From NCBI GenBank assembly GCA_029782355.1, contig JAKOUY010000037.1, positions 248,001-312,000 on the forward strand: a stretch of 64,000 nucleotides of DNA. Reading direction: 5' to 3'. A program made the position numbers and the translations under genes. Positions 1-64,000 of the stretch are shown in pieces. The DNA is from Actinomycetes bacterium. Its GTDB lineage: Bacteria; Actinomycetota; Acidimicrobiia; Acidimicrobiales; Ilumatobacteraceae. Below the pieces are notes generated by a model, which saw nothing but the letters and a program-made list of their open reading frames with translations, was not told the origin of the DNA and did not search any database. The first letter of the stretch is position 1, and each line of letters begins with the position of its first letter.

Positions 1-2373
1 GATCCGGGTGTGCTGGCGGGCCTCGAGACCGTCGAGCGCGCCGCGCAGCGCGTCGAGCTCGTGGAACTGGCGGTCCGGCGCGTCGATCACGGTCAGGGCG
101 TTCTCGAACAGCAGGGCCGACACCGAGTCCGAGCCCCCGATCCGCCCCTGCAGCAGCAGCTGGCGGCCGTGGCCGAGGCAGGCGGTCACCGTCTCGTCAC
201 GACCGGCAGAGGCCCCGACCGCCCCGCGGCGCAGCGTTGCCGCGACCACCCAGTAGGCATCGACGATGGAGCGCAGGACCACGGGCGCGAGCAGGGGAGT
301 CCAGCCGTCGAGCAGCGTGGCCGCCGCCTCGGCCCGTGGACCGCGGCGCAACCGGGCCCGCCAGGTGCGTGCCCGGCGGGTGAGGGTGGCGTCCAGCCGG
401 CGTCGGCAGGCGGCATCGTCGGGGAAGAAGAACTCGGCGCGCAGCAGTCGGCGAATCGCCGCGGCCCGGGCATGCACGGCGTCGACCGGATCGTCGTCGG
501 CCGGGCCGGGGCCGCCGCCGGCCAGCGCATCGCCGTCGATCAGCTGCTGCAGCGCGACCTGGGCGATGGCCGTGTCGACGAAGTGGTGCAGCACGGTGTT
601 GCGGTAGTAGGAGGCGACCAGCCGTTGGTCGTCGGTGATCGCGTAGACCTCGTGGTGCCCGCCGGTGACCCGGGTCAAGCCGTCGTGGCGCAGCAGCGGT
701 TCCAGTGCCGACTCGACCGCGGCATTGGTGGCCAGCCCGTCCGGGTCGGTGAGGGGCAGCCCGGCGTCGTCGATCTCGGCGACGAGCGCGTCCAGTGCGA
801 GGCGCAGCTCGCCGAGGGTGACGGCGCGCCGCTCGGCCAGCAGGACCAGCGCCACCAGTGCAGTCGGGGTGATCGGGGAGACGTCGTTGATCCGTACGGC
901 CACCTCATGGGCCAGGGCGCGCAACTGGTCGCGGTGGCGATCCGGGTCGACGGCGTGCGGTGGGCCGAGCTGGGCGCGCAGGGAGACCGGGGGAGCGAAG
1001 CGGACGTGCATGTCGCCGAGGCCGTAGAACTCGCGGTTGCGGCGGACGTAGCCGACGAAGGAGCGAACCGACTCGGACCGCTTGGTGGAGCCGCGGGCGT
1101 AGCGGGCGAACTCCTCGACGTCGATCAGCTCGTCGTAGGTGATCGCCACCGGGATCAGCTGGTAGTCGGCGCAGCGTCCCTCGAGGTAGGCGTCGACCAC
1201 GTAGGCCAGGAGGCCGAGCTTGGGTGGGCCGAGCTTGCCGGTGCGGCTGCGAGTCCCTTCGATGTTCCACTCCAGGCTGAAGCGCTTGCTGGCCAGGTAG
1301 CCGAGGTACTCGCGCAGCACCCATTTGTAGACCTCGTTGTCGCGGAAGCTGCGCCGGATGTAGATGATCCCGTTGCGCCGGCCGATGGCGCCGAACGGGC
1401 CGACGGCCATGTTGGCCCCGCCGAGGCGGTGGTTCGGTGGCAGCCCGTGGTCGCGCAGGACGATGGCCAGAACGGTGGCGTCGAGGTACGAGCGATGGTT
1501 GGAGAGGAACACCGTCGGGTGGGTGGCGGCCGCCTCGGTGACCATGGCGATCTGCGCCGGGTCGGTGTGCACCCGGCCGCGCATGCCGGTGCGGTGGTAC
1601 AGCCGGGCCACCTCGGCGGTGATGTCCACGGCGTGGCGGTTGAGCGTGGCGACCATCTCGTCGAGGTAGGCGGTGGCTTCGGCGCGCACCTCGGCAACGG
1701 TCCGCCCGCTGGCTGCGGCCAGGCGGGCCACGCCGGCGTCGAACCGACCCTGCTCGGTGACCTCGGCCCGCACCTCGATGGGCACCTTGTGGGCGGCACC
1801 GTGGCGGCGGGTGACCTCGCGCTGGAGGGCGACGCGCGCCTGGCGGGACAGGAAGGAGCGGAACCGGCCGGGCCGGGCCGACCCGGGTCGATCGCCGGCG
1901 CTCGAGCGATCGTCGCCGGGCGGGTGCGGGCCGGCGGCGCGGTCGGTCTCGATCCAGCGCTGGCGGACCTCGGACAGTCGCGCCGGCTCGGCCACCACCA
2001 CCTCGGCGCGGTGTGGGTCGGCACGCTGCAGCCGCGGCTGGAGCCACGCCGGCGGGTGGCGGGGATCGCCCGGTGTCAGGGTGTCGCGCAGCCGGAACCG
2101 CCGCTCGCCGTCCCGCAACGGCGCCAGCCAGGTGACCCCCAGTGGTTGGAGCAGCGGGTCGAGCCCGGCCGCCTCGGCGTCGGCCAGGATCTGGTCGAGG
2201 CGACCGTGGTCGGCGAGGTCGACCACCTGGCCGTCGACGCCGCGCTGGCCGATCCACCCGTGGAGGACGTCGCGCTCGGTGGCCGTGCGTCGATCCAGGA
2301 GGTACACCGTGGCCGGGCCGGCGGGCGACGCGTGCCGACGCGCACTCCCACCCGGCGCGGCCGTTGCGCTCAC
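1..2373 (-). CDS. plsB: Glycerol-3-phosphate 1-O-acyltransferase, PlsB type (3' end cut by window edge)
   Basis: It would acylate the sn-1 position of glycerol-3-phosphate at the membrane, the first step of phospholipid and triacylglycerol synthesis. The minus-strand frame from a GTG at 2373 stays open for 791 codons to the left edge, so only the extreme C-terminus is missing. I see the acyltransferase motif NHRSYLD (His293 and Asp298), a GGANMAVGPFGAI stretch and the EGTRSRTGKL motif, all in PlsB order. The start is a GTG that overlaps the stop of the upstream DUF255 gene (GTGA), so the two are translationally coupled. A second PlsB lies at 30372..32723; that copy carries HRSNFD and EGGRSRTGKL instead, so the two are diverged paralogues. 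Family assignment is secure; which acyl donor and which lipid pool it serves cannot be read from sequence. Confidence 0.9.
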   Translation of the reverse strand, partial: MSATAAPGGSARRHASPAGPATVYLLDRRTATERDVLHGWIGQRGVDGQVVDLADHGRLDQILADAEAAGLDPLLQPLGVTWLAPLRDGERRFRLRDTLTPGDPRHPPAWLQPRLQRADPHRAEVVVAEPARLSEVRQRWIETDRAAGPHPPGDDRSSAGDRPGSARPGRFRSFLSRQARVALQREVTRRHGAAHKVPIEVRAEVTEQGRFDAGVARLAAASGRTVAEVRAEATAYLDEMVATLNRHAVDITAEVARLYHRTGMRGRVHTDPAQIAMVTEAAATHPTVFLSNHRSYLDATVLAIVLRDHGLPPNHRLGGANMAVGPFGAIGRRNGIIYIRRSFRDNEVYKWVLREYLGYLASKRFSLEWNIEGTRSRTGKLGPPKLGLLAYVVDAYLEGRCADYQLIPVAITYDELIDVEEFARYARGSTKRSESVRSFVGYVRRNREFYGLGDMHVRFAPPVSLRAQLGPPHAVDPDRHRDQLRALAHEVAVRINDVSPITPTALVALVLLAERRAVTLGELRLALDALVAEIDDAGLPLTDPDGLATNAAVESALEPLLRHDGLTRVTGGHHEVYAITDDQRLVASYYRNTVLHHFVDTAIAQVALQQLIDGDALAGGGPGPADDDPVDAVHARAAAIRRLLRAEFFFPDDAACRRRLDATLTRRARTWRARLRRGPRAEAAATLLDGWTPLLAPVVLRSIVDAYWVVAATLRRGAVGASAGRDETVTACLGHGRQLLLQGRIGGSDSVSALLFENALTVIDAPDRQFHELDALRGALDGLEARQHTRI

Positions 2374-4385
2374 CCGCCCTCGCGTCGCGAATCCGGCTGG
2401 GAGGCCGTGGCCAGCTCGTCGGCCAGCTCGGCGGCGGAGCCCACCGGCAGCCGGCAGGCCCCGTCTCGACAGACGTAGGCCAACCCGGCCTGACGGCCGT
2501 CCCACAGCGGCGAGTCGAACGGCTCACCCCAGGCGAGCACGACGTTGGGACGCCACCCGGCGCGCACGACGGCCATCAGCTCGGGCTCGCCGCCGGGCAC
2601 CACGACCTCGACCACCCCGGCGCGCCGGAGATCGGCGGCCGCCATGGCCAGGCCGGCCGCCAGCGGGGCGGAGCTGATGATCCGCGACTGGATCTGCATG
2701 ATCCGGTCGGCCTGGTTGGCCAGGCGCCGCTCGCCGGTCAGCGCTGCCAGCCGGTACAGGGCCAGGGCGCCGAGCGAGTTGGCCGACGGGGTGGCCTGGT
2801 CGAGGAGGTCCTTCTGCCGGACGATCAGCGCCTCACCGTCGTCGGGCGTGGTGAACAGACCGCCGTCGTCGACGTCGAAGAAGTGGTCGAGCAGCACGTC
2901 GGCGACGCCGGTGGCCAGCGTGGTCCAGCGGGCCTGCCCGGTCAGCTCGCCGAGGCGGGTGAAGCCGTCGATCAGCGCGGCGTGGTCGGCGGCCAGGGCG
3001 TCGTGGCGGGCCGGAGGCATCCCGTCCTGGTGCCACGACCGCCACCACCGGCCGTCCGGTCGGCGGAGGTTGGCGGCGAGGAACTCGCCGGCGCGCACCG
3101 CGGCGTCGCGCCAGTCGTCGCGGCCGAAGGCCGCGGCGGCCTCGCACAGCGCCCCGAGCATCAGGCCGTTCCACTCGGTCAGGATCTTGTCGTCGCGCAG
3201 CGGCCGGGGGCGGAGCTGGCGAGCGGCGAACAGGTCGGCCCGCCCGGCCTCGATGTCGGAGGGGCGGTCCAGCTGACCCCGATGGTGCAGGCGCGACGGG
3301 ATCGCCCGGCCCTCGAAGTTGGCCTCGCCGAGCTCGAACCAGTCGATCAGCGCCGCGCCGCGCGCCGGCCCGAGCGTGGCGACGACCTCGGCCGGGGTCC
3401 AGGTGTGGAACCGGCCCTCGTGGTTGATGCCGTCCGGGCCGGGCGAGTCGGCGTCCTCGGCCGAGTACCACCCCCCGTCGGGGTGGGCCAGGTCGCGCAG
3501 CACGTAGCCGACGGTCTCGTCCACCACCTGGGCCCAGCGGGCCTGGCCGAACACCTGCCAGGCATGGGTGTAGACCCGGATCAGCAGGGCCTGGTCGTAG
3601 AGCATCTTCTCGAAGTGCGGGACCAGCCACTGGCGGTCGACGCTGTAGCGGGCGAACCCGCCACCGATGTGGTCGTAGATCCCGCCACTGGCCATGGCGT
3701 CGAGGGAGGTGCTGACGATCAGCTCGGCGTTCTCGCTCTGATTGTCCAGCCAGGTGCGCAGAACCATGTCGAGACACATCGTCGAGGGGAACTTCGGGGC
3801 CCCGCCGAAGCCGCCCCACTCCTGGTCGTACGAGCCGGACAGGTTCAGCAGGGCGGCGTTGAGCAGGGCCACCCCGGGGATCTCCTCCGCCGGTTGGGCT
3901 CGCCCGCTGCGGCCGATGGCCTCGGTCAGGGCAGTCACGTTGCCCTGGACGTCGGCTCGGCGGGTCCGCCAGACGTCGTCGATCGCCGCCAGCAGCTGGA
4001 GGAACGGTGGCTTGGGGAAGTACGTCCCGCCGTAGAACGGGTGGCCGTCCGGCGTCAGGAACACCGTCATCGGCCACCCGCCCCGCCCGGTCATCGCCTG
4101 CACCGCATCCATGTAGATGGCGTCGACATCGGGCCGCTCCTCGCGATCGACCTTGACGTTGACGTAGCGAGCGTTCATCTCGGCGGCGACCTCGTCGTCC
4201 TCGAAGCACTCGTGGGCCATCACGTGGCACCAGTGGCAGGCGGCATAGCCGACGCTGAGCAGGATCGGCACGTCGCGCCGGGCCGCGTCGGCCAGCGCCT
4301 CGGGACCCCATGGATACCAGTCGACCGGGTTGGTGGCGTGCTGGCGAAGGTACGGGGAGGTCTCTCCGGCGAGGCGATTGGTCAT
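2370..4385 (-). CDS. DUF255 thioredoxin-fold protein (YyaL/SPATA20-like)
   Basis: This 671-residue protein has an N-terminal thioredoxin-like domain with a CHWC motif (Cys50, Cys53) inside the conserved stretch SVGYAACHWCHVMAHECF, followed by a long alpha/alpha toroid-like region rich in Trp and Gly that resembles glycan-processing barrels. That is the architecture of the YyaL/spermatogenesis-associated protein 20 family, whose biochemical role is not settled. The ATG at 4385 begins MTNRLAGETSPYLRQHA, the usual family start, so upstream in-frame codons are not used. It lies 20 bases downstream of fabI and its stop overlaps the start of the PlsB gene, suggesting one transcript fabI-DUF255-plsB. 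The length is typical and both cysteines are intact. Confidence 0.88.
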   Translation of the reverse strand: MTNRLAGETSPYLRQHATNPVDWYPWGPEALADAARRDVPILLSVGYAACHWCHVMAHECFEDDEVAAEMNARYVNVKVDREERPDVDAIYMDAVQAMTGRGGWPMTVFLTPDGHPFYGGTYFPKPPFLQLLAAIDDVWRTRRADVQGNVTALTEAIGRSGRAQPAEEIPGVALLNAALLNLSGSYDQEWGGFGGAPKFPSTMCLDMVLRTWLDNQSENAELIVSTSLDAMASGGIYDHIGGGFARYSVDRQWLVPHFEKMLYDQALLIRVYTHAWQVFGQARWAQVVDETVGYVLRDLAHPDGGWYSAEDADSPGPDGINHEGRFHTWTPAEVVATLGPARGAALIDWFELGEANFEGRAIPSRLHHRGQLDRPSDIEAGRADLFAARQLRPRPLRDDKILTEWNGLMLGALCEAAAAFGRDDWRDAAVRAGEFLAANLRRPDGRWWRSWHQDGMPPARHDALAADHAALIDGFTRLGELTGQARWTTLATGVADVLLDHFFDVDDGGLFTTPDDGEALIVRQKDLLDQATPSANSLGALALYRLAALTGERRLANQADRIMQIQSRIISSAPLAAGLAMAAADLRRAGVVEVVVPGGEPELMAVVRAGWRPNVVLAWGEPFDSPLWDGRQAGLAYVCRDGACRLPVGSAAELADELATASQPDSRREGG

Positions 4386-4405
4386 CGGGCCGGCGGCCCC
4401 CCCGG

Positions 4406-5173
4406 CTAGGCGCCGACGGCGTGATAGCCGCCGTCGACGTGGACGATCTCGCCCGTCGTGGCCGGGAACCAGTCGGACAGCAGGGCGACGATGGCCTTGG
4501 CCACCGGGGACGGATCGTGGATGTCCCAGCCGAGCGGGGCCCGCTCGCCCCACACGTCCTCGAACCGCTGGAAGCCGGGGATGCTCTTGGCCGCCATCGT
4601 GCGGATCGGCCCGGCGGCCACCAGGTTGCAGCGGATCCGCTTCGGCCCGAGCTCCTTGGCCAGGTAGCGGTTGACCGACTCCAGCGCCGACTTGGCCACG
4701 CCCATCCAGTTGTAGGCCGGCCAGGCCACGGTGTTGTCGAAGTCCAGCCCGACGATCGACCCGCCGTCGGTCATCAGCGGCAAGAAGGCCTCGGCCAGGG
4801 CCTTCAGTGAGTAGGCGCTGATGTTCATCGCCACCGAGACGTCGTCCCAGGTGGCGGCCATGAAGTCGTCGCCGAGGCAGGTGGCCGGGGCGAAGCCGAT
4901 GGCGTGGAGCACGCCGTCGACCCGGCCCCAGGCCTGCTGCAGGGCGGCGGGGACCTGGGCCAGGTGGTCGGCGACGGTGACGTCGAGCTCGTAGACCTCG
5001 ACCGGCTTGGGCAGCTTGCGGGCGGTGCGCTCGGTCAGGCTCAGCGCCCGGCCAGCCCCGGTGAGGGCCACGGTGGCGCCCTCCTGCTGGGCCAGGGCCG
5101 CCGCACCGAACGCCAGCGAGGCGTCGGTCAGGACCCCGGTGATGACCAGGTTCTTTCCGTCGAGCAGACCCAT
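4406..5173 (-). CDS. fabI: Enoyl-[acyl-carrier-protein] reductase, FabI/InhA type
   Basis: It catalyses the NADH-dependent reduction of trans-2-enoyl-ACP, the last step of each fatty acid elongation cycle. The 255-residue product begins MGLLDGKNLVITGVLTDASL, an atypical short-chain dehydrogenase nucleotide-binding segment found in InhA/FabI. The catalytic pair Tyr154 and Lys161 sits in AYNWMGVAKSALE with the six-residue spacing of the family, and LGPKRIRCNLVAAGPIRT is the conserved substrate-loop region. An in-frame GTG three codons upstream is possible, but the ATG at 5173 gives the normal N-terminus. A TAGGGT -10 box ends 7 bases before it, which suggests leaderless transcription. It heads a probable operon with the DUF255 and PlsB genes, joining fatty acid synthesis to glycerolipid assembly. 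Confidence 0.93.
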   Translation of the reverse strand: MGLLDGKNLVITGVLTDASLAFGAAALAQQEGATVALTGAGRALSLTERTARKLPKPVEVYELDVTVADHLAQVPAALQQAWGRVDGVLHAIGFAPATCLGDDFMAATWDDVSVAMNISAYSLKALAEAFLPLMTDGGSIVGLDFDNTVAWPAYNWMGVAKSALESVNRYLAKELGPKRIRCNLVAAGPIRTMAAKSIPGFQRFEDVWGERAPLGWDIHDPSPVAKAIVALLSDWFPATTGEIVHVDGGYHAVGA

Positions 5174-5180
5174 GGCCCGC

Positions 5181-5186
5181 ACCCTA
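5181..5186 (-). promoter_or_regulatory. -10 box of fabI, leaderless layout
   Basis: TAGGGT on the minus strand with 7 bases between its end and the fabI ATG, so transcription probably starts at or beside the start codon. Confidence 0.5.
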
Positions 5187-5276
5187 CTGCCGGGCCGAGG
5201 GCGCGTCCGGTGGTCGGCAACAGCCGGCCGGCCGGCGCTGCTCGGGTCGCTCTTCGATCCGGCGAGGGTCGTTGTG

Positions 5277-5282
5277 TACGGT
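5277..5282 (+). promoter_or_regulatory. -10 box of the F420 reductase-like gene, leaderless layout
   Basis: TACGGT followed by 7 bases and then the ATG at 5290. No ribosome binding site can fit. Confidence 0.5.
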
Positions 5283-5289
5283 GGGATCG

Positions 5290-5970
5290 ATGCGCATCGG
5301 GATTCTCGGGGGAACCGGACCGGCGGGGAGCGCCCTCGGTGCCCGGCTGGCGTCGGTGGGCTACTCCGTGGTCATCGGGTCGCGGTCGAAGTATCGGGCG
5401 ATGGAGGCTCGCGACGGGCTCCTGGCCAAGTGGCCCGAGCTCAGCGAGCTGCTGGCCTATGGCGACAACGGTGCGGCCAGCGACTGCGATCTGGTGATCA
5501 TCGCCACCCCGTGGGACTCGGCGGCCACCACCGCCCAGGAGAACGAGGAGTCCCTGGCCGGCAAGATCGTGGTCAGCATGGCCAACGCCCTGGTGCGCGT
5601 CGGGCACGAGTTCCAACCGTTGGTGCCACCGCGCGGCAGCGTTGCCGCCCACGTCCAGGCGGCGGTGCCGCGCTGCCGGGTGGTGGCCGCCTTCCACCAC
5701 CTGCCGGCCAAGGAGCTCGGCCACCTCGGTGAGCCGATCGACTCCGACGTGCTGATCTGTGGCGACGACGTCAACGCCGTCCGGGCGGTCAGCGACATCG
5801 TCGCCAAGATCCCCGGCTGCCGGCCGCTGGACAGTGGGGAGCTGTCCAATGCCACGGCGATCGAGGCCTTCACCGCCGTGCTGCTGCAGCTCAACGTGCG
5901 CTACAAGACGCGCGTCGCCCCGAAGCTCAACGGCATCCGCCGCGATCCGCAGCGCCCGTCCGAATCCTGA
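5290..5970 (+). CDS. npdG: NADPH-dependent F420 reductase (NpdG-like)
   Basis: It probably moves hydride between NADPH and the deazaflavin cofactor F420 in the cytoplasm. The 226-residue product starts MRIGILGGTGPAGSALGARLA, a dinucleotide-binding fold with the GGTGPAGSALG loop seen in F420:NADP oxidoreductases, followed by a VVIGSRS strand where an NADPH-phosphate-binding Ser-Arg is expected. Later it carries FHHLPAKELG and a conserved D-S-G-E-L-S-N-A-T segment near the C-terminus. The ATG at 5290 is preferred over an upstream GTG because the -10 box lies between them. F420-using enzymes are plausible elsewhere in the window (17113..17565 and 52839..53858). Length fits the family. Confidence 0.85.
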   Translation: MRIGILGGTGPAGSALGARLASVGYSVVIGSRSKYRAMEARDGLLAKWPELSELLAYGDNGAASDCDLVIIATPWDSAATTAQENEESLAGKIVVSMANALVRVGHEFQPLVPPRGSVAAHVQAAVPRCRVVAAFHHLPAKELGHLGEPIDSDVLICGDDVNAVRAVSDIVAKIPGCRPLDSGELSNATAIEAFTAVLLQLNVRYKTRVAPKLNGIRRDPQRPSES

Positions 5971-5998
5971 CGGTCCAGCAGGCGAGGCTCGGGTGACG

Positions 5999-7177
5999 AT
6001 GCGTCTGTTCGACACCGCTCGCGGCCGGGTGGTGCCGTTCGAGCCGGGGGAGGAGGTGCTGATGTACACCTGCGGGATCACCCCCTACGACAGCACCCAC
6101 CTCGGTCACGCCTTCACCTTCGTCACCTACGACCTGCTCCAGCGGCGGCTCATCGACCTCGGCCACCGGGTTCGCTGCGTGCGCAACGTGACCGATGTCG
6201 ACGACCCGCTGTTCGACAAGGCCCGCCAGCTGGGTGTCCACTACCTCGACCTCGCCGCCGGCGAGGAGGCCCGATTCGAGCGGGACATGGAGGCGCTCAA
6301 CGTGCTGCCGGTGGCCAGCACGCCGCGGGCCTCGTCGGCCATCCCGGACATCCGCGGCTTCATCGGCATGGTCCTGGCCCGCGGCCACGCCTACGAGTCC
6401 GGGGGCAGCGTCTACTTCGACGTCACCAGCTTCCCCAGCTTCGGCTCGCTCAGCGAGTACTCGCCCGACGAGATGCTCGAGCTGGCCCGCCAGCGCGGCG
6501 GCAACGTCGACGATCCGCACAAGCGCAACCCGCTGGACTTCGTGCTGTGGCACCCGTCCGCCCCGGACGAGCCGGCATGGGAGACGTTGTGGGGCCCAGG
6601 GCGCCCGGGGTGGCACATCGAGTGCAGCGCCCTGGCGCTGCGCGAGCTGGGGACCACCATCGACCTGCACGGCGGCGGCACCGACCTGATCTTCCCGCAC
6701 CACGAGTGCGAGCGGGCCCAGTCGGAGGCGGCCACCGGCGAGCCGTTCGTCCGGCACTGGATGCACGTCGCCATGGTGTTCAAGGACGGCCACAAGATGT
6801 CCAAGAGCCTCGGCAACCTGGTCTTCGTCGACCAGCTGCGTCAGGCGTGGGACCCGCGGGTGATCCGCCTCGGCATCATCGACCACCACTACCGGCGGGA
6901 GTGGCAGTGGGACGACGAGCTGATGGACCGCGCCGCCGCCCGCTTGGCGCGGTGGTGCGAGGCCGACGACCGCGGCCGCGGCGACGGGGCCGCGGCGCTG
7001 GATGAGGTCCGCGCCGCGCTGGACGACGACCTCGACGTCTCCGGCGCGCTGGAGGCGATCGACGCCGCGGCGGCCGGCGGTTGGCGGCTCGGCGCGCCGG
7101 CGGCACTCCTCGGCATCGACCTGCCGGGGTGGCGTGGTGCGGAGTTCATCCACCCGTCATCCGCTGCACCCGGCTGA
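5999..7177 (+). CDS. mshC: L-cysteine:1D-myo-inosityl 2-amino-2-deoxy-alpha-D-glucopyranoside ligase (mycothiol ligase)
   Basis: It joins cysteine to GlcN-Ins with ATP, the third dedicated step of mycothiol synthesis. The 392-residue protein is a cysteinyl-tRNA synthetase-like fold with GITPYDSTHLGHAFT (the HxGH site, His34 and His37), probable zinc ligands Cys25, Cys209 and His234, and HKMSKSLGN (Lys266-Ser270). GITPYD-THLGHA and NVTDVDDPLFDKA match MshC rather than CysS, whose motif is CGPTVYD, and the protein is shorter than CysS and lacks the tRNA-binding tail. A GTG two codons upstream (5993) is an alternative start. It follows the F420 reductase gene by 28 bases. Both neighbours make actinobacterial redox cofactor systems. 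Confidence 0.88.
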   Translation: MRLFDTARGRVVPFEPGEEVLMYTCGITPYDSTHLGHAFTFVTYDLLQRRLIDLGHRVRCVRNVTDVDDPLFDKARQLGVHYLDLAAGEEARFERDMEALNVLPVASTPRASSAIPDIRGFIGMVLARGHAYESGGSVYFDVTSFPSFGSLSEYSPDEMLELARQRGGNVDDPHKRNPLDFVLWHPSAPDEPAWETLWGPGRPGWHIECSALALRELGTTIDLHGGGTDLIFPHHECERAQSEAATGEPFVRHWMHVAMVFKDGHKMSKSLGNLVFVDQLRQAWDPRVIRLGIIDHHYRREWQWDDELMDRAAARLARWCEADDRGRGDGAAALDEVRAALDDDLDVSGALEAIDAAAAGGWRLGAPAALLGIDLPGWRGAEFIHPSSAAPG

Positions 7178-7192
7178 GTCACGCATCGTGCG

Positions 7193-7198
7193 TAGACT
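7193..7198 (+). promoter_or_regulatory. Possible -10 box of plsC
   Basis: TAGACT, about 68 bases before the plsC ATG, so this promoter would give a 5' leader of roughly 60 bases that ends in an AGGGAGG ribosome binding site. Confidence 0.35.
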
Positions 7199-7265
7199 CG
7201 GCGGCGTTCGGCGCTGGACGTGGGTGCCGAGCGTCGTCGGACGAGACCAGGGGAGGGACCAACGG

Positions 7266-8018
7266 ATGAAGGCTTCCGGGGCCGGGGCGATGCAACGCCG
7301 GCTGCGGCGTGTCGTCCGCCCGTTGGCCAACCGGTTGTGGGACTTCGATCTGCGCGGCTTCGACCGGCTGCCCGCCGAGGGTCCGGCGCTGCTGTGCCCC
7401 AACCACGTCAGCTTCCTCGACAGCGCCTTCTTGATGTTGCAGGTGCCGCGCAACATCAGCTTCGTCGGCAAGGCCGAGTACATGGACTCGTGGAAGACCA
7501 AGTACCTGTTCCCGGCCATGGGCATGATCCCGATCGACCGTGCCGGTGGGGACAAGAGCCAGGCCGCCCTGGACACCGCCGAGGCCGTCCTGCGCCGTGG
7601 GGAGCTGTTCGGCATCTTCCCGGAGGGCACCCGCAGCCGCGACGGCTACCTGTACAAGGGGCGCACCGGTGCCGCCCGCCTGGCGCTGAAGGTCGGTTGC
7701 CCGATCTTCCCGGTTGGCGTGGTGGGGACCCGGGAGATCCAACCGCCGGACGCCAAGGTGCCCAAGCTGCGCAAGCCGGTGACCATCGCCATCGGCCGGC
7801 CGATCAACGTCGACCGGTACCGGTCACGGGCCAACGATCACCTCGTGCTGCGCCAGATCACCGACGAGCTGATGTTCGAGATCCGTGAGCTCACCGGGCA
7901 GACGTACCGCAACGTCTATGCCGGGACGCCGCTGGACGCCGAGCCGCAGCCGGCCAAGGTCGGGGTGCTCGGCATGGACGAGGCCCATCTGGAGCTGGCC
8001 GGCTCCGCCGCCGGCTGA
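7266..8018 (+). CDS. plsC: 1-acyl-sn-glycerol-3-phosphate acyltransferase, PlsC type
   Basis: It would place the second acyl chain on lysophosphatidic acid to give phosphatidic acid. The 250-residue product has the acyltransferase NHVSFLD motif (His47, Asp52), the substrate-binding FPEGTRSRDG motif near residue 120 and a final block VGVVGTREIQPP. An AGGGAGG ribosome binding site lies about ten bases before the ATG at 7266, supporting that start. The last ~45 residues (AGTPLDAEPQPAK and beyond) are polar and probably a tail outside the fold. Together with fabI and PlsB on the other side of mshC it gives the left end of the window a glycerolipid character. Substrate preference is not visible. 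Confidence 0.88.
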   Translation: MKASGAGAMQRRLRRVVRPLANRLWDFDLRGFDRLPAEGPALLCPNHVSFLDSAFLMLQVPRNISFVGKAEYMDSWKTKYLFPAMGMIPIDRAGGDKSQAALDTAEAVLRRGELFGIFPEGTRSRDGYLYKGRTGAARLALKVGCPIFPVGVVGTREIQPPDAKVPKLRKPVTIAIGRPINVDRYRSRANDHLVLRQITDELMFEIRELTGQTYRNVYAGTPLDAEPQPAKVGVLGMDEAHLELAGSAAG

Positions 8019-8025
8019 GGCCGGC
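8010..8025 (+). terminator. Short GC hairpin with the plsC stop codon in its loop
   Basis: GCCGGC, a TGAG loop and GCCGGC. The loop contains the plsC TGA. There is no U-tract, so termination is only inferred. Confidence 0.3.
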
Positions 8026-8060
8026 CCGCTCCCGGGTCACGGCTCCCTCGGCGACTGCCG

Positions 8061-8066
8061 TACCAT
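8061..8066 (+). promoter_or_regulatory. -10 box of the aldo/keto reductase gene, leaderless layout
   Basis: TACCAT with 6 bases before the ATG at 8073. Confidence 0.5.
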
Positions 8067-8072
8067 GCGTCC

Positions 8073-8969
8073 ATGGCTGGCCCGGTCGCTCTCGCTCCGT
8101 TCGGACGCACCGGCCACGCCAGCGCCCGGGTGATCTTCGGTGCAGCCGGGTTGGGGTCGATGAGCCAGGAGCGCGCCGATGCGACGCTCGCCGTGCTCGC
8201 CGACTACGGCGTCAACCACATCGACACCGCCCGCAGCTACGGCGAGAGCGAGCTTCGCCTGGCGCCCTACCTGGCCCGCCATCGCCACGACGTCTTCCTG
8301 GCCACCAAGACGGGTGAGCGTCGCGCCGACGGAGCCCGGCGCGAGCTGGAGGAGTCGCTCGGCCGGCTCGGCGTCGACCGGGTCGACCTGATCCAGCTGC
8401 ACAACCTGGTCGAGGTCGACGAGTGGGAGACCGCCCATGCGCCGGGTGGGGCACTCGAGGCGCTGCTGTCGGCGCGTGACGAGGGGCTGGTGCGGTTCAT
8501 CGGGGTCACCGGCCACGGCCTGCGGATCCCATCGATGCACCTGCGCAGCCTCGACCGCCACCCGTACGACAGCGTGCTGTTCCCGTACAACGCCGCGCTG
8601 TTGGCCGACCCGGGGTATGCCGCCGATGTCGCCCGGCTGGTCGAGGTGTGCACCGAGCGGGGCGTGGCCATGCAGACGATCAAGTCGGTGGCCCGGCGAC
8701 GGTGGGCTGCGGACCACCGCGGACCGCAGTACTCGTGGTACGAGCCGCTGCCGCCCGGGCCGGCGCTGGAGCGCGCCGTGCAGGTCGTCCTGGCGCAACC
8801 CGGCCTGTTCCTCAACTCGTCCAGCGATGCCCGCCTGCTTCGCCCGATCCTCGACGCCGCCGTCGCCGGAGTCGGCGGCCCGGCGCCCCGAGCCCTGGAC
8901 CTCCAGGCCGACGCAACGATGTGGGCGATCCGCCCGCTGTTCGACGGCGCCGACCTGGAACGGATCTGA
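8073..8969 (+). CDS. Aldo/keto reductase
   Basis: A cytosolic NADPH-type carbonyl reductase of 298 residues with an (alpha/beta)8 barrel. The catalytic tetrad can be placed at Asp51 (NHIDTARSYG), Tyr56, Lys79 (LATKTGER) and His110 (LIQLHN). The order and spacing match family members that act on small aldehydes or sugars. A FIGVTGHG strand and a WAIRPLF C-terminal segment are also visible. It sits alone between plsC and the amidohydrolase with its own leaderless-type promoter; the next gene begins 32 bases after its stop and may be read through. The natural substrate cannot be predicted. All four catalytic residues are present, so activity is expected. Confidence 0.85.
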   Translation: MAGPVALAPFGRTGHASARVIFGAAGLGSMSQERADATLAVLADYGVNHIDTARSYGESELRLAPYLARHRHDVFLATKTGERRADGARRELEESLGRLGVDRVDLIQLHNLVEVDEWETAHAPGGALEALLSARDEGLVRFIGVTGHGLRIPSMHLRSLDRHPYDSVLFPYNAALLADPGYAADVARLVEVCTERGVAMQTIKSVARRRWAADHRGPQYSWYEPLPPGPALERAVQVVLAQPGLFLNSSSDARLLRPILDAAVAGVGGPAPRALDLQADATMWAIRPLFDGADLERI

Positions 8970-9001
8970 CGGTCCGGTCCGACGACCACCCGGAGGTTGC
9001 C

Positions 9002-10756
9002 ATGCCCAGCCGTGCTCGCCCGTACGACCTGATCATCCGCGGCGGAACGGTGGTCGACGGCACCGGAGCCCCGGCCGTCGCGGCCGACGTCGCCGTCCGG
9101 GACGGGCTGATCGTCGGCGTCGACAGAGCGCTGGCCGGTTCGGCGGAGGTGGAGATCGATGCCACTGGCCGGCTGGTGATCCCCGGGTTCGTCGACGTCC
9201 ACACCCACTACGACGGCCAGGCCACGTGGGACGACGTGCTCGATCCGTCGGCCTCCCATGGGGTCACCACCGTGGTGATCGGGAACTGTGGGGTCGGCTT
9301 CGCCCCGGTGCGACCGGGGATGCAGGAGCGTCTGGTCGAGCTCATGGAAGGGGTCGAGGACATCCCCGGGACGGCGCTGCACGAGGGCATCCGCTGGTCG
9401 TGGGAGACGTTCCCGGAGTACCTCGACGCGCTCGCCGCCCGCCAGTTCTCGATGGACCTCGCCGCGTTCGTTCCGCACTCGGCGGTGCGGGTGTACGTGA
9501 TGGGCGAGCGCGGCATCGCCAACGAGCCGGCCACGGCCGAGGACGTCGCCGCCATGGCCGAGCACGTGCGCAGCGCGATCCGGGCCGGCGCCATCGGCGT
9601 GTCGACGTCGCGCTCGCTGAACCACAAGTCGCTGGACGGCGGGTTGGTGCCCGGCACGTTCGCCGACGTCGACGAGCTGGTCGGCCTGGCCCAGGCGATG
9701 ATGGACGCCGGCGGCGGGCTCTTCGAAGCCGTGCCCACCGGGGAGACCGGGGTCGACCCGGAGCAGGTGCTCGGCGAGGTGGAGGTGCTGGCCGATGTCT
9801 CCCGGCGGACGGGTGCGCCGGTGTCGTTCCTGGTGATCCAGGCGATGGGCGCTCCCGATCTGTGGCGGGCTCAGCTGGCCGCGGTGCGCGCCGCCAACGC
9901 CAGCGGCGCCCGGCTGATCCCGCAGGTGGCGGCGCGGCCGGGCGGCATGCTGCTCGGTGCCGCCAGCTACCACTTCCTGATGCGCCGGCCGACGTGGCGG
10001 CGCCTCGAGGAGTCCCTGCCCCACGAGGAGCTGCTGGCCGAGCTGCGCCGGCCGGAGATCAAGGCAGCAGTGCTGGCCGAGGCCGATCTGCCGCCCGATC
10101 CGCGCCGCCAGTTCGAGAGCCTGACGGATCACGCGCCATTCCTGTTCGAGCGGGTCTTCGTGCTGGGTGACCCGCCGGACTACGAGCCGACGCCGAACCG
10201 ATCGATCGCCGGGATCGCTGCGGCCAGCGGGCGCGATCCGTACGAGGTGACCTACGACCTGATCGCCGACGGCCAGCTGCTGCTCGGGGCGTTCACCAAC
10301 TACAGCCTCGGCAACGAGGATCACCTGGCCGAGATGTTGGCCGACGAGACGACCATCGTCGGGCTGTCCGACGGCGGGGCCCACGTCAAGATGATCTGCG
10401 ACGCTTCGGCGCCGACCTACCTGTTGAGCCACTGGACCCGCGACCGCCGCCGTGGCTCCCGGCTGGCGGTCGAGACCGTGGTGCACAAGCAGACGGGAGC
10501 GACGGCAGCGGCCGTCGGCTTGACCGATCGGGGCACGATCGAGGTCGGCAAGCGTGCCGACCTCAACGTGGTCGACCTCGACCGGCTGCGCCTCCACCCG
10601 CCGCGCTCGGTCGACGACCTGCCCGCGGGTGGGCGCCGCGTTCTGCAGGATGCCACCGGGTACGTGGCCACGGTGGTCGGCGGGGTGGTGACCCGCCGCG
10701 ACGACCGCGACACCGGGGCCCGTCCTGGCCGGTTGGTGCGCGCCGCCGGGGGATGA
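9002..10756 (+). CDS. N-acyl-D-amino-acid deacylase-like amidohydrolase
   Basis: The 584-residue protein is a metal-dependent amidohydrolase of the D-aminoacylase/dihydroorotase-like group, which hydrolyses N-acyl or cyclic amide bonds. It opens with the family strand DLIIRGGTVVDGTGAPA, followed by the metal site FVDVHTHYDGQ (His67, His69), GVTTVVIGNCGVGFAP, a late SDGGAH motif that supplies the catalytic Asp, and the C-terminal GTIEVGKRADLNVVDLD closing sheet. The ATG at 9002 is preceded by GGAGG at 8991-8995, a clear ribosome binding site. Such proteins are often annotated as D-aminoacylase on weak grounds; a dihydropyrimidinase-type or other amide substrate is equally possible. No partner gene in the neighbourhood narrows this. 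Confidence 0.82.
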   Translation: MPSRARPYDLIIRGGTVVDGTGAPAVAADVAVRDGLIVGVDRALAGSAEVEIDATGRLVIPGFVDVHTHYDGQATWDDVLDPSASHGVTTVVIGNCGVGFAPVRPGMQERLVELMEGVEDIPGTALHEGIRWSWETFPEYLDALAARQFSMDLAAFVPHSAVRVYVMGERGIANEPATAEDVAAMAEHVRSAIRAGAIGVSTSRSLNHKSLDGGLVPGTFADVDELVGLAQAMMDAGGGLFEAVPTGETGVDPEQVLGEVEVLADVSRRTGAPVSFLVIQAMGAPDLWRAQLAAVRAANASGARLIPQVAARPGGMLLGAASYHFLMRRPTWRRLEESLPHEELLAELRRPEIKAAVLAEADLPPDPRRQFESLTDHAPFLFERVFVLGDPPDYEPTPNRSIAGIAAASGRDPYEVTYDLIADGQLLLGAFTNYSLGNEDHLAEMLADETTIVGLSDGGAHVKMICDASAPTYLLSHWTRDRRRGSRLAVETVVHKQTGATAAAVGLTDRGTIEVGKRADLNVVDLDRLRLHPPRSVDDLPAGGRRVLQDATGYVATVVGGVVTRRDDRDTGARPGRLVRAAGG

Positions 10757-10821
10757 GCGACCCGCTGAACGGGCCGGCTGGCGGGTGGCGATTCTCCCGG
10801 GGGTCCGGAGGGGTGCCCTCG

Positions 10822-10827
10822 TAGACT
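10822..10827 (+). promoter_or_regulatory. -10 box of thrS
   Basis: TAGACT followed by GCCTGGCGCT and the ATG. The spacing of 10 bases implies a leader of only a few bases. The leuS promoter has nearly the same layout. Confidence 0.5.
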
Positions 10828-10837
10828 GCCTGGCGCT

Positions 10838-12817
10838 ATGGCTGAGATCTCGATCACCCTCCCGGACGGTTCGCAACGCACGCTTCCCGCGGGCGCCACG
10901 GCCACCGATCTGGCCGCGTCGATCGGGTCCCGGTTGGCCAAGGCTGCCGTGGCCGCGGTGATCGACGGCGACGAGCGCGATCTCTCGGCCCCGCTGGCCG
11001 ATGGCGACACCGTGGCCATCGTCACCGCCGACAGCGACGCCGGCCGCCATGTGCTGCGCCACAGCACCTCGCACGTCATGGCCCAGGCGGTGACCCGGCT
11101 GTTCCCCGGCGCCAAGTACTCGATCGGCCCGGCCATCGCCGACGGCTTCTACTACGACTTCGACCTGCCCGGCGCCAAGACGCTGAACGAGGCCGACATG
11201 GCCGCGATCGACGCCGAGATGCGCCGGATCATCGCCGAGGACCAGCCCTTCAAGCGGGTGGAGATGTCGCCGGCCGACGCGCTGGAGCTGTTCGCCGCGC
11301 AGCCGTACAAGTGCGACATCATCCGCCGGGTCACGTCCGGCGCCGGCGATGCCGACGAGTCGGCGGAGATCGCCGGTGGCGACACGATCAGCGCCTATCG
11401 CAATTCGCCCGAGTTCGTCGACATGTGCGTCGGTCCGCATGTGCCGTCGACGGGCCGGCTCGGTCACTTCCAGCTGATGAAGGTGGCCGGCGCCTACTGG
11501 CGGGGCAACGAGAAGGGCCCGATGCTGCAGCGGGTGTACGGCACGGCGTGGGAGAGCAAGCAGGCCCTGGCTGATCATCTCCATCGCCTGGAGGAGGCGG
11601 AGAAGCGCGACCACCGCAAGCTGGCCACCGAGCTCGATCTGCTGAGCTTCCCGTCCGAGCTGGGCGGCGGCCTGGCGGTGTGGCATCCGAAGGGGGCCAT
11701 CGTCCGCAAGCTGATGGAGGACTACAGCCGGGCCCGCCACGAGCACGGCGGGTATCAGTTCGTCTACACCCCGCACCTGACCAAGGCGACGCTGTTCGAG
11801 ACGTCCGGGCACCTGGACTTCTACAAGGACGGCATGTACCCGCCGATGGAGATGGACAACGGGACCTACTACCCGAAGCCGATGAACTGCCCGATGCACT
11901 GCCTGATCTACCGCAGCCGCCAGCGCAGCTATCGGGAGTTGCCGCTGCGCCTGTTCGAGCTCGGCACGGTGTACCGCTACGAGCGAGCCGGGACGCTGCA
12001 CGGCTTGCTGCGGATCCGCGGGTTCACCCAGGACGACAGCCACATCTTCTGCGCGCCCGAGCAGCTGACCGACGAGATCGCCTCGTTGCTCGACTTCGTC
12101 CTGTCGGTGCTGCGCGCCTTCGGGTTCGAGGACTTCGAGTTCAAGCTGTCCACCAAGGACCCGGAGAAGTACATCGGGGACGACGAGATCTGGGAGCGGG
12201 CCACTGCCGCGTTGCGCAGCGCCCTCGAGCGGCACGGCTTGACCTACTCGGTGAAGGACGGCGACGCCGCGTTCTACGGGCCGAAGATCGACATCGACGT
12301 CCGTGACGCGATCGGGCGGACCTGGCAGCTCAGCACGATCCAGCTGGACTTCAACCACCCGGAGCGCTTCGACCTCGAGTACGTCGGCGCCGACAATGCC
12401 CGGCACCGGCCGATCATGTTGCACCGTGCGCTGCTCGGCTCGATCGAGCGGTTCTTCGGCGTCCTGCTCGAGCACTACGCCGGGGCCTTCCCCACCTGGC
12501 TGGCCCCGGTCCAGGCCCGGGTCCTCCCCGTCGCCGGCGCTCACGAGTCCTACGCCCGGGCGGTGGCGGATCGACTGGCGGCCGAGGGATTCCGGGTCGA
12601 CGTGGTCGACGCCGCCGACGGCCTCGGCAAGCGGATCCGTGCGGCCAAGCTCGACAAGCTGCCCTACGTCCTCGTGGTCGGCGACGACGACGTCGCCCAC
12701 GACACCCTCGGCGTCAACCGGCGCGGTGGCGACGTCGAGCGTGGCGTGGCCCTCGACGCGTTCGTCGCCCAGCTCCATGACGAGGTCGCCGCCCAACTCG
12801 CCGCGGCCAAGGCCTGA
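10838..12817 (+). CDS. thrS: Threonyl-tRNA synthetase
   Basis: It charges tRNA-Thr in the cytoplasm. The 659-residue protein has an N-terminal TGS domain (about residues 1-65, with LPAGATATDLAASI), an editing domain with the HSTSHVMAQAV zinc/editing motif, then a class II catalytic core with PMNCPMHCLIYRS (zinc Cys), the motif 2 segment YRYERAGTLHGLLRIRGFTQ, GPKIDIDVRDAIGR, and a C-terminal anticodon-binding domain (LAPVQARVLPVAGAHESYA). Domain order and length are normal for bacteria. The ATG at 10838 gives the usual TGS start. It is transcribed from its own promoter and the next gene is convergent. No upstream T-box-like element is present in the short spacer. Confidence 0.97.
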   Translation: MAEISITLPDGSQRTLPAGATATDLAASIGSRLAKAAVAAVIDGDERDLSAPLADGDTVAIVTADSDAGRHVLRHSTSHVMAQAVTRLFPGAKYSIGPAIADGFYYDFDLPGAKTLNEADMAAIDAEMRRIIAEDQPFKRVEMSPADALELFAAQPYKCDIIRRVTSGAGDADESAEIAGGDTISAYRNSPEFVDMCVGPHVPSTGRLGHFQLMKVAGAYWRGNEKGPMLQRVYGTAWESKQALADHLHRLEEAEKRDHRKLATELDLLSFPSELGGGLAVWHPKGAIVRKLMEDYSRARHEHGGYQFVYTPHLTKATLFETSGHLDFYKDGMYPPMEMDNGTYYPKPMNCPMHCLIYRSRQRSYRELPLRLFELGTVYRYERAGTLHGLLRIRGFTQDDSHIFCAPEQLTDEIASLLDFVLSVLRAFGFEDFEFKLSTKDPEKYIGDDEIWERATAALRSALERHGLTYSVKDGDAAFYGPKIDIDVRDAIGRTWQLSTIQLDFNHPERFDLEYVGADNARHRPIMLHRALLGSIERFFGVLLEHYAGAFPTWLAPVQARVLPVAGAHESYARAVADRLAAEGFRVDVVDAADGLGKRIRAAKLDKLPYVLVVGDDDVAHDTLGVNRRGGDVERGVALDAFVAQLHDEVAAQLAAAKA

Positions 12818-12873
12818 CGCCGCCGGTCCGCGCTCCCACGCCCGGTCGCCCCACCCGGCGCGCGCCCGCGCCC

Positions 12874-12930
12874 GCGGGTTCGCCCGCTCGTTCGCCAGCT
12901 CGTTCGCCCGGCCACCCGTTCGCCAGGCGG
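12874..12930 (+). repeat. GTTCGCC short direct repeats with a UUCG hairpin between thrS and the HNH gene
   Basis: The spacer between the convergent thrS and HNH genes begins with GCGGG-TTCG-CCCGC (12874-12887), a five-pair hairpin with a stable UUCG loop. GTTCGCC is repeated four times at intervals of about 12-18 bases through 12930. The hairpin could help end thrS transcription; the repeats have no known role. Confidence 0.4.
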
Positions 12931-12957
12931 GCCGACGCATGTTCGCCGTCGTCACAC

Positions 12958-14178
12958 CTAGCCAGCCCGCATGGTCGGTCGTGGAGCGTCGTGGATCACC
13001 CGCCCGTCCGGCAGCGTGAGGAGCAGCCGGCGGGTCCCCGGCTCAAGTTCGACCTGCCAGCCGCCCTCGTGCGCGGCCGTGTGATGCATGCCGCACAACG
13101 GCAGCAGGTTGTCGAGATCCGTCGGCCCGAAGCGGGTCCACCAGTCGATGTGGTGGACCGTGCACCGCTCGAACGGCGTGGCGCACCCGGGCACCGTGCA
13201 GGTGCGGTAGATCGCCCGCAGCGCCCAGCGCTGGGCCGGCGTGGCCAGCCGCTGGGCGCGACCGACGTCGAGCGGCAGTCCGGCTCCGTCGAGCACGACC
13301 GGCAGGAGCTGCGCCTCGCAGGCCCACCGCCGCAGCGTGGCGACCGGAACGTGCAGCTCGCCCTCGCCGATGTCGACCACGCTGGCAGCATGCAGTCCCT
13401 CGACCAGGGTCCGGTGATCGACCAACACCCCCATGGTGACGCGCATCGACCCGCCATGGGTGATCAGGTCGATCAGTGCCAGGCCGTCGAGATGCCGCTG
13501 ACGCTCGATCAGGTCGGCGGGCGCGGTGTCCGGGATGTTGCCGTGGAACAGCGCATCGCTGCGCTGGTGCACGGCGCTGAGCAGCATCGCTCCGTACTCC
13601 TCGTCGAACTGCCCGGCGATGTGCACCATGTGGGTGACGTGGTCCCGCCAGGTCCGCAGCCGGACTGCGCGCCGCTGACGACGTAGACGGTCGACCCCGT
13701 CGTCGGCGGCGATGCGATTGACCTCATCGGCGACGGCCCGGGCGAACTCGGAGGGCTTGAGCTCGGTCGCCCACTGGGCGATCCGCTCGCCCTCGGCGAG
13801 CAGGCCCGGCCGATCGCTCGGTTCCATCCGCCGCAGCGCGGAGGCGACGACATCGACGTGGGCAACGGTCGCCGTGCCCGCCTCCAGCACCTGGCCGAGC
13901 TGCGGCATAGTGCCGACGGCGAACGCTCGGCGGAACGCCTGCTCGGCCGGACGGAGCTCGGTGTCGGCAGCTCGGGCGAAGGCCATCTCCGGAATGAGTG
14001 TGCGATCGACTCCGGCCAGCTGGCGCAGCCGGGCCGCAGCGCCGACCAGCCCGGCCTCGACCCACCGCTGCAGCACGGTGAGATCGGCCACCTGGGCTTC
14101 GGCAACGTCACGATCGCCCGCTGCCAGGTCCCGGCTCGCCACCCGTTCCACGAGGTCGATCAGCGCGGCTCGTTCCAT
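12958..14178 (-). CDS. DUF222 domain protein with C-terminal HNH nuclease motif
   Basis: The 406-residue protein combines a long helical DUF222 region with a C-terminal HNH domain (CTVPGCATPFERCTVHHIDWW then DNLLPLCGMHH), including the Cys pairs that bind zinc and the HH-N-H catalytic core. Proteins of this build are abundant and often multicopy in high-GC actinobacteria; their DNA target and role are not known, and they are sometimes counted as mobile. Here no inverted repeats or integrase accompany it and codon use matches the neighbours. The ATG at 14178 is the natural start (MERAALIDLVERV); an extension to 14274 would run almost into the tRNA region. It is convergent with thrS. Confidence 0.82.
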   Translation of the reverse strand: MERAALIDLVERVASRDLAAGDRDVAEAQVADLTVLQRWVEAGLVGAAARLRQLAGVDRTLIPEMAFARAADTELRPAEQAFRRAFAVGTMPQLGQVLEAGTATVAHVDVVASALRRMEPSDRPGLLAEGERIAQWATELKPSEFARAVADEVNRIAADDGVDRLRRQRRAVRLRTWRDHVTHMVHIAGQFDEEYGAMLLSAVHQRSDALFHGNIPDTAPADLIERQRHLDGLALIDLITHGGSMRVTMGVLVDHRTLVEGLHAASVVDIGEGELHVPVATLRRWACEAQLLPVVLDGAGLPLDVGRAQRLATPAQRWALRAIYRTCTVPGCATPFERCTVHHIDWWTRFGPTDLDNLLPLCGMHHTAAHEGGWQVELEPGTRRLLLTLPDGRVIHDAPRPTMRAG

Positions 14179-14284
14179 GCCAGCAGTGTCGCAAGGGGGT
14201 GTGACGCGGTTCGCCAGAGGGGGACGGGTTGGGGAGCCCACGATCGGACTGGTATCTTCAATCCGCTTCCCCAACGGAGTCGTC

Positions 14285-14357
14285 GGGGCTGTAGCTCAGT
14301 TGGCAGAGCGCTTCCATGGCATGGAAGAGGTCAGGGGTTCAATTCCCCTCAGCTCCA
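14285..14357 (+). tRNA. tRNA-Ala, anticodon GGC
   Basis: A 73-base cloverleaf: acceptor GGGGCTG pairs with CAGCTCC (one G-U), D-arm GCTC/GAGC with AGTTGGCA, anticodon stem CTTCC/GGAAG around loop ATGGCAT (anticodon GGC at 34-36), T-stem AGGGG/CCCCT with loop TTCAATT, discriminator A. The 3' CCA is not encoded. A strong hairpin follows seven bases later. Confidence 0.96.
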
Positions 14358-14363
14358 CAACGA

Positions 14364-14389
14364 AACCCCAGGTCAGAGCACCTGGGGTT
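14364..14389 (+). terminator. Rho-independent terminator after tRNA-Ala
   Basis: AACCCCAGGT, loop of 6, ACCTGGGGTT: a perfect ten-pair stem followed by a pyrimidine-rich TTCTTCC tail. Confidence 0.75.
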
Positions 14390-14686
14390 CTTCCATGTCC
14401 GGGCGACGGCCGGGGCGGTGGGCTGCGAGGTGGGCGACGCCAGGCCCACGTGAATAGTCCCTGCTGCCACTCCCACCACCGGATAGGCGTCGACGATCCT
14501 CGGCGGGCTCGAGGAGACTCCGACGCCGAACTCGTCGATCTCGCCCACCAGCGCTGCGATCGCGCGGCACGCGCTGGACCTCGTTGACAGGACCATCCCG
14601 ATCGGAACCTGCATCGATCGGCTCCGCCGGTCGATGCAGACCAACACGTTCCAATCCGGGAGCGCCCTTGGCGGCGAATAGGGGGC
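14390..14686. other. Gene-free stretch between tRNA-Ala and the cupredoxin gene
   Basis: About 300 bases with no gene I can support. One minus-strand frame (about 14690 down to 14390, passing MQVPIGMVLSTRSSACRAIA) keeps a fairly high G+C third position and could be the remnant of a lost gene, but it has no recognisable domain and its C-terminal part runs into the tRNA terminator. I saw no repeated copy of the tRNA 3' end here, so nothing points to an integrated element. Confidence 0.4.
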
Positions 14687-15136
14687 GTGCTTCGCTCCAT
14701 CGCTCTCCGTGCTCTGCTCCCACTGGCCCTTCTCGCTGCCTGCAGCGACGACAAGATGGCCGCCCCGGCTCGCCCTGCGTCGACGAACGCCGCCGTCCCG
14801 ACGACCTCCGCAGCAGCGCCGGCGGCACCCGCCAGGCAGCCAGGCTCGACTGGGGCCGCACCTGCGCAGGCCGCGGGCGCAGAGCTCACGGTTGCCACGT
14901 TCCAGTTCAAGCCGTCGCCGCTGAAGGTCGCCGTGGGCACGGTGGTCCACGTGCGCAACTCGGACAACACCACGCACACGGTCACGTCGGGAACGCCTGA
15001 CGCCCCCACCGGTGCGTTCGACGTCAAGCTCGCCGGCAAGGGCGCGACCGGCTCGTTCACCCTCGACAAGCCGGGTACCTACACGTTCTTCTGCCGGATC
15101 CACAACTCGATGACCGGCCAGATCGTCGTCTCCTGA
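14687..15136 (+). CDS. Cupredoxin-fold lipoprotein (plastocyanin/amicyanin-like)
   Basis: A 149-residue exported protein. The signal peptide ends in LLAAC with Cys19 as the lipidation site, followed by a Pro/Ala/Thr-rich linker to about residue 64 and one cupredoxin domain. Type I copper ligands are visible: His97 (NTTHTVTS), Cys136, His139 and Met142 in FFCRIHNSMTG. The protein should sit on the outer face of the membrane and bind one copper ion for electron transfer or copper holding. The start is the GTG at 14687; an in-frame stop lies just upstream at 14677. It is 54 bases from the Met/His-rich gene, and the two probably form a unit. Confidence 0.87.
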   Translation: MLRSIALRALLPLALLAACSDDKMAAPARPASTNAAVPTTSAAAPAAPARQPGSTGAAPAQAAGAELTVATFQFKPSPLKVAVGTVVHVRNSDNTTHTVTSGTPDAPTGAFDVKLAGKGATGSFTLDKPGTYTFFCRIHNSMTGQIVVS

Positions 15137-15190
15137 CCGCGCTTCCCACCCCACTCGCCTTCACCCACCAACCACCACCAAGGAGTGTTC

Positions 15191-16540
15191 ATGTCTCGTA
15201 CCCGCAACCTCGCCGTCGCCGTCATCGGCGTCGGTGTCCTCGTCAGCGCCGGGGCCGCCGGCGTCTCGGCTCACGGTGGCCACGCCGCCTCGTCGACACC
15301 GCCCTCGACGCCGATGACCCACGACAGCATGCCGATGACCCACGACAGCATGGCCCCCCATGACAGCATGCCGATGAGCCACGACAGCATGGCCCCGCAC
15401 GACAGCATGCCGATGACCCACGACAGCATGGCCGGTCACGACATGACCGGGTTCTCGCCCGCCGCTGATCTGCGCGCCTCGCTCGAGTTCCTCCTGCAGG
15501 AGCACGTCTACCTGGCGGGCATCGCCACCAACGAGGCCCTGAGCGGACGGATGGACGGGTTCCACGCTGCGGCCGCCACCCTCGATGCCAACTCCGATGC
15601 CATCACCGCGGCCATCGGGTCGGTGTACGGCAAGGCGGCCGGTGATGCGTTCGGACCGTTGTGGAAGAAGCACATCGGGTTCTTCGTCGACTACACCACG
15701 GCCATCGCGGGCGGCGATCAGGCCAAGGCCGACAAGGCCAAGGCCGACCTGGCCGCCTACGCCGGCGAGTTCGGTGCCTTCCTCGAGTCGGCCACCGGTG
15801 GCGCACTCACCAAGGACGCCGTCGCCAAGCTGGTCGGGGATCACGCCTCCACGCTGATCGCCGCCATCGACGCGCAGAAGGCCGGGGACGCCACCAAGGC
15901 GTTCACCGCCCTCAAGGCCGCTGCCGGGCACATGACGATGATCGCCGAGCCGCTGGCCGCAGCGATCGCCAAGCAGCAGGGCATCCAGGGCGACCCGTCG
16001 TCGGCGACATCGAACCTGCGAGCGTTGCTGACCCGCAACCTGCAGGAGCACGTCTATCTGGCCGGGATCGCCACCGGCGAGGCCCTGGGCGGGCGGATGG
16101 ACAGCTTCCACGCTGCCGCGGCCACGCTGGACGCCAACTCCGACGATCTCATCGCCGCGGTCGGCTCGGTGTACGGCAAGGCGGCCGGTGATGCGTTCGG
16201 ACCGTTGTGGAAGAAGCACATCGGGTTCTTCGTCGACTACACCACGGCCATTGCGGGTGGCGATCAGGCCAAGGCCGACAAGGCCAAGGCCGACCTGGCC
16301 GCCTACGCCGGCGAGTTCGGTGCGTTCCTCGAGTCGGCCACCGCCGGTGGGTTGACCAAGGACGCCGTCGCCAAGCTGGTCGGCGACCATGCGATGACGC
16401 TGATCGCCGCCATCGATGCCGAGAAGGCCGGCGACGCCACCGCCGCCTACACGGCGCTGCGGACCGCAGCCGGACACATGACCACCATCGCCGACGCCCT
16501 GGCGCTGGCGATCTCCCACCAGCAGGGTCTCGCCGCCTGA
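15191..16540 (+). CDS. Secreted Met/His-rich protein with two near-identical four-helix-like domains
   Basis: A 449-residue exported protein that I cannot name. It has a signal peptide (about residues 1-30), then a Met/His/Asp segment with repeated units such as MPMTHDSM and APHDSM (residues ~40-85), the kind of sequence that binds copper or silver in periplasmic metal-handling proteins. Two tandem helical domains of about 180 residues follow, each with conserved His in EHVYLAGIA, KKHIGFFVDYT, GDHA and AGHMT. Similar helical domains occur in Gram-positive proteins annotated only as copper amine oxidase-like. The ATG at 15191 is five bases after AGGAG; a GTG at 15185 overlaps that site and is rejected. 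Its position beside a cupredoxin suggests a copper role, which is inference. Confidence 0.75.
   Translation: MSRTRNLAVAVIGVGVLVSAGAAGVSAHGGHAASSTPPSTPMTHDSMPMTHDSMAPHDSMPMSHDSMAPHDSMPMTHDSMAGHDMTGFSPAADLRASLEFLLQEHVYLAGIATNEALSGRMDGFHAAAATLDANSDAITAAIGSVYGKAAGDAFGPLWKKHIGFFVDYTTAIAGGDQAKADKAKADLAAYAGEFGAFLESATGGALTKDAVAKLVGDHASTLIAAIDAQKAGDATKAFTALKAAAGHMTMIAEPLAAAIAKQQGIQGDPSSATSNLRALLTRNLQEHVYLAGIATGEALGGRMDSFHAAAATLDANSDDLIAAVGSVYGKAAGDAFGPLWKKHIGFFVDYTTAIAGGDQAKADKAKADLAAYAGEFGAFLESATAGGLTKDAVAKLVGDHAMTLIAAIDAEKAGDATAAYTALRTAAGHMTTIADALALAISHQQGLAA
15620..16342 (+). repeat. Direct repeat of 177 bp inside the Met/His-rich gene
   Basis: Bases 15620-15796 recur at 16166-16342 with an offset of 546 bases and only three differences by eye. 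The rest of the two domains is clearly more diverged (for example GALTKD versus GGLTKD), so this core has been duplicated or homogenised recently. Confidence 0.9.
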
Positions 16541-16576
16541 GCCATCAAGCCAGCGACTGACCCGACCCCCCAACCC

Positions 16577-16610
16577 TGCGGTCTCCGGTGCCTGTGCGCC
16601 GGAGACCGCA
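16577..16610 (+). terminator. Strong hairpin after the Met/His-rich gene
   Basis: TGCGGTCTCCGG, loop of 10, CCGGAGACCGCA: a perfect twelve-pair stem 37 bases after the stop. Only a TTG follows, so the U-tract is minimal. A TTG start proposed at 16611 would sit directly on this stem, which argues for the later GTG in the next gene. Confidence 0.65.
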
Positions 16611-16661
16611 TTGTCGCGTCCGGCGGCAATCCGAACGGGCTCGGCCGACGAACGACCGCTC

Positions 16662-17102
16662 GTGAACCTCACGCTGCTGGCCACTGCCACTCCTGAAGCC
16701 AAGCGCACGCTGCTGCTGAGCGGGGTGGTGGTCGCCATGCTCCTCGTCGGCGCCGGCCTGGCGATCACCAAGCACTACCGGCTGCACCAGTGGTGCCAGA
16801 CCGCGGCAGTGGCGCTGAACGTCTACCTGGTCGTGTCGATCATGCTGTCGTCCTACAACGAGGCCGTCCGCCCGCAGTTGACCGATCGGCTCAGCGACAC
16901 CTTCGTCCTGGTGAGCACTATCCACGGGATCGTCGGAATCGTCACGGTCCTGATGGGGTCGTTCATGGTCCTGCGCGGCTTCGGCCTGCTGCCCAAGCCG
17001 CTGCGCTTCACCAACTACAAACCGTGGATGCGTACGACGCTGGCGCTCTACGTCCTCCAGACCGCCCTGGGCCTGTGGGTCTTCAACCTGTTCTACGGCT
17101 GA
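16662..17102 (+). CDS. Four-helix membrane protein, DUF420/CtaM-like
   Basis: A 146-residue integral membrane protein with four hydrophobic segments (about residues 13-33, 45-63, 79-100 and 117-142). A KHYRLHQW segment after the first helix and a STIHG at the start of the third carry the conserved His expected of DUF420 proteins, some of which help assemble haem-copper oxidases. Start: an in-frame TTG at 16611 lies on the preceding terminator stem, so I take the GTG at 16662 (MNLTLLATATPEAKRTLL). It follows two probable copper proteins, which fits an oxidase-assembly or respiratory role, but the family match is by eye and moderate. It is convergent with the nitroreductase gene, with a shared hairpin between them. 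Confidence 0.6.
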   Translation: MNLTLLATATPEAKRTLLLSGVVVAMLLVGAGLAITKHYRLHQWCQTAAVALNVYLVVSIMLSSYNEAVRPQLTDRLSDTFVLVSTIHGIVGIVTVLMGSFMVLRGFGLLPKPLRFTNYKPWMRTTLALYVLQTALGLWVFNLFYG

Positions 17103-17125
17103 CGCGCCCCATTCACCGGCGCGTC
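17101..17125. terminator. Bidirectional hairpin between convergent genes
   Basis: GACGCGCC, loop of 9, GGCGCGTC. The left arm begins inside the TGA of the membrane-protein gene, and the stop of the convergent gene falls in the loop. No U-tract. Confidence 0.5.
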
Positions 17126-17565
17126 GCCACCAACACCGGGATGACCCGACCGCTGCTGGCGGTGGCCGAGATCTGGTACTCGGCGTAGGTCGGAAACACG
17201 GCGACGGCGCGCTCCCACCACTCGGCCCGTTCGTCGCCGAACACCTCACGCACCGAGACCGGGAACGGCGCAGGCCCGTCTTGAACGGTGACGTCGTCGG
17301 GATGGGCCAGCAGGTTGCGGTACCACGCCGGGCTGGCCGGCCGTCCGCCGTAGGAGGCGACCAACGCGTACTGGCCGTCATGCTCGACGCGCATCAGCGC
17401 GATCTTGCGGATCGCCCCGGTGGCCGCGCCCCGCATGGTCACGACGATGATCGGGATGCCCGTCTCGCGCAACGTCGTGGCCTCGGTGCCGCCGGATCGC
17501 TCGTAGGTGTCGACTTGCTCGCGCACCCACGCCAAGGCGCTGGGGATGTAGTCGTGCTCGGTCAT
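17113..17565 (-). CDS. Deazaflavin (F420)-dependent nitroreductase family protein
   Basis: The 150-residue product belongs to the Ddn-like split-barrel family: TTLRETGIPIIVVTMRGAATGAIRKIALMRV, then YALVASYGGRPASPAWYRNLLAHPDDVTV, are the hallmark strands and the A-S-x-G-G-x-P-x-x-P-x-W-Y-x-N-L motif. These proteins use reduced F420 to reduce quinones or nitro compounds, and some work with bound fatty acids. The C-terminal AEYQISATASSGRVIPVLVATR is also typical. The ATG at 17565 has a TACGGT -10 box 8 bases upstream. It is divergent from the TetR gene with 72 bases between, so the regulator may control it too. Cofactor use is inferred from family. Confidence 0.85.
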   Translation of the reverse strand: MTEHDYIPSALAWVREQVDTYERSGGTEATTLRETGIPIIVVTMRGAATGAIRKIALMRVEHDGQYALVASYGGRPASPAWYRNLLAHPDDVTVQDGPAPFPVSVREVFGDERAEWWERAVAVFPTYAEYQISATASSGRVIPVLVATRR

Positions 17566-17573
17566 GCCCGTCG

Positions 17574-17579
17574 ACCGTA
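17574..17579 (-). promoter_or_regulatory. -10 box of the nitroreductase gene, leaderless layout
   Basis: TACGGT on the minus strand with 8 bases to the ATG at 17565. Confidence 0.45.
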
Positions 17580-17618
17580 CTGCACCCCAGGCGGCCGAAC
17601 TCGACGTCGCCCGAATAA

Positions 17619-17635
17619 CGTGTCAGACTGTAACG
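17619..17635. promoter_or_regulatory. Imperfect palindrome at the TetR gene start, candidate operator
   Basis: A 17-base site with the symmetric pattern CGT-NN-CAG-A-CTG-NN-ACG ends two bases before the TetR ATG. Its position between the divergent nitroreductase and TetR genes fits an autoregulatory TetR operator. Confidence 0.45.
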
Positions 17636-17637
17636 AT

Positions 17638-18249
17638 ATGACTGCACGCGTGGTGAGCTTTCCGGGCCGTCCAAGAGACCCGTCCATCGACGCCGCAGTG
17701 CGTCGGGCGGTGCTGGATCTGCTGGGCGAAGTGGGGTACGCCCGCACCACGGTGGACGAGGTCGCCCGGCGGGCCAACGTCGGCCGCCCCGCCGTCTACC
17801 GGCGCTGGCAGAGCAAGGCCCATCTGGTGCTGGACGTCCTGTTCGAGGTCGACATGGCTCCACAGATACGCCGCAGCGGGGACGTACGCGCTGACCTGGT
17901 CGAGCTCATCCAAGGTGTGGTCCGCTCCTTCCGCCGCCCACCGGCGCGCTCCGCGCTGCCCGGGTTGCTCACCGACCTCGGCGACCCGCGCGAACGCGCA
18001 GGCATTCTCGGACACCTCGAGCGCAGCCTCGGCGAGCAACTGCTGGAGATCCTGGGCGCGCCAACGACGTCGGTCGGGGTGGCGGTCGACCCGCAGCTGC
18101 TCGTGGACGTGCTGGTGGGAACGGTGTTCAACCGGGTCATCGCCCGCGGCGGGTCGGTGAGGGGCTTCGCCGGGCAGCTGGCCGATGTCATCATCGCTGC
18201 GGCGGGCCCCGGCGCCCCGGCCGCCTCACCCGACAGGAGCGCTCGATGA
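17638..18249 (+). CDS. TetR/AcrR family transcriptional regulator
   Basis: A 203-residue repressor-type protein. Residues about 20-65 form the TetR DNA-binding domain: IDAAVRRAVLDLLGEVGYARTT leads into the helix-turn-helix VDEVARRANVGRPAVYRRW, with the usual SKAHLV after it. The remaining two thirds are the ligand-binding/dimerisation region and give no clue to the effector. The ATG at 17638 directly follows the candidate operator. The gene overlaps the acyl-CoA dehydrogenase-like gene by ATGA, so regulator, flavoprotein and short-chain dehydrogenase form one operon, and the likely ligand is a substrate or product of those enzymes. Confidence 0.9.
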   Translation: MTARVVSFPGRPRDPSIDAAVRRAVLDLLGEVGYARTTVDEVARRANVGRPAVYRRWQSKAHLVLDVLFEVDMAPQIRRSGDVRADLVELIQGVVRSFRRPPARSALPGLLTDLGDPRERAGILGHLERSLGEQLLEILGAPTTSVGVAVDPQLLVDVLVGTVFNRVIARGGSVRGFAGQLADVIIAAAGPGAPAASPDRSAR

Positions 18250-19427
18250 TCCCGGATGAGTCGGCCAACGCCCCGCTCGACGGTGTGGCCCTGGTGCGCG
18301 AGATGGCCGAGCTGGTGCTCGCCGAGGCGCCCGCCACGGAGCGGGCTCGAACGCTGAGTGCCCCGCTGGTGCAGGCGATGTTCTCGACCGGGCTGGCCCA
18401 GTACATGAATCCCGCCGAGGCCGGCGGTGCCGAGCCGGACGCCGCCGGAATGATCGAGACGTGGCTGGAGGCAGCCGCCCTGGACGGCTCGTTCGGCTGG
18501 ACCTGCCTGGCCAACCTGTCCTCCACGGCGGCAGCCGCGGCCTACCTCCCGGCCGGGGGATTCACCGAGATCTTCGGCAACGGCCCGGCAGTGGTCGGTG
18601 GCCAGTACGCCCCCAACGGGCGGTCGACCACCGTCCCCGGCGGCATCCGCTTGACCGGCGAGTGGAACTTCGGCTCCGGCACGGGACATGCGGCCTACAT
18701 CGCAGCCGGGTATCTGGCCGAGCCCGGGGCGGATGGCGCCGCTCCCCAGGGCTACGACCTGTTACGGGTGGCGTTCGTGCCCCGCGCCGAGGTCACCTTC
18801 ACCGACGGTTGGCACGTCCAGGGCCTGCGTGGCACAGGCTCGTTCGACTACCGGATGACCGACGTGTTCGTCCCCGCCGAGCGAACCTTCCCGTTGCTCA
18901 CTCGCCAGCCCCAGCGGGGCCGGTCCACCGTGTTCCGGATGGGGCTCCTGCCCATCACCGCGGCCGGACACGCGGCCTGGGCGCTCGGCGTCAGCCGAAG
19001 CATGCTGGACGACGTCGAGGCCTTGGCTGCGTCGCGGGTGCGCATGGGCGACAGCACCACACTGGCGCATCGCACGACCTTCCAACGTGGAATCGCCGAG
19101 CACCGCATGCGGTGGCGAGCCGCCCACCTGCTGGTCCACGACACCTTTGCCCACGCCCAGCATGCGGTCGAGTCGGCGGACGGGTTCGCCCCGCGCCATC
19201 GCGCGGACGTCCGGGCGGCTGCGGTGTTCGCCACGGACGCGGCGCGCCAGATCGCCGAATGGGCTCACCTCGCCGCCGGCACTGCCGCCATCCGCGAGGG
19301 GAGCCGGCTGGAGCGGGCGTTTCGTGACGTCTACACCGGGACCCAGCACGTGTTCATCAACGACAAGGTCGCCATCGAGGCGGCCCAGATCTGGCTCGGG
19401 ATCGTCGACGATCACCCGGGCCTCTAG
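18246..19427 (+). CDS. Acyl-CoA dehydrogenase-family flavoprotein (possible flavin-dependent monooxygenase)
   Basis: The 393-residue protein has the three-domain acyl-CoA dehydrogenase fold: helical N-terminus with a GGAEPD segment, a central beta-domain with GSFGWTCLANLSSTAA and the LTGEWNFGSGTGHA block, and a C-terminal helical bundle. WNFGSG and DGWHVQGLRGTGSFDYRMTDVFVP are more like the HsaA/pigment-type two-component monooxygenases than classical dehydrogenases, and I do not see the catalytic glutamate context of true acyl-CoA dehydrogenases. It may therefore use free reduced flavin to hydroxylate an aromatic or steroid-like substrate. It overlaps the TetR gene by four bases and lies 12 bases before the short-chain dehydrogenase gene. 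Exact reaction unknown. Confidence 0.75.
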   Translation: MIPDESANAPLDGVALVREMAELVLAEAPATERARTLSAPLVQAMFSTGLAQYMNPAEAGGAEPDAAGMIETWLEAAALDGSFGWTCLANLSSTAAAAAYLPAGGFTEIFGNGPAVVGGQYAPNGRSTTVPGGIRLTGEWNFGSGTGHAAYIAAGYLAEPGADGAAPQGYDLLRVAFVPRAEVTFTDGWHVQGLRGTGSFDYRMTDVFVPAERTFPLLTRQPQRGRSTVFRMGLLPITAAGHAAWALGVSRSMLDDVEALAASRVRMGDSTTLAHRTTFQRGIAEHRMRWRAAHLLVHDTFAHAQHAVESADGFAPRHRADVRAAAVFATDAARQIAEWAHLAAGTAAIREGSRLERAFRDVYTGTQHVFINDKVAIEAAQIWLGIVDDHPGL

Positions 19428-19439
19428 ACAGGAGCGTGC

Positions 19440-20267
19440 ATGAAGGACTTCCGCGACAAGGTCGTGGTGATCACCGGTGCCGGCAGTGGGATCGGTCGAG
19501 CACTGGCGCTGGGCTTCGCCGCCGAGGGATCACGGGTGGTCGCGGCCGACATCGACGGCTCGGCGGCGCAGGCCACGGCCGCCGAGATTGGCGACGCGGC
19601 GCGTGCCCACCGAGTCGACGTCGCCGACCCGGTTGCGGTGCAGCGCTTGGCCGACGACACCTTCGCCGACCTCGGCCGCGTCGACGTGTTGATCAACAAC
19701 GCCGGGGTGTTCCAGGGCGGCTACATGTGGGACCGCAGCCTGGACGACTGGGCGTGGATCTTCGGAGTGAACGTCTGGGGCATCGTCCATGCGGTGCGCA
19801 GCTTCGTGCCGCGGATGATCGCGCAGGGGAGCGAGGGCCACATCGTCAACACGTCCTCGGTGGCGGCATTCGTCTCGGCGCCGGCGTCCAGCCCGTACGT
19901 GGTGTCGAAGTGCGCGGCATTCTCGCTGAGCGAGTGTCTGGCGCACGACCTTGCCGCGGCGGGATCGTCGATCGGGGTGTCCGTGTTGACGCCGAGCGCC
20001 TTCGACACCGCCATCGCCACCACCTCACGGGTGCGCGGATCCCAGTACGCCACGGACTCCACCCCCGACGGCGCGTTCACCGCCGAGGCGCTGGCCGCGA
20101 TGACCGCGGCGGGACGGCCCGCCGCGGAGGTGGTCGCCCCGGTGCTGGCCGGCATCCGCAGCGGCGAGTTCCTGATCGCCACGAAGCCCAGCTACCACGC
20201 ACAGGTCCGCAGCCGGATGGAAGCGCTCCTGGAACGCCGACTACCGCCCTACGTCACCGTCGACTGA
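19440..20267 (+). CDS. Short-chain dehydrogenase/reductase
   Basis: A 275-residue classical SDR. It has the nucleotide-binding GAGSGIG (residues 13-19), NNAG (86-89), catalytic Ser near 139-140 and YxxxK as Tyr153 and Lys157 (SPYVVSK). AADID after the second strand suggests an NAD-type adenosine pocket. The C-terminal third (FDTAIATTSRVRGSQYATD) is variable and holds the substrate pocket. A GACAGGAG ribosome binding site lies upstream of the ATG at 19440. It is third in the TetR operon and probably acts with the flavoprotein on the same pathway. Its 3' end overlaps the convergent CoxM gene by 19 bases. Confidence 0.88.
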   Translation: MKDFRDKVVVITGAGSGIGRALALGFAAEGSRVVAADIDGSAAQATAAEIGDAARAHRVDVADPVAVQRLADDTFADLGRVDVLINNAGVFQGGYMWDRSLDDWAWIFGVNVWGIVHAVRSFVPRMIAQGSEGHIVNTSSVAAFVSAPASSPYVVSKCAAFSLSECLAHDLAAAGSSIGVSVLTPSAFDTAIATTSRVRGSQYATDSTPDGAFTAEALAAMTAAGRPAAEVVAPVLAGIRSGEFLIATKPSYHAQVRSRMEALLERRLPPYVTVD

Positions 20268-21103
20268 CCGCTGGCGGCTGAGCGGCCCGCTGCCTCCACC
20301 AGGCCGCGGCGGACCATCACCTGGGCCAGGTGGCGGCGGTAGGCGGCGTCGGCGTTGAGGTCCTCGGGCGGCGAGCACCCCTCGGCGGCCACTGCAGCGG
20401 CCTCGGCGGGGGAGGCGCCGCCGGCGACGGCCGACTCCGTGGCGCTGGCCCGCAACGGCTGCATGTCCATGTTGATCAGCGCGACCCGCGGGGTCGGACC
20501 GAGCTGGATGGCGGCCCCGACGATGGCCCAGTCCTGGGCCCGGCGGTTGAACTTCTGGAAGCTCCACCCGGCGCCGGCGGTCTTCGGGATGCGGATCTCG
20601 GTGAGCATCTCGTCGGCGTGCAGGGCCGTGTCCATGAAGCCGTGGAAGAAGTCCTCGGCGGGGATCTCCCGGCTGCCGCCCGGGCCGACCGCAACGAGCA
20701 CGGCGCCGAGGGCCAGCACCGCGGCCGGTAGGTCGGAGGCCGGGTCGCCATGGGCCAACGAACCGCCGATGGTCCCTCGGTGGCGCACCGCCGGATCGCC
20801 GATCTGGGCGGCCACCGCCGCCAGCAGCGGGGCATGCTCGGCCAGGACCGGGCTGGTCTCCAGGTCACGATGGCGGGTCAGTGCCCCGACGGTGACGTGG
20901 GCGCCGTCGTCCCGGACGAACGACCGGTCACGAAGCCGGCCGATGTCCACCAGCACGGCCGGAGCGGCGAGGCGCAGCTTCATCAACGGCAACAGGCTGT
21001 GCCCGCCGGCCAGCAGCTTGGCGTCGTCGCCGTGCTCGACCAGCGCGGCAACGGCCGCCTCGGCCGAGTCGGCGGTGACGAGATCGAACGGGGCAGGGAT
21101 CAC
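20249..21103 (-). CDS. coxM: FAD-binding medium subunit of a xanthine dehydrogenase/CO dehydrogenase-family enzyme (CoxM-like)
   Basis: The 284-residue FAD subunit of a molybdenum hydroxylase passes electrons from the 2Fe-2S subunit to an acceptor. It starts [21 protein letters not shown], has the FAD pyrophosphate loop AKLLAGGHSLLPLMKLRLAAP and the second FAD motif TIGGSLAHGDPASDLPA, plus the C-terminal ALINMDMQPLRA domain. The GTG at 21103 overlaps the CoxL stop (GTGA), so upstream in-frame codons are not part of the protein. It is last in a coxS-coxL-coxM operon, an order different from the coxM-coxS-coxL of classical CO dehydrogenase. All expected FAD motifs are intact. Confidence 0.88.
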   Translation of the reverse strand: MIPAPFDLVTADSAEAAVAALVEHGDDAKLLAGGHSLLPLMKLRLAAPAVLVDIGRLRDRSFVRDDGAHVTVGALTRHRDLETSPVLAEHAPLLAAVAAQIGDPAVRHRGTIGGSLAHGDPASDLPAAVLALGAVLVAVGPGGSREIPAEDFFHGFMDTALHADEMLTEIRIPKTAGAGWSFQKFNRRAQDWAIVGAAIQLGPTPRVALINMDMQPLRASATESAVAGGASPAEAAAVAAEGCSPPEDLNADAAYRRHLAQVMVRRGLVEAAGRSAASGQSTVT

Positions 21104-23478
21104 GAGGCACCTCCCGTCGTGGCCCGGGCGGACTCGACGGCCCGCCACACGGTCTGGGGACTGGCGGGCATGGGCAGGTCGGCGATGCCGAAGGGACTCA
21201 ACGCGTCGCAGATCGCGTTCATCACCGCTGCGGCCGAGCCGATGGTCCCGGCCTCGCCGACGCCCTTGACCCCCAGCGGGTTGCTGGTGCTCGGCGTCAC
21301 CGTCGAGTCGGTGCGGATGCTGGGGACCTCGGCGGCCGAGGGCACCAGGTAGTCCATCAGGGACGGGTTCTTGATGATCCCGTCCTCGTCGTAGTGCACG
21401 CCCTCCCACAGGGCTTGGGCGACCCCCTGGACGATGCCGCCGTGGACCTGGCCCTCGACGATCAGCGGGTTGATCTGCGTGCCACAGTCGTCCACCGCCG
21501 TGTACCCGACGAGCCGGACCCCGCCGGTCTCGGTGTCCACCTCCACCACGGCCACATGGGTGCCGAACGGGAAGGCGAAGTTCGGCGGGTCGAAGGTGAC
21601 CTGCTCCTGCAGGTTGGGCTCGACGCCGTCGGGCAGGTTGTGGGCGGTGAAGGCGGCGAACGCCACGGCCTGGATCGGGGTCGATGCCGCCGGCGTGCCG
21701 GCCACGCTGAACGCCCCGTTCTCGAAGACCAGGTCGTCGACGTTGGCCTCCATCAGGTGGGCGGCGATCACCTTGGCCTTGTCGACCACCTTGTCACAGG
21801 CCATCGAGATGGCCACCCCGCCGACCGCCAGCGAGCGGGACCCGTAGGTGTCGAGTCCCAGCGGGCTGATCGCCGTGTCGCTGTGCAGCACCGTGACGTC
21901 GGCCGGGTCGATGCCGAGCTTGTCGGCGACGATCTGCGACCAGGTGGTCTCGTGTCCCTGCCCGTGCGGGGTGCTGCCGGAGACCACCTCGACCTTGCCG
22001 GTGGGCAGCATCCGCACCACAGCGTGCTCCCACCCGCCCGCCCCGTAGTTGAGCCCGCCGAGCGCCCGGCTGGGGGCCAGCCCGCAGATCTCCACGTAGG
22101 TGCACAGGCCGATGCCGAGCTGCACAGGTTCGCCGGCCGCCCGGCGCCGCTGCTGCTCGGCGCGCAGGCCGTCGTAGTCGGCCAGCTCTAGCGCCCGGTC
22201 CAGGTTGGGTCCGTAGTGCCCGCTGTCGAAGACCAGGGTGGAGGCCACCGTCAGGTTCTCGAACCGATCGCCGCCACCGAGGAAGTTGCGCCGGCGGATC
22301 TCGTCCGGGCCGACCCCGACCTCGGCCGCCAGCAGGTCCATGGCCCGTTCGATGGCATAGCTGGCCTCCGGGCGGCCGGCGCCGCGGTAGGCGTCGGTCG
22401 GCGTGAGGTTGGTGAACCACCCGTCGCAGGTGAAACCGAACGCCGGCACGTCGTACACACCGGTGTACAGGAAGCTCCCGAGCAGCGGCACGCCAGGGGT
22501 GATCAGCATCATGTAGGCGCCCATGTCGGCATCGATGTGCACCCGGCAGCCGAGCAGCTTGCCGCCGGCGTCGGCAGCCAGCTCGATCCGCTGGTGCTGG
22601 CCACGACCCTGGTGGGTCGAACCGGCCGCTTCCGTGCGGCTCTCCGTCCAGCGCACCGGCCGGCCCAACCGGTGGGCGAGGGCAACGGCGAGCATCTCGT
22701 CGGGGTTGATGTTCAGCTTGGCGCCGAAGCCGCCGCCCACCGACGGGGCGACCACCCGGATCTTGGCCTCGCTGATGCCGGTGGTGGCGGCCACCATGAC
22801 CTTGAGGATGTGCGGCACCTGGGTGGAGCTGTACAGCGTGATGTCCCCGCCATACGGCGAGGGAACCGCCAGCACCCCGCGGGGCTCCATGGCCGCGGGG
22901 ATCAGTCGCTGCTGGACGAACTCGGCCGTCACCGTGTGGGCGGCGTTGGCGAAGGCCGCCTCCAGGGCGTCGGGATCCGGGACCAGTGGCCAGTGGTAGG
23001 CGTGATTGGTCGACAGCGACGAGTGGGCGACGGCCGCGCCGGCCATCGCCGCGTCGAGGTTGGGCACGGCCGCCAACTCGGCGTAGTCGACGACCACCGC
23101 CTCGGCGGCGTCGGCGGCCCGGTAGCGGCTGTCGGCCAGCACCACGGCGACGATCTCCCCGAGGTGATGGACCTCGTCGACGGCGGTGGGGTAGTGGGCC
23201 GGGTTGGCCATGTCCGGGGTGACCACCCAGGCGCACGGCAGCGGGGCGCCCCACAGACCCATCTCCTGCAGGTCGGCGCCGGTGTACACGGCGAAGACGC
23301 CGTCCATCGCCTCGGCGGCCGAGGTGTCGATGGCGGCGATGGTGGCGTGGGCGACCGTGGCCCGGACCATGCCCATCCACAGCTGGCCGGGCACCTGGAT
23401 GTCGTCGACGTACTTGGCCTCACCCGTGAGCAGGCGCGGATCCTCGCGCCGCTTCATCGGGGTTCCGATGGCGCTCAT
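21100..23478 (-). CDS. coxL: Molybdopterin-binding large subunit, form II CoxL / aldehyde oxidase family
   Basis: The 792-residue catalytic subunit of a molybdenum hydroxylase. It begins [21 protein letters not shown], a family hallmark, and carries [10 protein letters not shown], the active-site loop [35 protein letters not shown] and the terminal [17 protein letters not shown] with the catalytic glutamate. AYRGAGR is the form II signature; true form I CO dehydrogenases have AYxCSFR with the copper-binding cysteine, so this enzyme should not be called a CO dehydrogenase on sequence alone. Likely substrates are aldehydes, purines or other N-heterocycles. It overlaps coxS (ATGA) upstream and coxM (GTGA) downstream. 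No XdhC/CoxF-type maturation gene lies next to it. Confidence 0.9.
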
Positions 23479-23936
23479 GCCCCGCCTCCGGCGCAGGCCA
23501 GCACGGCCTTGACGATGTTGTGGTAGCCGGTGCAGCGGCACAGGTTGCCCTCCAGACCGAGGCGAACCTCGTCCTCGGTCGGGTTGGGGTGCTCGCGCAG
23601 CAGCGAGGTCGCCGCCATGACCATGCCCGGCGTGCAGAACCCGCACTGCAGGCCGTGGCAGTCCATGAACGCCTGCTGCATGGGATGTAGCCCGTCGGCG
23701 GTGGCCAGGCCTTCGATGGTGGTCACCTCGGCGCCCGCCACCTGGGCGGCCAGCACGGTGCACGACTTCACCGCCTCACCGTCGACGTGCACCGTGCAGG
23801 CGCCGCACGACGAGGTGTCACAGCCGATGTTGGTGCCGGTGAGCCCCAACGAGTCCCGCAGGTAGTGCACGAGCAGCGTTCGCGGCTCGACCTCTGCGGC
23901 GCGAGGCTGACCATTGACGGTCATCTGGACCTTCAC
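23475..23936 (-). CDS. coxS: [2Fe-2S] small subunit of the molybdenum hydroxylase (CoxS-like)
   Basis: The 153-residue iron-sulfur subunit carries two [2Fe-2S] clusters: a plant-ferredoxin type site [16 protein letters not shown] plus a further Cys in VKSC, and a second helical site with [11 protein letters not shown] and GNLCRCTGY. All eight cysteines are present. Start: the GTG at 23936 ([12 protein letters not shown]) has GGGGGA five bases upstream and is preferred to the ATG at 23924. It is the first gene of the coxS-L-M operon; a candidate -10 box lies about 75 bases upstream and a palindrome overlaps the -35 region. Length and motif order are normal. Confidence 0.9.
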
Positions 23937-24010
23937 GAGATCCCCCTGGTGTTCGTGCCGCGACAGGCGCCGCAGCGGAGTCGACTGGTGTCTGGCTCTC
24001 CCCGGCGCCG

Positions 24011-24016
24011 ACACTA
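24011..24016 (-). promoter_or_regulatory. Possible -10 box of the coxS operon
   Basis: TAGTGT on the minus strand, which would give a leader of about 65-70 bases before the coxS GTG. Confidence 0.35.
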
Positions 24017-24035
24017 CCCCCGTTCCTCCGCGAGG

Positions 24036-24050
24036 TTGACACACGTCACA
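24036..24050. promoter_or_regulatory. Dyad upstream of coxS, candidate operator
   Basis: TTGACACACGTCACA contains TGAC-ACAC-GTCA, an eight-base dyad with a 4-base centre, at the -35 position of the proposed coxS promoter. The rest of the 275-base spacer between coxS and the Liv-fusion gene holds nothing else I recognise. Confidence 0.3.
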
Positions 24051-24211
24051 CCCCGACGCCCTCGTTTGACTCGCCCGCACGGCGCGAACTTGGCAGAATT
24101 GCCGGGCGGTGCGACGGCGGACGGCGGCTGCAAGGCTTCCGTGCGCACGTCCTCCTGCCTGTCGAGTTCCCGCCGGATGCCCGCCCGGCGGGGACTCCAG
24201 GCCATGCTCGC

Positions 24212-27200
24212 TCAGGCCGGGGAGGTCTCCCCGAAGTACAGCTCGGTGAGGTCCCGCCCGGCCAGCTCGGCCGGCGTGCCGTCCCAGCGGACCCGACCGC
24301 CGGTCATCAGCACGACCCGCGAGGCGACGTGCTCGACCGTGGCGGCGAACTGCTCGACGAGCAGGATGGCCACCCCCTCGGAGGCGATCTGAGCGACGTG
24401 GTGGTACAGCTCGGCCACGATCATCGGGGCCAGGCCCATGGACAGCTCGTCGAGCAGCAGGACCTTCGGGCGCCCGACGAGCGCGCGGGCCAGCGCCAGC
24501 ATCTGCTGCTCACCGCCCGACATCGTGCCGGCCAGCTGCTGGCGGCGCTCCCCGAGGCGCGGGAACCGCTGGTAGGCGATCTCCTCCACCTCCTCCAGCC
24601 GGCTCGATCCGTACGTGGCCATCCACAGGTTCTCGCGCACCGTCAGGTTGGGGAACACGCCGCGGCCTTCGGGGATCGTGCACATGCCCGAGCGCACCAG
24701 CCGACGCGGTGTCACGGTGGAGACGTCGTGGCCGTCGAACCACCGGCTGCCGCGCAGCAGCGGCAACTGGGCGCACGCCGCCCGGATCAGGGTGGTCTTG
24801 CCGGCGCCGTTCGGGCCGAGGATGGCCAGCACGTCGCCGTGGCCGAGGGACAGGTTCACCCCGTGGAGCACCTCGATCGCCCCGTATCCGGCCACGGCGT
24901 CGTCGAGGGCCAGGAGCGCCGAACGGTCCGCCGGAGCGCTGGGTGAGGTGGTGATCGAGCCAGCCGTCGCCGGGACCTCCGCGGGCGGCAGTGCCCGACC
25001 CGCGTCGGCCGTCGCCGGCGCCGATGCCGCCGGCGACGGGTGGGCGGGCGCAGCGCGGCCGGCCACGAGCCGCCCGGCGACGACGATGACCACGGCCAGC
25101 GCGGCGATGATGGCGACCAACCGCCAGCCGCTGGTGTGGATCACCGTGCGCCAGTGGACCAGCGCGGCGACCGCCACGCCGGCAGCCAGCACGACCAGCA
25201 GCGCGCCGCGGCGCGGCGTGGACCGATCGGCGATCGCCGGCAGCAGCGGGACGACACCGAGCAGCCACATCGCCAGGGCGGCGACGAACGACCAGCGCTG
25301 GACGAGACCACCGGTGGTCAGGGCCCACAGGGCGACCGGCCCGGCGAAGGCCACGGCGATCAGGTCCCAGCGGCCGATCAGACCACGGAACCCCGCCGAG
25401 CTGTCCTCGGCGACACCCGCCGGGCTGCGTCCGAGGGTGATGCCGATGGTGCCCGGCAGCACCTGGAGGATGTTCTTCACCAGCTTGGAGCCGACGATGC
25501 CGCTCAGCGCGCTGTTCCCGCCGAGCAGGAAGCCGCCGAACAGGGCGCCGGACACCGCGGCCACGCCGCCGAGCACGGTCAGCATGACGACCGGGAGGCT
25601 CTGGAGGAAGTCGTACTGCTGGGGGCTGACCTTGGTGCCGGCCAGCGCGCCCGAGCAGGCGGCGATGGCGGCCGAGATGGCGAAGGCGGCCACCTTGGTG
25701 ACGGTCACGTTCATCCCCAGGGTGGCCGACGCGGCCGGCGAGTCCTTCAGGGCGATCAGCCGCCGTCCGAGCCGGCTGCGGCGCACCGCCACCACGGCCA
25801 GCCCGAGCACGCAGAACGCCACGGCCAGCAGGATCAGCCGTGAGCGCGGCGAGCCGATGTGCACGCCCGGGATCTTCAGCGGCGGGACGGCGATGTTGCC
25901 GGAGTAGAACGTCTCCTTCTGGTTGAACACCAGCTTGGTGACCAGGACGGCGAACGCTGCGGTGGACAGCGCCAGGTAGACCCCGGACAGACGCAGTGCC
26001 GGCAGGGCCACCAGCGCGCCCACGGCGCCGATGATCAGCATGGTGAGCAGCAGACTGCCCAGGTTGCCGTGCCCGGGGACCTTGGCCATGGCGATGGCCC
26101 CGAGTCCGGCGAAGGTCAGCGGGGCCAGCGACACCTGTCCGGCGTAGCCGGTGAGCGGGACGAGCGACAGGGCGGCGATGGCCAGGATCAGGGCGTTGAT
26201 GAACAGCAGCTGGTTCGGTCGGGTGAGCATGCCCGACACCGCCACGGTGAACCCGACGAGCGCAGCCACGCCGACCAGCGCCGTCGACCAGCGCGGTTCA
26301 CGGTGCTGCTCGCGCAGGCGGACCACGCCGGTGCGCAGCCGGGCCACCGGCATCATCACCAGGGCGATGAACAGCACCAGGGTGGGGATCGCCGGGCGCA
26401 GCCCCGCCAGGCTGAAGCCGAGGAAGGTCTTCGGGAAGTGCTTGGCGTCGGAGTACGTCAGGTAGTACGAGTCGAGCAGACCCAGCAGCAGGGCACCGGC
26501 GAACGTGCGCGGCAGGCTGCGCAGCCGACCGATGATGGCCGCGGCGTAGGCGTTGATCGTCAACATCACCAGCGGTTCGACCTGCAGACCCTGCTCACCG
26601 GCCAGCAGGATCCCGGCCAGGCCGGCCAGGGCCGCGCTGACGGCCCAGGCCATGCCGGCGACCCGGTCGGGGTTGGCGCCGTTCAGCTCGCTGAGGTTGC
26701 GATCGTCGACCACGGCGCGCATCGCCACCCCCGACCGGCTGCGGTACATCAGCAGCCGCAGGAAGATCGCCACGACGATGGCGCAGCCCATGGTGATCAA
26801 CTTGTGGTAGGCGACGTTGATCCCGCCGATCGACAGCTGGTGGCCCTCGAAGAACCGCTGCATCGCCGGCCCCTGCTTGTCCGCCGGCCACAGCCAGTTG
26901 ACCAAGCCCATGATGGCGGCGAACAGGGCCACGGTGACCGACAGGCGGACGACCTCGGTGGTGTCGCGCAGGCCGCGCATGATGAACCGTTCGACGAACC
27001 ACCCGTACGCCGGGCAGCACACGCCGAGGACGAACAGCAGCGCCAGCCACGTCGGCCAGTGCCAGATGTAGTGGAACTGCCAGTAGGTGAACGCGGCCAG
27101 CACGCCGGTGGCCCCGTGCGACAGGTTGAACAAGCCGCTCGTCGTGTAGGTGACCACCAGGCCGCTGGCGATCACCGCGTAGATCGCGCCGGTACTGATC

Positions 27201-27253
27201 CCGATGATCGTGGCGATGAGCAGTTTGTCGACGTTGAAGGCCAGCACCGCCAT
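24212..27253 (-). CDS. Single-chain branched-chain amino acid-type ABC transporter: LivH-LivM permeases fused to LivF ATPase
   Basis: One uninterrupted 1013-residue frame contains three normally separate subunits. Residues about 1-300 are a LivH-type permease ([49 protein letters not shown]). Residues about 320-690 are a LivM-type permease ([56 protein letters not shown]), then extra helices and an Ala/Pro linker. Residues about 780-1013 are a LivF ATPase: Walker [26 protein letters not shown], signature [15 protein letters not shown], Walker [16 protein letters not shown] partner LivG ATPase is at 36112..36816. No LivJ/K binding protein is present in the window. It is 11 bases downstream of the HAD-PlsC gene in a lipid operon, so its cargo may be a lipid or acyl compound rather than leucine; that is inference. 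Confidence 0.9.
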
Positions 27254-27264
27254 GTGGTTCGACC

Positions 27265-28707
27265 CTAGTCGTGCGCGTCGCTGGGCCAGTCCGCCAGCGT
27301 GTCGACGAACTGCTGGCGGACCTCGGCGATCTTCCCGGCGTAGTTGCGGATCGTCCAGTCGTCCACAGGGATCGGTGGGAGGACGGCGACGTCGACCGTT
27401 CCCGGGTTGACGGCCGTGGCGTTGCGGCCGGCCACCAGCTCGGCGTTGCGGATCACGATGGGAACGATCGGGATGCCGGCGGCCATGGCGATGCGGAACG
27501 CGCCCTTCTTGAACGGACCAACGGTGGTCGTGTCCACCCGAGTCCCTTCCGGGGCGATCAGGACCGAGAGGCCCTTGGCGGCCATCTCCTCGATCGGCTT
27601 CAGCGCGGCGACGGCCTTGGCCGAGTTGGCCCGATCGACGAAGGCCACGTCGAGGAACCGGCCGGCCGTGCCGATGATCGGATCGCTGCGCAGCTCGCCC
27701 TTGGCGACGGCGGTGAAGTCGCGCTCGACGATGGCCGTGGCGATGAAGGCGTCGAAGTTGTTGCGGTGGTTGAAGATGAACACGGCCGGGCGAGCGGCGA
27801 AGGCGTTCTCCCGGCCGACCACGTTGAGCGTCACGCCGTTGATGGCCAGCATGGTGCGGGTCCACAGCGTCGTGCCGAGGTTGACGGCGAGGCGCTTGTT
27901 GCGGGTCAGCAGCCCGGCGCCGAGGGCCAGGCCGCCGATCGGCAGCATCGACCCGAAGCCCAGCAGCGAGCGGACCTGGGAGGCCCGGCCGCGGCTGGTG
28001 AAGCGCAGCACCGGCCAGCCGCGGCGCTTGGCGACGGTCTCCATCTGCTTGCCCGGGTTGGTCGGGCGCGGCTGGCCGACCAGGTACATCAGCGAGGTGT
28101 CCTCGTTGCCGTCGGCGTAGAAGTAGCTGGCCGACAGGTCGATGCCGTGCGTCGCGGCGAACTGCTGGGCAGCCGCAGCCTTGCCGGGCCCCCACAGCAC
28201 CGGGGTGACGACCTGGCCGGTCAGCACGCCGTCCTCGTCGGCGAAGCGATTGCACAGCACGTGCTCGATCCCCAGATAGCGGGCCACCGGCTCGACCTGG
28301 AAGGCCGTTGCTGAGGAGGTCAGCACGACGGTGTGACCACGCCGCTGGTGGGCGCGGACGATGGCGCGCATCTCCGGGAACAGCAGGTCGGACAGCTTCT
28401 TCTCGAACAGCCGCAGCCCCATCTCGTCGAGGTCGTCGACGGTGCGACCCTTCCAGCGTGCCGCGGTCAGCGCCAGCAGCTGTTCGAAGCTGCTGGGGTT
28501 CAGCCCGCCGCCGCCGATCACCGCCCCGAGGGCCTTGACCATCTGCGACGGATCGAGGTCGCGGGCCTTGGCCTGGTCGGTGGCCATGTGCCGCGCCGAG
28601 TAGCCCGAGATCAGCGTGCCGTCGAGATCGAAGAAGGCGGCGACCTGTGGCCCGGCCGGGGCGGCCTCGATCTCGGCCACCGTGCCGGGGCGTCGCTGCT
28701 CGCTCAT
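27265..28707 (-). CDS. HAD-IB phosphatase fused to 1-acylglycerol-3-phosphate acyltransferase
   Basis: A 480-residue two-domain protein. Residues 20-235 form a HAD-IB hydrolase: FFDLDGTL (Asp27, Asp29), VVLTSS (Ser131), Lys176 and YADGNEDTSLM (Asp199, Asp203), a phosphoserine-phosphatase-like site. Residues 245-480 form a PlsC acyltransferase with FNHRNNFD (His314, Asp319), APEGTR (385-390) and IPIVPIVIRNAE. The fusion could acylate lysophosphatidic acid and also act on a phosphate ester, so one chain might lead toward diacylglycerol; whether the HAD half really dephosphorylates phosphatidic acid is unproven. Its ATG at 28707 overlaps the WS/DGAT stop (ATGA). Related fusions are known from mycobacteria. 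All catalytic residues in both halves are present. Confidence 0.88.
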   Translation of the reverse strand: MSEQRRPGTVAEIEAAPAGPQVAAFFDLDGTLISGYSARHMATDQAKARDLDPSQMVKALGAVIGGGGLNPSSFEQLLALTAARWKGRTVDDLDEMGLRLFEKKLSDLLFPEMRAIVRAHQRRGHTVVLTSSATAFQVEPVARYLGIEHVLCNRFADEDGVLTGQVVTPVLWGPGKAAAAQQFAATHGIDLSASYFYADGNEDTSLMYLVGQPRPTNPGKQMETVAKRRGWPVLRFTSRGRASQVRSLLGFGSMLPIGGLALGAGLLTRNKRLAVNLGTTLWTRTMLAINGVTLNVVGRENAFAARPAVFIFNHRNNFDAFIATAIVERDFTAVAKGELRSDPIIGTAGRFLDVAFVDRANSAKAVAALKPIEEMAAKGLSVLIAPEGTRVDTTTVGPFKKGAFRIAMAAGIPIVPIVIRNAELVAGRNATAVNPGTVDVAVLPPIPVDDWTIRNYAGKIAEVRQQFVDTLADWPSDAHD

Positions 28708-30302
28708 CGTGACGTCCTCCGCCTCGATCGGGTGGTGGTTCGGGTGGCTCCCGTCGCCTGCCTGGTGGCTCCCCGTTGGGCGGCCTTGACGGGCTTGGCG
28801 GGCTTGGTGGCCTTGGTGGCGGTCTGCTTCGTGGCGGCTCGCTTGGCGCGGTGCCTGGACGACGTCCCGGCCGGGTCCGGGGCGCGCACCGGTTCGGCGG
28901 ACCGCCCGGCGGCGACGACCTCGTCGAATCCGGCACGCAGGCTGCTGCGCAGCAGCTCGGCGTCGGTGAAGGCTGCCGGGTCGACGTTGAACCCGAGGAA
29001 CAGCCGGCCGGCCATCGAGGTCATCGTCGCCATCATCGCCACCCCCGGCAGGGGACCGATGGGGATCTGGCGGACGATGCGCGCCCCGGCCATGTACCGC
29101 GGCACCGGGCTGCCCGGGACGTTGCTGGCCTGCAGGTCGATGCCGACCGACCCGACGTTGATGCTGGCCAGCACCGAGCGGGGCAACCACGCGGTGACCG
29201 GGGAGACCAGGCCGATCAGGTTGAACCCGGCGTCGCTGCGCGCCGTGATGACCCGCTGGCGGATCGTCGCCATCCGGCTCACCGGATCGGTGTCGGCCAC
29301 GGGCACGGTGATGGCGGCCGCCGACCACTGGTTGCCGCCGGCCGGGTCCGTGGCCGAGCGGACGTTGATGGGCATGCCGACGGTGATGGCGTCGATGTCC
29401 ACGCCCATGCCCTCGTGGTAGTGGCGCATCGCGCCGCCGATGGCGGCCAGGTAGGCGTCGTTCAGGGAGCACTGATGGGCGCGGGCCGCGTTGCGCAGGT
29501 CGGCGAGCGGGAGGTCGTAGATCTCGAAGCGCCGCTGCAGGCTGCGGCCGCGCAGGATCGGCGACGGTTCGGTGCCGCTCGGCAGCGCGTGGCGGGCGGC
29601 GTGCACCGCCTGCTGCACGGAACCGAGGGTGCCTGCCGGATCTCGCATCGCCCGGCCGGCCAGACCGCCCGCGGCTCGCATCCGGCGCACGGCCGAGGCG
29701 GCGAGTCCGAGCGGCAGCCGACGCACCGCTCGGCGGGTCAGCTCGACGGACGTCAAGTCCTCCGGCACCGGGAGGGGCGGCATCGCTGGGCGCTGGGTGT
29801 CCCGGTGATCGGTTCGCAGCAGGTGATCGATGACCATCCCGCCGACCCCGTCGATCGTGGCGTGGCTGAGCTTCCAGATCATCGCCGCCCTGGCGCCGTC
29901 GTCGTCGAGGCCTTCCACCAGCACGGCCTCCCACAGCGGCCGGTTCGGGTCCAGCGGATCGTGGAACATCGTCTGGGCGAAGTCCAGCAGCTGGCGGATG
30001 GTGGTGGTCCCCGGGAGCTGGACCCGGCGGAGGTGATAGTCGAGGTCGAAGTCCGGATCGACCACCCAACGCGGCGCGGTCAGCGGGATCACCGGGGCGA
30101 CGACCCGCTGGCGCAGTCGCAGGGCGACGCGCGAGACCCGGTCGACCTCCCACCGCAGGCGGTCCCAGTCGGGCACCACGTCGAAGGTCTCGATCGACAT
30201 GACCGTGGTCCGCGAGCGCACGTCGAGATCGGAGCGGAACATCAGGTAGTCGAACGAGCTGAGCTCGGACCCCCAGTCCAGTCGGGCGTCGATGTCGGTC
30301 AT
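28704..30302 (-). CDS. Wax ester synthase/acyl-CoA:diacylglycerol acyltransferase (WS/DGAT)
   Basis: It would make triacylglycerol or wax esters from diacylglycerol or fatty alcohol and acyl-CoA, at the membrane or lipid-body surface. The 532-residue product shows the family landmarks: DPNRPLWEAVLVEGL (PLW motif), the active site KLSHATIDGVGG (His147, Asp151), SLNDAYLAAIGGAMR (ND motif) and NVPGSPVPRYMAGA. The usual HHxxxDG reads SHxxxDG here; the second His, regarded as catalytic, is kept. The last ~50 residues are a Lys/Arg/Thr/Ala-rich tail (AKRAATKQTATKATKP onward) unlike the fold and possibly for nucleic acid or membrane contact. It overlaps the HAD-PlsC gene and follows PlsB by 69 bases, in the order of the triacylglycerol pathway. 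Confidence 0.92.
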   Translation of the reverse strand: MTDIDARLDWGSELSSFDYLMFRSDLDVRSRTTVMSIETFDVVPDWDRLRWEVDRVSRVALRLRQRVVAPVIPLTAPRWVVDPDFDLDYHLRRVQLPGTTTIRQLLDFAQTMFHDPLDPNRPLWEAVLVEGLDDDGARAAMIWKLSHATIDGVGGMVIDHLLRTDHRDTQRPAMPPLPVPEDLTSVELTRRAVRRLPLGLAASAVRRMRAAGGLAGRAMRDPAGTLGSVQQAVHAARHALPSGTEPSPILRGRSLQRRFEIYDLPLADLRNAARAHQCSLNDAYLAAIGGAMRHYHEGMGVDIDAITVGMPINVRSATDPAGGNQWSAAAITVPVADTDPVSRMATIRQRVITARSDAGFNLIGLVSPVTAWLPRSVLASINVGSVGIDLQASNVPGSPVPRYMAGARIVRQIPIGPLPGVAMMATMTSMAGRLFLGFNVDPAAFTDAELLRSSLRAGFDEVVAAGRSAEPVRAPDPAGTSSRHRAKRAATKQTATKATKPAKPVKAAQRGATRQATGATRTTTRSRRRTSR

Positions 30303-30340
30303 GGTGGTGATCTCCGTGGGTGGTCGGGTGGGACGTCCGG

Positions 30341-30379
30341 TCGGGTCAGCGGGTCGGGTCAGCGGGTCGGGTCAGCGGG
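30341..30379. repeat. Three perfect tandem 13-bp repeats across the PlsB stop codon
   Basis: TCGGGTCAGCGGG is repeated head to tail at 30341, 30354 and 30367; the third copy contains the PlsB stop codon. The period of 13 is not a multiple of three, so a change in copy number would lie mostly outside the reading frame. Confidence 0.9.
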
Positions 30380-32723
30380 TCGAGTCCAGCAGCTCGGCGA
30401 GGGTGCCACCGGCACGCCCGGCGAGGGCGTCGAGATGATCGAGCACCGTGCGCAACCGCTCCACCAGCTCGGCGCGGGCGGTTGCCACGTCGGCGCCGGA
30501 CTCGATGAGACCGAGGTGGGTCGCCAGCTGCAGGCCGGTCTCGAACAGCGGCTTGGACACGGACTCCGGGCTGTGGATCCGCCGCTGCAGCAGCAGCTGG
30601 CGACCGAGACCGGTGCAGGCGCGCAGTACGGCCTTGCGATCCTCGGCCGGGGCGTCGTCGCGCCGGGCCAGCTCGGTGGCGACCACGAAGTAGGCCTCGA
30701 CGAACGAGCGCAACGTCAGGTGGGCCACCACCGGCTGGCAGGCGGCGAGCACCTCGGCGGCTCCCCGAGGGCCGTCGGCCAGCCGGGCCTCCCAGTCGGC
30801 CACGTGGTCGGCCACCCGGGCGGCCAGGTGCTGGCGGAACGCGGCCTTGTCGAAGAAGAAGAACTCGAACTTCAACAGGTCCCGCACGTCCATAGCCGTG
30901 GACCAGAAACGTTCGCGGGCGTCGCCGGCACCATCCGGCTGGGCCGCGGCATGGAGGGCCAACTGGGCGATCGAGTCGCCGAGGAAGTGGTGGACGATCG
31001 AGTTGCGGTAGTAGGCGGCGGCCAGGTGCTGGTCCGGGCCGATGGCGTAGACCACGTCCGGACCGCCCTCCCAGCGAACGACGACGTCGTTGGCGACCAG
31101 CGCGTCGAGGGCGGCGCGCACGCCGTCGTCGGTGGTCAGCGCCCGGGCGCTGCTGGTCATCGGGAGCCCGCGCCGCTCAGCATCGGCATAGGCGGCGCGG
31201 ACCACGGTGAGCACCTGGTCGAAGGTCAGGGCCCGGCCCATGCCCCCGAGCAGCGCCAGGGTCACCAGCGCGGCGGCGGTGATCGGGGTCACGCCGTTGA
31301 TCCGGGTCGCCACCTCGAAGGCCACCTTCTGCAGGGCCAGCCCCTCGTCGGCCATGGCCAGCCGCCCCGGTGGGCCGATCGCGGCGCGCAGCGACACCGG
31401 TTCGCCGAAGCGCACGTAGATCCGCCCGTAGCGCCTCGGCTGGCGGCGCCAGTAGCCGAGGGCCCAGGCCAGACCCTCGGCCGGCTTGGCCTGCCCCCGC
31501 GCCAGCGCGGCGTAGTCGGCGACCTCACGCAGCTGGTCGTAGGTCATCGACGCCGGGATGAACAGCACGTCGTCGGTCCGCCCCTCGCGGTAGGCGTCGA
31601 GCACGTATTTCAGCGCACCCATCTTCGGTGGGAGCAGCTTGCCGGTGCGCGACCGGCCGCCTTCGATGTACCACTCCAGCGGGAACCGCTTCTCGACCAG
31701 GTAGCCGATGTACTCACGGAGGGCGTAGCGGTACACCGGGTCGCCCGTGGTCTCCCGGCGGATGAAGATCGCCCCGGCCCGGCGCATGATCGCCCCCATC
31801 GGCCAGAACGCCATGTTGATCCCGGCCAGGGTGTGGGTGGGTGGGAGGCCGAGCTGGTGCCAGGCGGTGGGCATGACCGAGGCGTCGAAGTTCGAGCGGT
31901 GGGTCGGCAACACGACCGAGGACGTCGTCCTGGCCCGCTCGGCCACGTCCCGCGCCGCGTCGAGGTCGAGGTCCAGATCGGGGTCGTAGCCCTGCCGGCG
32001 GATCGAACGCCCGAGGGCCATCGACACGTCGAGGCGGGCCCGGCCGTACCCGGCCACCATCTCGGCCAGGCAGGCTCTAGCCTCGACCAGCACCTCGGCC
32101 AGCGGGCGACCCTCGCGTTCGGCCAGGTCGGCCAGCCCGGCACGGAACCGCGGCAGGGCGAAGATCTCCTCGCGCACCAGCCGGGGGATCTTGTACTGCG
32201 GTCCGTGGACGCGCACGTCCTCGCGCTCGAGGGCCAGCAGCGCCCGGCGAGCGACGTATCCGGCGAACCCGTCCGACGGCGGCCCGGCCGCACCCGGGCG
32301 CACCGCATCACCTGGCGCGTCGAATCGTTCGGCGAGGTCGGCCACGGTGGCCGGTTCCCCGATGGTCACCTGGGCCCGGTGCGGGTCGGCGCGGAGCAAC
32401 CAGCCGTGCTGCAGTGGCCGCGGCGCACGGGGATCACCCTCGGCGACGACATCGCGCAGCTTGCTGTCGCGCCGACCGTTGCGCTGGCGGGGCTGCCAGG
32501 CGACGCCCATCGGCTGCAGCACCACGTCATGGTCTCGGTCGACGAGGTGCTCGGCCAGGGCGGCCTCCGTGGCCGCCCCACGGTCGAGGACCACCACCTG
32601 CGGCGGGCCCTCGGCCACCGGGTGGGTGGTGGCGATCCAGCGGTCGAGCATCGAGCGCTCGGCCCGGCTGCGGGCGCGCAGCAGGTACACCAGGCGCTGC
32701 CGCCGGCCGAGGTGCTCGGTCAC
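30372..32723 (-). CDS. plsB: Glycerol-3-phosphate 1-O-acyltransferase, PlsB type (second copy)
   Basis: A 783-residue PlsB homologue. The acyltransferase core shows VVLPTHRSNFDASVMPTAW (His275, Asp280), LAGINMAFWPMGAIMRRAGA, FIRRE, YIEGGRSRTGKLLPPKMG and VLFIPASMTYDQL, the ordered PlsB motifs, with long N- and C-terminal helical regions of the PlsB kind. It feeds lysophosphatidic acid into the pathway of the neighbouring HAD-PlsC and WS/DGAT genes. The GTG at 32723 overlaps the stop of the upstream hydrolase (GTGA), which fixes the start. It shares family and layout with the gene at the left edge but differs in motif detail, so a role split (membrane versus storage lipid) is plausible. Not truncated. 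Confidence 0.92.
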   Translation of the reverse strand: MTEHLGRRQRLVYLLRARSRAERSMLDRWIATTHPVAEGPPQVVVLDRGAATEAALAEHLVDRDHDVVLQPMGVAWQPRQRNGRRDSKLRDVVAEGDPRAPRPLQHGWLLRADPHRAQVTIGEPATVADLAERFDAPGDAVRPGAAGPPSDGFAGYVARRALLALEREDVRVHGPQYKIPRLVREEIFALPRFRAGLADLAEREGRPLAEVLVEARACLAEMVAGYGRARLDVSMALGRSIRRQGYDPDLDLDLDAARDVAERARTTSSVVLPTHRSNFDASVMPTAWHQLGLPPTHTLAGINMAFWPMGAIMRRAGAIFIRRETTGDPVYRYALREYIGYLVEKRFPLEWYIEGGRSRTGKLLPPKMGALKYVLDAYREGRTDDVLFIPASMTYDQLREVADYAALARGQAKPAEGLAWALGYWRRQPRRYGRIYVRFGEPVSLRAAIGPPGRLAMADEGLALQKVAFEVATRINGVTPITAAALVTLALLGGMGRALTFDQVLTVVRAAYADAERRGLPMTSSARALTTDDGVRAALDALVANDVVVRWEGGPDVVYAIGPDQHLAAAYYRNSIVHHFLGDSIAQLALHAAAQPDGAGDARERFWSTAMDVRDLLKFEFFFFDKAAFRQHLAARVADHVADWEARLADGPRGAAEVLAACQPVVAHLTLRSFVEAYFVVATELARRDDAPAEDRKAVLRACTGLGRQLLLQRRIHSPESVSKPLFETGLQLATHLGLIESGADVATARAELVERLRTVLDHLDALAGRAGGTLAELLDSTR

Positions 32724-33829
32724 GCCGCGTCGGCCCCCACCACGTCCGTGGCGCGCATCGCCTGCTCGATGAACCGGGCGACGTCGCGGGAGTAGCCGAG
32801 GGCGGAGTGCCCGCCGTTGTACCAGAGGGCCTCGGGGCGCTCCCAGTGCTCCCAGATCCGCCCACCGTGATAGCGGTGATGGACCATCTTGTCGACGATG
32901 CCGGCGTAGATGAACCGTCGGTCGCGAGGCGTCTTCGGCGAGAGCGACAGCGGGGAGATGATCCGGTCGAGTTGGCGAGCCAGCTCGAGGTTGCGGGCCT
33001 CGCCCGGATCGAACGGCTGGGCCTTGTGCCGCTCGATCAGGGCACCGAGCTCGGCGACCGGCGCACCGAGGATCACGCAGTTGAGGTCCGGGTCGAGGTC
33101 GCCGACCAGACCGGCGATCAGCCCGCCGAGGGAGATGCCGAGCACACCGAGGCGGGTGTTGCCCTGGGAACGCAGCGAGGCCAGCATCCGCCGAACGTCC
33201 CACACCGCTTGCAGCGTGCCGTGGAAGTTGTGCAGGGCGTCCTCGCTGGGGTAATGCACGTCCGCCGGGACGCTGGCGCGCCGCGGCCCGTGCAGGGGCA
33301 GCACCGGGCAGGCCACGTTGACGCCCATGTGCCGGTACAACCAGTTGGCCCGGAAGAGGCCGAGATCCATGAGCGGCCGGCCCATGCCCGTGCCATGCAG
33401 GCACACCAGCCACGGGCGTTGCGGGCCGGGATGGCGCATCACCCAGGCGTGGACGGTGCGGTTGCTCTCGTAGGAGAGCCAGCGGGCGCCGGCCGGATCG
33501 TCCGCCGGTGGCTGGTAGTCGCTGGCAAAGGTGATGTGCTGGTAGTGGAAGCGCGCCGCTCGCTCCGGCACCGAGTCGTAGGTGGTCGGCGGCGGGGGAG
33601 CTGCGTAGGCGAGCTCGGGACGGTCGAACCACCCGAGTTCGCGGTAGTGGGCGACGGACTGCTCGATCTCGTGCTCGATCCGGGACAGCTCGGCATCCGG
33701 GCGTGGCGGCCGCCGCCGACGCATGGCCAGCATGGTGATGTCGTCAATGATGCTGTGGTGCCGAAGGGCTGCATGCAACACGTGGTTGCGGCCGAGCTTC
33801 GGCGGGGGGGACACCGAGTTCTCGCTCAT
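32720..33829 (-). CDS. Alpha/beta hydrolase family protein
   Basis: A 369-residue alpha/beta hydrolase, first gene of the lipid operon. The oxyanion region WLVCLHGTGMGRPLMDLG, the nucleophile elbow LGVLGISLGGLIAG (Ser in G-x-S-x-G) and a late GGHSALGYSRDV that supplies the catalytic His are clear. An acidic residue is expected between them. The N-terminal ~110 residues are polar and may cap the active site. No signal peptide, so it should be cytoplasmic, where it might hydrolyse acylglycerols or acyl-CoA. A TACAGT -10 box ends 6 bases before the ATG at 33829, suggesting a leaderless start, and a 21-base palindrome lies about 50 bases upstream between this gene and the divergent esterase. Substrate unknown. 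Confidence 0.82.
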   Translation of the reverse strand: MSENSVSPPPKLGRNHVLHAALRHHSIIDDITMLAMRRRRPPRPDAELSRIEHEIEQSVAHYRELGWFDRPELAYAAPPPPTTYDSVPERAARFHYQHITFASDYQPPADDPAGARWLSYESNRTVHAWVMRHPGPQRPWLVCLHGTGMGRPLMDLGLFRANWLYRHMGVNVACPVLPLHGPRRASVPADVHYPSEDALHNFHGTLQAVWDVRRMLASLRSQGNTRLGVLGISLGGLIAGLVGDLDPDLNCVILGAPVAELGALIERHKAQPFDPGEARNLELARQLDRIISPLSLSPKTPRDRRFIYAGIVDKMVHHRYHGGRIWEHWERPEALWYNGGHSALGYSRDVARFIEQAMRATDVVGADAA

Positions 33830-33835
33830 GTTCGA

Positions 33836-33841
33836 ACTGTA
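33836..33841 (-). promoter_or_regulatory. -10 box of the lipid operon (hydrolase gene), leaderless layout
   Basis: TACAGT on the minus strand with 6 bases to the ATG at 33829. The divergent esterase promoter uses the same hexamer. Confidence 0.5.
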
Positions 33842-33879
33842 GAACCCCCTGCCGGTGACGTCACGGGTCGTGGACGAGA

Positions 33880-33900
33880 AATCTGACGAGTCGTCAGATT
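33880..33900. promoter_or_regulatory. Perfect 21-base palindrome between divergent lipid genes, candidate operator
   Basis: Left arm AATCTGACGA, a central G, then the exact reverse complement of the arm. The right arm ends 17 bases before the esterase -10 box, so it covers that promoter's -35 position, and it lies just upstream of the -35 position of the minus-strand operon. The size and symmetry fit a TetR- or GntR-type repressor dimer. No regulator gene is adjacent. Confidence 0.7.
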
Positions 33901-33917
33901 GTTGCAGGCATACGGGT

Positions 33918-33923
33918 TACAGT
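33918..33923 (+). promoter_or_regulatory. -10 box of the esterase gene, leaderless layout
   Basis: TACAGT with 6 bases to the GTG at 33930. Confidence 0.5.
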
Positions 33924-33929
33924 GGAACG

Positions 33930-35168
33930 GTGACCGTGACGCTGCTCGTGTTGGGAAGCCTCGCGCTGCTGTCGACCGTGGTGGCCGGAGTCCGCGTTCG
34001 CCGCCCGGCGTGGTTCAGCCTGCCGATCCAGCTGGTGAGCATGTTCGTCGGCGAGACCGCCGTGTTCCACGCCGCGGCGCAGGCCGTCGTCACGGCCGCG
34101 CTCGTGGCCGGTGGGGCGCTGCACGGACCGTGGGGCTGGGCCGGGTTCGTCGCGATGGTCGCCAGCATGGTCGGTCTGATCGGGGTGCAGCTCGGGGCCC
34201 GCGCCGCGGCACCCACCCTCGTCGCCGCCGTGGCCCCGCTGACCGGGCCGGTGACGATCACCCGCCCGCCGCTTCGCCGCCTGCTGCGCCCGCTGCACAT
34301 GGACCGCACGTGCGTCGAGGTGATTCGCGACATCCCCTATGGCCCGGACAAGCGCCAGCGTCTCGACCTGTACCGGCCGACGGGTGCGGGCGGGCCGTGG
34401 CCGGTGCTGTTCCACATCCACGGCGGCGGCTGGGTCAGTGGGGACAAGCGCAGCCAGGGCCTGCCGCTGCTCCACGAAGCGGCGCGTCGTGGCTACCTCG
34501 GGGTCAGCGTCAACTACCGCCTGGCGCCACGCCACAAGTACCCGGCGTGGATCCACGACGTCAAGGCCGCCCTGGTGTGGGTTCGCCGGCACGTGGCCGA
34601 GCACGGCGGCGATCCGTCGTGGATCGCCACCACCGGCGGGTCGGCCGGCGGTCACCTGGCAGCGGTGCTGGCGACGACGCCGAACGAGCCATCGCTGCAG
34701 CCCGACGCCATCGACGTCGACACGGCGGTGGATGCCTGCGTCCCGGTGTACGGCGCCTTCGACTTCACCGATCGGTGGGGCATCCGGGCTTCGACCTCGA
34801 TGGTCGGGTTCCTGGAGAAGATGGTCATGTCCTCGAAGCTGGCGGCGGACCGGGCCACCTGGGAGTTGGTGTCCCCGGCCTATCGCGGCGACGCCGCGAC
34901 GCCGCCGTTCTTCGTCATCCACGGGGCCATCGACGTGCTGCTGTACCGGGAGGAGACCCGCGCCTTCGTCGAGCACCTGCGCGCCGTATCGGGCGCCCCG
35001 GTGCTGTACGCCGAGATCCCTCACGCCCAACACGCCTTCGACCTGATGGTCTCGGTGCGTGCCCTGGCGATGGCGCAGGCCGTGGTGGCCTTCCTCGATG
35101 CGGTGCGCGCCGGGCGCGCTCAGCCCGGCTCGGACTCGTGGCCCGGCCGGATGGTCAACCCGCGATAG
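33930..35168 (+). CDS. Membrane-anchored alpha/beta hydrolase, hormone-sensitive-lipase-like esterase
   Basis: A 412-residue protein. The first ~110 residues hold about three hydrophobic segments (TLLVLGSLALLSTVVAGV; AQAVVTAALVAGGAL; AGFVAMVASMVGLIGVQ), then a catalytic domain with HIHGGGWVSGDKR (HGGG oxyanion hole), TTGGSAGGHLAAV (nucleophile Ser in GGSAGG), a late VIHGAIDVLLY acid and IPHAQHAFDL with the catalytic His. This is the HSL/acetyl-esterase class, anchored in the membrane. The GTG at 33930 follows a leaderless-type promoter; an upstream in-frame extension would overlap that promoter. It probably turns over acyl esters under the same control as the divergent lipid operon. Its last 49 bases overlap the convergent gpsA gene. 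Confidence 0.85.
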   Translation: MTVTLLVLGSLALLSTVVAGVRVRRPAWFSLPIQLVSMFVGETAVFHAAAQAVVTAALVAGGALHGPWGWAGFVAMVASMVGLIGVQLGARAAAPTLVAAVAPLTGPVTITRPPLRRLLRPLHMDRTCVEVIRDIPYGPDKRQRLDLYRPTGAGGPWPVLFHIHGGGWVSGDKRSQGLPLLHEAARRGYLGVSVNYRLAPRHKYPAWIHDVKAALVWVRRHVAEHGGDPSWIATTGGSAGGHLAAVLATTPNEPSLQPDAIDVDTAVDACVPVYGAFDFTDRWGIRASTSMVGFLEKMVMSSKLAADRATWELVSPAYRGDAATPPFFVIHGAIDVLLYREETRAFVEHLRAVSGAPVLYAEIPHAQHAFDLMVSVRALAMAQAVVAFLDAVRAGRAQPGSDSWPGRMVNPR

Positions 35169-36112
35169 GACGCGATCGGCGGGTTCTGGCCGGTGACCAC
35201 CTTGTACATCTCCTCATGGACGGGCATGAACACGTCGTAGCGGGCCGCCAGCTCGTGGGCGGTGACCGCGGTGGTCAGTCCCTCGGCCACCATCTTCATC
35301 TCGCCGGTGATCTCCGCCAGCGAGCGGCCCAGGCCGAGCTGCTCGCCGACCGTGCGATTGCGGCTGTTCGGGCTCATGCAGGTAACGATGAGGTCGCCCA
35401 TGCCGGCGAGCCCGGCAAAGGTGATCGCCTCGCCGCCCATCGCCACGCCGAGACGGGTCAGCTCGGCCAGGCCGCGGGTCATCACCATCGACCGGGTGTT
35501 GTCACCGACGCCGAGGCCCTGGGCGATGCCGCAGGCGATGGCCACCACGTTCTTCAGCGCGCCACCGAGCTCACAGCCGACGACGTCGTGGTTGGTGTAC
35601 ACGCGGAACAGCCCGCTGGACAGCACGCCCTGGATCGCCCGGGCCACCGACAGGTCGTGGGTGGCGATGACGCTGGCCGCAGCTTGCCCGGCGAGGATCT
35701 CCCGGGCGATGTTCGGTCCGGTCAGGGTGGCCACCGGATGATCGGGCAGCTCGTCGGCGATGACCTCGGTCATCCGCAGCAGCGAGCCGCGCTCGAACCC
35801 TTTCGACAGGCTGACCACCGGGATCCACGGGCGGACGTACGGCTTGGCATCGGCCAGGGTGGCCCGCACCGCCGTGGTCGGCACGCCCACGATCAACAGC
35901 TCGGCGTGGTGCACGGCCCGTTGCAGATCGTCGGTGGCGGCCAGCTGGTCGGCCAGGTTCAACCCGGGGAGGTAGGCCGTGTTGCGGTGCTCGAGATTGA
36001 TCTCGGCGACCACCTCGGCGTTGCGCGCCCACACCAGCGTGTCGTGCTTGCGGGCCACCATGCTGGCCACGGTGGTCCCCCACGAGCCGCCGCCGAGGAC
36101 GGTGACGCGCAT
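35120..36112 (-). CDS. gpsA: NAD(P)-dependent glycerol-3-phosphate dehydrogenase
   Basis: It reduces dihydroxyacetone phosphate to sn-glycerol-3-phosphate, the backbone for all glycerolipids. The 330-residue product starts MRVTVLGGGSWGTTVA (Rossmann GxGxxG), has VSLSKGFE, LTGPNIAREI, and the catalytic Lys in GALKNVVAIACGIAQGLGVGDNTR, followed by GLAGMGDLIVTCMS-SRN. Length and motif order are normal. Its ATG at 36112 overlaps the livG stop by one base (TGATG), so livG and gpsA are cotranscribed. Next to PlsB, HAD-PlsC and WS/DGAT it would supply their substrate. The 3' end overlaps the convergent esterase by 49 bases, an unusually long overlap. Confidence 0.96.
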   Translation of the reverse strand: MRVTVLGGGSWGTTVASMVARKHDTLVWARNAEVVAEINLEHRNTAYLPGLNLADQLAATDDLQRAVHHAELLIVGVPTTAVRATLADAKPYVRPWIPVVSLSKGFERGSLLRMTEVIADELPDHPVATLTGPNIAREILAGQAAASVIATHDLSVARAIQGVLSSGLFRVYTNHDVVGCELGGALKNVVAIACGIAQGLGVGDNTRSMVMTRGLAELTRLGVAMGGEAITFAGLAGMGDLIVTCMSPNSRNRTVGEQLGLGRSLAEITGEMKMVAEGLTTAVTAHELAARYDVFMPVHEEMYKVVTGQNPPIASYRGLTIRPGHESEPG

Positions 36113-36816
36113 CAGCCGGCGCCCAGGTAGGCGTCGATCACCGCGGGGTGCTCGCGCACCTCGGCGGGCGGGCCGCTGGCGATGATCCGGCCGAGGTCGA
36201 GGACGAACAGGCGGTCGCAGATCTCCATGACCAACTCGACGTCGTGCTCGACGAGCAGCACGGCGATGGCCTCGGCAGCCAGCTGGCGGAGCAGGGCGCC
36301 GAGCCGGGAGCTCTCCTCGTGGCCGAGCCCGGAGGCCGGCTCGTCGAGCAGCAGCACCTGCGGTTCGGTGGCCAGCGCCCTGGCCACCTCCAGCAGCCGG
36401 GCGGTGCCGGTGGGCAGGTCACCGGCGGCGACGTCGGCAACGTGGCTGATGCCGACCCGCTCGAGCAGCTCGCCGGCGACCCGGCGCGGCGCCGCCCGGC
36501 GGGCGATCTCCGCGGCGACCTGGACGTTCTCGAACACGCTGAGCGAGGAGAACAGCTCCAGGCGCTGGAACGTGCGGGCGATCCCGCCGCGCGCCCGCCG
36601 GTGGGTCGGCAGGCGGGTGATGTCCTCGCCGCCCAGGGTGACCCGTCCGCTGGTCGGTGCGATCATGCCGGAGACCACGTTGAACAGGGTCGTCTTGCCG
36701 GCCCCGTTGGGACCGATCAGCCCGGTGACGTGGCCGGCGGCGGCCGCCAGCGAGGCTTCGTTAACCGCCAGGACCCCGCCGAAGCGAACCGAGACGGAGT
36801 CGACGGCGAGGGGCAT
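36112..36816 (-). CDS. livG: LivG-type ABC transporter ATP-binding protein
   Basis: A 234-residue ATPase of the branched-chain amino acid transporter class. Walker A is GPNGAGKTT, the LivG-specific GIARTFQRLELFSSLSVFENV and Walker B VLLLDEPASGLGHEES are clear, and LLVEHDVELVMEICDRLFVLDLG is the usual H-loop region. The signature motif reads LPTGTARLLEVARAL, a departure from the usual LPYG-QRR-LEIARAL. The natural partner is the LivH-LivM-LivF fusion at 24212..27253, which lacks a LivG half; separation by about 9 kb in the same orientation is unusual. It leads a two-gene operon with gpsA. A TAGCCT -10 box lies 8 bases before the ATG at 36816 and an inverted repeat sits just upstream. Confidence 0.9.
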   Translation of the reverse strand: MPLAVDSVSVRFGGVLAVNEASLAAAAGHVTGLIGPNGAGKTTLFNVVSGMIAPTSGRVTLGGEDITRLPTHRRARGGIARTFQRLELFSSLSVFENVQVAAEIARRAAPRRVAGELLERVGISHVADVAAGDLPTGTARLLEVARALATEPQVLLLDEPASGLGHEESSRLGALLRQLAAEAIAVLLVEHDVELVMEICDRLFVLDLGRIIASGPPAEVREHPAVIDAYLGAG

Positions 36817-36824
36817 CGGGCGCC

Positions 36825-36830
36825 AGGCTA
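36825..36830 (-). promoter_or_regulatory. -10 box of livG-gpsA, leaderless layout
   Basis: TAGCCT on the minus strand with 8 bases to the livG ATG. Confidence 0.5.
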
Positions 36831-36853
36831 GTCGTCCGGGTGTGCCGGACGAC
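36831..36853. promoter_or_regulatory. Inverted repeat immediately upstream of the livG -10 box
   Basis: GTCGTCCGG, a 5-base centre GTGTG, CCGGACGAC: a perfect nine-pair dyad that touches the -10 box and covers the spacer to the -35. The position fits a repressor site better than a terminator, since it is upstream of both divergent genes. The rest of the 200-base spacer to the AlkB-like gene shows only that gene's own -10 box. Confidence 0.5.
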
Positions 36854-37006
36854 ACAGGTCGCGTCCGCTGGCGGCCATCGGCCAGGCGGTGCGGCCGGTT
36901 CGGGCGAGCACGCGGGTCTGCTCGGTCGCCGTCTCCGCTGCGGCGACCCCCGGGCCGAACACCCCCGGCGAGCGGGCCACCTCGGTATCGGCTCCTCGTG
37001 GCGCGG

Positions 37007-37012
37007 TACCGT
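37007..37012 (+). promoter_or_regulatory. -10 box of the AlkB-like gene, leaderless layout
   Basis: TACCGT with 6 bases to the ATG at 37019. Confidence 0.5.
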
Positions 37013-37018
37013 GGATCG

Positions 37019-37765
37019 ATGGACGCGGACGCCGCCGGTGAGCCGGCGTCGTCCGGTCGGCCGGCGCTGCGGATCGACCGGGGCGCGCGGGCGACCCGCA
37101 CCTGGCTGGATGGCGAGTCCTGGGTCGACCTGGTGACCGGTTTCGCCATCGACCCGCCCGCGCTGCTGGACGAGCTCGTCGCCGGCACCCGGTGGGAGCA
37201 GGGCGAGGTGCTGCGCTACGACCACTACGTCCCCGAACGCCGCCTCGGCGCGATGCTGCACCCGGACGCTCACCCGCTGCTCCGCCAGACGACCATGCAC
37301 CTGCAGTCCGTCTACCGGGTGCCGTTCAGCGGGGTCACGGCCCTGCAGTACCGCACCGGCGCCGACTTCCAAGGCCTGCACAGCGACCGGGAGATGCGCT
37401 GGCTCGACGACACCCGGATCGCCATCGTCGTGCTGGGTGTCCGCCGACCGTTCGTCATCCGCCCGCGAGGGCCCTGGACCCGGGCCAAGGCCGATCCGGT
37501 GCCCGCCGGACAGGGCCCCGATGATCTCGTGCTGATGCCGGGGGAGGGCGACCTGCTGGTGATGGGCGGGGCCTGCCAGCGGTCGTGGCTGCACGGCATA
37601 CCGGCCGCTCCCACCACCGACGTACGCGTCTCGCTGACCTGGCGGTGGACCAGCCGGAAGGGCCGACCGGACACGAACCCGGGCTACCTCGACGGCTTCC
37701 AGTTCGGCGATCGGCGGACCCGACCGGGGTGGCGATCCGGCCCCGGCGGTGGGCCCCGGGCGTAA
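37019..37765 (+). CDS. AlkB-family 2-oxoglutarate/Fe(II) dioxygenase
   Basis: The 248-residue protein fits the AlkB double-stranded beta-helix: RYDHYVPERRLGAML and a MHLQSVYRVPFSGVTALQYR lid region, then the iron ligands His121 and Asp123 (GLHSDREMRWLDD) and a distal His in RSWLHGIP, and the 2-oxoglutarate-binding Arg in DVRVSLTWRW. Such enzymes remove alkyl groups from DNA or RNA bases by oxidation. The N-terminal 30 residues are divergent and the last ~25 are a basic Gly/Arg/Pro tail. It is single, on a leaderless-type promoter, and the next gene has its own promoter 9 bases on. The motifs are all present; the exact repair substrate is not predictable. Confidence 0.85.
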   Translation: MDADAAGEPASSGRPALRIDRGARATRTWLDGESWVDLVTGFAIDPPALLDELVAGTRWEQGEVLRYDHYVPERRLGAMLHPDAHPLLRQTTMHLQSVYRVPFSGVTALQYRTGADFQGLHSDREMRWLDDTRIAIVVLGVRRPFVIRPRGPWTRAKADPVPAGQGPDDLVLMPGEGDLLVMGGACQRSWLHGIPAAPTTDVRVSLTWRWTSRKGRPDTNPGYLDGFQFGDRRTRPGWRSGPGGGPRA

Positions 37766-37768
37766 CGT
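37763..37768 (+). promoter_or_regulatory. -10 box of the proline racemase-family gene, leaderless layout
   Basis: TAACGT with 6 bases to the GTG at 37775. It overlaps the end of the AlkB-like gene. Confidence 0.45.
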
Positions 37769-37774
37769 TGGCCC

Positions 37775-38776
37775 GTGCCCTCCCGCTCCGTGCGCACCGT
37801 CGACTACCACACGGCCGGCGAGCCGTTCCGCATCGTCGTCGAGGGGTGCCCACCGATCGAGGGCGACCGCGTCCTGGACCGGCGGCAGTCCGCCATCCAC
37901 GGACCGGCCGACGCCCTGCGCCGGTTGCTGTGCAACGAGCCGCGAGGCCACGCCGACATGTACGGCTGCTTCCTGGTCCCCCCGAACGACGAGGGTGCCC
38001 TGCTCGGCACGCTGTTCTGGCACAAGGACGGGTTCTCCACGGCCTGTGGCCACGGGACCATCGCCCTCGCCGTCCACGCCGTCGACAGCGGCATGGTGGA
38101 CGCACCGGACGACGGTGAGCTCGCCGTGGCCATCGACGTTCCCTCGGGTCGTGTGTCCGCCACCGTGCATCGGCGGGGCGGCCGGACCACGTCGGTGGCG
38201 TTCACCAACGTGCCGGGGTTCGTCATCGAGCGAGGGGTCGAGGTGCCCACCTCGGCCGGCATGGTTCCCGTCGACGTCGGCTACGGCGGCGCGATCTATG
38301 CCACCGCCCGCGCCGGGGACGTCGGGGCGTCGGTGAGTCCGGCCGACGTCAACAGGCTGATCGCCATCAGCCGGGAGATCAAGTCCGCGCTCGCCGGCAC
38401 GACCGCAGCCCGTCACCGGAGCGACGAGCGCCTGTCCGGGGTGTACGGCGTGATCTGGTACGACGACCTCGGTGACCTGCCCGATGGGCCACATCAGCGC
38501 AACTGCACCGTGTTCGCCGACGGCGAGGTCGACCGCTCACCGTGCGGGTCGGGAACCTCGACGCGCCTGGTCCTGCTGCACGACGAGGGCCGGATCCGCC
38601 CGGGACAGGTGTTGCGCCACGACAGCGTGGTCGGGTCGACGTTCCTCGGCCGGGTGCTGGGCGTCGGGCCCCACGGCGTGATCACCCAGGTCGAGGGGAT
38701 GGCCTATCGCACCGGCGAGCACCACTTCGTGCTCGACCCGGCCGACCCCCTGGGTGACGGCTTTCAGCTGCGCTGA
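37775..38776 (+). CDS. Proline racemase family protein, probably racemase or 4-hydroxyproline epimerase
   Basis: A 333-residue enzyme of the proline racemase fold, two similar halves around one active site. Both catalytic cysteines are present: Cys91 in STACGHGTIALA and Cys257 in VDRSPCGSGTSTR. Two cysteines point to proline racemase or hydroxyproline 2-epimerase activity, since trans-3-hydroxy-L-proline dehydratases have Thr at one position. DYHTAGEPFRIVVEGCPP and GNEPRGHADMYG-type blocks are also typical. The GTG at 37775 follows a TAACGT box. The next gene is a sarcosine/dimethylglycine dehydrogenase-like flavoprotein, so the pair may act in breakdown of proline-type compounds or betaines, an inference from position only. 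Confidence 0.85.
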   Translation: MPSRSVRTVDYHTAGEPFRIVVEGCPPIEGDRVLDRRQSAIHGPADALRRLLCNEPRGHADMYGCFLVPPNDEGALLGTLFWHKDGFSTACGHGTIALAVHAVDSGMVDAPDDGELAVAIDVPSGRVSATVHRRGGRTTSVAFTNVPGFVIERGVEVPTSAGMVPVDVGYGGAIYATARAGDVGASVSPADVNRLIAISREIKSALAGTTAARHRSDERLSGVYGVIWYDDLGDLPDGPHQRNCTVFADGEVDRSPCGSGTSTRLVLLHDEGRIRPGQVLRHDSVVGSTFLGRVLGVGPHGVITQVEGMAYRTGEHHFVLDPADPLGDGFQLR

Positions 38777-38818
38777 CTCGCGGCCGCGGGCGGACGGGCT
38801 CGGCGTCCGGCCGCTGAG

Positions 38819-38824
38819 TACCGT
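38819..38824 (+). promoter_or_regulatory. -10 box of the flavoprotein gene, leaderless layout
   Basis: TACCGT with 8 bases to the GTG at 38833. Confidence 0.45.
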
Positions 38825-38832
38825 GGCAGGCC

Positions 38833-41322
38833 GTGCCTGCCGCTGCCCTCGACTCCGCCAGCTCCGTCGCCTCGTCCACCGTGCCCCAGCGGGCCCGGGT
38901 GGTGGTCGTCGGTGGTGGCATCATCGGCACCTCGGTCGCCTACCACCTGGCCCACGCCGGGTGCCGTGACGTCGTCCTGGTCGAGCGCGACCAACTGACC
39001 TCCGGCACCACCTGGCACGCCGCCGGGCTGATGGTCACCTTCGGCTCGCTGTCGGAGACGTCCACTGCCCTGCGCCGGTACACGGCCGAGCTGTACGACC
39101 GCCTGGAGGGCGAGACCGGGCTGGCCACCGGGTTCAAACGGGTCGGGTTCATCGAACTGGCCGCCGACCGCGACCGGCTCGAGGAGTACCGGCGGGTGGC
39201 CGCCTTCAACCGGTACTGCGGCGTCGAGGTCCACGAGATCTCCCCGGCCGAGGTCGCCGAGCGGTTCCCCCTGGCGCGCACCGACGACCTGCTCGCCGGG
39301 TTCTTCGTGCCCACCGACGGTCGGGTCAACCCGGTCGATGTGACCATGTCGCTGGCCCGCGGCGCCCGCCAGCAGGGGGTGACCATCGCCCAGGGGGTCA
39401 CCGTCACCGGCGTCACCACCCATCGCGGCGCGGTGCAGTCCGTGGTCACCGATCGCGGGACGATCGAGTGCGAGGTGGTCGTCAACTGCGCCGGGATGTG
39501 GGCCCGCCAGCTGGGGGCGTTGAGCGGCGTCAACGTCCCGCTGCAAGCCGCCGAGCACTACTACCTGATCACCGACGCCCTGCCAGGGCTCGACCCGTCA
39601 TGGCCGGTCATCGAGGACCCGGCCAACTACGGCTACTACCGCGAGGAGGTCGGCGGGCTGATGGTCGGGCTGTTCGAGCCGGTGTGCGCCCCGTGGAAGG
39701 TCGAAGGCGTTCCGGCGGACAGCTCGTTCACCACGCTGGCGCCGGACTGGGACCGGATGGGCCCGTACGTCGAGCAGGCCATGAGCCGGGTGCCGTCCGC
39801 CCTCGATGCCGGGATCCGCACCTTCTTCTGCGGGCCGGAGAGCTTCACGCCGGACCTCTCGCCGATCGTCGGCGAAGCGCCCGAGCTGCGCAACTACTTC
39901 GTCGCCGCCGGGCTCAACTCGATCGGCATCCTGACCGGTGGTGGGCTCGGTCGGCTGGTCGCCCACTGGATCCTCGACGGCGACCCCGGCGCCGACGTGA
40001 CCGGCATGCACATCGATCGCCTGCACCCGTACCAGTCCAATCCGGCCTACCGTCGGTCACGCACCGTCGAGTCGCTGGGCATGGTGTACCAGTGCCACTA
40101 CCCGAACCGGTCGATGCGCACCGCCCGGGGCGCGAAGGTCTCGCCGTTGCATGACCGACTGGCGGCGAACGGCGCCTGGTTCAAGGACGTCTCCGGCTGG
40201 GAGGGAGCCGACTGGTATGCCGGCCCCGGCCAGGTGGCCGACCCTGGGCCGCTCACGTGGGGTCGGCCGGCGTTCTGGGCCCACTGGGCGGCCGAGCACC
40301 ACGCCTGCCGCACCGCTGTGGTGCTGATGGACATGTCGTTCATGTCCAAGTTCCGCGTCCAGGGCGACGAGGCCGGCGAGGTGCTCGAGCGGTTGTCGGC
40401 CAACCAGGTCGCCGCCCGCCCGGGAACCATCACCTACACCCAATGGCTGAACGAGCGGGCCACGATCGAAGCCGACCTGACCGTGTCGATGCTGGGCGAG
40501 TCCGACTTCTTGGTGGTCGCCACGGACACGGCTCACCGCCACGTCGAGACGTTGCTGCGCCGAGCCTCGGCCGGCCGTCACGCCATGGTGACCGACGTGA
40601 CCTCCGGTCTGGCGCAACTCAACGTCCAGGGCCCACGGTCCCGCCAGCTCCTGCAGGCGCTGACCACGGTCGACCTGAGCGACGCGGCGTTCCCGTTCCG
40701 CACGGCCCGGGAGATCGACCTCGGCTTCGCCCGGGCCTGGTGCATGCGGATCACCTACCTCGGCGAGCTCGGCTACGAGCTGTACGTGCCCACCGAGCAG
40801 GCCGGTCACGTCCATGATCTGCTGGTCGAGGCCGGTCGCGATCTCGAGCTGCGCCATGCCGGGCTGAAGTCACTGTCCAGCCTGCGGATGGAGAAGGGCT
40901 ACCGCGACTACGGCCACGACATCGACAACACCGACGACCCGCTGTCGGCCGGCCTCGGGTTCGCCATCGCCTGGGACAAGCCCGGCGGGTTCGTCGGACT
41001 CGACGCCCTGGGCCGCCGCCGTGCCGCCGGTCCGCCGACCTCGCGCCTGGTCCAGGTCCGCCTGACCGACCCGGAGCCGCTGCTGTACCACGCCGAGGTC
41101 GTGCGCCGCGACGGGCGCGAGGCGGGGTACGTGCGCGCCGCCAGCTACGGGCACACCCTCGGCGGGGCAGTCGGGCTGGCGATGGTGGGTGGTGACGAAC
41201 CGATCGGCGCGGCCTGGCTCGACGGTGGCTCGTGGTCGGTGGACGTCGCCGGGCGCGAGGTGCCGGCCGTGGTCTCGCTGCGCCCGATGTACGACCCGAC
41301 CAACGCCCGGATCCGCGGCTGA
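38833..41322 (+). CDS. Dimethylglycine/sarcosine dehydrogenase-like flavoprotein with GcvT domain
   Basis: An 829-residue enzyme with an N-terminal FAD-binding DAO domain (VVVVGGGIIGTSVAYHLA), a middle FAO_M region and C-terminal GCV_T and GCV_T-C folate-binding domains (FRVQGDEAGEVLERLSANQV; YLGELGYELYVP; MEKGYRDYGHDI). His62 in TSGTTWHAAGL corresponds to the histidine that carries covalent FAD in dimethylglycine and sarcosine dehydrogenases. It likely demethylates an N-methyl amino acid and passes the one-carbon unit to tetrahydrofolate. The GTG at 38833 is chosen from the promoter spacing; the first ~18 residues are probably unstructured. Many such homologues exist in actinobacteria, so the exact N-methyl substrate is open. 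It ends in a hairpin shared with the convergent gene. Confidence 0.88.
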   Translation: MPAAALDSASSVASSTVPQRARVVVVGGGIIGTSVAYHLAHAGCRDVVLVERDQLTSGTTWHAAGLMVTFGSLSETSTALRRYTAELYDRLEGETGLATGFKRVGFIELAADRDRLEEYRRVAAFNRYCGVEVHEISPAEVAERFPLARTDDLLAGFFVPTDGRVNPVDVTMSLARGARQQGVTIAQGVTVTGVTTHRGAVQSVVTDRGTIECEVVVNCAGMWARQLGALSGVNVPLQAAEHYYLITDALPGLDPSWPVIEDPANYGYYREEVGGLMVGLFEPVCAPWKVEGVPADSSFTTLAPDWDRMGPYVEQAMSRVPSALDAGIRTFFCGPESFTPDLSPIVGEAPELRNYFVAAGLNSIGILTGGGLGRLVAHWILDGDPGADVTGMHIDRLHPYQSNPAYRRSRTVESLGMVYQCHYPNRSMRTARGAKVSPLHDRLAANGAWFKDVSGWEGADWYAGPGQVADPGPLTWGRPAFWAHWAAEHHACRTAVVLMDMSFMSKFRVQGDEAGEVLERLSANQVAARPGTITYTQWLNERATIEADLTVSMLGESDFLVVATDTAHRHVETLLRRASAGRHAMVTDVTSGLAQLNVQGPRSRQLLQALTTVDLSDAAFPFRTAREIDLGFARAWCMRITYLGELGYELYVPTEQAGHVHDLLVEAGRDLELRHAGLKSLSSLRMEKGYRDYGHDIDNTDDPLSAGLGFAIAWDKPGGFVGLDALGRRRAAGPPTSRLVQVRLTDPEPLLYHAEVVRRDGREAGYVRAASYGHTLGGAVGLAMVGGDEPIGAAWLDGGSWSVDVAGREVPAVVSLRPMYDPTNARIRG

Positions 41323-41345
41323 GCGGACCGGGCTCGCTCAGCCGC
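41315..41345. terminator. Bidirectional hairpin between convergent genes
   Basis: GCGGCTGAGCG, loop of 9, CGCTCAGCCGC: an eleven-pair perfect stem that contains the stop codons of both convergent genes. No U-tract on either side. Confidence 0.6.
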
Positions 41346-41787
41346 TCACGCCGAACGTCTGGCGCACCACCGTGGCGGCCCGACCGAGCGAGGCGGTGAA
41401 GGCCCCCTGCGTCGCCGTGGCCTCGGCGGCAGCTCGGGCCGTGGCCAGCGCGTCGAGCGCCGCGGCCCGCTGCGCCGCGGTCAACCACGGAGCGTCGTCC
41501 ATCGCCTGCTGCAGGGAGACCCGCAGCTCGTCGAGCGGGGCCAGCACGCCACGCTCCAGCGTCTCGCCGTCGGTGCCGCTCAGCACCTGCTGGTACTCGA
41601 TGTCCAGCCGCTCGATGCCGGTGGCGATGAGCGTCGCCCGGTCCCTGGCGGCGGCGACCTGGTCGCCCACCGACGGCACCTGCTGGCGGCCGTACAGCCA
41701 GCCGAGGGCGAAGGCGACCACGGCGCAGGCCAGGGCGACGGCGACGATGCGGCGGAGCCGTTCGGACTTGGACACGTATCGGGCCAT
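41338..41787 (-). CDS. Small membrane-anchored helical protein, last gene of the iron permease operon
   Basis: A 149-residue protein I do not recognise. A basic N-terminus (MARYVSKSERLRR) is followed by one transmembrane helix (IVAVALACAVVAFALGWLYG, residues ~14-33) and a soluble, Ala-rich helical domain that ends in FGVSG. The domain carries no cysteine or His cluster. The ATG at 41787 overlaps the stop of the hydantoinase-like gene by one base (TGATG), so it is translated with that gene. Its outward-facing helical domain might pair with the helical domain of the permease or lipoprotein of the same operon, but nothing in the sequence shows this. Confidence 0.7.
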   Translation of the reverse strand: MARYVSKSERLRRIVAVALACAVVAFALGWLYGRQQVPSVGDQVAAARDRATLIATGIERLDIEYQQVLSGTDGETLERGVLAPLDELRVSLQQAMDDAPWLTAAQRAAALDALATARAAAEATATQGAFTASLGRAATVVRQTFGVSG

Positions 41788-43805
41788 CAGCGGCTCCTCC
41801 CGACGAGATAGGTGACGTCCCGGCCGGCGTAGGGGTTGGTCGACGGGTCGAAGGAGGCCAGCTCCAGCAGGCGGCGACCGTCGATGATCCACACCGACGG
41901 GCGCAGCGTCATCGGCCCGCGGTAGCGGGTCAGCTCGTCGATCGTCGCGGCCAACCGGTCGGGCTGGACCCGCCGGCCGTCGATCGCCTGCAACTCGTCG
42001 CCGTAGCGATCGAGGACGTGCACGGTGCGGTCACCCTCGCCCAGCCAGTACCCGCCCACCGGAGTGAACTGGGACAGGTGCGGATGCATCGTCGCCAGGG
42101 TGTGGGCGTCGGCCACCTCCCGCCCGGGGAGGGCGCCGGCGGCCAGCCCCACCGCGCCGGTGGCCACGGCGCGCACCAGGCTGCGCTCGGGCACCTCCTC
42201 GAGGCGCACCTCCACCGTGGCCGGGCTGGCCCCGGCGGCGACCACCTCGTCGTGGACCTCGGCCATCAGCTGCTCGACCACCGCCGGGTCGATGGGCGCC
42301 ATCGTCCGTTCCCGCTCGGCGCGCAGCAGCGACAGGGCGTCGCCGATCGAGCTGATCACCTCGGCCCGCTCGGGGATCTCGATCGACCACCCGAGCATGG
42401 CCGCCACGTGGCGGGCCAGCCCGCCGGCACCGCCGCCGACGCCGATCAGGGTCGGGTTGGTCAGCTTGGCCGACCGGGCCACCTGCAGGGCCAGCTCGCA
42501 GGCCTCCTCGCCGGCGGCGAGGAGCATCTGGCTCGGGATCGCCTCGGCCGAGGTGCGCATCGACGCGGCCGCGGCGGCGAACGCGGCGCGCGCCGCGTCG
42601 GGCGCGGCGTAGGCGTAGTCGCCCGTCCGGGTGATGCCGAGGGCGTTGGCCGCACACGTGGTGGTCAGGGCGACGCGGCGGCCGTCGGGACAGCGCAACG
42701 TGGCGTAGTCGGCCGGATCGCCGGGCAGCGCCGGTCCGGTCTCGAGGACCGCGCCGGCCAGCGCCGCGGCGTCGGTGAAGCAGGCGTAGGGCAGCCCGGC
42801 GATGTGGGCCGAGCGTGGGCCGACGCCGTAGACCCGGCCGCGGCGGACGCGCAGCATCGACCCGCCGGCCACGCCGACGACGCGCACGTCGACGCTGCGC
42901 AGCGCGGTGGCGTGGGAGGCGACGCGCACGTAGGACAGCGCCGGGCGCCCGTTGCGGATGGCGGCGATGTTGGTCGAGGTCCCGCCGACCTCGACGACGA
43001 TCGCGTCGGCGACGCCCGTGTACCGCAACGCCCCGGCCACCGAGGCCGAGGGACCGGAGTACAGCGTGCGTACCGGGGCGGCGCTGAACCCGGCGAGGTC
43101 GGTCGCCCCACCGTCGCTGCGCATCACCATGACCGGGGCGTGGATCCCGGCGGCGCGTACGCCGTCGGCCACGAACGAGGCGGTGGACACGGCGATCGGC
43201 ACGATCGAGGCATTTAGCGCAGCCGTCACCGTGCGCAGTTCCAACCCGTACAGGCCGCTCAGCTCGGTGGACGGGCACACCGCCAGACCGGCCTCGACGG
43301 CGAGATCGGCGACGGCCTGCTCGTTGCTGGTGTCGTCCGGCGAGAACGCTTCGGCCACGGCGACGGCGGCGATCCCGGCCTGGCGCATCGCCGCCAGCTC
43401 GGTGCGGATCGCCGCCACCGGGAGCCCGTCGGTCACGTCGAAGAATGCCTGGCGGACCCGGAGGCGCTTGCCGGGGGCCACCTCGACCTTGCCCAGGCGG
43501 GTCAGCCGGGCGACCCGCTTGAGGTCCGGGCGGCGGCCCATGCCGATCACCCCGACCTCGCCGACGTCGCCCTCCAGCAGCGCGTTGACCGCCTGGGTGG
43601 TGGAGTGGGTGACCATCTCGATCCGCTCGGCACCCACGTGGCCGGCCACGCCGGCCACCGCCCGGACCACGCCGTCGGCCACCCCGCCGGGGGCGTCGTG
43701 GGTGGTGGGCAGGACGGACTCCGCCACCACCTGGCGGTCGGCCAGACGCACCGCCACCGCTTTGGTGAAGGTGCCGCCGACGTCGACGCCGACGCGCACA
43801 CCCAT
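41787..43805 (-). CDS. Hydantoinase/oxoprolinase family protein (HyuA-like)
   Basis: A 672-residue ASKHA-fold ATPase. The N-terminal Hydant_A_N phosphate loop is GVDVGGTFTKAVAVRL, then STTQAVNALLEGDVGEVGVIGMG. The central hydantoinase A domain shows SDGGATDLAGFSAAPVRTLYSGPSAS and VVEVGGTSTNIAAIRNGRP. Family members split hydantoins or 5-oxoproline, or form part of acetone/acetophenone carboxylases, always with ATP. No HyuB partner is next to it; instead it is coupled by one-base overlaps to the FTR1 permease upstream (TGATG at 43805) and to a small membrane protein downstream. That placement suggests an energy-coupled or metabolite-linked role in iron uptake, which is speculative. The ATG at 43805 is fixed by the overlap. 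Confidence 0.85.
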   Translation of the reverse strand: MGVRVGVDVGGTFTKAVAVRLADRQVVAESVLPTTHDAPGGVADGVVRAVAGVAGHVGAERIEMVTHSTTQAVNALLEGDVGEVGVIGMGRRPDLKRVARLTRLGKVEVAPGKRLRVRQAFFDVTDGLPVAAIRTELAAMRQAGIAAVAVAEAFSPDDTSNEQAVADLAVEAGLAVCPSTELSGLYGLELRTVTAALNASIVPIAVSTASFVADGVRAAGIHAPVMVMRSDGGATDLAGFSAAPVRTLYSGPSASVAGALRYTGVADAIVVEVGGTSTNIAAIRNGRPALSYVRVASHATALRSVDVRVVGVAGGSMLRVRRGRVYGVGPRSAHIAGLPYACFTDAAALAGAVLETGPALPGDPADYATLRCPDGRRVALTTTCAANALGITRTGDYAYAAPDAARAAFAAAAASMRTSAEAIPSQMLLAAGEEACELALQVARSAKLTNPTLIGVGGGAGGLARHVAAMLGWSIEIPERAEVISSIGDALSLLRAERERTMAPIDPAVVEQLMAEVHDEVVAAGASPATVEVRLEEVPERSLVRAVATGAVGLAAGALPGREVADAHTLATMHPHLSQFTPVGGYWLGEGDRTVHVLDRYGDELQAIDGRRVQPDRLAATIDELTRYRGPMTLRPSVWIIDGRRLLELASFDPSTNPYAGRDVTYLVGRSR

Positions 43806-45085
43806 CAGGCGGGTGCCGCGTGGGGAGGCGTCGGGGACGGTGACGCCGGACGGGCCAGGCGGGCGTGCAGCCGGGGGCGGATGACGAAGGCGTACACCGC
43901 GCCCAGCACGTACACCGAGGCCAGGGCGACCTGGGCCACCAGCGACGGGACCGTCGGCCACACGCCGGTGGCCTCGGCCAGGAAGATCGGCAGCCGCGGG
44001 CCGCTGGTGCGGTGGATGTCGATCACGTCGGCTGCCTGCAGGGCGTGCATCGCGTTGCCCAGGAATGCCACCGAGGTGACCATCACCATGGCGACGGCGG
44101 TGTTCATGAACACCTTGATCGGCAGCTTGCGACCGAGGCGGAACACGGCCCAGGCGACGAGGGCCAGGGCGACGACTGCTGCCCCGATGCCGGCCAGGAT
44201 GGCCCCGCCGAGGCCGTGGCCGAAGCTCAGCAGCGACTGGTAGAACAGGGCGGTCTCGAAGCCCTCGCGGTACACCGCGGTGAACCCGACGGCCACGAGC
44301 GAGGCCGTCGACCCGACGGAGATCGCGCTCCACAGGCGGGCGCGGACGAACTCCATCCAGCGCTTGTTGTCCATCCGGGCGATCAGCCAGAACGACACGT
44401 AGAACAGCACGGCGACGGCCAGGAGGGCGACGACGGCCTCGAGGACCTCGCGGCTGATCGGCAGCACCCGGAAGATCGTCGGCATCAGCATGACGGTCAG
44501 CACGGTGGCCGCCGCGGCGAGGGCGACCCCACCGAGCACCGGCTTGATGAAGTGTGGGCTGCGCGCCGCTTCCAGATAGCCGAGCAGCGCCGAGAGCAGC
44601 AGCACCACCTCGAACCCCTCGCGGAACAGGATCAGGAACGACTGCCCGGCCACCAGCACCGGCGCCCCGACACCCGTGTCGGTCAGTTTGCGCTCGGCCT
44701 GGTCGATCAGGTTGCGCAGCTCGACGATGGCCGAGCGCACGGTGTCCACCGGCGCCCCGGCGCGGATCACCCGGCGGACCTCGGCGAACTGGAACTCGGT
44801 GGTCAGGGTCAGCTCGTGGTCGACGATGCTGAGCGGCGGCTCGACCAGCTCGAAGTGCGCCAGGTACCCGGCGCTGGCCTCCTTCAACGCCTGATCGGCG
44901 TGGCCCGACTTCAGCAGGGCGAGGGTCTCGTCGATCGACTGGCGGGTCTGGTCCAGCAGGCGGATGGCCTCGGCCCGGCTCACCGAGGCGGCGTCGGCCG
45001 GCCGACCGGTCAGCGCGGTGACGACGAGGGTGCCGACGAGCGCGGCGAGGAGGGCCAGCGCAGCGACGGCGGGCCACCTGCGCAC
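43805..45085 (-). CDS. efeU: FTR1/EfeU-type high-affinity iron permease
   Basis: A 426-residue membrane protein. After a signal-like first helix (residues 7-26) comes an extracytoplasmic helical domain (about 33-135), then seven or so membrane helices. The two iron-transport REGFE motifs of the family are at residues 155-159 (LFREGFEVVL) and 273-277 (VYREGFETAL), both with intact glutamates. The C-terminus is Pro/Ala-rich. The GTG at 45085 lies 7 bases after the lipoprotein stop. Iron is the expected cargo; the helical N-terminal domain resembles that of the adjacent lipoprotein in being acidic and helical. The operon begins under a TTAGG-N4-CCTAA box. Confidence 0.9.
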   Translation of the reverse strand: MRRWPAVAALALLAALVGTLVVTALTGRPADAASVSRAEAIRLLDQTRQSIDETLALLKSGHADQALKEASAGYLAHFELVEPPLSIVDHELTLTTEFQFAEVRRVIRAGAPVDTVRSAIVELRNLIDQAERKLTDTGVGAPVLVAGQSFLILFREGFEVVLLLSALLGYLEAARSPHFIKPVLGGVALAAAATVLTVMLMPTIFRVLPISREVLEAVVALLAVAVLFYVSFWLIARMDNKRWMEFVRARLWSAISVGSTASLVAVGFTAVYREGFETALFYQSLLSFGHGLGGAILAGIGAAVVALALVAWAVFRLGRKLPIKVFMNTAVAMVMVTSVAFLGNAMHALQAADVIDIHRTSGPRLPIFLAEATGVWPTVPSLVAQVALASVYVLGAVYAFVIRPRLHARLARPASPSPTPPHAAPA

Positions 45086-45092
45086 GGCCGGC

Positions 45093-45575
45093 TCAGGGGT
45101 GCGCAGCCAGGTAGGCGTCGGCGACCTTGGCGAAGTCGCCGGCGGCGGTGGTCATGGTCGCGCCGTCCTTGGCCTTGCCGGCGGCGAAGAAGGCGTCGAG
45201 GGCCTCCTCGGCGCGCAGGTAGAGGTCGGCGTCGTTGCGCTTGACGGTGCCCTCGAACGCGTGCCAGGCCTGCTCGACCAGGTCGAGATCGGCCTGGGTC
45301 ACCGTTGCCGGGCGGGCGGCCGTGGTGGTCAGCAGGGTCGACAGGCCGCGGAACCCGGTGGTGACCGCGGCATCGGGGACGATCGCGTACGTCCCCGGTG
45401 TCGTCCCCGCCGAACCGGGGTTGGGCTCGCCGGTGGCCACGGTGGCCGGTCCGGTGCCGGTCGGCGCCGCGGTGCTGGGGGTCGTGGTCCGGGCATCGTC
45501 GCCGCACGCACCGAGCACACCGAGACCGGTCAGACACAGGGCGGTGAGGGTCAGGCGGGTCGCACGGGAGCTCAT
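45093..45575 (-). CDS. Lipoprotein of the FTR1 iron-uptake operon (EfeO-like helical domain)
   Basis: A 160-residue exported lipoprotein. The signal peptide ends at GVLGAC, with the lipid-carrying Cys at about residue 24, followed by a Thr/Pro/Gly-rich linker (25-60) and a helical domain with VEQAWHAFEGTVKRNDADLYLRA and AAGDFAKVADAYLA. That domain is like the helical iron-binding parts that accompany FTR1 permeases, but it is too short for a full EfeO (no cupredoxin or M75 peptidase-like domain). It is first in the operon and should present iron to the permease. The ATG at 45575 follows a TACTGT -10 box by 8 bases. Confidence 0.72.
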   Translation of the reverse strand: MSSRATRLTLTALCLTGLGVLGACGDDARTTTPSTAAPTGTGPATVATGEPNPGSAGTTPGTYAIVPDAAVTTGFRGLSTLLTTTAARPATVTQADLDLVEQAWHAFEGTVKRNDADLYLRAEEALDAFFAAGKAKDGATMTTAAGDFAKVADAYLAAHP

Positions 45576-45583
45576 GGTCGGAG

Positions 45584-45589
45584 ACAGTA
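45584..45589 (-). promoter_or_regulatory. -10 box of the iron-uptake operon, leaderless layout
   Basis: TACTGT on the minus strand with 8 bases to the ATG at 45575. The palindrome at 45600 covers the -35 position. Confidence 0.5.
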
Positions 45590-45599
45590 GCGAGCGATG

Positions 45600-45613
45600 T
45601 TAGGCATGCCTAA
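45600..45613. promoter_or_regulatory. Iron-box-like palindrome at the iron permease operon promoter
   Basis: TTAGGCATGCCTAA is a perfect 14-base palindrome with TTAGG/CCTAA half-sites 4 bases apart. It resembles DtxR/IdeR iron boxes but is more compact than the 19-base consensus. It overlaps the -35 region of the promoter, the position for iron-dependent repression. Confidence 0.65.
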
Positions 45614-45644
45614 TTCGGTGAGCGGAGATGCCCGGTGAATCCTG

Positions 45645-48458
45645 TCACGTGACGATGTTGACCATCCGGCCGGGCACCACCACGACCTGGCGCGGCGCCG
45701 AGCCGCCGAGCACGGCGACCACCCGCGGGTCGGCCAGCGCCGCCGCCTCGAGCGTCGCCGGGTCGGCACCGGCGGCGACCGACAGCCGAGTGCGGACCTT
45801 GCCGTTGACCTGCACGGGGATCTCCACCGTCGAGTCGACCAGCAGGGCCGGGTCGGCGACCGGATACGGCTGGCTGCAGACCAGCGAGGTGTGCCCGAGG
45901 CGGCTCCACAGCTCCTCGGCCAGGTGCGGGGCCATCGGTGCCAGCAGGACGACGACGTCGTCGACGATCGCACCGGGGCACGCACCCAACTTGGTGAGGT
46001 GGTTGGTCAACTCGATCAGCTTGGCGATCGCCGTGTTGAACCGCAGGTGGTCGAGCTCGTCGCGCACCCCGGCGATCGTCCGGTGCAGCAGGCGGGTGGT
46101 GGCCTGGTCGACCTCCCCGTCGGTGACCCGCACGGCGCCGGTCTCCTCGTCGACGATCGAGCGCCACAGGCGTTGCAGGAAGCGGTGCATGCCCACCACG
46201 TCCTTGCTCTCCCAGGGTCGCGAGGCATCGAGCGGACCCATGCTCATCAGGTACAGCCGCAGCGTGTCGGCGCCGTACTGCTCGACGAAGTCCAGCGGAT
46301 CGATCGAGTTCTTCAGGCTCTTGCCCATCTTGCCGAACTCTCGCCGGACCGCTCGGCCCTCGTAGCGGAAGCCGTCCTCCACCGCTTCGACGGCCGCAGC
46401 GTCGACGTAGGCGCCACGTTCGTCGGTGTAGGCCGCGGCCAGGATGTAGCCCTGGTTGAACAGCCGGTGGAAGGGCTCGACGGAGGAGACATGGCCGAGG
46501 TCGTGGAGCACCTTGTGCCAGAAGCGGGCGTACAGCAGGTGCAAGACGGCGTGTTCGACGCCGCCCACGTACAGGTCGGCGCCGCCGGTGCCCCCGGTGG
46601 AGGGGGGCCCCATCCAGTAGGCCTCGTTGGCCGGGTCGACGAAGCGCTCGGTGTTCGTCGGGTCCAGGTAGCGCAGCTCGTACCAGCAGCTCCCCGCCCA
46701 GTTGGGCATGGTGTTGGTGTCTCGCCGGTACGTCTGCGGGCCGTCGCCGAGGTCGAGGGTCACCGTCACCCAGTGGCCGAGGCGGTCCAGCGGGCTCTCC
46801 GGGTTGCTCTCGGCGTCGTCAGGGTCGAACAGCCGCGGGGCGAACTGGTCGGTGTCGGGCAGCTCGACGGGCAGCATCGACTCCGGCAGGGCGTGGGGAT
46901 GACCGTCGGCGTCGTAGACCACCGGGAACGGCTCGCCCCAGTACCGCTGCCGGCTGAACAGCCAGTCGCGCAGCTTGTAGGTGACCGTGGCGTGGCCGTG
47001 CCCGTTGGCGGCCAGCCACTCGTTGGTGCGCCGCACCCCGTCGGCCACGTTGGACACCCCGTCGAGGCTCAGCGTGGCGTTGGCGCTGTGCACGTACGGG
47101 GCGTCGCCCACGTAGGCGTCGGCCCAGCTGGCGGTGTCCGTGCCGCGCCCGTCGGCCGGGTCCTGGATGGCGACGATGGGCAGGCCGAACTGGCGGGCGA
47201 ACTCGAAGTCGCGCTGGTCGCCGCACGGGACGGCCATGATCGCCCCCGTGCCATAGCCCATCAGCACGTAGTCGGCGATCCACACCGGGATGGCCTGGCC
47301 GTTGACCGGGTTGGTGGCGTAGGCGCCGGTGAACACGCCGGTCTTGGCCCGGTTCTCGTCCTGGCGGTCGACGTCCTTGGTGGATTCGGCGTTGCGCCGA
47401 TAGCTGGCCACGGCGTCGGCCTGCTCGGTCGTCGTCAGCGCCCCGACCAGCGGATGCTCCGGCGCCAGGACCATGAATGTCGCCCCGAACAGGGTGTCCG
47501 GGCGGGTGGTGAAGACCGTGATCGGCCCGGCGGGTGAGTCGAAGTGGACGGTGGCCCCCTCGCTGCGACCGATCCAGTTGCGCTGCATCGACTTCAGCGC
47601 ATCGGTCCACTCCAGGGTGTCGAGGTCGTCCAGCAGTCGCTCGGCATAGGCGGTGATCCGCATCATCCACTGCCGCATCCGCCGCTTGAACACGGGGAAG
47701 TTGCCGCGCTCGCTGCGGCCCTCGGACGTGACCTCCTCGTTGGCCACCACCGTGCCGAGTCCGGGGCACCAGTTCACCGGGGCGTCGCTGACGTAGGCCA
47801 GCCGCCAGCGATCCAGCTCGTCGGCGCGTTGGCCGGCGTCCATCGTCGCCCACTCGCCACCCTGTGCGCCACGGGCGCCCGCGTCGAGTTCGGCGATCAG
47901 CTCGGTGATCGGCCGGGCCCGGTTGGCGTCGGGGTCGAACCAGGCGTTGAAGATCTGCAGGAAGATCCACTGCGTCCAGCGGTAGTACGCAGGATCGGTG
48001 GTCTCGATGCTGCGTCGCGGGTCGTGGCTGAAGCCCAGGCGGCGCAGCTGGCGGCGGATGTTGGCGACGTTGTGGGCCGTGGTCACCGCCGGGTGCTGAC
48101 CGGTCTGGACGGCGAACTGCTCGGCGGGCAGGCCGAAGGCGTCGAAGCCCATCGTGTACAGCACCTGGTGGCCGGTCATCCGTCGGTAGCGGGCGACGAT
48201 GTCGGTGGCGGTGAAGCCCAGCGGGTGGCCCATGTGCAGCCCGGTGCCACTGGGGTACGGGAACATGTCCATCACGTACACCGTCGGCTGGCCGCTCGAC
48301 GCCCCCGGACCGGCCAGCTGGCCCACCGGGTTGTCGACCAGGAAGGCCCCCTCCGCCTCCCACCGGTCCTGCCAGCGGATCTCGATCTCGCCGGCGAGCG
48401 CTGCCGAGTACCGGAACGGCGGGGTGTCGGCGGCGGGGGCGGTGGTCGGCTGGCTCAT
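45645..48458 (-). CDS. leuS: Leucyl-tRNA synthetase
   Basis: A 937-residue class I synthetase that charges tRNA-Leu. Visible landmarks: [14 protein letters not shown] (HIGH-type motif), the long CP1 editing domain, [45 protein letters not shown], and [17 protein letters not shown]. The KMSKS loop reads KMGKS, a form seen in other actinobacterial LeuRS as I recall, with both lysines kept. The C-terminal anticodon-binding and ligase-like tail is complete. The ATG at 48458 gives a normal N-terminus. It has a TAGACT box 10 bases upstream and is divergent from the acyl-AMP ligase-like gene, with only 48 bases between the two starts. Confidence 0.96.
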
Positions 48459-48468
48459 AGCGCGGAGC

Positions 48469-48474
48469 AGTCTA
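48469..48474 (-). promoter_or_regulatory. -10 box of leuS
   Basis: TAGACT on the minus strand, then GCTCCGCGCT and the ATG. This is the same hexamer and the same 10-base spacing as at thrS. Confidence 0.5.
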
Positions 48475-48492
48475 CGAGCGGGCCCGCGCCGC

Positions 48493-48498
48493 TACCGT
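48493..48498 (+). promoter_or_regulatory. -10 box of the acyl-AMP ligase-like gene, leaderless layout
   Basis: TACCGT with 8 bases to the GTG at 48507. Confidence 0.45.
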
Positions 48499-48506
48499 GG
48501 ACATTC

Positions 48507-50192
48507 GTGCCCGACGAACCGGCCGACTCGATCATCCAGCGGCTCATCGATGCCGCCCAGCGTCCGACGGGGGTCCGCTTCGTCGGACAGTCGGTGGCTC
48601 CGTCCGTTGGCGACGGGTTCGTCGCCTGGTCCGACCTGCACGCCGAGGCCCGGGCGGTGGCCGCTGCCCTGCAGGCACGGGGTGTGATGCCCGGGGACCA
48701 CGTCGCCATCCTCGGGCCGACCTCGCGCCCCCTGATCACGGTCATCCAGGGATGCTGGCTGGCCGGGGCGGCCAGCATGGTGCTGCCGCTCCCGATGCGG
48801 ATGGGCTCGCTGGAGGCCTTCGTCGAGTCCACCCGGGCGCGGATCCGCCACGGCGAGGCGACCCTCGTCCTGGTCGACGATCTGCTGGCCGCGTTCTACG
48901 AATCGGTCCCCGGCGATCCGCCCACGCTGGCGATGGGCGAGGTGCTCGGTGCCGCCGATCCGGCAGCCTGGGTGCGCCCGCCCGACGACCCCGAGCGGCT
49001 GGTGATCCTGCAGTACACGAGCGGCTCGACCAGCGAGCCGAAGGGGGTGATGCTCCCCGACCGTGTGCTGCGGGCCAACATCGACGCCTGCTACGACGCC
49101 GCCGACCTGACCGAGCACGAGGTCCTCGTCTCCTGGCTGCCGCTGTACCACGACATGGGCCTCGTCGGCCTGCTGGCGATCCCGATGAGCCGCGGCCTGC
49201 AGCTGGTCCTCGCCGCCCCGCAGGACTTCATGGCCAAGCCCGGCCATTGGATGCAGTGGATCAGCGACTGGCGCGGCACGGTCACCGCCGGACCGAACTT
49301 CGCCTGGGTCCTGGCCACCCGGGCCCTCGGGCGGATGGAGGGCATCGACCTGTCCTGCCTGACCCTGGCGCTCAGTGGCGCCGAGCCGGTCGACCCGGCC
49401 GCGGTGGAGTCCTTCGTTGCCGCGGCCGGGCGCTTCGGGTTCCCGCCCGGTGGGGTGTTCCCGGCCTTCGGCATGGCCGAGCTGGCCATCGGTGGGTCGT
49501 TCCCGCCACGCGGGCGCGGCCTGCGCTGCGATTCCGTCGACCGCCTGGTGCTGGAGCGCGAGCGGGTCGCCAAGCCGCTGGACGTCGCCGACGCCGACGA
49601 GGAGCTCGACGTCCGCCGCCTGCCGCTGCTCGGCGCACCGGTGCCGGGTCTGGAGATGCGCGTCGTCGATCCGGCCACGTTCGCCGACCTGCCCGAGCGT
49701 CACGTCGGCGAGTTGCTCATCCGCGGCACCTCGGTGACCTCCGGCTACTACCGCCGCCCGGACGCCACCGCGGCCCTGTTCCACGACGGCTGGCTGGTCA
49801 CCGGCGACCTGGCCTACCTGCTCGACGGCGAGCTGGTGCTGTGCGGGCGGATCAAGGACGTGATCATCGTCGGTGGGCGCAACGTCTTCCCCGAGGACAT
49901 CGAGCGGGCCGTGGGCGGCATCGACGGCGTGCGCGCCGGCAACGTCATCGCCGTCGGGGTCGAGGGCTACAAGGGCAAGGAGAGCGTCGTCGTGGTCGCC
50001 GAGGTGCGCACCGAGGACCCCGACGCCGTCCGCCACGCGATCCACCACCGCACCCTCGACGTCTGCGGCCTGCCGCCGCGGGACGTGATCCTGGTCAAGC
50101 CGGGAACGCTGCCGAAGACGTCGTCGGGCAAGCTCCAGCGGGCCAGGTGCCGCGAGCTCTACCTGGCCGAGGAGCTCGAGCTGCTCGACTGA
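48507..50192 (+). CDS. Fatty acyl-AMP ligase / acyl-CoA synthetase-like adenylating enzyme
   Basis: A 561-residue ANL-family enzyme that activates a carboxylic acid as its adenylate. It shows the P-loop ILQYTSGSTSEPKGVML, the motif SWLPLYHDMGLVGLLA characteristic of fatty acyl-AMP ligases and related actinobacterial synthetases, GMAELAIGGSFPP, GWLVTGDLAYLLDGELVLCGR and the C-terminal Lys in LPKTSSGKLQR. Whether it transfers the acyl group to CoA or to a carrier protein cannot be told; no FadD/PKS partner is adjacent. The GTG at 48507 follows a leaderless-type promoter. It is divergent from leuS and ends in a hairpin that overlaps its stop. Activity is expected since all core motifs are intact. 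Confidence 0.85.
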   Translation: MPDEPADSIIQRLIDAAQRPTGVRFVGQSVAPSVGDGFVAWSDLHAEARAVAAALQARGVMPGDHVAILGPTSRPLITVIQGCWLAGAASMVLPLPMRMGSLEAFVESTRARIRHGEATLVLVDDLLAAFYESVPGDPPTLAMGEVLGAADPAAWVRPPDDPERLVILQYTSGSTSEPKGVMLPDRVLRANIDACYDAADLTEHEVLVSWLPLYHDMGLVGLLAIPMSRGLQLVLAAPQDFMAKPGHWMQWISDWRGTVTAGPNFAWVLATRALGRMEGIDLSCLTLALSGAEPVDPAAVESFVAAAGRFGFPPGGVFPAFGMAELAIGGSFPPRGRGLRCDSVDRLVLERERVAKPLDVADADEELDVRRLPLLGAPVPGLEMRVVDPATFADLPERHVGELLIRGTSVTSGYYRRPDATAALFHDGWLVTGDLAYLLDGELVLCGRIKDVIIVGGRNVFPEDIERAVGGIDGVRAGNVIAVGVEGYKGKESVVVVAEVRTEDPDAVRHAIHHRTLDVCGLPPRDVILVKPGTLPKTSSGKLQRARCRELYLAEELELLD

Positions 50193-50308
50193 TCGTCGGC
50201 GACGATCAGCCCGACGATGTCCAGGGCGGCCCCGAGGTCGGCGGTGGTGACGTTACCGAACCCGATGATCGCTCCCTCGTGGTCGGGTCGGCCGAGGAGC
50301 GCGGTCAC
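50159..50308 (-). pseudogene. Short minus-strand frame, possible remnant of a lost gene
   Basis: A 49-codon GTG frame between the MBL-fold gene and the end of the acyl-AMP ligase-like gene. Its first ~35 residues (TALLGRPDHEGAIIGFGNV then TTADLGAALDIVGLIV) look like a natural protein C-terminus, faintly like the tail of a PLP-dependent aminotransferase/MocR regulator, and then run into the antisense of the ligase end. It may be a decayed fragment or chance. Confidence 0.25.
50189..50209 (+). terminator. Hairpin overlapping the acyl-AMP ligase-like stop codon
   Basis: CTGATCGTC, loop GGC, GACGATCAG: a nine-pair perfect stem that includes the TGA stop at 50190. No U-tract. Confidence 0.5.
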
Positions 50309-50310
50309 CG

Positions 50311-51123
50311 TCAGCGAGTTGGGTGACCCTCGGCGGCCAGGAAGGCGGTGAACGACTGGTCGACCTTGGCCCGGGCTCCGCCGATGAGGTTGAGCCCCCA
50401 GGTGAACCCGTAGAGGTCGTCGAACTCGACGCCCCGCAGCCGGTCACGGATGCCCTCGATCCGATCGGGGTGCATCGGCACGTGGTTGGGCACGCTGTGG
50501 ACGAACGACACGCCGGTCAGGTCGAGGCGCGGGTGCAGGCTGTCGCCGGCCAGCAGCGCCTGGCGCCCGGCCGGTGCGTCGCTCCAGTGCAGCACGCAGC
50601 TCCCGGGGAAGTGGCCGGGGGTGTGGATCAGGACCACGTCGTCGGCCAACCGCAGGCGGTCACCGGACCACAGGTCGATCGCCGGGGAGGATCGCTGGAT
50701 CCAGTCGCGGTCGGCCTCGTGGAGGAGCACCGGCACGCCGCCCAGCGCCTCGCTCCACTCGACCATCGACGAGTAGAAGTGCGGGTGGGAGATGGCGATG
50801 GCGCTGACCCCGCCGCGTCGGCGCAGTGCCACGACGGCTTCGTCCGTGACCAGGCTGGTGCAGTCCCACAGCAGCCCGCCGGCCCGGGGAACCAGCAAGG
50901 CTCGCTGGGGGATCGACATCGATGGCGTGACGCCCACGCCGAACAGGTCGCCATCCATCTCCAGCCGGGCGGCGTGACCGGCGGCGAGCTCCGGATGGGT
51001 GGTCCAGCGCTGCCCGCTGGCGGGAACGAACTGGCGATCGTCCGTGCAGATCGGACAGCTCGCCGGTGGTTGGTCGGAGTCGGGCATCTGCGTGGCGCAG
51101 GCGGCGCACAGGAACACGGTCAT
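50311..51123 (-). CDS. Metallo-beta-lactamase-fold hydrolase with N-terminal zinc-ribbon-like segment
   Basis: A 270-residue protein. The N-terminus has two Cys pairs (FLCAACATQM and ASCPICTDDRQFV) forming a probable zinc ribbon or rubredoxin-like clip. The rest is a metallo-beta-lactamase fold with ISHPHFYSSMVEW (a shortened HxHxxxx motif), LIHTPGHFPGSCVLHW and LLAGDSLHPRLDL, and a late VPMHPDRIEGIR. The canonical HxHxDH is altered to HPHFYS, so metal binding and hydrolase activity may differ from the norm. It is 7 bases downstream of the cupin gene on the same strand and probably cotranscribed. Substrate unknown; such proteins are widespread in actinobacteria. Confidence 0.78.
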   Translation of the reverse strand: MTVFLCAACATQMPDSDQPPASCPICTDDRQFVPASGQRWTTHPELAAGHAARLEMDGDLFGVGVTPSMSIPQRALLVPRAGGLLWDCTSLVTDEAVVALRRRGGVSAIAISHPHFYSSMVEWSEALGGVPVLLHEADRDWIQRSSPAIDLWSGDRLRLADDVVLIHTPGHFPGSCVLHWSDAPAGRQALLAGDSLHPRLDLTGVSFVHSVPNHVPMHPDRIEGIRDRLRGVEFDDLYGFTWGLNLIGGARAKVDQSFTAFLAAEGHPTR

Positions 51124-51130
51124 CGCTGGC

Positions 51131-51595
51131 TCACCTCACGACCAGGCGCTCGTCGGCGCGGCGGTGGTTGGCCGCGCACCATTTTCGGTAGGCGGCCAGC
51201 AGTTCGGGTGTCCCGGACGACGAGCGCACCTCGCCATCGGGGCCCAGCGTGTCCATCGGCCCGTCGATGGCGATGTGGACGATGCACGGTTCGTCACCGA
51301 AGGCCATCCACGAGTCGACATTGCCGGCGGGTTCGTAGACGTAGTCGCCGGGGCCGATGTCGACGGGGCCGGCCGGGTCGAGCAGTCGCCGCTGCCCGGA
51401 CAGCGTGTAGGCGTGGACTTCGCCGTGGTGGCGGTGCAACCCGACCACGACACCCGGCTCGACGCGCAACACCAACTGGCGGGCCCGTCCCGGCCCGAAG
51501 GCGATCGGCCGGAACGACTGCCCGTCACCCAACGGAATCCAGGCCTGCTCGACGGTCCGGGTGATTCGACCGTGCACCGGGCTCACGCTGTTCAT
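51131..51595 (-). CDS. Cupin-domain dioxygenase-like protein
   Basis: A 154-residue single-domain cupin with the metal-binding motif GLHRHHGEVHAYTL (three His plus Glu) and a second, weaker motif around YVYEPAGNVDSWMAFGDEP. It resembles 2,4'-dihydroxyacetophenone dioxygenase and related small iron cupins in length and motif spacing, but that match is by eye. A TACCGT -10 box lies 7 bases before the ATG at 51595. It is the first gene of a short operon with the MBL-fold gene. Possible role: oxidative ring or carbon-carbon cleavage of a small ketone; not provable here. Confidence 0.7.
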   Translation of the reverse strand: MNSVSPVHGRITRTVEQAWIPLGDGQSFRPIAFGPGRARQLVLRVEPGVVVGLHRHHGEVHAYTLSGQRRLLDPAGPVDIGPGDYVYEPAGNVDSWMAFGDEPCIVHIAIDGPMDTLGPDGEVRSSSGTPELLAAYRKWCAANHRRADERLVVR

Positions 51596-51602
51596 GGGTC
51601 CG

Positions 51603-51608
51603 ACGGTA
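51603..51608 (-). promoter_or_regulatory. -10 box of the cupin gene, leaderless layout
   Basis: TACCGT on the minus strand with 7 bases to the ATG at 51595. Confidence 0.45.
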
Positions 51609-51690
51609 CGTGCTCACTTGGCCCGCGAAAAGGTCCAATTGAACGGCCCATCGACCAGACCAAGTGCCAAGCTGGGACGGCCTCCGGTTC

Positions 51691-51717
51691 CGTGTCGACG
51701 GGAGCCCGGTCGACACG
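51691..51717. promoter_or_regulatory. Inverted repeat upstream of the SRPBCC gene
   Basis: CGTGTCGAC, 9-base centre, GTCGACACG. A TTGACA-like -35 hexamer (51732-51737) follows 14 bases later. The position fits an operator for the SRPBCC gene. Confidence 0.4.
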
Positions 51718-51799
51718 CATCACCATCTGGTTTGACATGGCCGGGGCCCGTCGCCGTCGACTCATCCGTCACCCACCCCCACCGACTGAAGGAGCATCC

Positions 51800-52774
51800 G
51801 TGCCCATCGTTGCTGTCAACTCCGACCCGTCGACGCTCACCCTGACCGTGGTCGGCGAGTACGACGTCCCGGTCGAGCGTCTCTGGGAAGCATGGTCCGA
51901 CCCGCGCCAGATCGAGCGCTTCTGGGGCCCACCTCAGTATCCGGCGACGTTCACCCGACACGACCTCGCCGTCGGGGGACGCTCCGAGTACTTCATGACC
52001 GGCCCGGACGGTGACCAGCACGGTGGCTATTGGACCTACCTCGCCGTCGAGCCCGGTCGGTCGTTCACGGTGCGCGACGGGTTCGTTGCCGCTGACGGAC
52101 GCGACGACGATCAGATGCCCGCAACGGTCATGACGATGTCGTTCGAGTCGCGTGACGGCGGGGGATCGCGGTTCACGTCGATGACCAGGTTTCCGACCCT
52201 GGCGGCGATGGAGCAACTGGCGGCGATGGGCATGGTCGAGGGAACCACGTCGGCACTCGGTCAGATGGACGACGTGCTGCACGAGCTGGGGACGTACGCG
52301 GCGAGCGCCGGCTCGACGCTGCAGGTGCTCGACGACACGCGACTGCGGGTCAGCCGGGTCATCGGTGGGACGGTCGATCAGGTGTGGCGGGCGCACAACG
52401 ATGCCGCGCTGCTGCAGCGTTGGCTGCTCGGTCCCGACGGGTGGTCGATGCCAGTGTGCGAGATCGCCACCCGCGTCGGCGACCGCTACCGCTACGAGTG
52501 GGAGTCTGCTGACGGTTCGATGCGCTTCGGGTTCGAAGGGGAGTTGCTCGCCTGCGAGCCGCCGCGCCGCGCCGTGACCTCGGAACGCCCGATCGGATCC
52601 GGCGCCGCCGGAACGACGAACGACCTGACCCTTCGGCCGGTGAGCGGCGGGACCCTGCTCACGCTCGTGATCACCTGCCCCGACCGGGATGTCCGCGATC
52701 AGATCCTGGCCACCGGCATGGAAACCGGTATGGAGGCGTCGTACTCCCGCCTCGAGTCCGTCCTCGGCGAGTGA
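51800..52774 (+). CDS. Tandem SRPBCC (AHSA1/START-like) domain protein
   Basis: A 324-residue cytoplasmic protein with two copies of the AHSA1/START-like fold. Copy one spans residues about 10-165 with YDVPVERLWEAWSDPRQIERFWGPP and GGYWTYLAVEPGRSFTVRDGF. Copy two spans about 175-320 with VIGGTVDQVWRAHNDAALLQRWLLGPDGW and GFEGELLACEPPRRAV. Each fold makes a hydrophobic pocket. Single-domain homologues are often paired with ArsR regulators, which is not the case here. The GTG at 51800 has GAAGGAG 5-6 bases upstream. It is a single gene between a divergent cupin operon and a convergent LLM oxidoreductase. Ligand unknown. Confidence 0.82.
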   Translation: MPIVAVNSDPSTLTLTVVGEYDVPVERLWEAWSDPRQIERFWGPPQYPATFTRHDLAVGGRSEYFMTGPDGDQHGGYWTYLAVEPGRSFTVRDGFVAADGRDDDQMPATVMTMSFESRDGGGSRFTSMTRFPTLAAMEQLAAMGMVEGTTSALGQMDDVLHELGTYAASAGSTLQVLDDTRLRVSRVIGGTVDQVWRAHNDAALLQRWLLGPDGWSMPVCEIATRVGDRYRYEWESADGSMRFGFEGELLACEPPRRAVTSERPIGSGAAGTTNDLTLRPVSGGTLLTLVITCPDRDVRDQILATGMETGMEASYSRLESVLGE

Positions 52775-52838
52775 GTTGGCCCGCCAGGGTGCGTCTGACG
52801 AGGCCGCCGAGTGGGGGGTGGGGCGAGGTCGCGGAGCG

Positions 52839-53858
52839 TCACCCGGCCTGGATGGCCGAGATGATCGGGCGCCAACGGTCCGGGTCGGCGCGGTAGGGGG
52901 CGTAGAGGGTGATCCGTTGGATCACGTCGCCGTAGCGCTCGGCCAGCTGCCCGGCGATCTGCTCCGGCTCGCCGACCACGGCGAAGGCGTGCAACACCTC
53001 GTCGTCGATCAGGGTGCCCATCTCCTGCCACCGACCCTGCTTGGACAGCCGGTTGAGCTCGTCGGACAGCGCCCCCCAACCATGCCGTTCCAGCACCGGG
53101 CGGTAGGCCGGGGTCGAGCCGTAGAAGGCGATCTGCTGGCGGGTCCCCTCCGCCGCGGCGCGCCGCTCCGTGTCGTCGTTGCCGGTGACGACGAAGCTGG
53201 GTCCGACGATCTCGAAGCCGTCCATGGTCCGCCCGGCGGCGGCCCGGCCGCGGGCCAGGGTCGGCAGGGTCACCTCCCGGAGGTAGCGCTCGGTGGTGAA
53301 CCCGTGGCAGATGAACCCGTCGGCCACCTCGCCGGCCACCTCGGTCATCCGCTCGCCGACGCCTGCCAGGAAGATCTTGGCGTCGGCGACCCCGTCGAGA
53401 TCAGCGGCGGCCGGGGTGAAGAACGGGGTCATCAAGGTGTGGCTGTAGAACTCGCCGCGGAACCGCAACGGCTCACCCGTCCGCCAGGTGTGCCAGATCG
53501 CCCGGATCGCCAGGATCAGTTCACGCATCCGCGCCGCCGGGTGGCTCCACGGCATGCTGAAGCGCTTGGTGATGTGCGGGCGGATCTGGCTGCCGAGGCC
53601 GAGCACGAACCGGCCGCCGCTGTAGGCCTGCAGGTCCCAGCCGACGTTGGCCAGGGTCATCGGGTTGCGGGCGAAGGCGACGGCGATCGAGGTGCCGATC
53701 TCCAGCGTCGAGGTGTGCTCAGCCGCCAGCACGCACGGCAGGAACGGGTCGTGGTTGGTCTCCGCGGTCCACGCACCGCTGTATCCGGCGGCCTCCAACT
53801 CGGCCGCGCCCGTCCCGGCGCGGTGGAGATCCAGGGGGATGCCGCCGTCGACCTTCAT
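52839..53858 (-). CDS. LLM-class (luciferase-like) F420-dependent oxidoreductase
   Basis: A 339-residue TIM-barrel oxidoreductase. Typical strands: YSGAWTAETNHDPFLPCVLAA, LEIGTSIAVAFARNPMTLA, GGRFVLGLGSQIRPHI, and later IFLAGVGERMTEVAGEVADGF and FAVVGEPEQIAGQLAERYGDV. In actinobacteria this subfamily commonly uses reduced F420 rather than FMN; F420-recycling genes elsewhere in the window support that, but the cofactor is inferred. The ATG at 53858 is 4 bases after the stop of the PAC2 gene, so the two are cotranscribed. It ends convergent with the SRPBCC gene. Substrate not predictable. Confidence 0.85.
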   Translation of the reverse strand: MKVDGGIPLDLHRAGTGAAELEAAGYSGAWTAETNHDPFLPCVLAAEHTSTLEIGTSIAVAFARNPMTLANVGWDLQAYSGGRFVLGLGSQIRPHITKRFSMPWSHPAARMRELILAIRAIWHTWRTGEPLRFRGEFYSHTLMTPFFTPAAADLDGVADAKIFLAGVGERMTEVAGEVADGFICHGFTTERYLREVTLPTLARGRAAAGRTMDGFEIVGPSFVVTGNDDTERRAAAEGTRQQIAFYGSTPAYRPVLERHGWGALSDELNRLSKQGRWQEMGTLIDDEVLHAFAVVGEPEQIAGQLAERYGDVIQRITLYAPYRADPDRWRPIISAIQAG

Positions 53859-53862
53859 CGGG

Positions 53863-54732
53863 TCAGTCTGTCCGGTCGCGCAGGAACCGCTCGACCTCGG
53901 CGGCCAGCTGGTCGGCGCTGGGCAGGTCGGCGCCGAAGCTGGAGACGTCCGAGGTGGCCTCGTCGTGGGCCAGCTCCAACTGGTGGAGCATGGCGACGTG
54001 CTCCGGGTTGGCCTGGATCAGCTCGTCGATCCGCTGGCGTTGGGCCAGCGCCGCGGCGGCCAGCTCGTCGGTGGGCACGCCGACCCCGGTGAGCTGGCGG
54101 AGCATGTCCAAGAGGGCCACCGACGCCGCCGGATAGGGCATGGCCGCCACGTAATGGGGCACCTGCACCCACATGCCCAGGCAGGGGATGTCGGCGGCGT
54201 GCAGGGCCTGCTCGAGGGCGGCCATCACCCCGGCGGGGATGTCCAGCGAACTGGTCAGGAAGGCCATGCCGGCGAAGGACTCGCGCGACGGGGCGGTGCA
54301 GCTGAGTCGTGGCTGGCGGGTGTGCGGGGCGGAGAACGGGTAGGCGCCGAAGCCGATCATCCGCACGACCCCGAGGCTGACGGCGAGCTCGGTGACCGCG
54401 TTGCAGAACCGATGCCACTGCGAGTCGGGCTCCGGCCCGCCCAGCAGCACGATGTCGCGGCCTTCCGGCGTGCGCCCCGTGCTGAGCACGATCTGCGGCC
54501 AGACCAGGCGGGTGTTGACGCCGTCGCGCAGCTCCATCGTCGGGCGGCGGGCGCGGTAGTCGATGAACGCATCGGTGTCGAAGTTGCACAGCGGCTCGGC
54601 GTTGCACGCCGCCGACAGCGAGGCGAAGGCGGCCTCGGCGGCGCCTGCGGCGTCGATCCATCCGGTGAGCATCACCACGAGCAGCGGATCGGTCAGCTCC
54701 GGGAGCTGGCGGTGCAGGTGGTAGTCGGTCAC
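53863..54732 (-). CDS. PAC2 family protein
   Basis: A 289-residue protein of the PAC2 family (proteasome assembly chaperone-like fold). Core blocks: PLLVVMLTGWIDAAGAAEAAF, FDTDAFIDYRARRPTMEL, IVLLGGPEPDSQWHRF and IGFGAYPFSAPHTRQP, then a C-terminal helical extension with acidic residues. Bacterial members have no agreed function; some are found near proteasome-type genes, none of which occur here. The GTG at 54732 follows a TACCGT -10 box by 6 bases. It leads a two-gene operon with the LLM oxidoreductase and is divergent from the thioredoxin gene. Confidence 0.82.
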   Translation of the reverse strand: MTDYHLHRQLPELTDPLLVVMLTGWIDAAGAAEAAFASLSAACNAEPLCNFDTDAFIDYRARRPTMELRDGVNTRLVWPQIVLSTGRTPEGRDIVLLGGPEPDSQWHRFCNAVTELAVSLGVVRMIGFGAYPFSAPHTRQPRLSCTAPSRESFAGMAFLTSSLDIPAGVMAALEQALHAADIPCLGMWVQVPHYVAAMPYPAASVALLDMLRQLTGVGVPTDELAAAALAQRQRIDELIQANPEHVAMLHQLELAHDEATSDVSSFGADLPSADQLAAEVERFLRDRTD

Positions 54733-54738
54733 GCTTGC

Positions 54739-54744
54739 ACGGTA
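54739..54744 (-). promoter_or_regulatory. -10 box of the PAC2 operon, leaderless layout
   Basis: TACCGT on the minus strand with 6 bases to the GTG at 54732. Confidence 0.5.
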
Positions 54745-54791
54745 GCGGCGCCGGCCGGACACACCCCGGCGCTCCGGCCCGGCGGCCTCGG

Positions 54792-54797
54792 TAGCCT
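54792..54797 (+). promoter_or_regulatory. -10 box of the thioredoxin-TPR gene, leaderless layout
   Basis: TAGCCT with 7 bases to the ATG at 54805. Confidence 0.5.
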
Positions 54798-54804
54798 GGC
54801 GCCC

Positions 54805-55506
54805 ATGGCCATCGACGTCACCGACGCCACCTTCCAGACCGAGGTCATCGACCGCTCGCACACCGCCGTCGTCGTGGTCGACCTGTGGGCGCCGTGGTGC
54901 GGCCCGTGCCGGACGCTCGGCCCGATCCTGGAGAAGGTCACGGCGGCCACCAACGGGCAGGTGGTGCTGGCCAAGGTCAACACCGACGAGAACCCGGGTG
55001 TGGCCCGGGCCTTCCAGGTGCAGTCGATCCCGGCGGTGTACGCGCTGAAGGACGGTCAGGTCGTCGACGGGTTCGTCGGCGCCTACCCCGAGCACGTCGT
55101 CCAGGAGTTCGTCGATCGTCTCCAGCCCAGCGAGTCCCAGCAGACCGTGGCCAAGCTGCTCGCCGAAGGCACCGAAGGTTCGTACCGGGCGGTGCTGGAG
55201 CTCGAGCCGGGCAACGAGGACGCCATCGTCGGGCTCGCCGAGTTGCTCGTCGCCCGCGGCGAGAACCACGAGGCCCTGGCCCTCCTGGCCCGGATCCCCG
55301 AGACCGACCGCACCCGGCACGTCGCCGCCCAGGCGCGTGTCCAGCAGCCCGACGACGACTACGACGCCACGCTGACCGCCCTGCTCGACCGGGTCCGCGG
55401 CGACGACGAAGCCCGCCAGCAGTTCGTCGACATCCTCGAGCTGATGGGCCCGCACGATCCGCGCACCGCCGGCTATCGCAAGCAGCTCACCGCCCGCCTG
55501 TTCTAG
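54805..55506 (+). CDS. Thioredoxin-TPR protein (CnoX/YbbN type)
   Basis: A 233-residue protein with a thioredoxin domain (residues 1-105) followed by a TPR-like helical domain (112-233). The active site is WAPWCGPCRTLGPIL (Cys32, Cys35), with the cis-Pro in QSIPAVYALKDG. The C-terminal part (YRAVLELEPGNEDAIVGLAELLV, then GENHEALALLARIPE) has the repeat pattern of YbbN/CnoX, a holdase that protects proteins from oxidants and hands them to chaperones. Both cysteines are present, so it may also act as a thiol-disulfide reductase. Length and order match the family. It is divergent from PAC2; the next gene follows 23 bases later with its own -10 box. Confidence 0.88.
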   Translation: MAIDVTDATFQTEVIDRSHTAVVVVDLWAPWCGPCRTLGPILEKVTAATNGQVVLAKVNTDENPGVARAFQVQSIPAVYALKDGQVVDGFVGAYPEHVVQEFVDRLQPSESQQTVAKLLAEGTEGSYRAVLELEPGNEDAIVGLAELLVARGENHEALALLARIPETDRTRHVAAQARVQQPDDDYDATLTALLDRVRGDDEARQQFVDILELMGPHDPRTAGYRKQLTARLF

Positions 55507-55517
55507 GTGCCACGATC

Positions 55518-55523
55518 TACGCT
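55518..55523 (+). promoter_or_regulatory. -10 box of the HExxH gene, leaderless layout
   Basis: TACGCT with 6 bases to the ATG at 55530. Confidence 0.45.
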
Positions 55524-55529
55524 GGGCCG

Positions 55530-55871
55530 ATGGCCCTGCTGCGCCGCCACGGCTTCGTCGTGTGGGAGGGCGGTTGGGTGCCTCGGGGCGTCGACGGCAT
55601 CGCCCTCGGCCGGCTGGTCATCGTCCGCCGCGGCCGGTTGACCCCGTACGTCGAACGACACGAGGCCGTCCACGTCCGCCAGTGGAAGCGCTTCGGCTGG
55701 ATCGGCTTCCCGACCCGGTATGCGGCCACCTATCTGCGCTGGCGGCTGCGCGGCAAGGACCACCGTGGTGCGTACCTGCGGATCCCGATGGAGATCGAGG
55801 CCGACTGGGTGGCTCGCCGCTCGCTGGGGACCGCTGCGACGGAGGTCCGCGGCCGGGTCGGCACCGGCTGA
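55530..55871 (+). CDS. Small HExxH-motif protein (putative metalloprotease-like)
   Basis: A 113-residue protein with the zinc-protease-type motif HEAVHVRQW (residues ~45-53) and a downstream IPMEIEADWVARR whose Glu could be the third zinc ligand, as in gluzincins. The helix between (FPTRYAATYLRWRLRGKD) is amphipathic. It is far shorter than known secreted metalloproteases and has no signal peptide. It may be a DUF4157-like minimal domain, a degenerate enzyme or a zinc-binding scaffold. Its leaderless-type promoter and good codon use support a real gene. Neighbours (thioredoxin-TPR upstream, comEA downstream) give no functional hint. Confidence 0.7.
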   Translation: MALLRRHGFVVWEGGWVPRGVDGIALGRLVIVRRGRLTPYVERHEAVHVRQWKRFGWIGFPTRYAATYLRWRLRGKDHRGAYLRIPMEIEADWVARRSLGTAATEVRGRVGTG

Positions 55872-55982
55872 CCGGCGGACTGGTCCGGCCGGGTTGGTCC
55901 GGTCCTCCCGGTCGATAAGGTCGGCGGTGCTTCCCCCAGCGTGATCGTGCCGCTCGTCGCGGCCCAGTGCGCGGAGGTGGCC

Positions 55983-56702
55983 GTGTCAGCACCCACGGTG
56001 GACCAGCAGACGGCGCGGCCCGAGGATCGCTCCTGGTGGGCGCGGGGCCGGGCCTGGATCGCCTGGTTCGGGGCCGGACGGCTGGCCGGCGCGGCCCTGT
56101 CGGTCGTGATCGTCGCCGCCGGGGGATGGTGGTTGGTGCACCCGCCGGCCACCCCCGTGGAGCAGACGCTGCCCCGCGCCGGGGCCGCGTCCGCTCGACC
56201 TGCTGCCACCTCCGTACCCGGCGGGAGCACCATCTCCGGGCCGCGCCTGGCCCCCAGCACGATCGTGCCGCCGTCCCTCGTCGTCCATGTCGCGGGCGCG
56301 GTGCGCCGGCCGGGCCTGTACGCGGTGCCGGCCGGGGCGCGAGTTGCCGACGCCGTCGCTCGCGCCGGTGGGGCCACGCCCGGTGCCGAGGTCGACGCCC
56401 TCAACCTGGCTCAGCCGGTGCTCGACGGTCAGCGGATCTACGTGCCCGCGCTCGGCCATCCGGCGCTGGCCGAGGTGGGTGGCGCCGGTCGGGGGAGCGC
56501 GGCGCTCAGCGGGCCGGTCGATCTCAACCGCGCCGATGCCGTCGAGCTGGACGGCCTGCCGGGGATCGGCCCGGCGACGGCCGCGGCGATCGTCGCCTAC
56601 CGCCAGGCCAACGGCCCGTTCGCCTCGGTCGACGACTTGACCAAGGTGCGCGGCATCGGACCGGCCAAGCTCGGCGCGCTGCGCGCCCTGGTGACCGTGT
56701 GA
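55983..56702 (+). CDS. comEA: ComEA-type DNA-binding protein
   Basis: A 239-residue single-pass membrane protein for DNA uptake. A cytoplasmic start (MSAPTVDQQTARPED) is followed by one transmembrane helix (LAGAALSVVIVAAGGWWLV), a Pro/Ala linker, a SLBB-type domain (VVHVAGAVRRPGLYAVPAGARVADAV, LNLAQPVLDGQRIYVP) and a C-terminal helix-hairpin-helix pair (VDLNRADAVELDGLPGIGPATAAAI, VRGIGPAKLGAL). This is the usual ComEA build. I choose the GTG at 55983 because GGAGG lies 5 bases upstream; a GTG at 55941 would add 14 odd residues. It overlaps comEC (GTGA). Confidence 0.9.
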   Translation: MSAPTVDQQTARPEDRSWWARGRAWIAWFGAGRLAGAALSVVIVAAGGWWLVHPPATPVEQTLPRAGAASARPAATSVPGGSTISGPRLAPSTIVPPSLVVHVAGAVRRPGLYAVPAGARVADAVARAGGATPGAEVDALNLAQPVLDGQRIYVPALGHPALAEVGGAGRGSAALSGPVDLNRADAVELDGLPGIGPATAAAIVAYRQANGPFASVDDLTKVRGIGPAKLGALRALVTV

Positions 56703-58120
56703 GCGGTGCTCACCGGACGGCCTGGCGCCGTGCATGGACCGATCTCGACATCGTCGTGGTCGTCGCCGGGCTCGTGGCCGGCACCGTGGCCGGCACCGTG
56801 GCGCGGCGCGCTGGGCTGGCGGTCGCCCTCGGCGTGTCGCTCGGCGCCCGTCGACGGATCGCCGTTGCCGCCCTCGCCGTCGTGATGTGCCTGGTGGGCG
56901 CCGGGCGGAGCGATGCGGCCTGGCGGGCGGTGACCACGCCGCGGCTCGGATCGGTGACCGGGTTCGTCGAGGTTGCCGCCGATGCCGTGCCGGTGGGACG
57001 TGGCGTTCGTGTCACCGTGGTGGTCGACGGTCAGCGCTTCGACGCCTGGGCCTTCGGCAAGTCGGCCCGGCGGGTCGGTCCGTTGCAGGTCGGCGATCGG
57101 ATCTGGGTCAGCGGCCGCCGGCGTCCGCTCTCGGCGGCCGGGCAGCGGGCCCGCCTGCGTCACGTGGTCGGCGTGGTCGAGGTGCAGTCGTGGGGCGATG
57201 TCGTCACGGGCAGCCCGGCATCCGTGTCCGCCGAGCGGGTCCGCCGGCTGGTGCGGACCTCCGCCGAGGTGACGATGGACCCCGACGACGCCGCGCTGTT
57301 CAGCGGGCTGGTGCTGGGCGACGACGCCCGCCAGTCCCCGGTGATGGTGAGCGACTTCCGCCGCAGCGGCCTGTCCCACCTGACCGCGGTCTCCGGCCAG
57401 AACATCACCCTGCTCCTGGCCCTCGTCGGTCCGATGCTGCGGCGGCTCCGGCCACTGGCTCGCCTGGCGGCGACCGTGGCGCTGATCGCCTGGCTGGCGG
57501 TGGTGACGCGCCTCGAGCCATCGGTGCTGCGCGCCGGGCTGATGGCTGGGCTCGGTGCGGTCGCCTTCGCCGCCGGGCGGCAGGCCACCGCGATCCGCCT
57601 GCTGGCCCTCAGCGTCGGTGTCGTGGTCCTGGCCGACCCGCTGCTGGTCCGCTCCATCGGGCTGTGGCTCTCGGTGGGAGCCACCGCCGGGGTGATCGTC
57701 GTCGCCCCCCGGCTGGCACCCGGTCTGCCCGGGCCGGACTGGATGCGCACGGCGGCGTCGGTCACCCTCGGCGCTCAGATCGGGGTGGCGGTCCCCAGCC
57801 TGGTGGCGTTCGGCCGGCTGCCCGTGGTGGCCCCGCTCGCCAACCTGCTGGCCGTGCCGGTGGCGGCCGTGGTGATGACCGCCGGGGTGCCCTGCGCCGT
57901 GGCGGCGAACCTGCTCGGCCGGTTCGGCTCGCTGCGCCGGCTGGTGATGGCGCCAATGCTGGCCGGGTGCGGTTGGGTGCGCCACGTCGCCGCCCTGGCC
58001 AGCCGGGTCGAGCCAGGACCGGCCGTGGGTGGGGTGCTGTGGGTCGCGGTCCTCGTCGCGGTGGTCTGGCGCGCCGGCCGGGTCGGCCGCGCTCGCCCGG
58101 ACGGGGATGTGGCAGCCTGA
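56699..58120 (+). CDS. comEC: ComEC/Rec2-family competence channel, short form without metallo-beta-lactamase domain
   Basis: A 473-residue polytopic membrane protein. It has N-terminal hydrophobic helices, a DUF4131-like soluble domain (GSVTGFVEVAADAVPVGRGVRV and GDRIWVSGRRRPLS) and the competence domain with LFSGLVLGDDARQSP, SGLSHLTAVSGQNITLLLALVG and multiple helices to the end. The C-terminal metallo-beta-lactamase nuclease-like domain of full-length ComEC is absent; the stop lies only 13 bases after the holA start, so there is no room for it. Mycobacterial ComEC is, as I recall, similarly short. The GTG at 56699 overlaps the comEA stop. It would pass single-stranded DNA into the cell if the system is functional. 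Confidence 0.9.
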   Translation: MSGAHRTAWRRAWTDLDIVVVVAGLVAGTVAGTVARRAGLAVALGVSLGARRRIAVAALAVVMCLVGAGRSDAAWRAVTTPRLGSVTGFVEVAADAVPVGRGVRVTVVVDGQRFDAWAFGKSARRVGPLQVGDRIWVSGRRRPLSAAGQRARLRHVVGVVEVQSWGDVVTGSPASVSAERVRRLVRTSAEVTMDPDDAALFSGLVLGDDARQSPVMVSDFRRSGLSHLTAVSGQNITLLLALVGPMLRRLRPLARLAATVALIAWLAVVTRLEPSVLRAGLMAGLGAVAFAAGRQATAIRLLALSVGVVVLADPLLVRSIGLWLSVGATAGVIVVAPRLAPGLPGPDWMRTAASVTLGAQIGVAVPSLVAFGRLPVVAPLANLLAVPVAAVVMTAGVPCAVAANLLGRFGSLRRLVMAPMLAGCGWVRHVAALASRVEPGPAVGGVLWVAVLVAVVWRAGRVGRARPDGDVAA

Positions 58121-59099
58121 GGCGGTGGCCGTGCACCTGATCACCGGTGAGGACCAGTCCCTGGTGCTCGACGCGGCCACCTCGCTCGTCCATCAGCTGG
58201 TCGGCGACGGGGACCGTTCGCTGATGGTCGACGACTTCGACGGCGAGGAGTACGACCTGGCCCAGGTGGTCGACGCCGCCCAGACCCCACCGTTGCTCAC
58301 CGAGCGACGGGTCGTCGTGGCTCGCCAGGTCGGGCGGTTCAACGCCGAGCAGGCCGAGCCGCTGATCGACTACCTCGGCGATCCGCTCGACTCCACCGAT
58401 CTGGTGCTGGTGCAGGACGGCGGTCGGCTGCCGAAGCCGGTCGCCGATGCGCTGAGGGCGGCCAAGGTGGTGACCCACGCCACCGCCCCGCCGCCGCGGG
58501 CACGGGAGCGGGGCGAGTGGTACGCCGGGCACATCGAGGCCGCCGGGTTGCGCCTCGACCCCGCCGCAGTCACCCTGCTGTCGGGCTGGTTGGGGGAGGA
58601 CGCCGGGCGCCTCGGCGGGATCCTCGACACGCTGGTGTCGGCCTACGGAACCGGCCGGCGGCTGGGGGTCGACGACGTTCGCCCGTTCCTCGGCGAGGCC
58701 GGTGGCGTGCCCCCGTGGGACCTGACCGACGCCATCGACCGCGGCGACACTCGCGCCGCCCTCGACGTGCTGACCCGGATGACCAGCGCCGGCGAGCGGC
58801 ACCCGTTGCAGGTCATGGCCATCCTGCACAGTCACTACGGCAAGCTGCTGGCCCTCGACGGCTCGGGGGCCCGGGACGAGGCCAGTGCAGCCGCGGCCAT
58901 GGGGATCAAGCCCGGCTTCCCGGCGCGCAAGGCCCTGGAGCAGTTCCGCCGCCTGGGCCCGGCCCAGGTCGGGCGCGCCATGGCGCTGCTGGCCGGCGCC
59001 GATCTCGACCTGCGCGGGGAGAAGGACTGGCCCGACGATCTGGTGATGGAGGTATTGGTCGCCCGGCTGTCGAAGCTGGCCGGGCAGCGGGCCTCCTGA
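58107..59099 (+). CDS. holA: DNA polymerase III delta subunit
   Basis: The clamp-loader wrench that opens the beta sliding clamp. The 330-residue protein begins VHLITGEDQSLVLDAATSLV, contains LLTERRVVVARQVGRF and the clamp-loader core LSGWLGEDAGRLGGILDTL and VPPWDLTDAIDRGDTRAALDVL, and ends with a helical collar domain (MGIKPGFPARKALEQFRRLGP). Start: the ATG at 58107 overlaps the comEC end; GTG codons at 58125 and 58131 are alternatives, the first with GAGG just upstream. The comEA-comEC-holA order is conserved in actinobacteria. A GTGA-loop hairpin follows the stop. Confidence 0.92.
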   Translation: MWQPEAVAVHLITGEDQSLVLDAATSLVHQLVGDGDRSLMVDDFDGEEYDLAQVVDAAQTPPLLTERRVVVARQVGRFNAEQAEPLIDYLGDPLDSTDLVLVQDGGRLPKPVADALRAAKVVTHATAPPPRARERGEWYAGHIEAAGLRLDPAAVTLLSGWLGEDAGRLGGILDTLVSAYGTGRRLGVDDVRPFLGEAGGVPPWDLTDAIDRGDTRAALDVLTRMTSAGERHPLQVMAILHSHYGKLLALDGSGARDEASAAAAMGIKPGFPARKALEQFRRLGPAQVGRAMALLAGADLDLRGEKDWPDDLVMEVLVARLSKLAGQRAS

Positions 59100-59110
59100 G
59101 CGGGCGCGAT

Positions 59111-59128
59111 CGGACCGGTGACGGTCCG
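59111..59128. terminator. Bidirectional hairpin between holA and rpsT
   Basis: CGGACCG, loop GTGA, CGGTCCG: seven pairs with a GNRA-type loop, between two convergent genes. No U-tract. Confidence 0.55.
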
Positions 59129-59132
59129 GCGA

Positions 59133-59393
59133 TCAGCCGGCCTGGGCGGCGGCGATCTTCTTCACCAGGCGGCTCTTGCGACGGGCAGCCTGGTTCTTGT
59201 GGATCACGCCCTTGGCGGCGGCCATGTCGAGGCGCTTGACCGCCAGCCGCAGGGCCTCGGTCTCCTGATCGGTGCCGGCGGCCTTGGCGGCGGTCTTGAC
59301 CCGGGTCTTCAGTTCGCTGCGGACCGCCTTGTTGCGCAGGGCGCGCTTGGCGTTGGTCAGGTTGCGCTTCTTCTGGCTCTTGATGTTCGCCAC
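59133..59393 (-). CDS. rpsT: 30S ribosomal protein S20
   Basis: An 86-residue basic protein that binds 16S rRNA early in small-subunit assembly. [21 protein letters not shown] and [19 protein letters not shown] are diagnostic. The start is a GTG at 59393 with AAGGGA six bases upstream, so unlike many neighbours it has a leader: a TAGCGT -10 box at 59421-59426 implies about 20 bases. It is convergent with holA and divergent from lepA. This matches the arrangement known in mycobacteria. Confidence 0.97.
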
Positions 59394-59420
59394 GTTCGTC
59401 CCTTCGAAAACTGCCGGGCA

Positions 59421-59426
59421 ACGCTA
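59421..59426 (-). promoter_or_regulatory. -10 box of rpsT with a short leader
   Basis: TAGCGT on the minus strand, about 27 bases before the GTG, leaving room for the AAGGGA ribosome binding site. Confidence 0.45.
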
Positions 59427-59483
59427 CCAGCGCGGCGGGGAGCACCCCAACCCGCCGCCCCGGGCAGGGCTCGATGCGGCCAG

Positions 59484-59489
59484 TAGCAT
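59484..59489 (+). promoter_or_regulatory. -10 box of lepA
   Basis: TAGCAT, 12 bases before the ATG, implying a leader of about five bases. Confidence 0.4.
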
Positions 59490-59501
59490 GGACCGTCGCC
59501 C

Positions 59502-61286
59502 ATGGACCTCGCCCGAATCCGCAACTTCTCGATCATCGCCCACATCGATCATGGCAAGAGCACGCTGAGCGACCGGATCCTGGAGCTGACCAAGGCGGTG
59601 GACGCCCGGGAGATGCGCTCGCAGTACCTCGACTCGATGGATCTGGAGCGTGAGCGGGGCATCACCATCAAGGCCCAGAACGTGCGCGTCGACTGGAAGG
59701 GCCACACCCTGCACCTGATCGACACGCCCGGGCACGTCGACTTCGGCTACGAGGTCAGCCGCAGCCTGGCGGCCTGCGAGGGGGTGGTCCTGGTGGTCGA
59801 CGCCGCCCAGGGGATCGAGGCCCAGACGCTGGCCAACTGCTACCTGGCGCTGGAGCACGACCTGGAGATCGTCGCCGCGCTGAACAAGATCGACCTGCCG
59901 GCAGCCGACCCGGAGCGCTACGCCCAGGAGATCGAGACGGTCCTCGGGATTCCTGCCGAGGACATCCTGCGGATCAGCGCCAAGACCGGCGAAGGGGTCG
60001 ACGACCTGCTCGATGCGGTGGTCGCCCGGATCCCGGCGCCGACCGGCGACCCGGACGCCCCCCTGCAGGCGTTGATCTTCGACAGCCAGTACGACCAGTA
60101 CCGCGGCGTGGTCAGCAGCATCCGGGTGATGAACGGGCGGATGGCCAGCGGGTCGAGGCTCAGCTTCATGCAGGCCGGGAGCACGCACGAGGCGATCGAG
60201 ATCGGGGTCCGCCGCCCGGCGCCGACGCCGGTGGCCGAGCTCGGGCCCGGCGAGGTCGGCTACCTGATCTCCGGCATCAAGGACGTCGGTCAGGCGCGCA
60301 GCGGCGAGACCATCACCACGGTCAGCCACGGTGCCACCGAGCCGTTGCACGGCTACCGCGACCCGAAGCCGATGGTGTTCTGCGGGCTGTTCCCGATCGA
60401 CGGGGACGACTTCGAGAACCTGCGCGAGAGCCTGGAGAAGCTCAAGCTCAACGACGCGTCGATCAGCTACGCACCGGAGACGTCGGGGGCGCTCGGGTTC
60501 GGGTTCCGCTGCGGGTTCCTCGGCCTGCTGCACATGGAGATCGTCAAGGAGCGCCTGGAGCGCGAGTTCAACCTGGCCCTCATCGCCACCGCCCCCAGCG
60601 TCGAGTACCGGGTGCACAAGACCAACGGCGAGGTCGAACTGGTCGACAACCCGGCCGATCTGCCCATGCCCCAGGCCATCGACCACGTCGAGGAGCCCTA
60701 CTTCCGGGTCAGCATCATCACGCCGAAGGACTACACCGGGGCGCTGATGGACCTGTGCCAGACCCGCCGCGGCGAGCTGAGCAAGCTGGAGTACCTCTCA
60801 CCGGAGCGGGTCGAGTTGCACTACCAGATCCCCCTGGCCGAGGTGGTCGTCGACTTCTTCGACCAGATGAAGAGCCGCACCCAGGGCTACGCCAGCCTCG
60901 ACTACGAGTTGAGCGGGTACCAGCGCAGCAACCTGGTGAAGGTCGACCTGCTGCTGAACGGTCAGCCGGCCGACGCATTTTCCACCATCGTCCATCGCGA
61001 CAAGGCCTTCGACTACGGCCGGCGGATGTGCGAGAAGCTCAAGGAGCTGATCCCCCGGCAGATGTTCGACGTGCCCATCCAGGCGGCCATCGGTGGCAAG
61101 GTCATCGCCCGGGAGACGGTGAAGGCCAAGCGCAAGGACGTGCTGGCCAAGTGCTACGGCGGCGACATCACCCGCAAGCGCAAGCTGCTCGAGAAACAGA
61201 AGGAAGGCAAGAAGCGGATGAAGAACATCGGCCGCGTCGAGGTGCCCCAGGAGGCCTTCATCTCAGCGCTCCGGTTGGAGGAGTAG
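59502..61286 (+). CDS. lepA: Elongation factor 4 (LepA)
   Basis: A 594-residue translational GTPase that acts on stalled or misplaced ribosomes. G1 is [10 protein letters not shown]2/G3 are [10 protein letters not shown] and [12 protein letters not shown]4 is NKIDLP and G5 ISAKTG. LepA-specific C-terminal blocks follow: [38 protein letters not shown] and the basic tail [20 protein letters not shown]. The length is normal and all G motifs are intact. The ATG at 59502 gives the canonical N-terminus [16 protein letters not shown]. The following gene is separated by 80 bases and differs in base composition. Confidence 0.98.
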
Positions 61287-61366
61287 CGTTGCTGGCCGCG
61301 TCGTGGTGGGCTGGCGATAAGCCCGGCGACGAAAAGCTCGACGGGGCTTGCGCAGGACTGGACGCG

Positions 61367-62371
61367 ATGAAGCAAGCATGCGACACCGGAAGCGAGCGGC
61401 GTGCGGAGGCGAAGGCAAGCCCGCCCACGGTCACCGTGGTCGCGTTAGCGTTCATGCATGAGAGCTGGATCGAGCAGGCGCTCAAGAGCGTTGTCGAACA
61501 AGTCGGTGTGCAATTCGACATCGTTCTCGTTGACGACTGCTCGACGGACAACACCTTCGGTGTCGCTCAGTCCGCCTTGTCGGATGCCGACGTCCGCGTC
61601 ACGCTGCTCAGGAACGAGGAGAATCTGGGGGTCCCGCGTGCGCTGAACAGGGCCCTCGACTACGCCACTGGTGACTACATCGCACTCATCTCCTGCGACG
61701 ATTGGTGGGATCCTGGGCACCTCGCCGGCTTGGTTGGCCGCCTCTCCACTGAACCGAGCTCGGTCGGGATGGTGTATGGCAACGCTCGCCTGGTGGATGT
61801 CGCCGGGCACCCGATGGGCCGAAAGGTCACCGACCCCGTTTCGGCAGTCAGCTTCGTCGCGCCTTCGCCCGGTGCCCTGCGCGAGGTCATCGAGCGTAAG
61901 AACCTGGTGCCGATCGCCACACTGATCCGTCGGTCGGTATTCCGGGTGATCGGCAGCTTCGACCCCGATCTCTGGGCCGAAGAGCCGGACATCCACCTCC
62001 GCATCGCTTCTCGCTTCGGCATCGTGTTCGAGGACTCGACCACGGTGAACTACCGGCAGCACGGGAGATCGATGTCCGCAACCATGACGGCACGCCGAGT
62101 CGAGTCTCGGTGCCGCACCTACGCGAAGTGGATTCTCTTCGACGATCAGGTCGACCAGGCAGTCGCGGCCCGTCTCCATCAAGGTGCACAGCAGCTCTAC
62201 CGGTTGGGCGAGCGATCCGCAGCCCGTCGGTACCTCCGACTCGCACTCGGGTTGCACGCAACGCCATCGTCCGTGTGGACCGCTGTTTCGATCTGGACGC
62301 ACCGGTCGCCTCGCGTCGTCGAGCTCCCGGATCTTGCACGGAAGCGGGTGCGGAGGATGGTGGCCGGATGA
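61367..62371 (+). CDS. Family 2 glycosyltransferase
   Basis: A 334-residue GT-A-fold glycosyltransferase. VTVVALAFMHESWIEQALKSV opens the nucleotide-sugar fold, IVLVDDCSTDNTF provides the first Asp pair, and ALNRALDYATGDYIALISCDDWWDP the DxD-type motif. DLWAEEPDIHLRIASR probably holds the catalytic base. Start: the ATG at 61367 gives a compact N-terminus; a TTG at 61289 would add 26 unlikely residues. Base composition falls here relative to lepA (one 60-base line, 61501-61560, has 33 G/C), which suggests a different origin. It is probably the first gene of a glycan cluster with the next glycosyltransferase. Donor and acceptor unknown. Confidence 0.85.
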   Translation: MKQACDTGSERRAEAKASPPTVTVVALAFMHESWIEQALKSVVEQVGVQFDIVLVDDCSTDNTFGVAQSALSDADVRVTLLRNEENLGVPRALNRALDYATGDYIALISCDDWWDPGHLAGLVGRLSTEPSSVGMVYGNARLVDVAGHPMGRKVTDPVSAVSFVAPSPGALREVIERKNLVPIATLIRRSVFRVIGSFDPDLWAEEPDIHLRIASRFGIVFEDSTTVNYRQHGRSMSATMTARRVESRCRTYAKWILFDDQVDQAVAARLHQGAQQLYRLGERSAARRYLRLALGLHATPSSVWTAVSIWTHRSPRVVELPDLARKRVRRMVAG

Positions 62372-62499
62372 GGTGTCGCCGGTGCCGTCACCCACGCCGA
62401 GATGGCTTGCTGAGCGGCGCGTCTCCCGATCGGCTCATACAGAGCGGCGCCCTGGATCCGAGGCCCGCGAGGCCCCGCCCATCATGAGGAGACGCTGAG

Positions 62500-63393
62500 G
62501 TGGCCGGCGAGTGGGATGCTCCAATGGTCTCGGTGGTCATGCCAGCGTTCAATCGACAGGGCCTTCTCCTACGCGCTGCGATGAGCGTCCTTGGACAGAC
62601 CTACCCGGCGCTCGAGCTCATCATCGTCGACGATGGGTCGACAGACGCGACCGTCGAGGTGGCTCGATCCATCGCCGATCCCCGAGTCCGTGTCGAGGTG
62701 CTCCCGACGAACTCCGGTGCCCCGGTGGCGCGGAACCGAGGTATCGACCTTGCTCAAGGTGAGTTCGTCGCGTTCATCGATAGCGATGACGAGTGGCTGC
62801 CGGCAAAGCTCGAGAGGCAGGTTCGCGCTGCGTTGGCCACTTCACACGCATCGCTTGTCGTGTGCGGTCGGAAGATCGTCGATCCAGGGGGTGAAGAGCT
62901 CGGCAGACGCGGCACTCCGGCGTCGGGTTGGAGCTTCTTCGCCACCCTCCGCGAGACGTGGTCGCCCTCGACCGTGACCTTTCTCGTGCCCCGATGGGCG
63001 ATCGGAACCGTTCGCTTCGATCCTGAACTCCCATGCCGTCAAGACTTCGACCTCGCCCTGCAGCTCCTCCGGCGAGGCGAGCTGTGTGCGGTTCCGGAAT
63101 CGCTGGCGATCGTTCACCACCACCCCGGCCCTCGGGTCCGCATGGCCTCGATCGCGGCCGCCTACCGGCGTCTGGCGGTGACCTATGCCGACGATCTGGA
63201 GGCTGACACACGATCGTTCGTGCAGTTCCACCTCCGCTGGGCCAGGGCCCTCGCGAACGAAGGCAACCGCGCTGAGGCAGTCCGCATCCTCCTCCGCGCA
63301 TGGAGGCGGGACCCGCAGAACCCGAAGCCGCTCCGGGCCTTGTTCCGGCTGTTCGTCGTCGGTGGCTCTCGACGGGGTGTCACCCGAGCGTGA
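62500..63393 (+). CDS. Family 2 glycosyltransferase
   Basis: A 297-residue GT2 enzyme. VSVVMPAFNRQGLLLRAAMSV, LIIVDDGSTDATVEVA and GEFVAFIDSDDEWLPAKLER are the GT-A markers, with SDDEW the metal-binding DxD region; RFDPELPCRQDFDLALQLLRRG includes the expected catalytic Asp region. The C-terminal part is helical and may form a small repeat (ANEGNRAEAVRILLRAWRRDP). The GTG at 62500 has AGGAG about ten bases upstream. It lies 128 bases after the previous glycosyltransferase and shares its lower GC. The 3' end overlaps the convergent methyltransferase-like gene by 14 bases. Confidence 0.87.
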   Translation: MAGEWDAPMVSVVMPAFNRQGLLLRAAMSVLGQTYPALELIIVDDGSTDATVEVARSIADPRVRVEVLPTNSGAPVARNRGIDLAQGEFVAFIDSDDEWLPAKLERQVRAALATSHASLVVCGRKIVDPGGEELGRRGTPASGWSFFATLRETWSPSTVTFLVPRWAIGTVRFDPELPCRQDFDLALQLLRRGELCAVPESLAIVHHHPGPRVRMASIAAAYRRLAVTYADDLEADTRSFVQFHLRWARALANEGNRAEAVRILLRAWRRDPQNPKPLRALFRLFVVGGSRRGVTRA

Positions 63394-64000
63394 GCCGGGC
63401 CATGCCCTTCTCAGCAGGGAGTCGGGTGCATTCCAGTTCGGGGAACCGGGCGAGCCACAGCTCCAGGGTGCGGAGCTCAGACGGTCGGTCGGCGTCGTCG
63501 AGCACGATGGTCGAGCCCGCTCGGAGTCGGGAGCGGAGAAGCGGCAGCGCCGGATAGCGAGCCAGGTCGCTGGTTGCAGCCGGCGGCCCGTCGACGAACA
63601 GGAGGTCGACCGTCTCGATCCCGTTCAATGAGCCGAGGGAATACCAGGGTTGGCCGCTGAACAGGCCCGGCGCGTCCGGCGGGAGCGGTTCAACCCGCGC
63701 GTAGCGCACGTCGACATTGGCCCCGAGCCCCAGAGAAGTCAGCAGAGCTCGCGTCTTCGCAGCAAACTCGCGGTCGTGATCCAGGCTGACGATGGTGGTG
63801 TCGAGCCCAAGAGCATCGACGGCGAGGGCCATGACGGCAGTGGACAGACCTGAGCCGAGCTCCACCACCGTGGCGGGCTTCTCGGCTGCAACGACGTCCC
63901 AGAGATGAAGGCATGCGTCGGGCGAGGCCGCCCAGCCCCGGAACCCCCGAAGTGCGGGTCGGTCGGAGATGCGCGCCGTCAGGCTGACCAGCGCCTCCGC
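63380..64000 (-). CDS. Class I SAM-dependent methyltransferase-like protein (5' end outside window)
   Basis: A minus-strand frame open for 207 codons from the right edge to its stop at 63380; the N-terminus lies outside. It contains a Rossmann SAM-binding core: VVELGSGLSTAVMALAVD (motif I), TTIVSLDHDREFA (acidic loop), then VDLLFVDGPP and AGSTIVLDDADRP. The D-G-P-P and late D-D-A pattern resembles glycan- and class I O-methyltransferases of sugar clusters. It is convergent with the glycosyltransferase gene. The substrate cannot be told. Confidence 0.78.
   Translation of the reverse strand, partial: AEALVSLTARISDRPALRGFRGWAASPDACLHLWDVVAAEKPATVVELGSGLSTAVMALAVDALGLDTTIVSLDHDREFAAKTRALLTSLGLGANVDVRYARVEPLPPDAPGLFSGQPWYSLGSLNGIETVDLLFVDGPPAATSDLARYPALPLLRSRLRAGSTIVLDDADRPSELRTLELWLARFPELECTRLPAEKGMARLTLG

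Follow-up and report, generated by a model that had tools for sequence, protein, structure and literature searches.

A Liv-type transporter core attached to a triacylglycerol operon in an Acidimicrobiia genome: a candidate importer of hydrophobic acids

Lipid and transporter genes at the locus

The window analyzed here, the whole stretch of 64,000 nucleotides, contains on its minus strand a set of neutral-lipid genes together with the core of a Liv-type ABC transporter (Table 1). From the hydrolase gene onward these genes are tightly packed: those for the hydrolase and PlsB overlap by 4 bp, 69 bp separate PlsB from WS/DGAT, the WS/DGAT and HAD-PlsC genes again overlap by 4 bp, and the gap from HAD-PlsC to LivHMF is 11 bp. 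The livG and gpsA genes, which overlap by 1 bp, make up a second minus-strand unit at a distance of 1290 bp from the hydrolase-led one. A first-pass annotation had treated all of these as one block. The gene identities and the overlapping run itself were confirmed, but the inclusion of livG-gpsA was not, because the plus-strand LipQ-like esterase gene, divergent from the hydrolase gene and convergent with gpsA, lies between the latter two, so that the 12 kb comprises two putative units, as judged by spacing.

Table 1. Features of the locus and the binding protein gene found elsewhere in the genome.
Feature	Positions	Strand	Length	Assignment
LivHMF	24212..27253	-	1013 aa	LivH-LivM-LivF fusion: two Liv permease domains (BPD_transp_2 x2), linker, LivF-type ATPase (ABC_tran)
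HAD-PlsC	27265..28707	-	480 aa	HAD-IB phosphatase-like domain (PF12710) and 1-acylglycerol-3-phosphate acyltransferase (PF01553)
WS/DGAT	28704..30302	-	532 aa	PF03007 and PF06974 over cut-off
PlsB	30372..32723	-	783 aa	Glycerol-3-phosphate acyltransferase; NF002886 815.7 bits, cut-off 721
Hydrolase-like protein	32720..33829	-	369 aa	alpha/beta-hydrolase nature judged by eye
Hydrolase-to-LivHMF run	33829-24212	-		Five genes above
LipQ-like esterase	33930..35168	+		BD-FAE and Abhydrolase_3 over cut-off; start from gene calling
gpsA	35120..36112	-		NAD(P)H glycerol-3-phosphate dehydrogenase; PF01210/PF07479; NF000942 over cut-off
livG	36112..36816	-	234 aa	ABC_tran and BCA_ABC_TP_C over cut-off
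Orphan binding protein (SBP)	G000:C13:253706-255133			Outside the window

The lipid part of the window is the known actinobacterial Kennedy operon, as seen in the fusion of PlsC to a HAD domain and in the presence of WS/DGAT in the same run as PlsB and HAD-PlsC. PlsB was assigned at the equivalog level and also matched the GPAT_C and Acyltransferase domains, HAD-PlsC scored over the cut-off for TIGR01490 and just below that for AGP_acyltrn (100.8 bits, cut-off 102.95), and WS/DGAT reached 290.4 bits with TIGR02946, below its cut-off of 309.95. The hydrolase-like protein gave no Pfam match and a weak match to the RcgR family (4.6e-08, far below cut-off), the best NCBIfam match of the esterase was EstLipQMycob (9e-75, below cut-off), and the gpsA of the block is one of two copies in the genome. 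That these enzymes cover glycerol-3-phosphate supply, two acylations, a possible dephosphorylation and the final DGAT step, as first annotated, was borne out and is already in print for atf9-plsB-plsC of Rhodococcus jostii, according to the available part of PMC4850399, which also reports co-transcription and places a lipid transporter, ltp1, in a cluster with other triacylglycerol genes outside the atf9 operon. Rv2482c-Rv2485c is the counterpart in Mycobacterium tuberculosis (PMC10699116, available in part), and in the available part of a paper on WS/DGAT clusters of Ilumatobacter and Microthrix (PMC10351704) a glycerol-3-phosphate dehydrogenase is noted nearby, with 0 occurrences of the word 'transporter'. 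At the present locus the transporter is the new part, the fat-storage genes being already known.

By composition this is a Liv/HAAT-type importer, with a pair of BPD_transp_2 permease domains and one cytosolic ATPase each of the LivF and LivG types; as judged by phylogeny, livG is the partner ATPase of LivHMF. The latter is a single open frame across its permease and ATPase parts, its ABC motifs appeared intact by eye in the alignment, and its best NCBIfam matches were LivF/UrtE, below cut-off. Annotation routinely casts Liv-type permeases as importers of amino acids, and the domain families are indeed those of Liv/Urt, but a genuine importer of branched-chain amino acids or of urea, lying here by chance, is improbable, given that the scores were far below the curated cut-offs for LivF, LivG, UrtE and UrtD (184 vs 441 and 286; 219 vs 362; 191 vs 304), that the relatives in the family sit among genes of acyl-CoA breakdown, and that the SBP described below only marginally matches solved binding-protein structures (best E 0.0024).

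On the other side of LivHMF, downstream on the same strand, a CoxSLM-like set comes next, and molybdenum-hydroxylase, SDR and flavin-monooxygenase genes occupy 17.7-24 kb. It is most improbable that LivHMF belongs with these genes instead of the lipid operon, even though its family relatives are found in catabolic clusters, as the distance is 275 bp to coxS vs 11 bp to HAD-PlsC and none of 24 loci of the wider clade had a neighbour labelled as CoxL-like or CoxS-like. In this genome each of the two transporter pieces lies close against lipid genes, which makes a shared process plausible here.

Gene order at related loci

The picture in relatives is very different. In all 25 orthologous loci fetched from the family, probably Ilumatobacteraceae (stretches of 3.3 to 20 kb), an SBP gene is directly upstream of LivHM, and wherever the contigs extend far enough, the genes are arranged as SBP-LivHM-LivG-LivF-small protein. 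The last of these, a small membrane-type protein that may be an unnamed accessory subunit, is present in 22/22 complete family operons and is missing for the window system, only the C19 paralogue having one. The SBP gene also adjoins LivHM at 23 of the 24 wider clade loci, of which one (L158) has livG on the other strand, so that gene order is labile. At L147, LivG and LivF were not called. HAD-PlsC, PlsB, WS/DGAT, LipQ and GpsA were found at none of the 25 family loci. Among the loci examined, the window genome alone has LivF fused to LivHM and placed after HAD-PlsC, LivG overlapping the second gpsA, and the matching SBP and ligase genes on another contig.

The lipid genes give the same result when followed in their own right. 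No other HAD-PlsC orthologue was found among 101 sampled family genomes (best other, 32% identity), and a genome of the same family outside that sample (G697) has one at 51% identity in a LipQ-DGAT-HADPlsC-PlsB order on one strand. HAD-PlsC was found at 17 places in the class besides the window; at the 15 of these that were inspected no orthologue of the transporter lies beside the lipid block, and the same holds for the only further genome of the family that has PlsB. Among these 15 loci, L123 has a match resembling LivF (42% alike) at some 6.3 kb from PlsB, and L128, L130 and L131 have LivG-like ATPase matches of 31-33%. WS/DGAT-like matches occurred at 3/24 loci of the wider clade, two of which belong to one genus, at 0/18 family loci and at 0/20 controls, and a recurrent WS/DGAT-Liv adjacency was rejected. 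In the genome itself, a BPD_transp_2 match lies no more than 3 kb from two of the seven WS/DGAT genes, with a hand-calculated binomial P of ~0.04 that is post hoc and weak. A conserved Liv-lipid operon is therefore rejected, as transporter and lipid block are apart at all other loci examined; the comparison of gene order in relatives, which the first-pass annotation had proposed as its check, went against the link, and the shared process that it suggested stays plausible for the window genome but not as a conserved association.

These results lend weight to a chance relocation, in which rearrangement moved the importer core into the lipid locus, where it is merely carried with no functional tie. 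Such an event is a serious contender, though less likely than not. The Liv-lipid pairing was seen at no other examined locus, BPD_transp_2 permease matches number 36 in the genome (some may be of the sugar type), so such neighbours are common, the L158 arrangement attests to labile order, and the window LivF is on a long branch (1.14 vs 0.39), so that relaxed constraint is possible. It is less easily reconciled with the presence of both complementary pieces at one lipid locus, each at most 11 bp from or overlapping a lipid gene, with the intact frames and ABC motifs, or with the retention of a matching SBP and ligase in the genome.

A binding protein and CoA ligase in trans

No Peripla_BP_6 binding protein is encoded with the transporter in the block, as first annotated, but the genome has 12 Peripla_BP_6 matches, one of which is an orthologous orphan. 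The closest relative found for the binding protein in an operon of Ilumatobacter sp. GEM2.Bin45 (L117) was this SBP, on contig C13, with an acyl-CoA ligase gene adjoining its own. Identities to L117 are 64% for LivHM, 68.5% for LivG, 59-61% for LivF, 62% for the C13 SBP and 65% for the C13 ligase, compared by identity only with the ligase after the L117 operon. In four trees the window proteins and the SBP are sister to their L117 counterparts (LivHM 100/100, LivG 99/95, LivF 96/86, SBP 100/99), which supports LivHM, LivF, LivG and the C13 SBP as putative partners. Both ligases are over the NF005863 acyl-CoA synthetase cut-off. The C13 ligase was rejected as a steroid-24-oyl-CoA synthetase or FadD3, with scores far below the cut-offs, and an AlphaFold model of the L117 SBP (4 sequences) had a mean pLDDT of 50.

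The SBP in trans also bears on whether the core, having no SBP gene in its block and a LivG that resembles LptB (TIGR04406, 174.7 bits, below 240), might export a lipid-related product or shift lipid between leaflets. This is very improbable, as BPD_transp_2 is a family of import permeases, an orthologous SBP exists elsewhere in the genome and the 25 fetched family orthologues are in SBP-linked operons. The relatives have the look of importers that depend on a binding protein, which makes export of a product, as first annotated, unlikely.

As to what is imported, most family loci are surrounded by genes for a CoA ligase, a ChsH2-type protein, a thiolase, an enoyl-CoA hydratase or an acyl-CoA dehydrogenase (identities from Pfam). 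At least three of six side-chain breakdown classes were present at 16/18 family loci of at least 14 kb (12 from one genus and 6 from another) vs 1/20 arbitrary clade-genome loci (4 from family genomes and the rest from wider clade genomes; control L270 carries three classes), and at 15/17 when L231, a source of queries, is removed. ChsH2-type genes were at 18/18 such family loci vs 0/20 controls, and a ChsH2-associated thiolase-like protein at 16/18. The context queries were from L117, L140, L148 and L231, so these loci match by construction, and the count leaves out six fetched family loci below 14 kb and L244, a copy of L117. L117 itself, the closest operon, has of the six classes the ligase only, with ChsH2 and thiolase absent, and 9/24 wider clade loci have no class, including 6/6 of the f19 group nearest L117 in the LivHM tree; hence the proposed kind of substrate is based on data from two genera. 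No match over 80 bits to the ChsH2-like, thiolase-like or CoA-ligase-like genes of the relatives was found in the window, where the transporter thus lacks the nearby ChsH2-type and thiolase-like pair indicative of steroid or isoprenoid side-chain breakdown.

Proposed acid uptake and comparison with known systems

Based on gene content and phylogeny, there is about an even chance that the locus encodes an importer of a hydrophobic carboxylic acid, whose Liv/HAAT core was taken into the Kennedy operon and wired to storage-lipid synthesis in this lineage. The LivHM-LivF fusion would be the scar of removal of livG from between LivHM and LivF, and the pump would still work as an importer. The C13 SBP might capture a steroid-like, isoprenoid or fatty acid, which LivHM, LivG and LivF would bring in and the C13 ligase would convert to its CoA ester. 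That ester, or derived acyl-CoA together with acetyl- and propionyl-CoA, could then be stored through PlsB, HAD-PlsC and WS/DGAT; the permease and LivF would be co-expressed with the acyltransferases, and LivG would share its expression with gpsA. The more specific proposal of a split importer, whose SBP and CoA ligase are encoded at one locus and whose core lies in the triacylglycerol operon so that acid uptake is set with lipid storage, is tentative and rather on the unlikely side. The arrangement is from one draft genome, and the genus search sample was one genome.

Among the listed literature matches that connect Liv-type transporters with triacylglycerol, with the breakdown of steroids or bile acids, or with the uptake of fatty acids, no title describes this arrangement, and no described counterpart of a split Liv-type importer was found. 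More broadly, this Acidimicrobiia group of Liv-type permeases, with an SBP adjoining the permease at almost all loci examined and with ChsH2-type, thiolase and acyl-CoA ligase genes nearby in two genera, looks like a group of importers of carboxylic acids. In the window genome an importer of this kind would be coupled to fat storage, so that the routing of lipophilic acids scavenged by environmental actinobacteria could be tested directly by genetics.

In its proposed function, ABC uptake of steroid-derived acids in an actinobacterium, the window system is like CamABCD of R. jostii, which carries out re-uptake of cholate metabolites (available parts of PMC8399759 and PMC6678751), the likeness drawn here being one of function. 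Known Kennedy operons and the window have in common PlsB, the HAD-AGPAT fusion, WS/DGAT and a LipQ neighbour, but the window departs from them in gene order, has LipQ on the opposite strand and carries an extra hydrolase and the attached Liv importer core. With the SBP-LivHM-LivG-LivF-small protein operon of L117 and its relatives, the window shares orthologous LivHM, LivG and LivF, its SBP and CoA ligase being encoded in trans on another contig; unlike that operon, it has LivF fused to LivHM, livG moved, the small protein missing and lipid genes attached.

Gene layout and a transporter operon apparently split between contigs

The genome carrying the window (G000:C29:248001-312000; GC 71%) comprises 3.79 Mb in 40 contigs and is 98% complete. 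Genes of the block were called by a codon-usage frame scan together with gene calling and family searches. The first-pass annotation placed the lipid genes and the Liv transporter in one minus-strand block, and they do lie together on that strand, but they form two units because a plus-strand LipQ-like esterase gene separates gpsA from the hydrolase gene. The livG/gpsA gap is -1 bp, those of the second unit, from the hydrolase to the LivH-LivM-LivF fusion (LivHMF), are -4, 69, -4 and 11 bp in order, and 275 bp lie between LivHMF and the downstream CoxSLM-like genes.

Coordinates of features in the window, on other contigs of the same genome (C) and in fetched loci (L)
Feature	Position	Strand	Placement
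livG	36816-36112	minus	first unit, first in transcription order
gpsA	36112-35120	minus	first unit, after livG
LipQ-like esterase	33930-35168	plus	between gpsA and hydrolase
Hydrolase	33829-32720	minus	second unit, first
PlsB	32723-30372	minus	second unit
WS/DGAT	30302-28704	minus	second unit
HAD-PlsC	28707-27265	minus	second unit
LivH-LivM-LivF	27253-24212	minus	second unit, last
Second PlsB	1-2307	minus	running on leftward on C29
Putative PlsC-like acyltransferase	7290-8018	plus	
Orphan binding protein	G000:C13:253706-255133		
Paralogous Liv operon	L140:5054-11918		G000:C19
Second orphan binding protein	L171:9235-10512		G000:C7
Liv system of different clade	L135:5889-13027		G000:C22, ~18.9-26.0 kb
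Small protein of L117	L117:13749-14132		after LivF

The closest operon found to the window transporter is L117, an intact SBP-LivHM-LivG-LivF-small protein operon (SBP, Liv-type binding protein) of Ilumatobacter sp. GEM2.Bin45, to which the window LivHM is 64%, LivG 68.5% and LivF 59-61% identical. The orphan SBP on contig C13 is 62% identical to that of L117, and the acyl-CoA ligase adjoining it 65% identical to the L117 ligase. The ligase is convergent in both, just after the operon in L117 and 87 bp after the SBP on C13, where the four genes between the two would appear to have been lifted out; in the other two genera, where seen, it lies some kb from the operon with other genes intervening. 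Trees pair each component with L117 as sisters (LivHM 100/100, LivG 99/95, LivF 96/86, C13 SBP 100/99), and by eye LivF and LivG agree with L117 in their nucleotide-binding and signature motifs, with the window LivF fast-evolving in its tree. Juxtaposition of LivHM and LivF fits the fusion and would follow from loss of livG out of a LivHM-LivG-LivF order, a removal that may explain how LivHMF arose; no such fusion was called among 26 other LivHM proteins of the wider clade set. The profile of the small membrane-type protein finds only the C19 paralogue in this genome, and no copy for the window/C13 system.

Transporter relatives and predicted substrate

The genome has 36 BPD_transp_2 and 12 Peripla_BP_6 matches, and LivHMF is matched in 67 of 198 genomes of the order (E≤1e-60) and 41 of 221 of the family Ilumatobacteraceae (E≤1e-100), its own included in both. 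The family search gave orthologues at 48-65% identity that spread over three further genera (27 genomes), and 25 of these 27 loci were fetched as stretches of 3.3 to 20 kb (partial matches G615 and G618 omitted); one, L244 of genome G217, is the L117 locus of genome G579 itself, with genes matching at 100%. G217, a genome of the window's family, and G579 also have their HAD-PlsC match at identical coordinates on contigs of the same number, so that the window probably belongs to the L117 family, Ilumatobacteraceae. At each of the 25 loci the gene immediately preceding LivHM encodes an SBP; LivG comes next wherever the contig extends that far (24 loci), and LivF and a small membrane-type protein (105-195 aa) are present in all 22 that extend further. 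Among the wider clade (24 loci, L117 included), the SBP adjoins LivHM at 23 loci, the exception, L159, having a CoA-ligase-like gene in its place; L158 has livG on the opposite strand. The small protein also follows LivF at most of these loci and is possibly an unnamed accessory subunit; for that of L117, the one member tested, Pfam gave no family over cut-off and NCBIfam nothing at 1e-10.

Six gene classes of acyl side-chain breakdown were counted at the 18 family loci that span 14 kb or longer and in 20 arbitrary 20-kb control stretches from clade genomes (4/20 from the family). At least three classes occurred at 16/18 family loci versus 1/20 controls: ChsH2-type (18/18 versus 0/20), thiolase (16/18 versus 0/20), CoA ligase (13/18 versus 3/20), enoyl-CoA hydratase (10/18 versus 2/20), CaiB-type transferase (9/18 versus 0/20) and acyl-CoA dehydrogenase (6/18 versus 1/20). 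By Pfam, locus L231 has genes for ChsH2 OB-fold, zinc ribbon, thiolase, CoA-transferase III, AMP-binding and enoyl-CoA hydratase proteins, and the C19 paralogue has ChsH2, thiolase, MaoC and acyl-CoA dehydrogenase genes. In the wider clade three classes were reached at only 7/24 loci and none was found at 9/24, among them the whole f19 group, which the LivHM tree places beside the window and L117. The ligase is the sole class at L117, whose further neighbors are P450, SDR, amidohydrolase-like, arylsulfatase-like and Rv3169-family genes, and no ChsH2, thiolase or CoA-ligase gene resembling those of the relatives lies within the window. The C13 and L117 ligases both pass the acyl-CoA synthetase model NF005863, and from this and the breakdown-gene context of the relatives the likeliest substrate is therefore a hydrophobic carboxylic acid. 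A ChsH2 and thiolase context points to steroid-like or isoprenoid acids, and the substrate may be of this type.

Other Liv systems occur in the genome. The C19 operon, of order SBP-SBP-LivHM-LivG-LivF-small, also neighbors a carotenoid-oxygenase (RPE65) gene. The C7 orphan SBP groups with the C19 SBPs and has thiolase-, ChsH2- and CaiB-like genes ~4-6 kb away. On C22, a LivG-like ATPase gene and two permease genes are followed by a 152-aa gene and then WS/DGAT and CoA-ligase-like genes, all on the same strand.

Association of the importer with lipid genes

HAD-PlsC, PlsB, WS/DGAT, LipQ and GpsA were found at 0/25 family orthologue loci (tblastn E≤1e-5; 3.3 to 20 kb stretches). The lipid-importer association is real in its own genome, and none of the other loci examined shows it. 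It is best read as a carboxylic-acid importer that has become wired to storage-lipid synthesis in this lineage, with SBP and ligase in trans. Chance relocation of the importer into a lipid locus is a serious rival, since a single genome has the arrangement and its LivF evolves fast.

Lipid genes and their known counterparts

The second PlsB of the window is 45% identical to that of the block, although only two of 221 family genomes, this one and G697, have any PlsB match (E≤1e-40). The putative separate PlsC-like acyltransferase was judged by eye from an HX4D-type motif.

Orthologues of HAD-PlsC were found in 17 of 395 genomes of the class, this one included (E≤1e-50), and 15 of the 17 places besides its own were inspected (partial matches G491 and G542 omitted). 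PlsB lies within the stretch at seven of the 15 (L121, L122, L123, L125, L126, L129 and L101), joined at L123 by gpsA and WS/DGAT, and LipQ is present at two further loci (L133 and L134). G697 has LipQ-WS/DGAT-HAD-PlsC-PlsB on a single strand, and no transporter was found at that locus. Among actinobacteria the lipid island is nothing out of the ordinary, though it is rare in this family. Ilumatobacter and Microthrix are described as having similar clusters, near which G3P dehydrogenase is one of the genes detected (PMC10351704), and in M. tuberculosis Rv2482c, Rv2483c and Rv2484c are reported to adjoin LipQ Rv2485c (PMC10699116). The atf9-plsB-plsC genes of R. jostii are described as transcribed as an operon, its PlsC being an AGPAT-HAD fusion whose HAD domain was proposed as a possible phosphatase (PMC4850399), and the window lipid block is of the same kind as this already published one.
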